In this document: positions 1 to 37,420 of the stretch, piece by piece
Layout of the letters: each line of letters starts with the position of its first letter
Numbering within the stretch: position 1 is the stretch's first letter
Source of the DNA: Methylophaga sp.
GTDB lineage: Bacteria > Pseudomonadota > Gammaproteobacteria > Nitrosococcales > Methylophagaceae
Assembly: GCA_002733105.1 (NCBI GenBank)
Contig: NVUI01000012.1
Span: 11,444 to 48,863 of the forward strand
DNA: 37,420 nucleotides
Direction: 5' to 3'
Program-made: the position numbers and the translations under genes
Notes under the pieces: generated by a model
What the model was told of the DNA's origin: nothing
Database searches by the model: none
The model's input: only the letters and a program-made list of their open reading frames with translations

Positions 1-1
1 G

Positions 2-208
2 AAGGCTTTGGAATCAACAGAAGCTGGTTATGATGTTGGTACACGTACAACAGTTGATGTATTAAATGTTCGCCGAGATTTATTCCGGGCACGGCGTGAT
101 TATGCTCGCTCGCGATATGATTATATTTTGAATACACTACGGTTAAAGCAAGCTGCAGGGACGGTGAGTGTTGATGATTTAAATCAAATCAATCAATGGC
201 TAGGTTAG
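2..208 (+). CDS. tolC: TolC-family outer membrane efflux protein, C-terminal fragment (5' truncated by window edge)
   Basis: Frame is open from the window edge (KALESTEAGYDVGTRTTVDVLNVRRDLFRARRDYARSRYDYILNTLRLKQAAGTVS); matches the conserved TolC C-terminal EAGYxVGTRTxVDVLN signature. Confidence 0.85.
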   Translation, partial: KALESTEAGYDVGTRTTVDVLNVRRDLFRARRDYARSRYDYILNTLRLKQAAGTVSVDDLNQINQWLG

Positions 209-283
209 CTAGAGCTGAAAATATTTAACGATATATTCACGAGTATCGCTTTGTTACAAGAGTTTTAGCAACTAGGATAAAAA

Positions 284-1912
284 ATGGATCAAGCATCAGG
301 AAGCACACAGCTTTTACTTAATGTTAGTGCATTAAAAGGGCAAGCATCAAAAACGGCCTATTTGGGTGCCATTATTGCTGTGACGAGTATTATCGTTGCA
401 ACCTTGTCTGTTTGTTACTTTGCTTCGGGTTCGATTTCTTTGGAAGGAATAGTTGCAGCCCAGAAAACTAATTTTGGCTTATGGATATTAGATGCACTCC
501 CTTTTATTTTCACCTTTTGGGGACAATATGCCGGCTCTATTATTGCTTATCAAGCGGGTGCAATGATTCTTGATCAAACTAATGAGTTACGAAGTAAAAC
601 AGCGACGTTAGAAAAACAAGCAATTTATTCTTCTACCCATGATGCGTTAACTGATTTACCCAATCGTTCTTTATTTTACGACCGTGTTGAACAAGCGATC
701 CTATCAGCAAACAACCAACAAAGAACCTTATCTGTTTTACTGTTTGAAGTAGAAAACTATAAAGAGATATACAGTGCATTGGGTCGAAATAATAGTGATC
801 TAGTATTAAAGCAAATTTCTAGTCGCTTACAAGGCGCGGTAAAAAGTTTCGAGAATATCGCACGCCTTGAGGGAGGGACTTTCAGTTTACTGATCGATGA
901 TGAACAAGAAGATGTACTGCAAGTTTCGAATAGTATTCAGGAAAGTATGCAGGCAGCTTTTATTGTGGAAAGACAACCGGTGGCTATTCACACTTGTACT
1001 GGGATTGTAAAATTCCCTGAGCATGGGGAAGATGTAGATACTTTAGTGCAAAGAGCGGGTATTGCGCTATATATAGCACGAAATAATAAAGAGGGAAGTG
1101 CTGTTTACGATCCCAGTTTTGATAAGCATAGCCCGCAGCGCTTAACCTTAATGAGTGAACTCCGTCATGCGATCAGTCGAGATGAATTTGCCCTGTTCTA
1201 TCAAGCCAAAGTCTCTCTTGAGACAAATGCAGTCTATGGTGTTGAGGCTTTAATACGTTGGCTCCATCCTAAGCATGGTTTAATTTCTCCAGATGATTTT
1301 ATACCCATGGCAGAGCGAACTAGGACGATACAACAAGTCACAAGATGGGTACTCCGGCAGGCTTTTATAGATTGTGCCAAATGGCATAAAACAGGTATGA
1401 ACTTAAAGGTTTCGGTTAACCTATCAACAAAAGATCTTCATGATCCTGAACTCCCTGATTTTATAGGCGGTATTCAAGCATCAACTCAAGTCAAACCGGA
1501 ATGGATTATTTTGGAGATCACTGAAGGGTCAATCATGACCGATCCTGAGCAAGCCATGGAAATTATTCAGCGTCTTCATGACAGAGGGTATCAATTTTCT
1601 ATTGATGATTATGGTACAGGTTATTCATCGCTAGCTTATTTGAAAAAGTTACCATTAGCTGAATTAAAGATAGACCGTTCTTTTGTAAAAGATATCGTAC
1701 ATAGTCAGAATGATGCTGTTATTGTTAATGCAACTATTCATCTAGCTCAAAATCTTGGTCTGAAAATTGTTGCTGAAGGTGTAGAAAACACTGAAGTAAT
1801 GGAGAAATTAAGAGATTATGGCTGTGATATTGTACAAGGGTTTTACATTAACAAACCACAACCGATAGAAGAATTTAACACTTGGCTCAAAAATTCTCAG
1901 TGGCATACGTAA
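284..1912 (+). CDS. Membrane-anchored GGDEF/EAL protein; GGDEF degenerate, EAL motifs intact (putative c-di-GMP phosphodiesterase)
   Basis: Two N-terminal hydrophobic segments; GGDEF-like domain with the signature replaced by RLEGGTFSLL; EAL domain with EALIRW, EITEGS, DDYGTGYSSL, LKIDRSFV and AEGVE. Confidence 0.88.
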   Translation: MDQASGSTQLLLNVSALKGQASKTAYLGAIIAVTSIIVATLSVCYFASGSISLEGIVAAQKTNFGLWILDALPFIFTFWGQYAGSIIAYQAGAMILDQTNELRSKTATLEKQAIYSSTHDALTDLPNRSLFYDRVEQAILSANNQQRTLSVLLFEVENYKEIYSALGRNNSDLVLKQISSRLQGAVKSFENIARLEGGTFSLLIDDEQEDVLQVSNSIQESMQAAFIVERQPVAIHTCTGIVKFPEHGEDVDTLVQRAGIALYIARNNKEGSAVYDPSFDKHSPQRLTLMSELRHAISRDEFALFYQAKVSLETNAVYGVEALIRWLHPKHGLISPDDFIPMAERTRTIQQVTRWVLRQAFIDCAKWHKTGMNLKVSVNLSTKDLHDPELPDFIGGIQASTQVKPEWIILEITEGSIMTDPEQAMEIIQRLHDRGYQFSIDDYGTGYSSLAYLKKLPLAELKIDRSFVKDIVHSQNDAVIVNATIHLAQNLGLKIVAEGVENTEVMEKLRDYGCDIVQGFYINKPQPIEEFNTWLKNSQWHT

Positions 1913-1966
1913 CATCAATATTGAATCAAATATTGACACATTAATTTTATAGCAGGACCATCAATT

Positions 1967-2536
1967 TTGGATAATAAATCAACGTTTACATTAAATGTGC
2001 AAGATAGTCTACTGGTCATAATGGATATTCAGCAGCGTTTGATAGCAGCGATGCCAGCAGGTGTTCGTGATAGGGTGGTTGAACAAGTGAAAATACTGAT
2101 CACTGGAGCGAAAGCGTTATCGGTTCCTATCTTGGTGACGGAACAGTATCCAACAGGATTGGGTTCTACGGAGATAGAACTTACTAAACAGCTAGATGAT
2201 AGTACTGTTGTGATAGAGAAAACGGTTTTTTCATGTGCTAAGTCAGATCCATTCTGCCAGCAAATAAGTAAGCAGGGTCGAAAACAAATTATCTTAACGG
2301 GAATGGAAACGCACATCTGTATATTACAAACAGCATTAGATTATCAAGCACAAGGATTCCAAGTATTTGTTGTTGAAGATGCGGTCAGTTCACGATCAAA
2401 ATCCAATCAATATAATGCACTGCAAAGACTCAGGCATGCGGGTGTGATCATTACCACAGTGGAATCTGTTATTTTTGAATGGTTAGTTGATGCAAAACAT
2501 CCGCAGTTTAAGGCTTTGGCAAAATTAATCACTTAA
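1967..2536 (+). CDS. Isochorismatase-family cysteine hydrolase
   Basis: TTG start. LLVIMDIQQRLIAAM (catalytic Asp), EKTVFSC, and TGMETHICILQTALD (catalytic Cys region) are typical isochorismatase-like motifs. Confidence 0.85.
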   Translation: MDNKSTFTLNVQDSLLVIMDIQQRLIAAMPAGVRDRVVEQVKILITGAKALSVPILVTEQYPTGLGSTEIELTKQLDDSTVVIEKTVFSCAKSDPFCQQISKQGRKQIILTGMETHICILQTALDYQAQGFQVFVVEDAVSSRSKSNQYNALQRLRHAGVIITTVESVIFEWLVDAKHPQFKALAKLIT

Positions 2537-2562
2537 TTAGAAAGAGAAATTAAGGACATAAA

Positions 2563-2913
2563 ATGAAATTAGTTTTATTTATAATACTGTCAGCAATGAC
2601 ATCAATAGTATTAGCTGCTGATATGGAACAACGATCATCACAATTATGCGAACAGGTAAAATCATGTGTGTTAGCTGATTTGGAAGGGCAGGCGCTATCA
2701 GCTGAAATAAAGTCGATGGTAACATCATCAATGAATGGCATGTGTGATGTGATGGCAGCGCAATTTAGTACTGTTAAAGGTGATGAAGATTTGCAGCAGC
2801 AGGCAGCCGCTTGTATGGATAGTTTGTCTTCTTTAAGTTGTGCAGAATTAACGAAAGGGGTAGAAACGCCTGCATGCATAGTGTTAGAGAAACGTGCTGC
2901 AGCATATGAATAA
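2563..2913 (+). CDS. Small secreted Cys-rich protein of unknown function
   Basis: N-terminal Sec-like signal (MKLVLFIILSAMTSIVLAA); mature region has six Cys; ATG preceded by AGGACATAAA; 26 nt after the upstream CDS on the same strand. Confidence 0.6.
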   Translation: MKLVLFIILSAMTSIVLAADMEQRSSQLCEQVKSCVLADLEGQALSAEIKSMVTSSMNGMCDVMAAQFSTVKGDEDLQQQAAACMDSLSSLSCAELTKGVETPACIVLEKRAAAYE

Positions 2914-2925
2914 TATAACTATCAG

Positions 2926-4437
2926 CTAGAGATGTATAAGCTGTCGTTTGTTAGCAATACCTTGTTTTGTTGAAATTTCAATAGTGGTGGTGCGTTCGTA
3001 GGCCGGAATTCCTTTGAGCTTTGCTCGAGAATAATCTTGAGCTAATACCTGCTTGATATCATCCACAGCTAAGCCAAAATGGACTGTGAGAATGTCATAA
3101 AGTAATTCAAATAACCGTTTGAGTGCAATTTTCCATGTACTACCGCTTAATTGAAAGAGTGCATCTGATAACTGCATAAAAGACTCAAAGGGTCTGTCAG
3201 TCAAAATCAGCGGAAGAGTATGAGGAAAACGACCTGAATTTCCGATCATATCCCAATAACGAGCAAAACGATTAACACGTTGCATGGTGCTAAAATTGAT
3301 ATCTTTTGTAGATAATATATTATACGGTGCTTCGGGATTAAAACGTAATTGATAAGGCTCATTATGTCGATTTAGTGGTGCTCCTCGTAGACGTTTTAAT
3401 ATACCTAGTTGTATTTCATGAGGCCTAAGGGCAATCAGTTGATCAAAACTACGACCAAAATTGGCTAAATTATCACTTGGTAAGCCAAAGATAAGATCAG
3501 TATGTAAATGAGCCCCAGTATTTTCACGTAACCATTTTATATTAGCTTTGGTTTTATCATTATTCTGCTTACGGCTAATAAGATCTTGGATCTTACTATC
3601 AAAGGTTTGTACGCCAATTTCAAACTGCAAACTATTAGTCGGAAATTGCTGTAATACTTGCTTCAGCTTGTCAGGGAGGTGATCGGGCACCACTTCAAAA
3701 TGAAGATAAAGATCATCGGTCATCCGCTGTAAGAAGAATTCCAGAATGGCAATGCTAGTACTCATTTTGAGGTTAAAGGTACGATCTATAAACTTGAAAT
3801 TACGTACACCACGTTGTAATAACTTGTCCATTTCAGCAAGAAAATGATTAAGAGGAAAAGCGGTTGCCGTTTTGTCTAGAGCAGATAAGCAAAACTCACA
3901 CTTAAAGGGGCAACCTCGAGAGGCTTCAACATAAATGAGTCGGTTACGAATATCTTCATCATTATAGTATTGGTAGGGAAGTTTTAATTGATCAAGTGTT
4001 GGTGAGATACCGTCGATGAATTTTTGTGGAGGGTGTTCACCATTAAGTATTTGCCAACACAGAGCTTTAATACTAATTTCGCCGGGGCCAGAAATAACAT
4101 AATCAGCGAGGTGAACAATATCAGGTACATCGGGTTGATGACTTACTTCAGGCCCGCCAAGGATAATAATAACTTCAGGTGCTATCTGTTTTAGCATGGC
4201 CACTGTTTTATATATTTCACTGACGTTCCATATATAAACACTAAAACCAATAATTTGAGGTTGATGAGAGAGTAATTGCTCAGCAATATTAATAGGTAAT
4301 TGTTGAAGGGTGAATTCTATGATCTTAGCTTGTTGCTGTAATTCACCTAAGTTGGCATAGAGGTAACGCAAACCAAAAGCAGTATGCATATAGCGTGCAT
4401 TAAGTGTGCTGAGTAGAATAGGGGTAGAGCCAGTCAT
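2926..4437 (-). CDS. B12-binding domain radical SAM protein (DUF4080-like)
   Basis: N-terminal cobalamin-binding-like fold (IIGFSVYIWNVSEIY, IILGGPEVSHQP), then radical SAM CPFKCEFCLS (CxxxCxxC). Confidence 0.85.
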   Translation of the reverse strand: MTGSTPILLSTLNARYMHTAFGLRYLYANLGELQQQAKIIEFTLQQLPINIAEQLLSHQPQIIGFSVYIWNVSEIYKTVAMLKQIAPEVIIILGGPEVSHQPDVPDIVHLADYVISGPGEISIKALCWQILNGEHPPQKFIDGISPTLDQLKLPYQYYNDEDIRNRLIYVEASRGCPFKCEFCLSALDKTATAFPLNHFLAEMDKLLQRGVRNFKFIDRTFNLKMSTSIAILEFFLQRMTDDLYLHFEVVPDHLPDKLKQVLQQFPTNSLQFEIGVQTFDSKIQDLISRKQNNDKTKANIKWLRENTGAHLHTDLIFGLPSDNLANFGRSFDQLIALRPHEIQLGILKRLRGAPLNRHNEPYQLRFNPEAPYNILSTKDINFSTMQRVNRFARYWDMIGNSGRFPHTLPLILTDRPFESFMQLSDALFQLSGSTWKIALKRLFELLYDILTVHFGLAVDDIKQVLAQDYSRAKLKGIPAYERTTTIEISTKQGIANKRQLIHL

Positions 4438-4504
4438 GAAATTATTTTAACTGAATGTTAATCTCTGGGCTGAACTAAATATAAAGCATTAAATGAAAGA
4501 CAAG

Positions 4505-4541
4505 AAAAAAGCCATGATGATAAACCATCACGGCTTTTTAT
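4505..4541. terminator. Rho-independent terminator hairpin (palindromic, A/T tracts on both sides)
   Basis: AAAAAGCCATGATG-ATAAAC-CATCACGGCTTTTT; downstream of the PEP-CTERM-like gene on the minus strand. Confidence 0.75.
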
Positions 4542-4565
4542 TTGTTACTTTAGGTGTAGTTTAGT

Positions 4566-5072
4566 TTAAGCTGTCGCAACTGCTTTACGTCGTAGACCTA
4601 ACAAACCTAACAATGCTGGTGCAAACAGAAATAATGCAGCAGGTACTGGTACCGCTGAAACACCCGTATCTAGTTTTAATGCCGCACGACCATAATCAAA
4701 AGGTGAGTCAAAAGAAATACCTGAAATAGTGTAAGTACCGGCTAAAAATGCCCAGATACCTGTTGACCAACGACTATCAGCAGCAGCAGCATCGTAATTA
4801 CTGAAAGTTTGTTGATCAAAGCTCGTTGGTGTTGATGTTCTTCCTAGGCTAGTACCATCTGAAAAAACTTCAAAAATATCACCTGATAAAAAAGCATCAG
4901 TTACTGTTAAAGTAGATGTCTCAGTAATAGTAAAAGTAAAAGTCTCACTCCATGAGCTACCCGTTCCATCAAATAGGAATGAGCTCCAACCCGTGTCGGC
5001 AGTGAGTGTTGCAGCATTGACGTTAGCCATTGAAAACACGCTAAATAAAGTTATTAATAATTTTTTCATCAT
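4566..5072 (-). CDS. PEP-CTERM-like sorting domain protein (exported)
   Basis: ORF track starts at a TTG at 5093, but MMKKLLITLFSVFSMANVNA (ATG ~5072 or 5069) is a better signal-peptide start. C-terminus is VPVPAALFLFAPALLGLLGLRRKAVA: VPVPA motif, TM segment, basic tail. Confidence 0.75.
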   Translation of the reverse strand: MMKKLLITLFSVFSMANVNAATLTADTGWSSFLFDGTGSSWSETFTFTITETSTLTVTDAFLSGDIFEVFSDGTSLGRTSTPTSFDQQTFSNYDAAAADSRWSTGIWAFLAGTYTISGISFDSPFDYGRAALKLDTGVSAVPVPAALFLFAPALLGLLGLRRKAVATA

Positions 5073-5288
5073 CCATTTCTCTTGATTTATCAAAGTTTGA
5101 TTGTTCAGGTGTAAGTAAATGTACTTTCAGGACTAATCCAGTCTTGTTTACATTAATGAAACAAGTGATCGCTCACTTTGGTTCACTTCAAACACTTGGT
5201 TTTGTTTGAGATACAACTCATTATACCAAATAGATGACCTAGGTTGTCTATAGTACCAAAGTACTAAATCTCCTTTTATTTTGCTTTT

Positions 5289-6728
5289 TCATTGATTGAG
5301 TTCTACTTGTAATTGAGTACCGTAGGCTGTTAAATCATTTAATACATCACTTTGTTTTTCTGTGGTTTCATCATTTTGACAAGCAGTAATTAAGTCAAAA
5401 TATTGTGAGAAGGTAAGTATTTTTTCATTTGAGCCTGTCGTTAGTTTTTGTTGACGATATTGCTGCCATTGTTCTTGCTCATCTGCAGATAAACTTTCGG
5501 GCCAATTACGGGCACGGTAACGAAATAACATTTCAGCTAGACGGTGATCATCAAAAGGGATCGACATTGTTTTGAGATGGTCAGGTTGCGCATTACGGAT
5601 CAAATCCATTTTTCGTTTATCGTTACCGCTAAAGAATCCACCACCATATAATGCGGCATCAGGATCATCAATCGCTTCAAATTCACGTCCCGTAAATATG
5701 TCATTTATCTTTTGCGTTAAATCACCGGCGGCATTGAGTTGTTGTAGATGTTGGTCGTGCTGTTCTCGATCAATATTTAAGCGTTTGGCAGCTTCATCAT
5801 TTAATGTGCTTTCAGGTACAACAACAGGACATTTATTGATGTGTAAGGTTTTTAAGGCGGGCCTAGACACCCCTTTTGGCAATTCAGCTGTTGGAGTAAA
5901 TAACCATTGACGGAGGGTTTCAGCACCTTCATTGATGAAGGCTTCAGGGTCATAACGAAGATCATAAACAATAATGCCATTACTGTTAGTGGGATCCTTG
6001 GCAATGGGGATGACCAATGCTGTGCCACAATATTCACTGGGATACATTCTTGAAACATGAATAATGGGTGTACGTTCATGTAAATTTAATAATGGTGAAA
6101 CCGTATTTTTTTGTCGGTGTTGATAAATAAAATCATATAATTTGGGTTGTTTTTGTTTGATCAGTTTAGCCAATGCAATAGTCGCATAAACATCAACCAA
6201 GGCATCGTGAGCACCTTGGTGCTCGATATTATTGGCAGCGGTTAAATCTTCTAATCTGAAACTTGGTTTACCATCTTCACGATCAGGCCAGTTAATCCCT
6301 TCAGGGCGTAAGGCACGAGTGAGTCGTGCCATGTCAATGATGTCCCATCGTGAGCAACCATTTTGCCATTCACGTGCATAAGCATCATAAAAATTTCGAT
6401 AGAGAGTGAAACGGGTAAATTCATCATCAAAACGAAGGCTGTTATAACCCACACCACAAGTATTTGGTTGTGATAGTTCAGCATGAATTTGCTTGATAAA
6501 TTCAGCTTCATTAACCCCTTTTTGCTCGGCTTCTTGAGGGGTAATACCGGTAATCAGGCAGGCTTGAGGATGAGGTAGGCTATCTCCACTCGGTTTGCAA
6601 TAGATCATCAACGGTTCACCAATAATGTTGAGATCTTCGTCAGTACGCACCCCAGCAAATTGTGATGGCCGATCAAAACGAGGATCAATACCAAAGGTTT
6701 CATAATCATGCCAATAGAGAGTATTCAT
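5289..6728 (-). CDS. sbcB: Exodeoxyribonuclease I
   Basis: N-terminal TLYWHDYETFGIDPRFDRPSQFAGVRTD (DEDD exonuclease), GYNSLRFDDEFTR, and GAHDALVDVYATIALA typical of ExoI. Confidence 0.95.
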   Translation of the reverse strand: MNTLYWHDYETFGIDPRFDRPSQFAGVRTDEDLNIIGEPLMIYCKPSGDSLPHPQACLITGITPQEAEQKGVNEAEFIKQIHAELSQPNTCGVGYNSLRFDDEFTRFTLYRNFYDAYAREWQNGCSRWDIIDMARLTRALRPEGINWPDREDGKPSFRLEDLTAANNIEHQGAHDALVDVYATIALAKLIKQKQPKLYDFIYQHRQKNTVSPLLNLHERTPIIHVSRMYPSEYCGTALVIPIAKDPTNSNGIIVYDLRYDPEAFINEGAETLRQWLFTPTAELPKGVSRPALKTLHINKCPVVVPESTLNDEAAKRLNIDREQHDQHLQQLNAAGDLTQKINDIFTGREFEAIDDPDAALYGGGFFSGNDKRKMDLIRNAQPDHLKTMSIPFDDHRLAEMLFRYRARNWPESLSADEQEQWQQYRQQKLTTGSNEKILTFSQYFDLITACQNDETTEKQSDVLNDLTAYGTQLQVELNQ

Positions 6729-6731
6729 ATC

Positions 6732-8012
6732 TTAAAGTGTCGCAAACACTTGTTCAGCAGCATCAAGTGTCGTGTTGATTTCAGCTTCGCCATGGGCAGC
6801 AGAGACAAAACCCGCTTCAAAAGAAGAGGGGGCTAAATACACGCCTTGTTCTAACATACCGTGGAAGAAAAGTTTGAATCTCTCCGGATCGCAAGCCGTA
6901 ACTTGAGCGAAGGAATTAATGTCTTTTTCAGCCGTGAAAAATACACCAAACATGCCTCCAACTTGGTTGGTTGCAAGTCCAATACCCGCTTGTTCGGCAC
7001 GCTGTTGTAATCCAGATACTAGCATTTTAGCTGTGGCATCAAGATTTGTATGAAAGTCAGCTGTTTGAATGAGTTTAAGAGTCGCTAAACCGGCCGCCAT
7101 AGCCACCGGATTGCCAGATAATGTTCCCGCCTGATATACCGGGCCAAGAGGGGCAATATGTTCCATTATTTCACGTTTACCGCCAAAGGCACCGACAGGC
7201 AATCCACCACCGACTATTTTGCCTAAAGTGGTTAAGTCAGGTTTAACATCATAATATTGTTGTGCCCCACCTAATGCGACACGAAAGCCCGTCATGACTT
7301 CATCAAAAATGAGTACAGTACCTGATTGGTCACAAATTTCACGTAAGCCTTGTAAAAAACCATCAGTGGGTGGAATACAGTTCATATTTCCAGCAACGGG
7401 TTCAACAATAATGCAGGCAATTTGATTGCCTAGCTTGGCAAAGCAGTCGTGGACAGAATCAAGATCGTTATAAGTTAAAGTGAGTGTATGTTCTGCTAAA
7501 GATGCTGGCACGCCACCAGATGATGGTACCCCTAAAGTGAGTGCACCAGAACCTGCTTTAACAAGTAATGAATCGGCGTGACCATGATAACAACCTTCGA
7601 ATTTAACAATTTTATCTCGACCAGTGAATCCTCTAGCCAGTCGGATAGCACTCATGGTGGCTTCGGTACCAGAGCTGACCATTCTCACTAACGCCATTGA
7701 TGGGACTAGCCGACATAAAGTATCGGCCATTTCTATCTCAATTTCAGTGGGGGCGCCAAAACCCAAACCATGTGAGGCCGCTTGTTGTACCGCTGTAATG
7801 ACTTCAGGATGGGCATGACCGAGTATCATCGGACCCCAAGAACCAACATAATCAATATAACGTTTACCTTCAGCATCTGTTAACCATGCCCCTTTTCCCT
7901 CTCGAAAGAAAATAGGATCGCCACCAACACCTTTAAAGGCTCTAACGGGTGAATTTACACCACCTGGAATATGTTGCTGAGCCTGAGTAAAAAGGTCGTG
8001 ATTGGTTTGCAT
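6732..8012 (-). CDS. hemL: Glutamate-1-semialdehyde 2,1-aminomutase
   Basis: [71 protein letters not shown] (PLP Lys); full length. Confidence 0.97.
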
Positions 8013-8079
8013 TATTTATTCCTAAAAGACGAGATTCAAAGATGTGCGATAATTCTAGCTTATCTTACCCGGATTACCG

Positions 8080-9417
8080 ATGATTATGAGCTTAAAACTT
8101 CGCATAGTTATAATTGTAACTATTATATTGCTGATTAATTTTGCAGCTGCGGGTTATTTTATTGTAAAAAATGCACGGTTAGCATTGGCATCAGAAATGA
8201 AATCAAGCACCCAGTTGGCTAAAGGTTTATTGATTAATTCTTTACCGACTTTACGTTTCTCAAATAATCTAGGAGAACGATTAACACTCATTGTTGATAG
8301 TGTGCGCGATACTCGACATATTCGTGCATGGTTCGAAGATATGAATGGTCAACCTCTTATTGGCCAAGAAAAACGGCTTGAGTTAGTTCATATACCAGAT
8401 GCACCTAATTGGTTTATTAAAATAATGGAACCAGAATCTGTCGCTTTTCGGCGTTTAATAACTAAAGGAAGCAAATCTTTTGGTTATTTAGTGGTTGAAG
8501 CTGATCCCACAGATGAAGTGACGGAGGTATGGCGAGATGTTCAGGTGTTGGTTTGGTTGGGAGGATTTTTCTTAATATTGATTGTGGCATTAGTCTATAT
8601 TGCATTACGCCAAGGCTTGAAACCGTTAGATCAACTTGCAGAAGCACTAGGGAAATTGGAAAAAGCAGATTTCTCTGCGCGTGTAGATACTTCAGTCGTA
8701 AAAGAATTAACCCCGATTCAAATTCGCTTTAACCATATGGCGAGCGTATTAGAGCAAACAATGGCAGAAAATCATGCTTTGGCTGGCAATATGTTAAGAG
8801 TGCAAGAGACTGAGCGTCGGGATTTGGCACGTGAATTACATGATGAATTGGCACCCTGTTTGTTTGGTATTCGTGTTGATATGTCTGAGATAGAGAGAAT
8901 TGCCAGTGAACACCTTTTGACAGAAGTGGAGCAAAAAGCCCGTTCAGTTAAGTCGATTACGGATACGATCCAATCATTAGTACGCAAAATGTTAAGTCGT
9001 CTACGACCTATGACTTTAGATGATCTAGGTTTAATTGATGCGCTGCGTGATATGTTGCGTAATTGGCGAGACAGGCAACCTGAAATTGATTGGGAGTGGG
9101 ATTTTGTAGGTGATTTCCGTAGTCTACCAGATACACTACAGGTTACTATATATAGGATAGTTCAAGAATGCACGACGAACTGTGTGCGTCATGCAGAGGC
9201 GAGCCATGTTAAAGTTGAAGTGAGACGTGAAGCTGAATATATGAAAGTAGCGGTAACCGATAATGGTAAAGGTTTAGACTCAGATTTAGTGAGGGGTTTT
9301 GGCTTGATTGGAATGCGTGAGCGTGTATCTGCATTGGGCGGAAAAATTGCTTTTGATACTGAAGAGGGGCGAGGATTACAGGTACGAGTTATGATCCCTT
9401 TAAAAGGTGAAAAATAA
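8080..9417 (+). CDS. Membrane sensor histidine kinase, HAMP + HisKA_3/HATPase (NarX/UhpB-type)
   Basis: Two TM segments, HAMP-like region, H-box ETERRDLARELHDELAPCLFGIRVDM, ATPase motifs DNGKGL and GFGLIGMRERVSALGG. ATG at 8080 or 8086. Confidence 0.9.
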   Translation: MIMSLKLRIVIIVTIILLINFAAAGYFIVKNARLALASEMKSSTQLAKGLLINSLPTLRFSNNLGERLTLIVDSVRDTRHIRAWFEDMNGQPLIGQEKRLELVHIPDAPNWFIKIMEPESVAFRRLITKGSKSFGYLVVEADPTDEVTEVWRDVQVLVWLGGFFLILIVALVYIALRQGLKPLDQLAEALGKLEKADFSARVDTSVVKELTPIQIRFNHMASVLEQTMAENHALAGNMLRVQETERRDLARELHDELAPCLFGIRVDMSEIERIASEHLLTEVEQKARSVKSITDTIQSLVRKMLSRLRPMTLDDLGLIDALRDMLRNWRDRQPEIDWEWDFVGDFRSLPDTLQVTIYRIVQECTTNCVRHAEASHVKVEVRREAEYMKVAVTDNGKGLDSDLVRGFGLIGMRERVSALGGKIAFDTEEGRGLQVRVMIPLKGEK

Positions 9418-10052
9418 TGAAACAAACCATCACAATTTTAGTTGTTGATGATCACCCAATCGTTAGAGCAGGTTGTCGTCAGTTGATCCAGAAAATTCCT
9501 AAAGCGAAAGTAATTGAAGCAGAAACGGGAGAAGAAGGTTATCGCTTATTTCAGGAAACCTACCCCGATTTGGTTTTGCTGGATATTACTTTACCGGGTA
9601 TTGGTGGTTTAGAGATTTTGCGACGTATCCGTGCTAATCGTGAAACAGCGAAAGTGCTGATATTTAGTATGCATGAGGATCCTGTTTTTGCATCACGAGC
9701 AATGCAGGCGGGTGCTCGAGGATATATTACTAAAAATAATGCGGCTGATCATTTGGTTGAAGCTGTTGAACAGGTGTTAGATGGTAATATTTATTTGAGC
9801 CCGGATATGGCTCAACAGCTTGCCATGCTGAATATAGATGCTGGCACAAGTGCTTTGAGTGATTTGTCACGACGAGAGCTTGAGATTTTGCGTTTACTGG
9901 GTGAAGGTCGAAGTATGAGTGATATATCGGATGTGATAGGGATCAGTTATAAAACAGTGGCTAATAATTTGACTCAGATAAAAAGTAAGCTGGATATTAG
10001 TAAAACAGCTGAATTAATGCGTTTTGCTATTAGCCATGGATTGTCATCATAG
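9417..10052 (+). CDS. NarL/FixJ-family response regulator with LuxR-type HTH
   Basis: Receiver domain VVDDHPIV...DLVLLDITLPG and HTH LSRRELEILRLLGEGRSMSDISDVIGISYKTVANNLTQIKSKL; TAATG overlap with the kinase gene. Confidence 0.92.
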   Translation: MKQTITILVVDDHPIVRAGCRQLIQKIPKAKVIEAETGEEGYRLFQETYPDLVLLDITLPGIGGLEILRRIRANRETAKVLIFSMHEDPVFASRAMQAGARGYITKNNAADHLVEAVEQVLDGNIYLSPDMAQQLAMLNIDAGTSALSDLSRRELEILRLLGEGRSMSDISDVIGISYKTVANNLTQIKSKLDISKTAELMRFAISHGLSS

Positions 10053-10215
10053 AAAATTGAAAGTAGAAGGCTGAGAAAAAACGGGAGAATCTTCCCTGAT
10101 TATCAGGATAAGTCACTCATTCTAAATATGTTTATTGTCTGTATCCTGTAGAAGTAAGTTTTATGAATTTAGCTTTTATGAGCTTATATTTCTCTCTCCT
10201 TCGTGATGAAGGTTT

Positions 10216-10244
10216 AGGCCAGACAAATTGTCTGGCCTTTTTTT
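10216..10244 (+). terminator. Strong rho-independent terminator
   Basis: AGGCCAGACAAATTGTCTGGCCT followed by TTTTTT. Confidence 0.85.
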
Positions 10245-10390
10245 ATGAATTACATCATAATCAATCAGGTTAGGCGAGCCATGTCTGAGAGTCTCTAGTT
10301 ACAATTGCCGTCTATCTTTTACCTTTGTTGATACCTGCACTCATTGAGTGTGAAAATCTATACTTTTCAATATAGACGGAATGTGATTTT

Positions 10391-11167
10391 ATGATAAAAT
10401 TCAATTGGATAGGGCGATACTGGGTGGTAGTAACCTTGTTGATATCCATGTCTGCCACAACGAATGCCGAAGACCTTGAGCATGCAATAGATACGCAAGT
10501 AAAGACTGATATTGCAGCACAAAAATCTCAACAGCAGATTGATAATCTAGCCGATGAAACGACTCAAATGCTAGTGGAATACCGGGAAGTATTAAGGCAA
10601 ACAGATAGCCTACGAGTCTATAACGATCAGCTTGATAAGTTAGTCACATCACAAAAAAAAGAATTAGAATCTATCAAAGGTCAATTACGTAATATTGAAA
10701 CAACACGGCGAGATATTGTGCCATTAATGCTGAAAATGATTGAAGTAATGGCGCAGTTTGTGGCATTAGATCTACCTTTTTTACCAGAAGAGCGCCAATC
10801 AAGAGTCATTCAGTTACAAACATTAATGGAACGTGCTGATGTTACATTAGCAGAGAAATATCGCCGTATCCTTGAAGCCTATCAAGTTGAAACTGAGTAC
10901 GGTCGCACAATTGAGGCTTACCAAGATGAATTAACAATAGATGACAATACGCGAACGGTTGATTTTCTTCGTATTGGTCGGGTGAGCTTGTATTACATGA
11001 CATTAGATGGGCAAGAAGTTGGTTTATGGGACTCATTGTCAAAACAATGGCAACAATTAGATGATGAATATCGCCCATCAATTAGCCAAGGATTAAAAGT
11101 GGCAAGAAAACAGTTGCCACCAGACTTATTGGTGTTACCCGTTAAAACCAGTGAGGTGACGGAATGA
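10391..11167 (+). CDS. DUF3450 family protein of a TonB2-type system
   Basis: Signal peptide plus coiled-coil (AQKSQQQIDNLADETTQMLVEYREVLRQTDSLRVYNDQL) and conserved C-terminal IGRVSLYYMTLDGQEVGLWD; first gene of the exbB/exbD/tonB cluster. Confidence 0.85.
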   Translation: MIKFNWIGRYWVVVTLLISMSATTNAEDLEHAIDTQVKTDIAAQKSQQQIDNLADETTQMLVEYREVLRQTDSLRVYNDQLDKLVTSQKKELESIKGQLRNIETTRRDIVPLMLKMIEVMAQFVALDLPFLPEERQSRVIQLQTLMERADVTLAEKYRRILEAYQVETEYGRTIEAYQDELTIDDNTRTVDFLRIGRVSLYYMTLDGQEVGLWDSLSKQWQQLDDEYRPSISQGLKVARKQLPPDLLVLPVKTSEVTE

Positions 11168-12522
11168 AAATGATCATCTCAACATTACTTGCCTTTTTTC
11201 TGTTGGCACCCGTACAGGCGGCAGATAAACCTGCTGACTTGGATGCACTGCTAAAACAAGTTAAACGTGAAAGTATATTAGAACAACAGCAAAATAAATT
11301 ACGTGAAGCAGCGTTTGTCACAGCCCGTGATGATCAAGCTAAAATATTGGCAGAAGCAAAAGCGCAATTAGCCTTTGAAGAACAACGAACGGCATTACTT
11401 AATCAGTCTTTTCAAGATTATGAAACAGCATTAGTCGTAAAAGAGGGTGTATTACAAGAAAAATCAGGCTCATTGGGTGAATTATTTGGCACAGTTCGCC
11501 AAATGGCAAATGATAGCCGAGCGGTTGTAGAAAACTCTATGACCTCCGCGTATAAACCAAATCGTGGTCAGTTTTTAGCTTCTCTAGCAGAACGAAAACA
11601 ACAGCCAACCATTGGAGAATTACGTGATTTTTGGCTGTTATTACAAGAAGAAATGACCGAGTCAGGTAAAATTAGCCGTTTTTTAGTGCCGGTAATTACT
11701 GCAGCGGGTCAGGTTGAAGAGCAGAAAGTGACTCGTATTGGTGTATTTACAGCCTTTAGTGAAGGTAAATTTTTACGATATTTACCAGAAACTGGAAATT
11801 TAGTAGAACTTGGTCGCCAGCCTGTAGAACGTTTACGAAGTTTAGTGGCTGATTTTGAATCTACCACAGATGCATCAATACAACCTGTTGTTATTGATCC
11901 TACCCGTGGCGCTATTTTAGCCTTGCTGGTACAAGCTCCTGATTTGAAAGAGCGTATTGAGCAAGGCGGTTGGATCGGTTTTATCATTCTTGGTCTGGGG
12001 GCCTTGGGATTGATAATTGCGATAGAGCGATTTATTAGTCTAACGCTGATAGGGCGGGGGGTAGCTAGGCAGCAAGCACAAAAAGAAGCGAGTCTGAAGA
12101 ACCCACTAGGCCGAATTCTATCCGTTTACAGCGCGACAGTAGCTCAGGATGTTGAGACATTAGCATTAAAGTTAGATGAAGCTATTTTACGTGAGATCCC
12201 CAAAATAGAGCGAGGGTTGATTACAATTGCTATTTTAGCGGCAATTTCACCAATGTTAGGGCTTTTAGGTACGGTTTCCGGCATGATTGAAACATTTCAG
12301 TCTATTACCCTCTTTGGTACTGGCGATCCAAAACTGATGTCAGGCGGTATTTCTCAAGCTTTAGTGACAACAGAGTTAGGCCTTGCCGTGGCTATTCCGT
12401 TGCTGTTGATCCATGGTTTATTGTCAAGCAAGAGCAACCGGTTGGTGCATATTTTAGATGAGGAAAGTGCGGCGTTAGTAGCACGTAATGCAGAAGAGCA
12501 GAATGGAATTAATCACCAATAA
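11164..12522 (+). CDS. MotA/TolQ/ExbB proton channel family protein, TtpC-like with long periplasmic N-terminal domain
   Basis: Signal peptide, long coiled-coil periplasmic region, C-terminal ExbB domain (ISPMLGLLGTVSGMIETFQSITLFGTGDPKLMSGGISQALVTTELGLAVAIPLLL). Confidence 0.9.
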   Translation: MKMIISTLLAFFLLAPVQAADKPADLDALLKQVKRESILEQQQNKLREAAFVTARDDQAKILAEAKAQLAFEEQRTALLNQSFQDYETALVVKEGVLQEKSGSLGELFGTVRQMANDSRAVVENSMTSAYKPNRGQFLASLAERKQQPTIGELRDFWLLLQEEMTESGKISRFLVPVITAAGQVEEQKVTRIGVFTAFSEGKFLRYLPETGNLVELGRQPVERLRSLVADFESTTDASIQPVVIDPTRGAILALLVQAPDLKERIEQGGWIGFIILGLGALGLIIAIERFISLTLIGRGVARQQAQKEASLKNPLGRILSVYSATVAQDVETLALKLDEAILREIPKIERGLITIAILAAISPMLGLLGTVSGMIETFQSITLFGTGDPKLMSGGISQALVTTELGLAVAIPLLLIHGLLSSKSNRLVHILDEESAALVARNAEEQNGINHQ

Positions 12523-13027
12523 TCTCTTTAATATTCAACTGCTAATGGAAAATGGTGGCCTAGTACTATGGGTGATTTTGATTGTCTCAGTATTGATGTG
12601 GACGCTGATTATAGAGCGCTACCTGTTCATTTACATTATACATCCAACACAGGTTAAAAATTTAATTGCTAGTTGGCAGCAAAGGCCAGAACGACGTAGT
12701 TGGTATGCACAAAAAATTCGCCAAGGTATGATTGCTAAAAGTACTTCGGCATTAAAACAATATTTGATCATTATTCGAACATTAATTGCAGCGTTACCCA
12801 TGTTGGGTCTACTCGGTACGGTAGATGGCATGATTCAAACATTTGATGTATTGACGGCTTTTGGTACTGGTAATGCTCGAGGCATGGCGGGCGGAATTTC
12901 TGTTGCATTGATTACGACGATGGGTGGATTACTAGCAGCCTTGTCTGGTATGTATTTCATTACCCAGCTTGAACAACGTGTGACAAGGGATGTGGATAAT
13001 GTTGCTGATGCCTTACGACGAGACTGA
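12503..13027 (+). CDS. exbB: ExbB-family proton channel protein (ExbB2-like)
   Basis: LPMLGLLGTVDGMIQTFDVLTAFGTGNARGMAGGISVALITTMGGLLAALSGMYF. Track start is 12488; ATG at 12503 (after AGAAGAG) is the preferred start. Confidence 0.88.
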   Translation: MELITNNLFNIQLLMENGGLVLWVILIVSVLMWTLIIERYLFIYIIHPTQVKNLIASWQQRPERRSWYAQKIRQGMIAKSTSALKQYLIIIRTLIAALPMLGLLGTVDGMIQTFDVLTAFGTGNARGMAGGISVALITTMGGLLAALSGMYFITQLEQRVTRDVDNVADALRRD

Positions 13028-13043
13028 AGGAACTTAGATAATT

Positions 13044-13451
13044 ATGAGAAACCGACATTCGCGTCGCCAAAGCGGCGCAATAGCTGAAGTTAATATGACA
13101 CCATTAATTGATATGGTATTTATTTTACTGATCTTTTTTATTGTGACCACCTCATTTGTAAAAGAAACAGGTGTTGATGTCAGTCGCCCCTCTGCTAAGA
13201 CAGCCGTTAAAAAAGAATTAGCTAACATTCTAATTTCTATCACCCCCAATGGTGAGATATGGATGGATAAACGGCAGATTGATCGACGTGCAGTAAGAGC
13301 AAATGTTGAACGAATGCATGCAGAAAACCCAGAAGGATCAGTGATTATTTTGGCAGATAAAGAATCTAAAACCGGTTTATTAATTGAAGTAATGGATCAA
13401 GCACGATTAGCGGGCGTAGCTAATGTATCTATTGCTGCACAACGTGATTAA
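13044..13451 (+). CDS. exbD: ExbD/TolR-family biopolymer transport protein
   Basis: AIAEVNMTPLIDMVFILLIFFIVTTSFVKETGVDVSRP is the canonical ExbD N-terminal TM region with conserved Asp. Confidence 0.92.
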   Translation: MRNRHSRRQSGAIAEVNMTPLIDMVFILLIFFIVTTSFVKETGVDVSRPSAKTAVKKELANILISITPNGEIWMDKRQIDRRAVRANVERMHAENPEGSVIILADKESKTGLLIEVMDQARLAGVANVSIAAQRD

Positions 13452-13463
13452 AGGCAAGAATTT

Positions 13464-14126
13464 ATGCGTTTAATCATTGGTTTAATGATGGCCATATTAG
13501 TGAATATTGGATTATTCACTTTAATGCAGCAAATGACCACTGCAAATAGTGTAGATCGCAGAGTGACAGAAGATATTCGTTTGTTAGATTTTGTACGTTT
13601 AAAACGTGAAAATAGAATAGAAACGAAAAAGCGGGAGTTGCCCAAAAAACCACCACCACCCCAAAAACCACCACCACCACCAAAAACACCAGTATTACAA
13701 GCAAAAAAACCTAAGGCTCCTACACCTAAGTTAGATGTGCCACAAATTGATGTGCCATTAAATATTGCTGGAGGCCCTTATTTAGGAGATTTCGCCACTG
13801 GGCCCAAAGTAGCTCCTGCTGCTCCAGCTGCGCCTGTCGTTGTACCTGTGATGGATGATGAGGTGATTCCCTTGGTGCGAATTCCACCTCGATACCCACG
13901 TAGTGCTTCACGAAGAGGTATTGAAGGTGTTGTGGTCGTGTCCTTCACTATTACAAAAGATGGCCAAGTAACAAATCCAATCGTGGAAAGTGCTAAGCCA
14001 GAAAACACCTTCAATAAAGCGGCATTAAAAGCTATTTTGAAATGGAAATTCAAACCAAAGATTGTGGGTGGTAAGCCTGTTGAGCGTCAAGCAACACAAG
14101 AAATTGAATTTAAGTTGGCGAAATAA
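13464..14126 (+). CDS. tonB: Energy transducer TonB
   Basis: N-terminal TM, Pro-rich KKPPPPQKPPPPPKTP, C-terminal TonB domain YPRSASRRGIEGVVVVSFTITKDGQVTNPIVESAKPENTFNKAALKAILKWKFKP. Confidence 0.92.
   Translation: MRLIIGLMMAILVNIGLFTLMQQMTTANSVDRRVTEDIRLLDFVRLKRENRIETKKRELPKKPPPPQKPPPPPKTPVLQAKKPKAPTPKLDVPQIDVPLNIAGGPYLGDFATGPKVAPAAPAAPVVVPVMDDEVIPLVRIPPRYPRSASRRGIEGVVVVSFTITKDGQVTNPIVESAKPENTFNKAALKAILKWKFKPKIVGGKPVERQATQEIEFKLAK
13650..13691 (+). repeat. CCA-rich low-complexity tract coding for the TonB proline-rich segment
   Basis: CCACCACCACCCCAAAAACCACCACCACCACCAAAAACACCA. Confidence 0.8.
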
Positions 14127-15359
14127 ATGATGAGATTGTCAAATTTAAAAATGTGGGTTGTTGTGTTGGTGATATTCACTTCAATGACCATAACTGCCAA
14201 AGATGATAGCCAGTATTTATTGACTGAAAAAACATACAAAATACTGAACGATACGCAGCAATTAATGGCTGTGGAACAATATGAGAAAGCAGAAACAAAA
14301 CTGAGAGCATTGTTAGATAAAACAGCATCAGATTCATATGATAGAGCTGTAGTGCAGCAAACGTTGGGTTATTTGTATTCATCTCAACAAGATTATAAAA
14401 AGGCCAGTAGCCTTTTTCAGCAGGCACTTGATTCTAATGCTTTACCTGAAAAAGTAAGCCATAATTTGCAGTATAATTTGGCACAGTTGTTAATGGCCGA
14501 TGAGCAATATAAAGCAGGAATTTCATTATTAGAAGCCTGGTTAAAAGATGAAGTCTCGCCCCCCAATAGTGTAAATGTCCTATTAGCTAGCGCCTATTAT
14601 CGAGTAAAAAACTACTCACAAACAGTTACATATATTCAACTTGCGATTAACAATGATAAATCGGCAAAAGAGGCTTGGTATCAAATATTGTTATCTGCAC
14701 ATTTAGAACTGCAACAATATCAGTCTGCTATTAAAGTGTTGGAAACTTTGATCCCTCTTTATCCGTATCAAAAAATATATTGGGGTCAACTATCAGCGTT
14801 GTATTTAAAGCAAAATAAAGAATTTACTGCTTTAGCGGTGAAAATGTTGGCGCAACGTTTAGAATTAGGTGATAGCAAAATATTGGTTAGCCTAGCAGAT
14901 ATGTACCGCTATCTACATATTCCATACAAATCAGCACAATTGCTGATAAAAGGCATGGAAAGTGGTGGAGTTGAGGCAAATTATAAAAACCTTAATCGTT
15001 TAGCAGATAGTTGGTTAGCAGCTCAAGAAGGGCAAAAAGCGGCAGATGTATTGCAACAAGTGGCTAAGCTTGATGACACGGGAGAATCTGATCTGAAATA
15101 TGGGCGAGTGCTTTTTGGCCTAGAACAATGGCAGAAAGCGACTGAGCCATTATTGAAAAGTTTACAGAAGTTGACCGGTAGAAAAGTAGGCTCTGCTGCA
15201 TTACTTTTAGGCATGGCACAATTTCATGCAGGCCAATTGGCAGAAGCTAAGGTGATGTTTACCAAAGCGGTAGCATTTGATAATGAGCGGAATCAGGCGG
15301 GACAGTGGTTGCGACATATAGAAAGACAGCTTGAGGAGCAGACCATTGAACAGTCGTGA
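14127..15359 (+). CDS. TPR-repeat protein associated with TonB2-type system
   Basis: Signal peptide and repeated TPR-like units (AVVQQTLGYLYSSQQDYKKASSLFQQALDSNALPEKVSHNLQYNLAQLLMADEQYKAG); immediately follows tonB. Confidence 0.82.
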   Translation: MMRLSNLKMWVVVLVIFTSMTITAKDDSQYLLTEKTYKILNDTQQLMAVEQYEKAETKLRALLDKTASDSYDRAVVQQTLGYLYSSQQDYKKASSLFQQALDSNALPEKVSHNLQYNLAQLLMADEQYKAGISLLEAWLKDEVSPPNSVNVLLASAYYRVKNYSQTVTYIQLAINNDKSAKEAWYQILLSAHLELQQYQSAIKVLETLIPLYPYQKIYWGQLSALYLKQNKEFTALAVKMLAQRLELGDSKILVSLADMYRYLHIPYKSAQLLIKGMESGGVEANYKNLNRLADSWLAAQEGQKAADVLQQVAKLDDTGESDLKYGRVLFGLEQWQKATEPLLKSLQKLTGRKVGSAALLLGMAQFHAGQLAEAKVMFTKAVAFDNERNQAGQWLRHIERQLEEQTIEQS

Positions 15360-15909
15360 ACAACTTAAACAACAGTTGGTGCTGCATTATCTTTGGTTAA
15401 GACAATATGGTTGTAATGACTCTCATAGTGGCAATGCCTCATTTCGCTGGCATGATGAAATCTGGATAACGCCAACAGGCTGTTGTGCTGATACATTACA
15501 TGTTGATGATCTGGTCAAGTGTCACATTGATGGTTCAATGGAACAAGGTGCATCACTAGATGCACCACTACATATCCAAGTCTATCAAAAAAATCCCGAT
15601 GCTAGAGCGGTTATTCATAGTCATAACCCGCACACCGTTGCCATGACACTAAAAGGTGATGACTTTGTGCCTATTGATTTTGAAGGGCAATATTATTTTC
15701 CTGTTGTGCCGGTAATGACTATTGCCTACCAACATTATGTCGAAAAATCTCCTGTGGCTGTTGCTAATGTATTAGCAAAACACAAAGCGACGGTGGTTCA
15801 AGGTCATGGTGTTTATACCTGTGCAGAGAATATAAATCTTGCTTACAAATGGACTTGCTCAGTTGAGTTGTCAGCAAAAACAGCATGGTTAGCTGCTCAG
15901 GTTTTATAA
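15346..15909 (+). CDS. Class II aldolase/adducin family protein
   Basis: GNASFRWHDEIWITPTGC, DAPLHIQVYQKNPDARAVIHSHNPHTVAMTL (metal His pair), QGHGVYTCAENINLAYKWTCSVELSAKTA. Likely TTG start at 15346 with SD GAGGAG; track start TTG 15331. Confidence 0.85.
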   Translation: MNSREQLKQQLVLHYLWLRQYGCNDSHSGNASFRWHDEIWITPTGCCADTLHVDDLVKCHIDGSMEQGASLDAPLHIQVYQKNPDARAVIHSHNPHTVAMTLKGDDFVPIDFEGQYYFPVVPVMTIAYQHYVEKSPVAVANVLAKHKATVVQGHGVYTCAENINLAYKWTCSVELSAKTAWLAAQVL

Positions 15910-15932
15910 ATTATTATTTATTTAGTAACGAT

Positions 15933-15975
15933 TGGCCTTTTAAAATGTCTATTCGTTTTGAATCTCAAAAGGCCA
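15933..15975 (+). promoter_or_regulatory. Inverted repeat overlapping the putative ovoA Shine-Dalgarno
   Basis: TGGCCTTTT (15933-15941) ... AAAAGGCCA (15967-15975), perfect 9-bp arms with 25-nt spacer; the right arm holds the only SD-like sequence (AAAAGG) before ATG 15981. Confidence 0.55.
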
Positions 15976-15980
15976 TTTGA

Positions 15981-18086
15981 ATGTCATCCTCACAGTATTT
16001 AAGAACACCCCTGCTTACGGGTGATAATATTGAAGCTAAACGTAAGGAAATTGCCGCTTATTTTAATGCGACTTTTGAGCGGTATGAATCATTATTTGAA
16101 ACGTTAGCCGATGATCAGGCCTATTATCAACAAGCGATACCTCTTCGCCATCCATTAATTTTTTACTACGGACATACTGCCACATTTTTTGTTAATAAAC
16201 TGTTATTAGCCGGCTTAATAGAGCAACGTATAGATCCTAAATTTGAATCGATGTTTGCGATCGGTGTTGATGAGATGAGTTGGGATGATCTTGATGAGAC
16301 ACATTATGACTGGCCAACAGTGGCTGAGGTAACAGCTTATAGACAAGTGCTTAAACAAGTTATTAATACCATCATAGCAACAGCACCATTGAGTTTGCCT
16401 ATTAATTGGCAAAGCCCATGGTGGACTATTATGATGGGCATTGAGCATGAGCAAATTCATATTGAAACTTCGTCGGTTTTAATTCGTCAGCAAAGTTTGG
16501 ATTTAGTACAAACACATGACGCATGGCGGCCGTGGACAGAAACAGGTATCGCACCGGTGAATGAATTGGTGACTATTTCAGCAGGTAATATAGCGGTAGG
16601 TAAATCGGCCGACGATGTAATTTACGGTTGGGATAATGAATATGGCACGCATCAAGCTGAAATAAGTCAATTTCAAGCGAGCCAATTTCTAGTCAGTAAT
16701 CAACAGTTTCTTACTTTTATAGAGGCAGATGGTTATCTGGAAGACCAGTATTGGCTAGAAGAAGGTTTGCAATGGAAAAATTTTTCTAAAGCCCGTCATC
16801 CAACATTTTGGCAGCAAACAGAACAAGGCTGGCAGTTACGGTTAATGACTGAAATAGTCACGATGCCTTGGGATTGGCCGGTTGAAATCAATTATCATGA
16901 AGCTAAAGCATTCTGTAATTGGAAGGCAGCTCAAACAGGGCTGGCAGTACGATTGCCAACAGAAGATGAATGGTATCGAATTTATGATTATGCCGGTGTG
17001 GAAGAGTTAACAACAGCACAAGCATCTGCCAATATACATGGTGACTATATGTCATCACCTTGCCCCGTTAATCATTTTGCTCATGGAGAGCTATATGATG
17101 TTGTCGGCAATGTGTGGCAATGGACTGAAACACCTATTTATCCGCTTGATGGCTTCCAAGTGCATCCACTCTATGATGATTTCACCATGCCAACATATGA
17201 TGGTCGGCATAATTTATTTAAAGGTGGCTCATGGATATCAAGTGGCAACGAGAGTCGTAAGGCGGCGCGTTATGCCTTTCGCAAACATTTTTTTCAACAT
17301 GCGGGCTTTCGATATGTTGTTGCAGAGGAACTTGAGGAGCAAGTCGTGTCGAATTATGAAAATGATAAAATGTTATCCGAATATGCTGAATTTCATTATG
17401 GCGATAGCTATTTTGATGTGGATAATTTCCCTCAAGCTTTAGCGAATATTGCGATTGAAGCCTTAGGTGATAAGCCTGCTGGTAAAGCATTAGATATTGG
17501 TTGTGCTGTAGGGCGTGCCAGTTTTGAATTAGCCAAGCATTTTGATCATGTGACCGGTATCGATTTTTCTGCACGACTGATCAATTTGGGTGTGCAACTG
17601 GCAGCACAAGGTGTGATCCGGTACAGCATTATGGATGAAGGTGAATTAATGCTTCATCGTGAACGTCGCTTAGAAGAATTAGGCCTAGCTTCAGTAGCAG
17701 ATAAAGTTGAATTTCTACAAGGTGATGCCTGTAATTTAAAAGCACATTTTAAGGGTTACGACTTAGTGTTAGCTGCTAATTTGATTGATCGCTTATATGA
17801 TCCCGCACTATTTTTATCTTCAATTCATCAGCGAATAAATTCGGGTGGACTATTGCTGATTGCGTCGCCTTACACTTGGTTAGAAGCTCACACTAAGAAA
17901 CAAGATTGGCTGGGCGGTATTAAAAAGGATGGTGAGAATGTGACCACCTTAGATGGATTAAAAGCCGTGTTGGAATCACATTTTGATTTAATGACGGCAC
18001 CCCAACAAGTTCCGTTTGTTATTCGTGAAACTAGCCGAAAATTTCAGCATACTTTATCTGATGTAACACTGTGGATTAAACGGTAA
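15981..18086 (+). CDS. ovoA: OvoA: 5-histidylcysteine sulfoxide synthase / mercaptohistidine N-methyltransferase (ovothiol A biosynthesis)
   Basis: N-terminal DinB-like iron site (PLRHPLIFYYGHTATFF; HEQIHIE = HX3HXE), central FGE-sulfatase domain (RLPTEDEWYRIYDYAG, VGNVWQWTETPIYPLDGF, FKGGSWISSGNESRKAARYAFRKHFFQHAGFRYV), C-terminal SAM methyltransferase (ALDIGCAVGRASFELAKHFDHVTGIDFS). Confidence 0.93.
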   Translation: MSSSQYLRTPLLTGDNIEAKRKEIAAYFNATFERYESLFETLADDQAYYQQAIPLRHPLIFYYGHTATFFVNKLLLAGLIEQRIDPKFESMFAIGVDEMSWDDLDETHYDWPTVAEVTAYRQVLKQVINTIIATAPLSLPINWQSPWWTIMMGIEHEQIHIETSSVLIRQQSLDLVQTHDAWRPWTETGIAPVNELVTISAGNIAVGKSADDVIYGWDNEYGTHQAEISQFQASQFLVSNQQFLTFIEADGYLEDQYWLEEGLQWKNFSKARHPTFWQQTEQGWQLRLMTEIVTMPWDWPVEINYHEAKAFCNWKAAQTGLAVRLPTEDEWYRIYDYAGVEELTTAQASANIHGDYMSSPCPVNHFAHGELYDVVGNVWQWTETPIYPLDGFQVHPLYDDFTMPTYDGRHNLFKGGSWISSGNESRKAARYAFRKHFFQHAGFRYVVAEELEEQVVSNYENDKMLSEYAEFHYGDSYFDVDNFPQALANIAIEALGDKPAGKALDIGCAVGRASFELAKHFDHVTGIDFSARLINLGVQLAAQGVIRYSIMDEGELMLHRERRLEELGLASVADKVEFLQGDACNLKAHFKGYDLVLAANLIDRLYDPALFLSSIHQRINSGGLLLIASPYTWLEAHTKKQDWLGGIKKDGENVTTLDGLKAVLESHFDLMTAPQQVPFVIRETSRKFQHTLSDVTLWIKR

Positions 18087-19249
18087 TGACAATAGACTTT
18101 GATCTGATCGTAGATCGAACAGGTTCTTCAAGTGTTAAATATGATGTATGTAAAGCTTATTTCGGTACAGACGATGTCACACCACTATGGATTGCTGATA
18201 TGGATTTTTCTGCGCCAGAGGCTGTGACACAAGCACTCATTGAACGTGCTCAGCATCCTATTTATGGTTATACCGCGTATCCAAATAGCTTATTTAATGC
18301 AATGCAGGATTGGTTTAAACATCGGCATAATTGGTCAATTGATCGGCAGTCTATTTTAATGTGCCCAGGTGTTGTGCCTTCTATGCATGCTGCTATTGAA
18401 GCACTGTCACAACCCGGTGATGGTGTCATTATACAACCACCTATTTATCCTCCCTTTGTTACTGCTGTGACAGAAACCGGTCGAAAATTAGTAGAAAACC
18501 CACTCAAATTGGAACAGGGTGTTTACACCATTGATTTTGATCATCTGGAACAGAGTGCGGCATCTGGTACCAAGCTATTAATATTGTGCTCACCACATAA
18601 TCCTGTGGGTAGAGTTTGGCAACAGCAAGAACTTGAATGTATCTTGGATATCGCGCGTCGTTATCAACTGACTATTATTTCTGATGAGATCCACGCTGAC
18701 CTAATTTATCCAGATCAGCGTCATATTCCCTTAGCCACATTAGCCGATGACGTTGCTATTGTGACTGCCGTGTCGCCCAGTAAAACATTTAATATTGCTG
18801 GCTTGGGCCTATCTTGTCTTGTTAGCAATGATAGACAACAATTGCGAGCGATCAGCAAAGTATTTGATAGTTGGCATATCAGTGCCAGCAACCCCTTTAG
18901 CATTGCGGCATTTGAAGCTGCATATCGTGATGGTGCGGCGTGGTTGGATGAACTCATGGGCTATGTAGATGAAACGCGTAGGCAGGTGAGTGAATTTGTT
19001 GAAAACAACCTAAAGCCGATAAAATTGATTGCTTCACAAGGCACTTATTTATTGTGGCTTGATTGTCGTGAAATGGCGATGAGCGATGATGAACTTAACT
19101 CATTTTTTATTGCTCAGGCTAAAGTGGGAATGAATCCAGGCATCAGTTTTGGTCAAGTAGGTAGTGGCTTTATGAGAATGAATATTGCTGCGCCAAGAAA
19201 AACAATATTAGATGCCTGCCAGCAGATAGCACAAGCTTTGATGAAGTAA
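18086..19249 (+). CDS. ovoB: MalY/PatB-type PLP-dependent C-S lyase, probable OvoB
   Basis: DVTPLWIADMDFSAPEAVTQALIERAQHPIYGYT, SPHNPVGRVW, SDEIHADLIY, SPSKTFNIAGLGLSC (PLP Lys); TAATG overlap with ovoA. Confidence 0.87.
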   Translation: MTIDFDLIVDRTGSSSVKYDVCKAYFGTDDVTPLWIADMDFSAPEAVTQALIERAQHPIYGYTAYPNSLFNAMQDWFKHRHNWSIDRQSILMCPGVVPSMHAAIEALSQPGDGVIIQPPIYPPFVTAVTETGRKLVENPLKLEQGVYTIDFDHLEQSAASGTKLLILCSPHNPVGRVWQQQELECILDIARRYQLTIISDEIHADLIYPDQRHIPLATLADDVAIVTAVSPSKTFNIAGLGLSCLVSNDRQQLRAISKVFDSWHISASNPFSIAAFEAAYRDGAAWLDELMGYVDETRRQVSEFVENNLKPIKLIASQGTYLLWLDCREMAMSDDELNSFFIAQAKVGMNPGISFGQVGSGFMRMNIAAPRKTILDACQQIAQALMK

Positions 19250-19893
19250 TGGATACGAAAGCAGAAAGTCCTGTCACCTTAAAGCCCATTGCCCTTAAGG
19301 TACTAAGTGCCATTGTTTTATTGTGGGTGGTTAAAGGTTTAGAGCTCGCTTTTGACTGGGATTTTAGTGGTTATGGTATATATCCTCAAGCGATGGATCG
19401 CCTTATCGGTATCATCTTGGCACCGATGATTCATGGCTCTTTTGAGCATCTTTTTTCAAACACTTTAGCATTATTTATTTTGGCTACAGCACTATTCTAT
19501 GAGTACCCCAAAGCAGCCAAATATGTCTTTCCAATTATCTATATGGGTTCGGGAATGGGTGTTTGGTTGTTTGCACGAGAAGCACATCATTTTGGGGCGA
19601 GTGGTTTAACACATGGCATGATGTTCTTTTTGTTTTTGATTGGGGTGCTGCGTAGAGACAAACCTGCAATGGCTTTGGCGATGATTGTCTTTTTTCTCTA
19701 TGGCAGTATGGTTTGGGGGGTACTTCCATCAGAAGAAGGTATTTCTTTTGAAACCCATTTTTTTGGGGCTTTAATGGGCGTTATCTGTGCCATTGTGTTT
19801 CGTCATAAAGATCCTAAACCACCAGAAAAAAAATATAGCTGGGAAGAAGATGAGGATGAAGATGCTAGTGAAATTGAAAATAGAGTGGAATAA
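19249..19893 (+). CDS. Rhomboid-family intramembrane serine protease
   Basis: Multiple TM segments, HGSFEHLFSN, catalytic GASG, second catalytic His in ETHFFGALMG; acidic C-terminal tail (EEDEDEDASEIE); TAATG overlap with ovoB. Confidence 0.87.
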   Translation: MDTKAESPVTLKPIALKVLSAIVLLWVVKGLELAFDWDFSGYGIYPQAMDRLIGIILAPMIHGSFEHLFSNTLALFILATALFYEYPKAAKYVFPIIYMGSGMGVWLFAREAHHFGASGLTHGMMFFLFLIGVLRRDKPAMALAMIVFFLYGSMVWGVLPSEEGISFETHFFGALMGVICAIVFRHKDPKPPEKKYSWEEDEDEDASEIENRVE

Positions 19894-20063
19894 TTTTGTA
19901 GGTTTAGACAATAGTTGACTGTTTAAATCTAAATCGGGAATTTCTTCTCTGTCTTTATCCATATGTGAAGTGTAAACTGCAATAGTTACAACACCTTATA
20001 TATTTTTGGCGTGTGATTTGCCAAATTATCAATATATATTATGATGAACTGGAGCATAGAAAG

Positions 20064-20261
20064 ATGGCAGATAAAATTGGTGCAGCGGCAGGAAAATTGT
20101 GGAAATATTTAGATAAGAATGGTGCAAGCAGTGCAACTAAAATAGCCAAAGAAACTCAGTTAGATGCAAAAATTGTTCAACGCGCTATTGGCTGGTTAGC
20201 GAAAGAAGGCAAATTATCTTTTAAAACCAAGGGTCGCACAGAAACAATTTCTTTGAAATAA
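20064..20261 (+). CDS. Small winged-helix-turn-helix protein (DUF2582-like)
   Basis: MADKIGAAAGKLWKYLDKNGASSATKIAKETQLDAKIVQRAIGWLAKEGKLSFKTKGRTETISL. ATG 20064 preceded by GGAG; track start 20013 lies in an untranslated hairpin. Confidence 0.78.
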   Translation: MADKIGAAAGKLWKYLDKNGASSATKIAKETQLDAKIVQRAIGWLAKEGKLSFKTKGRTETISLK

Positions 20262-20287
20262 TACTTATAAAAAGTAACCGATATTTG

Positions 20288-20322
20288 AGCCCTTGCTGTG
20301 TGACACAGCAAGGGCTTTTTAT
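20288..20322 (+). terminator. Strong rho-independent terminator
   Basis: AGCCCTTGCTGTG-TGA-CACAGCAAGGGCT followed by TTTTATT. Confidence 0.88.
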
Positions 20323-20417
20323 TGTCTTATTATCAGTTGAATATTTTAGCAAAAAATAATATTAATGATTACCTTGTATAAAGGCCTTTTATCCTGCTAC
20401 TCTTCGGACACAAATAA

Positions 20418-22346
<1,929 letters not shown>

Positions 22347-22369
22347 TGATGAAACGAGATATGTAAATA

Positions 22370-24616
22370 ATGACTTCAGTAGATGATTTAGAACAACTAC
22401 CTGTTCGGGAGTTTACCGAAAAAGCGTACTTGGATTATTCCATGTACGTTATTTTAGATCGGGCTTTACCCCATGTAGGTGATGGCTTGAAGCCAGTGCA
22501 ACGTCGTATTGTTTATGCGATGTCTGAATTAGGTCTGAGTTCATCATCAAAACATAAAAAATCAGCACGTACCGTTGGCGACGTATTAGGTAAATATCAC
22601 CCTCATGGTGATTCGGCATGTTATGAAGCAATGGTATTGATGGCGCAGCCATTTTCATATCGTTATCCTTTAGTTGATGGACAAGGCAATTGGGGGTCTA
22701 TGGATGATCCTAAATCTTTTGCTGCCATGCGTTATACAGAATCAAAACTCACTGCTTATGCACAAACATTATTGGGTGAATTAGGCCAAGGTACCGTTAA
22801 TTGGGTCCCTAATTTTGATGGCACGATGAATGAGCCTGAATTATTACCAGCCCGATTACCTAATATCTTGCTGAATGGTGGTAGTGGTATTGCTGTTGGT
22901 ATGGCAACAGATATTCCTCCTCATAATTTGCGAGAAGTAGTCAGTGCTTGTTTGCAGTTATTGAAAAAGCCAACCACAAAACTTGAAGCTTTGTTAGAAG
23001 ATATTCAAGGGCCAGACTTTCCCACTGGTGGTGAGATTGTTTCTTCACGCGAAGACTTGTTAAAAATATATACCACTGGATACGGTAGTGTGCGCCAGCG
23101 AGCGTGTTATGAGCGAGGTAAGGAGGGGGAGATCATTATTAATGCGCTACCTTACCAAGTCTCTGGTGCAAAGGTTATTGAACAAATTGCTAACCAGATG
23201 AACAATAAAAAATTGCCTATGGTGGCTGATCTTCGCGATGAGTCTGATCATGCTCAACCGGTTAGATTAGTGATTGTGCCACGGTCAAATCGTGTTGATA
23301 TTGACGGTTTGATGTCACACTTATTTGCCAGCACTGATCTTGAACGTAGCCATCGCGTCAACATGAATATGATTGGTTTGGACGGTCGTCCTCGAGTCAA
23401 AGACCTAAAAGAATTATTAACAGAATGGTTAATTTATCGTATTGAAACAGTGCGTCGTCGCTTGCAATATCGTTTGGATAAAATTCTGGATCGAATGCAT
23501 GTGTTAGAAGGTTTGCTGGTAGCGTATCTTAATATTGATGAAGTCATTGCCATTATTCGTGCTGAAGATGAACCTAAGCCAGTATTAATGGAACGTTTTG
23601 GTCTGAGTGATCGCCAAGCTGAAGCTGTTTTAGAATTAAAATTACGCCATTTAGCCAAATTAGAAGAAGTGAAACTTCGTGGTGAGATGGATGCGTTGAC
23701 CAAAGAACGACAATCATTAGAATTATTGTTAAGTTCAGACACAAGATTAAAGACTTTAATTCGTAAAGAACTAATAGCAGATGCTGAAAAATTTGGCGAT
23801 GATCGCCGTTCTGCCATTGTACAACGTCAAGCTGCCAAAGCTTTAAGTGAGACTGAATTATTGCCAACAGAGCCATTGACTATCGTGCTATCAGAGAGTG
23901 GTTGGGTGCGTGCGGCTAAAGGACATGATGTTGATCCTGAATCACTTAATTTCCGTACTGGAGACCGATATTTCACCTCAGTGAAAGCACGCAGTAATCA
24001 ACAAATTGTATTTCTAGATTCAACAGGGCGAAGTTATTCAGTGTCTGCACACACTTTACCTTCAGCTCGTGGGCAAGGGGAACCCTTGAGTGGACGTTTC
24101 CAGTCGCCACCAGATGCACGATTTGTAGCCGTATTAGCAGGTGATTTAGATAAGCCACTGTTATTGTCGAATACAGCTGGTTATGGATTTATAACAACAC
24201 TAGATAATTTACTAGCAAAAAATAAAGCAGGTAAAGCCTTATTCAAGCTACCTGATGGTGCTGGTATTTTACCTCCCTTGTGGATAGATAATCTGGATAC
24301 AGATAGCCTTGCTGTTACTGCTGGTGATGGCCGATTATTAGTTTTCTCAGCAAGTGAAATGCCTCAACTGAATAAAGGTAAGGGTGTGCGGTTGATTAAT
24401 ATTCCACAAGCACGTTTTACAACCAAACAAGAGTGGTTGCATTCAGTTATATCTGTGCCGGAAGCTAGCAGTGTGACATTATATGCTGGAAGGCGACATC
24501 TCACACTCAAACCCTCTGATTTAGCACATTACACCGGTGAGCGTGGCAAGCGAGGCCATAAATTACCTAGAGGATTACAAAAAGTGACTAGGGTAGCATT
24601 GGCGACAAAAGAATAG
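22370..24616 (+). CDS. parC: DNA topoisomerase IV subunit A
   Basis: [82 protein letters not shown] (active Tyr); 748 aa directly after parE. Confidence 0.96.
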
Positions 24617-24645
24617 CGGTCTTATTGAGGGACTGCTATTTTATT
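24612..24645. terminator. Possible bidirectional hairpin terminator between convergent genes
   Basis: AATAGCGGTC-TTATTGAGG-GACTGCTATT followed by TTATT; overlaps the parC stop codon and reaches the stop of the convergent gene. Confidence 0.45.
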
Positions 24646-27481
24646 GTTCAGGATTAAAAGTCCCAGCTTCTAGAAGCTTAATAAATTGATCAGCAGGAAT
24701 CGGAGGGCTAAAATAATAGCCTTGAATTTCATCACAGCCTAAATCCCGTAACAATGCCAGTTGTTCAACATCTTCAACACCTTCAGCTACTACGGATAGG
24801 CCTAAATTATGAGCAAGAAGAATAGTTGAAGAGACAATGGCTCTATCGCCTGAACTATCAACGATATGGCGTATAAACGACATATCAATTTTTAGCGTAT
24901 CGACAGGAAATTGTTTGATATAACTTAAAGTAGAATAGCCTGTTCCGTAATCATCAATACTAATAGACAAACCTAATTCTTTGAGTTGTTTGAGGCTGGT
25001 AATAGTTTGCTCTATATCATGCATGGCTGTGCCTTCTATTATTTCTAGATCTAGATAATTGGCAGCAAGATCAGCATGAGTTAAGGCTTGTTCAACAATC
25101 TCTATTAGATTTTGTTGTTGGAACTGTTTGGGGGATAGATTGACACTGATTTTAATTTTAGACAGTCCCATATCTTGCCATACTTTATTTTGTCGGCAGG
25201 CTTCATTTAAAGTCCATTCCCCCAGTTGGGTGATTAAGCCAGTATCTTCAGCAATAGGAATAAATTGATCAGGGCTGATCATACCTTTGGTGGGATGAAT
25301 CCATCTAATGAGAGCTTCAGCGCCTACGATTTTATGAGTGTGTGTATCCACTTTGGGTTGGTAATACAACTCAAATTCATCATTATCTAATGCTTGATGC
25401 AGGTTTGTTTCCATCACCAAAGTTTGCATGGCTTGCTCATTAAGTTCTTTAGAGTAAAACTGGAAATTATTTCTGCCTTCAGCCTTAGCGTGATACATCG
25501 CAGAATCAGCGTTCTTAATAAGTGTGCCAACATCACTACCATCATTAGGAAAGGTAGCAATTCCGATACTAGCAGAGATATGAATATTCTGATTATCTAT
25601 GGTGAAAGGTAATGCAATGGCGGTCAAGATTTTGTTAGCAATATGAGTGGTGTGAGAGTAAGACCCATTCTGTTGCTCAATTGCTGCCAGACAGACAACA
25701 AATTCATCTCCGCCTAATCGTGCAACAGTATCTTCCTCACGCAGTGAATCAACAAGTCGTTCGGAAACCATTTTTAGTAATTTATCACCAGAGGAATGAC
25801 CTAGAGAATCATTAACTGTTTTAAATCTGTCCAAATCAAGGAACATTATTTGAAAGTTGGACTTATCACGTGTAGATCTTTTAATCGATTGTTGTAGGCG
25901 GTCATTTAATAACTGACGATTCGGCAGCTGTGTAAGTGGATCATAATGAGCTTGAAAATAGAGTTGATTTTCCCATGCTGACTTTTCTAATGCGATAGCA
26001 AAGCGGTCACCTAGTTCTCTTAGTCGGGAGAGTATTTCTTTAGCAAGCTCATCAGTGGTAAACCCAAAAATTAGAATAGCGGTAAGCTCATCGTTACTGA
26101 CGACAGGAACAAGTACAAAGCAAGCCAAACCTTCCTGTATTAGTGGTATCAGATAACTGGGCAGACTTGTATTATCGACCTGATAGCTCACCGTCTTTTT
26201 GTGTAATAGCGTATTTTTCTCTGTTGTAAGGATAGAATGCGAGGTCATTGATATACCATGTATATGGTGTGCATCCTCGGAATAAAGTTCGAATAATTCT
26301 TTGTTATTTTCATCAATCAAAGCAATATTTATTGTTGTAGACTGAACTGCATTATTACCATGCGTGATGGTGGTTGCCAGAATATCTTTGATGGTAATAT
26401 TAGAAAGAATAAGCTGGTCAATTTCTGATAATGTCGTCAGAAATTTAAATTGCTGTGAAATTCGCGTAGACATTGAGTTAAATGAATCTGCCAGTTGGTT
26501 AAATTCATCATCACTTGTCACCGTGACGGGATGGTCAAAGTCATTATTAGATATTCGTTTGATACCCTTCATTAGCTCTTCAAGAGGCGTTAGATAACGA
26601 CGGATCTGGTTGGTGCTGAGAAAAGCGATAATAATAAGTGTAAATAAGCTGATGATAATAAATATGTTTTTTAATCGTGAAATAGCTTCAAGAGCAGAAT
26701 GTTGATCTTGGGTGATGACAATGGTGAAACTGGGGTATAGAAATTTTGGTTTTAAAAAAAGGTTCCAATAACCAATAAATAAGCTCTGGTCATTATCTGC
26801 CCAGCTTGTGTTGCCGGTCGCTGTCTTTCCCCATGCTGATTTGATGGTTTGTAGTTGAGAATTAAGTTGCATTTGTGAGCAATACAGTAGTTTTTTTTCA
26901 GTGCCATAGACACAGAAGCCCCTGCTTTCATCAAATGTATCTACATCTCCCCATAGTGCATCACTTTCAATGAGTCCGGCAATAATTCGATCGGTATTTT
27001 TAATCGCCTGTAATAAATATATTTTTGCCGGTAGGTCGGGTTGATATTGTGTGAGTACAACGGGATTTCCTTGAGACAAAAACTCAAGCTCTGAGTCAGA
27101 GATAAGGGGAAATATCTCTCTGGATTGATAAGTATTGTCAGCTAAATCTATAACGTAGTCATCAATTACATTAATGATGAAGAGTTGTGAAAATGCCTCA
27201 GATTTAAGATTTTCATCAGTGATTAAAGGTGCTTGCTCCAAGGTATTAGCTTGTATTTCTAGTTTTTGGTCAAGCAGTGTTAGCCGGTCATATATCGAGA
27301 GGCCATAAGTTTTTGCACCTTGACGTAAACTCTGATCAACATGTTGTGTTGTAAGCAAGTTAATTTGCCGGAGAGAAAAAATGGCGAGAATAACGATGGG
27401 GACTAGGGCTGAGATGATAAATAACAGGAAAATACGGCGTGCAACTTTACTGTCGAGAAAAGTACCTTTAATGGATAGCAT
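24641..27481 (-). CDS. Membrane receptor with periplasmic sensor, HAMP, GAF, GGDEF and EAL domains
   Basis: TM at N-terminus and near residue 280, HAMP region, GAF-like segment, RLGGDEFVVCL, GAEALIRW, DDYGTGYSTLSYIKQFPVDTLKID, AEGVE. Confidence 0.92.
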   Translation of the reverse strand: MLSIKGTFLDSKVARRIFLLFIISALVPIVILAIFSLRQINLLTTQHVDQSLRQGAKTYGLSIYDRLTLLDQKLEIQANTLEQAPLITDENLKSEAFSQLFIINVIDDYVIDLADNTYQSREIFPLISDSELEFLSQGNPVVLTQYQPDLPAKIYLLQAIKNTDRIIAGLIESDALWGDVDTFDESRGFCVYGTEKKLLYCSQMQLNSQLQTIKSAWGKTATGNTSWADNDQSLFIGYWNLFLKPKFLYPSFTIVITQDQHSALEAISRLKNIFIIISLFTLIIIAFLSTNQIRRYLTPLEELMKGIKRISNNDFDHPVTVTSDDEFNQLADSFNSMSTRISQQFKFLTTLSEIDQLILSNITIKDILATTITHGNNAVQSTTINIALIDENNKELFELYSEDAHHIHGISMTSHSILTTEKNTLLHKKTVSYQVDNTSLPSYLIPLIQEGLACFVLVPVVSNDELTAILIFGFTTDELAKEILSRLRELGDRFAIALEKSAWENQLYFQAHYDPLTQLPNRQLLNDRLQQSIKRSTRDKSNFQIMFLDLDRFKTVNDSLGHSSGDKLLKMVSERLVDSLREEDTVARLGGDEFVVCLAAIEQQNGSYSHTTHIANKILTAIALPFTIDNQNIHISASIGIATFPNDGSDVGTLIKNADSAMYHAKAEGRNNFQFYSKELNEQAMQTLVMETNLHQALDNDEFELYYQPKVDTHTHKIVGAEALIRWIHPTKGMISPDQFIPIAEDTGLITQLGEWTLNEACRQNKVWQDMGLSKIKISVNLSPKQFQQQNLIEIVEQALTHADLAANYLDLEIIEGTAMHDIEQTITSLKQLKELGLSISIDDYGTGYSTLSYIKQFPVDTLKIDMSFIRHIVDSSGDRAIVSSTILLAHNLGLSVVAEGVEDVEQLALLRDLGCDEIQGYYFSPPIPADQFIKLLEAGTFNPEQ

Positions 27482-27561
27482 ATTTTAGTCAATAATGTTT
27501 AGTTAAAGAGGTTGGGTCGTAAGGAAGCAAGAGTCTATGATCAAATAGCAGTTTTTCAAGA

Positions 27562-28023
27562 TTAATAATTTTCTGCTTTACCGATAAAACCACCATTGTT
27601 GGCACGAACAATATCATCCTGGCTTTTTGCTGAGGTTAAAGGTGAAGCACTTTTCCCATCAGCACCTTTACTATAAAGATCATAGTCGGTATTGAGAGGG
27701 ACAAGATTTTTATCTTTACGTTTTGCACCATTACCCATAACAGTACTCATATCTAAATATTGATATGGTGTATCCCAAGGGTCTGTGGGGGCATTGACCG
27801 TGTTTAAGTCAGGCGGTAAAGCATTATTTTCCGTTTTGTAACGTTCAATCAGCAGTGCTATATAAGCGATATTAGCAATAGCCTTGCTAGTGTTGGCTTT
27901 ATCGATATAGCTGCGGTAACTACTTTGAGCAATAGACACTAAAATAGCCATGATCGCAATGGCTAACAACAGCTCAATAAGAGTAAATCCTTTATTTTTA
28001 ATTCTAATCAGTAATATTGACAT
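27562..28023 (-). CDS. Type II secretion GspG-like pseudopilin / type IV pilin-like protein
   Basis: Prepilin motif KG^FTLIELLLAIAIMAILVSIA; GspG-like C-terminus (PTDPWDTPYQYLD...DYDLYSKGADGKSA...DIVRANNGGFIG). Confidence 0.85.
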   Translation of the reverse strand: MSILLIRIKNKGFTLIELLLAIAIMAILVSIAQSSYRSYIDKANTSKAIANIAYIALLIERYKTENNALPPDLNTVNAPTDPWDTPYQYLDMSTVMGNGAKRKDKNLVPLNTDYDLYSKGADGKSASPLTSAKSQDDIVRANNGGFIGKAENY

Positions 28024-28192
28024 ATTTTCCTCCTAAATTTAATGACTGAAGTTTAGGGGCTTCTTTATATATTTCAAGTTTAAACTTAGTGTACTGATAG
28101 TCTAACTGAAAGGCAAAGTCATTACGTGACTTGTGGTTTTTAGATATGTTATGGTTAGTCCCCACTACGGTTTATAAATTTTTGGAGAGATA

Positions 28193-29872
28193 ATGGCAGG
28201 CCTATTTTCAAAGCAGCGCATTATAGCTAAGGAAGGCTTTAATAGGTGGTTAATAGCCCCTGCTGCATTAGGGATCCATCTGTGTATCGGTTCAGTTTAT
28301 GCTTGGAGTTTATTCAACCCAGCATTAGTGGCAAGAATTGGGGTAGTGACCAGTTCTGCTGATGATTGGACCTTAAAAAGTGTGGTATGGATTTTCACGG
28401 TTGCTATTGTTTTCTTGGGACTATCAGCTGCCTTTGCAGGAAAATGGTTAGAAAAAGTTGGGCCTAGATTAGTTGGTTCGATTGCGGCTGTTTGTTGGGG
28501 TGGTGGTTTCCTTATCGGTGGCATGGGTATTGTTACTGGCCAATTATGGCTGCTTTATCTCGGCTATGGTGTATTAGGTGGCTGTGGGCTTGGACTAGGT
28601 TATATCTCTCCTGTTAGCACACTGATCCGTTGGTTCCCAGATCGTCGTGGAATGGCAACAGGAATAGCTATTATGGGCTTTGGTGGTGGTGCCATGATTG
28701 CCAAATTTATGATTGGCCCTATGATGAAATCATTTTATGTCGCCCCTGAATATTTAGGTTCAGTTGATAGTGTTAATTTAATCACTGAAGCTGGACGCCG
28801 TGTGGTTGAAGTGGCCGGTGAGCTACGAGAAGTTGTCGTCATTGGTGCAAATGATATTGCCAATATGTTGGTCTCCGGTCCTGAAGGGGTTTATCTGGTT
28901 GGGACGGGTAATATCGGTGTCGCTCAAACTTTCTTTACCTTGGGCGTGGTCTACTTTTTCATTATGTTAATAGCTGCTTTTTCATATAGAGTGCCGAAAG
29001 AAGGTTGGTTGCCTGAAGGTTATGTTGTGCCAGATGAAACTAAAGGGATGATTACCGAGCATGATGTACATATTGATGAAGCATTAAAAACTCCTCAATT
29101 TTGGCAATTATGGATAATGCTTTGTTTGAATGTAACGGCTGGAATTGGTGTTATCTCTGTTGCTAAAACAATGATGAAGGATATTTTTGGTGGTGTATTG
29201 CCGGATATTGTCAATCTAGAATTTGCAGCAACCTATGTGCTAATGATCAGTGCCTTTAATATGGTGGGGCGTTTCTTTTGGGCAAGCACATCGGACTATA
29301 TAGGCCGTAAAAATACGTACTTCATCTTCTTTGGCCTAGGTGCAATATTGTATGCATCCATTCCTTTTGCTGCTCAAGCAGTGAGTGTCACACCATCGAT
29401 CACATGGTTAATAATGTTCTATGCTGCAACTATGTTGATTTTCACTATGTATGGCGGAGCCTTTGCAACCATTCCAGCCTACCTTGCAGATATCTTTGGC
29501 ACTAAATACGTGGGTGGTATCCATGGTCGATTATTGACGGCATGGAGTACTGCAGGTGTGCTTGGACCGTTAGCCATTACTTCTTTACGTGAAAGCTCAA
29601 CTGCAAAAGCAGTTCAAGGATTAGTTGATAAGCTTGATCCCGCTCTATTTCAAACTACTTTTGGTGCAGGCAAAGATCAGTTAGATAGCTTAATACAGGC
29701 GAAAACGGTGACGATTTCAAAACTGATGGAAATTGCACCCGCTGGGACGATTGATCCAACACCCAGTTTGTATAATCAGACGATGTATTTGATGGCGGGT
29801 CTATTAGTCATTGCTTTTATTGCTAATCTTCTTATGAAACCGGTGCATCATTCACATCATATGCAGAAATAA
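28193..29872 (+). CDS. OFA-family (oxalate/formate antiporter-like) MFS transporter
   Basis: NRWLIAPAALGIHLCIGSVYAWSLFNPAL, GGCGLGLGYISPVSTLIRWFPDRRGMATGIAIMGFGGGAMI, GRFFWASTSDYIGRKNTYFIFF; 12-TM-like pattern. Confidence 0.9.
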   Translation: MAGLFSKQRIIAKEGFNRWLIAPAALGIHLCIGSVYAWSLFNPALVARIGVVTSSADDWTLKSVVWIFTVAIVFLGLSAAFAGKWLEKVGPRLVGSIAAVCWGGGFLIGGMGIVTGQLWLLYLGYGVLGGCGLGLGYISPVSTLIRWFPDRRGMATGIAIMGFGGGAMIAKFMIGPMMKSFYVAPEYLGSVDSVNLITEAGRRVVEVAGELREVVVIGANDIANMLVSGPEGVYLVGTGNIGVAQTFFTLGVVYFFIMLIAAFSYRVPKEGWLPEGYVVPDETKGMITEHDVHIDEALKTPQFWQLWIMLCLNVTAGIGVISVAKTMMKDIFGGVLPDIVNLEFAATYVLMISAFNMVGRFFWASTSDYIGRKNTYFIFFGLGAILYASIPFAAQAVSVTPSITWLIMFYAATMLIFTMYGGAFATIPAYLADIFGTKYVGGIHGRLLTAWSTAGVLGPLAITSLRESSTAKAVQGLVDKLDPALFQTTFGAGKDQLDSLIQAKTVTISKLMEIAPAGTIDPTPSLYNQTMYLMAGLLVIAFIANLLMKPVHHSHHMQK

Positions 29873-29897
29873 CAAAAAGTGTAGATAACGATAGATA

Positions 29898-29909
29898 TGA
29901 TCTAGATCA
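29898..29909. promoter_or_regulatory. FNR/Anr-like palindrome TGAT-CTAG-ATCA
   Basis: Perfect 12-nt palindrome TGATCTAGATCA; matches the inner 8 bases of the FNR consensus TTGATNNNNATCAA. Confidence 0.4.
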
Positions 29910-29985
29910 CGACAGCATAAGGTTGTTCTCTAGTTGGCGGTCGAGAAATGTTATGCTCATGGCATCTTAAGATTTAGGATTTAAT

Positions 29986-30228
29986 ATGCCATTAACACAC
30001 CATCCATTAGTTCAAGAATTTCCAAAATTGAAAGCACAAATTCATACGTTAAAAACGGGAAATAATTTTTTCCACCACTTGATGGAACGTTATGAGTTAA
30101 TAGACAAGAAAATTTACCGTATTGAAAGTGGTGAAGAGCCAACCAGTGATGAATATGTTGATAGATTAGGCAAAGAACGTCTTCAGCTTAAAGACGAGTT
30201 GTACAAAATCATCCTCAAAAACAAGTAG
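29986..30228 (+). CDS. DUF465/YdcH-family small protein
   Basis: 80 aa: HPLVQEFPKLKAQIHTLKTGNNFFHHLMERYELIDKKIYRIESGEEPTSDEYVDRLGKERLQLKDELYKIILKN. Confidence 0.8.
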   Translation: MPLTHHPLVQEFPKLKAQIHTLKTGNNFFHHLMERYELIDKKIYRIESGEEPTSDEYVDRLGKERLQLKDELYKIILKNK

Positions 30229-30260
30229 ATTAGTTCTCATCTAATAATATTTAAAAAATG

Positions 30261-30296
30261 GGTCAATAAATAGTTAGTATTTGTTGGCCTTTTTTT
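30261..30296 (+). terminator. Putative rho-independent terminator after DUF465 gene
   Basis: GGTCAATAAAT-AGTTAGT-ATTTGTTGGCC (with G-T pairs) followed by a T7 tract. Confidence 0.65.
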
Positions 30297-30370
30297 GTGG
30301 CAATTTAGTAGGATAATTGCCCCATATGGCTTCACAATTGGCTATAGTCGTGGTACTTTCACCGTTTAAA

Positions 30371-30400
30371 TATAATAAAAACACATGCACCAAATTGGTG
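30371..30400 (+). promoter_or_regulatory. Candidate -10 box and adjacent palindrome upstream of formate dehydrogenase
   Basis: TATAAT at 30371-30376; perfect palindrome CACCAA-A-TTGGTG at 30388-30400, near the predicted transcription start; weak -35. Confidence 0.45.
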
Positions 30401-30422
30401 ATGTCTAATAGAGAGAATATAA

Positions 30423-32120
30423 ATGAGTGAGCAGGAAATTAGTGCTCGAAAAGAAGGTCGTAAGCTGAAATTACCAAGAGCAGTTGGTAAAGGCAGGCAG
30501 GTTGATCCAAAAGCGTTAGCAGAAATCCAGTCTTTATTAGGCAGTGAATCTCGTCAAAAAGATCTGTTGATTGAACACCTCCATAAGATCCAAGATGCAT
30601 ATCAGCATATCTCTGCTGCGCATTTAGTGGCATTAGCACGTGAGATGAAGCTATCCAAAGCAGAAGTTTATGAAGTAGCTACCTTTTATCATCATTTTGA
30701 TGTGGTTAAAGAAGGAGACACGCCACCACAAGCTCTAACTGTTCGTGTTTGTGAGTCGTTAACCTGTGAAATGATGGGTGCAAAAGATCTGATCAATTCG
30801 CTTGAAAATGCATTGGGTGATGATGTCAGAGTGCAACCAGTTCCCTGTGTCGGGCGTTGTGATAAAGCCCCTGTTGCTGTTGTAGGAATGAATCCTATTG
30901 AACATGCTAATAGTGCGATGGTTGAGGAAGCCGTTAATAACAAAGCGATAGAACCTGAAGCTATCTACCCCATTAATTTTGAGGCATATCTTGCCCAAAA
31001 TGGGTACAACACTTATCGTTTATGTCGAGATGGTACTTATAAAGTTGAAAAAGTATTAGCTGCAATGGATGACTCTGGCCTACGTGGCTTAGGTGGTGCA
31101 GGTTTCCCTGCCGGACGGAAATGGCGCATTGTTAGAGATATGCCTGAACCTAAATTAATGGCAGTTAATATTGATGAAGGTGAGCCAGGTACATTAAAAG
31201 ATAAATATTATCTGGATCGTGATCCACATTGTTTTCTAGAAGGGATGCTGATTGCTGCTTGGGCAACGGGTATTAATGAAATTTATATTTATCTACGTGA
31301 TGAATATGCTGCGATTAGACAAAGTTTGACTGAAGAGATAGCTAAGCTAATAGCTAATCCACCAGTAGAAGATATGCCCACTATTTATCTTCGTCGTGGT
31401 GCAGGCGCTTATATTTGTGGTGAAGAGTCAGCCATGATTGAGTCTATAGAAGGTAAACGAGGTATGCCTCGCCTTCGACCTCCATTTGTTGCTGAAGTAG
31501 GATTATTTGGGCGGCCGACGCTTGAACACAATATGGAATCCTTATACTGGGTAAGAGATATTCTTGAGAAAGGCCCGGGTTGTTTGACAGATCATGGCCG
31601 TAATGGGCGCGTGGGTTTGCGTTCATTCTCGGTGAGTGGGCGAGTCAATAAGCCCGGTGTACATCTTGCCCCGGCAGGTATCTCTATGCAAGAGTTGATA
31701 GATGAATATTGCGGTGGCATGCAAGAGGGACATGAATTCTATGGCTATTTCCCTGGTGGTGCCTCGGGTGGAATTTTACCCGCTTCATTGGGTGATGTGC
31801 CATTGGATTTTGATACTTTACAAGAATATGGCTGTTTTATTGGCAGTGCGGCTATCGTGGTATTCTCGGATCACGATAAAGCGCGTGATTTAGCCGTTAA
31901 TGCGATGAAGTTTTTTGAAGAAGAATCCTGTGGTCAGTGCACACCATGCCGTGTTGGTACAGCCAAAGCTGTTACTTTGATGGAAGATCCACAGTGGAAC
32001 GAAGATTTATTGCAAGAATTATCAGATGTGATGATTGATGCCTCCATTTGTGGTCTGGGCCAAGCAGCCCCCAACCCTATGCGTAGTGTCATAAAATACT
32101 TCCCAGAGGAGTTGAAATAA
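30423..32120 (+). CDS. NAD-dependent formate dehydrogenase beta subunit (fused NuoE/FdsG-like + NuoF/FdsB-like)
   Basis: NuoE-like CESLTC...CVGRC 2Fe-2S ligands; NuoF-like GLRGLGGAGFPAGRKW (FMN), GAGAYICGEESAMIESIEGKRGMPRLRPPF (NAD), ESCGQCTPCRVG (4Fe-4S). Confidence 0.92.
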   Translation: MSEQEISARKEGRKLKLPRAVGKGRQVDPKALAEIQSLLGSESRQKDLLIEHLHKIQDAYQHISAAHLVALAREMKLSKAEVYEVATFYHHFDVVKEGDTPPQALTVRVCESLTCEMMGAKDLINSLENALGDDVRVQPVPCVGRCDKAPVAVVGMNPIEHANSAMVEEAVNNKAIEPEAIYPINFEAYLAQNGYNTYRLCRDGTYKVEKVLAAMDDSGLRGLGGAGFPAGRKWRIVRDMPEPKLMAVNIDEGEPGTLKDKYYLDRDPHCFLEGMLIAAWATGINEIYIYLRDEYAAIRQSLTEEIAKLIANPPVEDMPTIYLRRGAGAYICGEESAMIESIEGKRGMPRLRPPFVAEVGLFGRPTLEHNMESLYWVRDILEKGPGCLTDHGRNGRVGLRSFSVSGRVNKPGVHLAPAGISMQELIDEYCGGMQEGHEFYGYFPGGASGGILPASLGDVPLDFDTLQEYGCFIGSAAIVVFSDHDKARDLAVNAMKFFEEESCGQCTPCRVGTAKAVTLMEDPQWNEDLLQELSDVMIDASICGLGQAAPNPMRSVIKYFPEELK

Positions 32121-34933
32121 TGGCTATTAACCCTGAAGAAGCCTTATCGGATATGGGGCAAACTATTAACTTCACTTTAAATGGTCAAGCCGTTGTCGCT
32201 GAACAAGGTGACACATTACTGGATGTTGCCAAACAACAAGGTATTGAAATCCCTCATTTGTGTTATTCAGACCGACAAGGTTCAGATGGTAACTGTCGTG
32301 CTTGTATGGTTGAGATTGATGGTGAGCGTGTATTAGCACCATCATGTTGTCGTCAACCAACAGAAGGTATGCAAGTCCAATCGACTAGTGAACGTGCGTT
32401 AAAATCACAGAAAATGGTGCTGGAATTACTCAAGTCGGATGTCTCAGAACAACCACATACTTTAAATTCAGAATTAGATTACTGGGCGGGCAAATTAGAC
32501 TTAGGTTTGCCTCGCTTTGAGGCCAGAAAACAGCAACCTGCTGCCGATATATCTCATCCTGCTATTGCCGTTAATATGGATGCCTGCATTCAATGTACTC
32601 GTTGTGTTCGTGCTTGCCGTGATGAACAAAATAATGATGTGATTGGTTTGGCTCAACGTGGCACCCATACACAAATTGTCTTTGATCTTGCCGATCCTAT
32701 GGGCGAAAGCACCTGTGTTGCCTGTGGTGAATGTGTAGAAGCATGCCCAACAGGCGCGTTAATGCCTGCTAATGATGTCGGTATGATAAAACCGGATCGA
32801 CAAGTAGATTCTGGTTGCCCATTTTGTGGTGTTGGCTGTCAAATGACCTATCACATTAAAGATGACAAAATTTTATATGTAGATGGTCGTGATGGTCCGG
32901 CCAATAAAGGTCGTCTCTGTGTCAAAGGTCGTTATGGTTTTGATTATGTTCATCATCCACATCGTTTAACTAAACCGTTGATCCGTCGGGATGATGCACC
33001 TAAATCAGCTGATTTCTCTATGGATCCCAATGATGTTGCCAAGATATTTCGTGAAGCGACATGGGACGAAGCGTTAGATTTTGCTGCTAACGGCTTTAAG
33101 AAAATTCGTGATGAACAAGGCCCTAATGCCTTAGCTGGGTTTGGTAGCGCTAAGGGTAGTAATGAAGAAGCTTATTTATTCCAGAAACTAATTAGAACAG
33201 GCTTTAAAACCAATAATGTTGATCACTGCACACGGCTTTGTCATGCCTCATCAGTGGTTGCCTTATTAGAATGTTTAGGCTCTGGGGCGGTATCAAACCC
33301 GGTATCTGATGTGGATAAAGCAGAAGTCCTGGTGATCATTGGTGCTAATCCAACAGTGAATCATCCGGTGGGTGCAACATGGATGAAAAATGCCATGCGC
33401 CGTGGCACTAAATTAATATTGATGGATCCACGGTCAACTGATTTATCTCGCCAAGCAACACATCATTTGGCCTTTAAGCCGGGTAGTGATGTGCCTATGT
33501 TAAATGCCATTATGCACACCATTATTGAAGAAGATTTAATTGATCCAAAATTTATAGCCGAGCGTACTGAAGGCTTTGCAGCAATGAAGGACCATTTGAA
33601 GGCTTATACGCCAGAGTTAATGGAATCAATTTGTGGTGTTCCCGCGGATACATTACGTCAAGTTGCTCGATTATATGCCACCTCTTCAGGTTCTATGATT
33701 CTGTGGGGAATGGGTGTTTCACAACATGTCCATGGTACTGATAATGCACGCTGTTTGATTTCGTTAGCATTGATGACCGGACAGATTGGTCGTCCAGGAA
33801 CAGGATTACATCCATTACGTGGTCAGAATAATGTACAAGGTGCATCTGATATGGGTTTGATACCCATGGTCTTCCCCGATTATCAGCCTGTGGATGATGA
33901 GAAAGCACATGCCTATTTTGAACAGTTATGGGGGTGTGAATTAGATAGCAATCCAGGTTTAACGGTAGTTGAAATCATGCATGCCATTCATGCGGGTGAT
34001 TTAACGGGGCTTTATGTGCAAGGTGAAAACCCAGCGATGTCGGATCCTGATGCCAATCATGCTCGTCAGTCGTTGGCTGAACTGGAACATTTGGTGGTAC
34101 AAGATATTTTCTTAACGGAAACGGCTTATTTAGCCGACGTGATCTTGCCAGCCTCGGCCTATTCTGAGAAAACAGCGACATTTACCAATACCGATAGATT
34201 AGTTCAAATAGGCAGACAAGCTGTACCACCACCGGGCGATGCTCGCCAAGATTTATGGATCATTCAAGAAATGGCCCGTCGTCTTGGTTTGGATTGGAAT
34301 TATAAAGATTCTGCTGAAGTGTTCGAAGAAGTGCGTAAAGCCGTACCCACAATGGCCGGTATGACGTGGGAACGGTTGGAAAAAGAAGGTTCAATTGTCT
34401 ACCCATGTTTAAATGAAGGTGATCCTGGTGAAGATATTATTTTCACCGAGACATTTGAAAGTGCTAATGGCCTAGGTAAATTTGTACCAGCAGATATTGT
34501 GCCGCCAGATGAGCGTCCAGATGAAGAATATCCATTTGTATTAATAACGGGACGGATGTTAGAACATTGGCATACGGGTTCAATGACTCGACGATCAAAT
34601 GTTTTGGATGCATTAGAGCCAGAAGCAGTGGCCACTATTAATCCGATAAGTCTTGATGAAATGGGTATTAAACCGGGTGAGTTAATAACACTATCAACGC
34701 GTCGTGGCCAAATTTCGATGATGGCACGAGCTGACGAAGGGGTGCCAACCGGTGCTATATTCATGGCGTTCTGTTACTACGAAGCTGCAGTGAATAAATT
34801 ATCTAATGCTGCACTAGATCCATCAGCAAAAATACCAGAGTTTAAATACTGTGCCGTTAAAGTCACCCCTGGTGGTGAACAAATGCAGTTCCATAGTTAT
34901 GGCGGTGGGCAGTCAAAAAATAAACTAACGTAA
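32120..34933 (+). CDS. Formate dehydrogenase alpha subunit (Mo/W-bis-PGD, NuoG-like N-terminus)
   Basis: N-terminal 2Fe-2S (CYSDRQGSDGNCRACMVE), ferredoxin clusters (CIQCTRCVRAC, CVACGECVEACP), CPFCGVGCQMTYH...GRLCVKGRYG, active-site region NVDHCTRLCHASSV; TAATG overlap with the beta subunit. Confidence 0.94.
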   Translation: MAINPEEALSDMGQTINFTLNGQAVVAEQGDTLLDVAKQQGIEIPHLCYSDRQGSDGNCRACMVEIDGERVLAPSCCRQPTEGMQVQSTSERALKSQKMVLELLKSDVSEQPHTLNSELDYWAGKLDLGLPRFEARKQQPAADISHPAIAVNMDACIQCTRCVRACRDEQNNDVIGLAQRGTHTQIVFDLADPMGESTCVACGECVEACPTGALMPANDVGMIKPDRQVDSGCPFCGVGCQMTYHIKDDKILYVDGRDGPANKGRLCVKGRYGFDYVHHPHRLTKPLIRRDDAPKSADFSMDPNDVAKIFREATWDEALDFAANGFKKIRDEQGPNALAGFGSAKGSNEEAYLFQKLIRTGFKTNNVDHCTRLCHASSVVALLECLGSGAVSNPVSDVDKAEVLVIIGANPTVNHPVGATWMKNAMRRGTKLILMDPRSTDLSRQATHHLAFKPGSDVPMLNAIMHTIIEEDLIDPKFIAERTEGFAAMKDHLKAYTPELMESICGVPADTLRQVARLYATSSGSMILWGMGVSQHVHGTDNARCLISLALMTGQIGRPGTGLHPLRGQNNVQGASDMGLIPMVFPDYQPVDDEKAHAYFEQLWGCELDSNPGLTVVEIMHAIHAGDLTGLYVQGENPAMSDPDANHARQSLAELEHLVVQDIFLTETAYLADVILPASAYSEKTATFTNTDRLVQIGRQAVPPPGDARQDLWIIQEMARRLGLDWNYKDSAEVFEEVRKAVPTMAGMTWERLEKEGSIVYPCLNEGDPGEDIIFTETFESANGLGKFVPADIVPPDERPDEEYPFVLITGRMLEHWHTGSMTRRSNVLDALEPEAVATINPISLDEMGIKPGELITLSTRRGQISMMARADEGVPTGAIFMAFCYYEAAVNKLSNAALDPSAKIPEFKYCAVKVTPGGEQMQFHSYGGGQSKNKLT

Positions 34934-34951
34934 CCTGGTTATATTTTCATG

Positions 34952-34982
34952 AAAAAGGGTGTCAATATGACACCCTTTTTTT
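34952..34982 (+). terminator. Strong rho-independent terminator
   Basis: AAAAAGGGTGTCA-ATA-TGACACCCTTTTTTT. Confidence 0.88.
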
Positions 34983-35109
34983 ATATACTCGTTATTATTG
35001 AAGATGCTTTTTTTCTAGTGTCTAGACTGGATGTTCAATGGTCACGGCTATATGTTCTTGTTAAGATATAACCTATAAAAACACTTGTGAGAGGCGATAA
35101 CCTAAAATA

Positions 35110-35862
35110 ATGAAAATTTTGATCAGTAATGATGATGGTTATATGGCTGAGGGGATCAAATCTTTAGCTGAAGCATTATCCAATTTAGGTGAAATCACCG
35201 TTGTAGCACCAGATAGAAACCGTAGTGGAGCAAGTAACTCCTTAACGCTTGAAAATCCTTTACGAGTCAATAGATTAGACAATGGCACATATCGGGTGGA
35301 AGGTACACCAACAGACTGTGTACATCTTGCGATCACGGGATTATTAGAGGATGAACCCGATATGGTGGTGTCAGGGATTAACGCGGGAGCAAATTTAGGG
35401 GATGACGTACTGTATTCAGGCACAGTAGCTGCTGCTATGGAAGGACGTTTTTTAGGCTTACCTGCCATTGCGATTTCACTCGCTAGTCATACCGGTGTTC
35501 ATTATGAAACAGCTGCATGGGTAGCAGAAAAATTAGTCAAACAATTACTACAAACGGCTTTGCCGGCAGACACTATTTTAAATGTAAATGTGCCTGACAT
35601 TCCTATTTCCGAAATTAGTGGATTTGAAAGTACACGGTTAGGGCATCGGCATAAAGCGGAACCTATTATTAAAGAATTTGATCCTCGTGGGCGTGCTATG
35701 TATTGGGTTGGGCCAGCAGGAGAAGAGCAAGATGCTGGGCCAGGAACAGATTTTGATGCTATTCGTCGTGGTGCGGTATCGGTGACACCGTTACAAGTTG
35801 ATTTGACACGTTATGATGCTATTGATGGCGTAGCAAACTGGCTACAGGGAGCCTTTAAGTGA
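35110..35862 (+). CDS. surE: 5'/3'-nucleotidase SurE
   Basis: [83 protein letters not shown]. Confidence 0.97.
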
Positions 35863-36518
35863 GCTCTGATCATCGTGGTATAGGCATGACATCGCAAAGA
35901 ACACGCGATCGATTGATAACACGTCTAAAGCAGCAGGGCATCGGTAACACTGAAGTACTTACTGTGATGAGAGATTTACCACGACATATATTTGTTGATG
36001 AAGCGTTGGCAAGCCGTGCATATGAAGATACTGCTTTACCCATAGGTCAAGGGCAAACAATTTCTCAACCATTTATCGTGGCTAGAATGACGGAGATTTT
36101 ATTGGAAGGGATACCTAAGAAAAAAGTGTTAGAGGTTGGTACCGGCTCTGGATATCAAACGGCAGTGTTATCACGATTGGTTGAACGTGTGTTTAGCGTT
36201 GAACGAATTGCCGTGCTTCAAAATCAGGCGCGCGAACGATTTTATCAATTAAAGCTAAATAATATTCGATTAAAACATAGTGACGGAAGCTGGGGCTGGG
36301 AAGATAATGCACCCTATGATGGTATTCTAGTTACCTGTGCACCAGAACAAATTCCTGAAGGCTTGTTAGCACAACTCGCACCCGGGGGACGCTTAGTCAT
36401 TCCGGTGGGTGGATCCAACGCTCAATCATTACAAGTGATAGATCGGAATGACAGTAGTTTTGAACGAACAGAGCTAGATGCTGTCAGCTTTGTACCACTC
36501 CTAGCTGGCCGAATTTAA
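35859..36518 (+). CDS. pcm: Protein-L-isoaspartate O-methyltransferase
   Basis: [59 protein letters not shown] start or internal ATG 35886; overlaps surE. Confidence 0.96.
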
Positions 36519-37093
36519 TGAGTTTATTTTCCAGTCTGTATAACCTTGTTATGCAATGGGCTCGACACCGTTATGCTACTTATTGGTTGGCATTGGTGAG
36601 TTTTACTGAATCTTCCTGTTTCTTGATTCCGCCTGATGTCATGTTGGCACCAATGACGTTAGCAAAACCAGATAAAGCATGGTTTTATGCCGCATTAACC
36701 ACCATATCTTCTGTTTTAGGTGGGTTATTGGGGTATTTTATTGGCGTGTTTGCTTTTCAAATTATTGAGCCATGGTTATATTCACTGGGATATATAGAGA
36801 CATATCATTTGGCCGAGCAGTGGTTTATGCAATGGGGCTTTTGGGCTATTCTTTTAGCGGGGTTTACACCTATCCCCTATAAAATTTTCACCATTGCTTC
36901 TGGTGTTGCAGGAATGGCTTTGTTACCTTTTGTTATTGGCTCAACGATTGGCCGTGGAGCACGTTTTTTTCTAGTGGCGGGGTTAATGCGCTGGGGGGGA
37001 CAAGCATTGGAATCTCAATTACGTAAATGGATTGACCTTATTGGCTGGATGATGGTCGTACTGGTAGTGATAGGTTATTTTATCCTTTTCTAG
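36518..37093 (+). CDS. YqaA/DedA-like (SNARE-associated) inner membrane protein
   Basis: WLALVSFTESSCFLIPPDVMLAPMTLAKPDKAWFYA, FTPIPYKIFTIASGVAGM, STIGRGARFFLVAGLMRWGG; usual surE-pcm-yqaA-nlpD context. Confidence 0.88.
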   Translation: MSLFSSLYNLVMQWARHRYATYWLALVSFTESSCFLIPPDVMLAPMTLAKPDKAWFYAALTTISSVLGGLLGYFIGVFAFQIIEPWLYSLGYIETYHLAEQWFMQWGFWAILLAGFTPIPYKIFTIASGVAGMALLPFVIGSTIGRGARFFLVAGLMRWGGQALESQLRKWIDLIGWMMVVLVVIGYFILF

Positions 37094-37106
37094 GAATTGG
37101 CCAGAG

Positions 37107-37420
37107 ATGAGGATCATATTAATACTGCTGCTTATCTCTCTCACTGCTTGTGGAGGTGGGCAAGCAGTGGCACCTGTTGGAGTCTATGGGGCCAAAGCAA
37201 AACCAGCGGTCATTAAAAGAACCTACTCCAAACCACCATCAATTTATAAAGTAAAAAAGGGTGACACCCTTTATTCTATTAGCTGGCGTTATGGTCTTGA
37301 CTATAAAACGTTAGCTTCAATTAATAATATTAGATCGCCTTATAATATATTTATCGGGCAAAAATTACGTTTTAAGTCGAATAAGAAAGTAACGACAACA
37401 AAAGCCAAGACAACTAACAA
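37107..37420 (+). CDS. nlpD: NlpD-like lipoprotein with LysM domain, 3' truncated by window edge
   Basis: MRIILILLLISLTACGGG (lipobox LTAC) and LysM YKVKKGDTLYSISWRYGLDYKTLASINNIRSPYNIFIGQKLRF; frame open to the window end. Confidence 0.88.
   Translation, partial: MRIILILLLISLTACGGGQAVAPVGVYGAKAKPAVIKRTYSKPPSIYKVKKGDTLYSISWRYGLDYKTLASINNIRSPYNIFIGQKLRFKSNKKVTTTKAKTTN

Follow-up and report, generated by a model that had tools for sequence, protein, structure and literature searches.

In the bacterial ovoA-ovoB operon, for which E. tasmaniensis OvoB and the structures 8khq and 5z0q serve as references, a three-module OvoA is followed on the same strand by a PLP-dependent C-S lyase. E. tasmaniensis OvoB cleaves the sulfoxide made by OvoA to 5-sulfanylhistidine (review, PMC9103826). 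The locus described here lies in a window of 37,420 nucleotides from Methylophaga sp. (assembly GCA_002733105.1, contig NVUI01000012.1, positions 11,444 to 48,863). It has the same arrangement, but differs in an overlapping third gene, encoding a rhomboid, that is seen only in part of the Methylophagaceae.

Among the described bacterial rhomboids, GlpG and Rhom7 carry out quality control of orphan respiratory subunits. In Shigella sonnei the substrates are orphan subunits of respiratory complexes, and deletion of both rhomboids leaves survival of peroxide and paraquat unchanged (PMC7232013). As at the present locus, glpG lies in one operon with a sulfur-metabolism gene, glpE (PMC7232013). B. 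subtilis YqgP has been shown to take part in the quality control of membrane proteins and acts with FtsH on MgtE (PMC7231995), and the V. cholerae rhombosortase RssP functions in the maturation of surface proteins (PMC11389362). A literature search for ovothiol together with rhomboid proteins found nothing related.

Gene content and packing of the locus

The first gene, ovoA (15981..18086, forward strand), encodes a 701-residue fusion of 5-histidylcysteine sulfoxide synthase and 4-mercaptohistidine N-methyltransferase. The N-terminal sulfoxide-synthase half scores 677.5 bits against TIGR04344 (curated cut-off 400), and the C-terminal mercaptohistidine methyltransferase 346 bits against TIGR04345 (cut-off 170); the methyltransferase half also matches OvoM (9bxl). 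A Pfam search found the FGE-sulfatase domain PF03781 together with methyltransferase domains, and the solved OvoA structure 8khq matches the window protein from end to end (E = 3e-270). Two histidine motifs of the iron site, HEQIHIE from residue 156 (HX3HXE) and GHTATFF from residue 64, both align with 8khq. The three modules that the sequence-only reading had seen in OvoA, namely the HX3HXE iron site, the FGE-sulfatase fold and the fused methyltransferase, are therefore borne out. A class II aldolase/adducin-family gene (15331..15909, forward strand, PF00596, placed on the synteny map) stands directly upstream of ovoA, as it does in most of the family genomes inspected, and is a commoner neighbour of ovoA in the Methylophagaceae than the rhomboid.

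The second gene, ovoB (18086..19249, forward strand), overlaps the ovoA stop codon by one base and encodes a 387-residue PLP-dependent lyase of the PatB/MalY type. The protein scores 537 bits against the PatB-type C-S lyase model TIGR04350 (cut-off 340), carries the PLP-lysine motif SPSKTF at residue 230, and its predicted structure superimposes on 5z0q (‘Crystal Structure of OvoB’) with TM scores of 0.88-0.91, all of which agrees with the earlier assignment of a MalY/PatB-type lyase that fits OvoB. B. subtilis PatB (6qp3) is nevertheless a better structural match to the model than 5z0q, and in sequence too the window protein is nearer to PatB. OvoB and PatB are not separable by sequence alone, and cleavage of the OvoA sulfoxide is the predicted role. 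The gene directly adjoins ovoA both in the window and at every family ovoA locus inspected, and the presence of OvoB follows that of OvoA across the Methylophagaceae, with the exception of one genome, G056. By analogy with the established pathway, OvoA would join cysteine to histidine as a sulfoxide and later methylate the ring, and OvoB would cleave the C-S bond between these two steps, giving ovothiol A.

The third gene (19249..19893, forward strand) overlaps the ovoB stop codon by one base and encodes a rhomboid-family intramembrane serine protease of 214 residues, with a score of 56.6 bits against the Pfam Rhomboid model PF01694 (cut-off 22.6). Its motifs are HGSFEHLFSN at residue 62, GASG at 116 and FETHFFGA at 167, giving a Ser118/His170 dyad and the oxyanion-region residues H62, H67 and N71. 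These residues, along with G116 and G119, are invariant in 46 rhomboid orthologues, which confirms the intact GASG/His dyad read from the window alone. A search of PDB chains with the sequence profile gave no match, but a fold search did: the AlphaFold model (mean pLDDT 93.4) has GlpG structures as its top matches, with TM scores mostly of 0.57-0.62 by query length, and shows a six-helix GlpG-like fold. The protein thus shares with E. coli and S. sonnei GlpG the six-helix rhomboid core, the Ser/His dyad and the HxxxxHxxxN motif, whereas it is only around 16-18% identical to GlpG in structural alignment and does not match the GlpG equivalog model TIGR04239. YqgP, likewise a rhomboid, has an N-terminal metal-binding cytosolic domain; in contrast, the window protein begins near its first membrane helix (residues 11-34).

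The ovoA-ovoB and ovoB-rhomboid junctions both read TAATG, so that one A closes the stop codon and opens the next start codon; the coordinates, reading frames and both junctions given in the sequence-only reading are exact. That reading had gone on to call the rhomboid ‘stoichiometrically coupled’, which exceeds the sequence evidence. The same one-base overlap occurs at 5 of the 25 same-strand gene junctions in the window, including one between a sensor kinase and a response regulator and one between two formate dehydrogenase-like subunits, as we read these open reading frames, and hence signals ordinary operon packing. In the other genomes with the linkage, the ovoB-rhomboid junction is TAATG, a longer overlap or a short gap. 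The overlap supports a probable shared transcript, not a fixed stoichiometry.

Elsewhere in the window (4566-5093, reverse strand) a small secreted-looking protein ends in VPVPAALFLFAPALLGLLGLRRKAVATA, which resembles a sorting signal of the PEP-CTERM/VPxPA type; it had no match among the NCBIfam models.

Distribution of the rhomboid and ovoAB

We surveyed 57 Methylophagaceae genomes, mostly MAGs and several of them incomplete, such that single absences are uncertain. Gene neighbourhoods were viewed at 34 family ovoA loci and at the ovoB locus of G056; elsewhere, absence of the rhomboid refers to a genome-wide search. A family-model search found OvoA in 53 of the 57 genomes. The rhomboid orthologue lies directly behind ovoB in 12 genomes belonging to two genera, and this linkage persists down to around 61% protein identity to the window for OvoB and 64% for the rhomboid. 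In 39 of the 57 genomes, 37 of them with ovoA, a general rhomboid search detected no member of the rhomboid family at all. Many of the 37 are more than 95% complete and the pattern of absence across them is not uncertain. Three further genomes (G017, G027 and G030) keep ovoAB and have the rhomboid orthologue elsewhere, among unrelated genes. At the level of whole genomes the two proteins show no correlation: 15 family genomes have both OvoA and this rhomboid, 38 OvoA only, one the rhomboid only and three neither (Fisher p = 1.0).

The gene order around the locus, ExbB/TonB-TPR-aldolase-ovoA-ovoB-[rhomboid]-wHTH-parE-parC, is shared by many genomes, whether or not they carry the rhomboid. The winged-helix gene (wHTH; DUF2582, PF10771; 20058..20261, forward strand, on the synteny map) is the first gene beyond the rhomboid insertion and directly adjoins ovoB in many rhomboid-free genomes. 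What the conserved adjacency largely reflects is therefore the conservation of the region as a whole, in which the rhomboid gene is optional.

Outside the family, a scan of a genome collection gave 80 loci of this rhomboid family, 64 of them assigned to families other than the Methylophagaceae. None of the 64 has ovoA or ovoB within around 6 kb, or up to the nearer contig end. Conversely, none of the 11 ovoA loci that a class sample contributed from beyond the Methylophagaceae has this rhomboid in the roughly 14 kb around ovoA, where contigs extend that far; at most of these loci a PatB-like or aminotransferase-like gene adjoins ovoA. Across the class-wide sample outside the family, two genomes have both OvoA and the rhomboid, nine OvoA only, 21 the rhomboid only and 286 neither (Fisher p = 0.18). 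Adjacency of the rhomboid to ovoAB, found in 12 of the 53 ovoA genomes of the family and at none of the 11 outside loci, does not recur across lineages.

A conserved partner gene of the rhomboid outside the family was also considered and rejected: neighbours are kept only within single lineages, and none is common across lineages. Judging from the sequences, these neighbours are presumably a molybdenum-hydroxylase-like cluster in Paraglaciecola and its relatives, and a RecQ-helicase-like gene in Porticoccus/Cellvibrionales. Plasmid relatives were likewise set aside; an Azoarcus homologue stands beside a glutathione S-transferase gene, with no ovo genes.

History of the linkage

Apart from the copy in G004, all rhomboids of the family form one clade (support 99/99), including the unlinked copies of G017, G027 and G030. 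This fits a history in which the gene was acquired once near ovoB, was later lost in several genomes and moved elsewhere in a few. A phage origin of the gene was rejected, a scan of viral contigs having found no relative. The G004 rhomboid groups with a Porticoccaceae copy (100/100) and has similar neighbours. The contig concerned (L056 / L127; NVVP01000061), part of a Methylophagaceae MAG, carries Porticoccaceae-like genes around its Porticoccaceae-type rhomboid; it is probably misbinned, and we set this copy aside from the family history.

The rhomboid-linked state changes three times on the OvoB tree, four times on the ParE tree and five times on the OvoA tree. The rhomboid thus tracks ovoB somewhat better than ovoA, which may be simple linkage, with neighbouring genes moving together. 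This tracking is the sole line of evidence for a relationship between the pair, and it comes mostly from one MAG, G056 (UBA652; 97% complete). Here ovoB and the rhomboid, joined by TAATG, lie behind proA-nadD (L052:6652-8435), and OvoA was not found by the family-model search that finds it in 53 relatives. On the OvoB tree G056 falls inside the linked clade (95/93). For OvoB, a tree in which the genus of the window forms a group that excludes G056 is not firmly rejected (AU p = 0.0525), and the ParE tree likewise places G056 near the group of that genus. Judged from these trees, G056 may thus have inherited the pair vertically, ovoA having been lost and the pair relocated, as against horizontal transfer.

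The histories of OvoA and OvoB conflict strongly within the genus (AU p = 1e-118 and 2e-18). The conflict comes mainly from G009, G023 and G015 (L057, L063 and L066), in which OvoA is placed near the group of the window while OvoB and ParE are placed outside it; their ovoAB genes occupy a different site from that of the window. These features together suggest that ovoA alone was exchanged. In another family genome, G003 (1.1 Mb), the parE copy is broken by many stop codons (G003:C6:41456-43234), and neither OvoA nor a PatB-type OvoB was found; it looks like a reduced genome.

Possible roles of the rhomboid

The sequence-only reading had suggested that the rhomboid could process a membrane redox protein or control the export or import of ovothiol. 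On this proposal the rhomboid would be an accessory of the ovothiol pathway, its substrate such a redox protein or a transporter of ovothiol, and the overlap would fix its dose. The catalytic residues are intact, and the adjacency is kept in 12 genomes of two genera with junctions that overlap or nearly so, as such an accessory would lead one to expect. The same reading had named a lack of conservation of the rhomboid beside ovoAB in related genomes as grounds for refutation; the adjacency is indeed lacking in most related genomes, though it is kept in the closest relatives of the window. The partnership is not borne out by the 37 ovoA genomes of the family that have no rhomboid, the three that keep ovoAB and the rhomboid apart, the want of any linkage outside the Methylophagaceae and the uncorrelated presence of the two proteins across genomes, and we regard it as very unlikely. 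An identity as a rhombosortase that processes GlyGly-CTERM proteins appears just as improbable, and was rejected. The window protein resembles RssP in being a compact rhomboid with no extra domains, and the rhombosortase model TIGR03902 is the top NCBIfam match for it and for four orthologues (40-49 bits). These scores are nonetheless far under the curated cut-off of 84, at 40.4 bits for the window copy and 43-49 bits for the orthologues. A GlyGly-CTERM model search of 11 family genomes gave no match with a short model that also matched no control genome. This gammaproteobacterial group of orthologues fails both the GlpG model and that for rhombosortases.

The tracking of ovoB raises a different explanation, in which OvoB acts as a general PatB-type C-S lyase and the rhomboid is functionally linked to it, for example in the handling of cysteine or homocysteine sulfur at the membrane, and not to ovothiol. 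That G056 keeps ovoB-rhomboid with its TAATG junction where no OvoA was found, and that the linked state fits the phylogeny of OvoB more closely than that of OvoA, would both be in keeping with this. G056 is a single genome, though, and a 97% complete MAG; everywhere else in the family OvoB follows OvoA, and no OvoB-like gene lies near the relatives that the rhomboid has in other families, so that we consider a tie to OvoB improbable. There is a slim chance that the PatB/OvoB-type lyase and this distinct rhomboid clade make up a two-gene unit able to leave the ovothiol pathway, of which nadD-ovoB-rhomboid in G056 would be the example. If true, such a unit would imply that an intramembrane protease works, at the membrane, in the metabolism of small thiols or of sulfur. 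Were the rhomboid to act on thiol metabolism, it would to our knowledge be the first intramembrane protease known in the biology of low-molecular-weight thiols.

Much the likeliest explanation is an ordinary ovoAB operon with a passenger rhomboid, one that has a general role towards membrane proteins and no specific part in ovothiol chemistry. In an ancestor within the Methylophagaceae, a rhomboid gene of a widespread gammaproteobacterial lineage would have come to lie directly behind ovoB, once. It is now probably the third gene of the ovoAB transcript, and may be translated by reinitiation at TAATG. The protein would function as its unlinked relatives do, most likely in cleaving other membrane proteins or clearing them, and not in the synthesis or transport of ovothiol. 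The precedent of glpE-glpG, where S. sonnei survival of peroxide and paraquat did not change, favours such a general role by analogy. Weighing against a mere passenger are the persistence of the linkage in 12 genomes of two genera, the pair in G056, which has held together once apart from ovoA, and the smaller number of changes of the linked state on the OvoB tree than on the OvoA tree. As it stands the finding matters little, in that it adds one more ovoAB operon, with a passenger gene specific to its lineage. It does carry a caution, namely that genes which lie side by side and overlap by one base are not thereby partners in a pathway.
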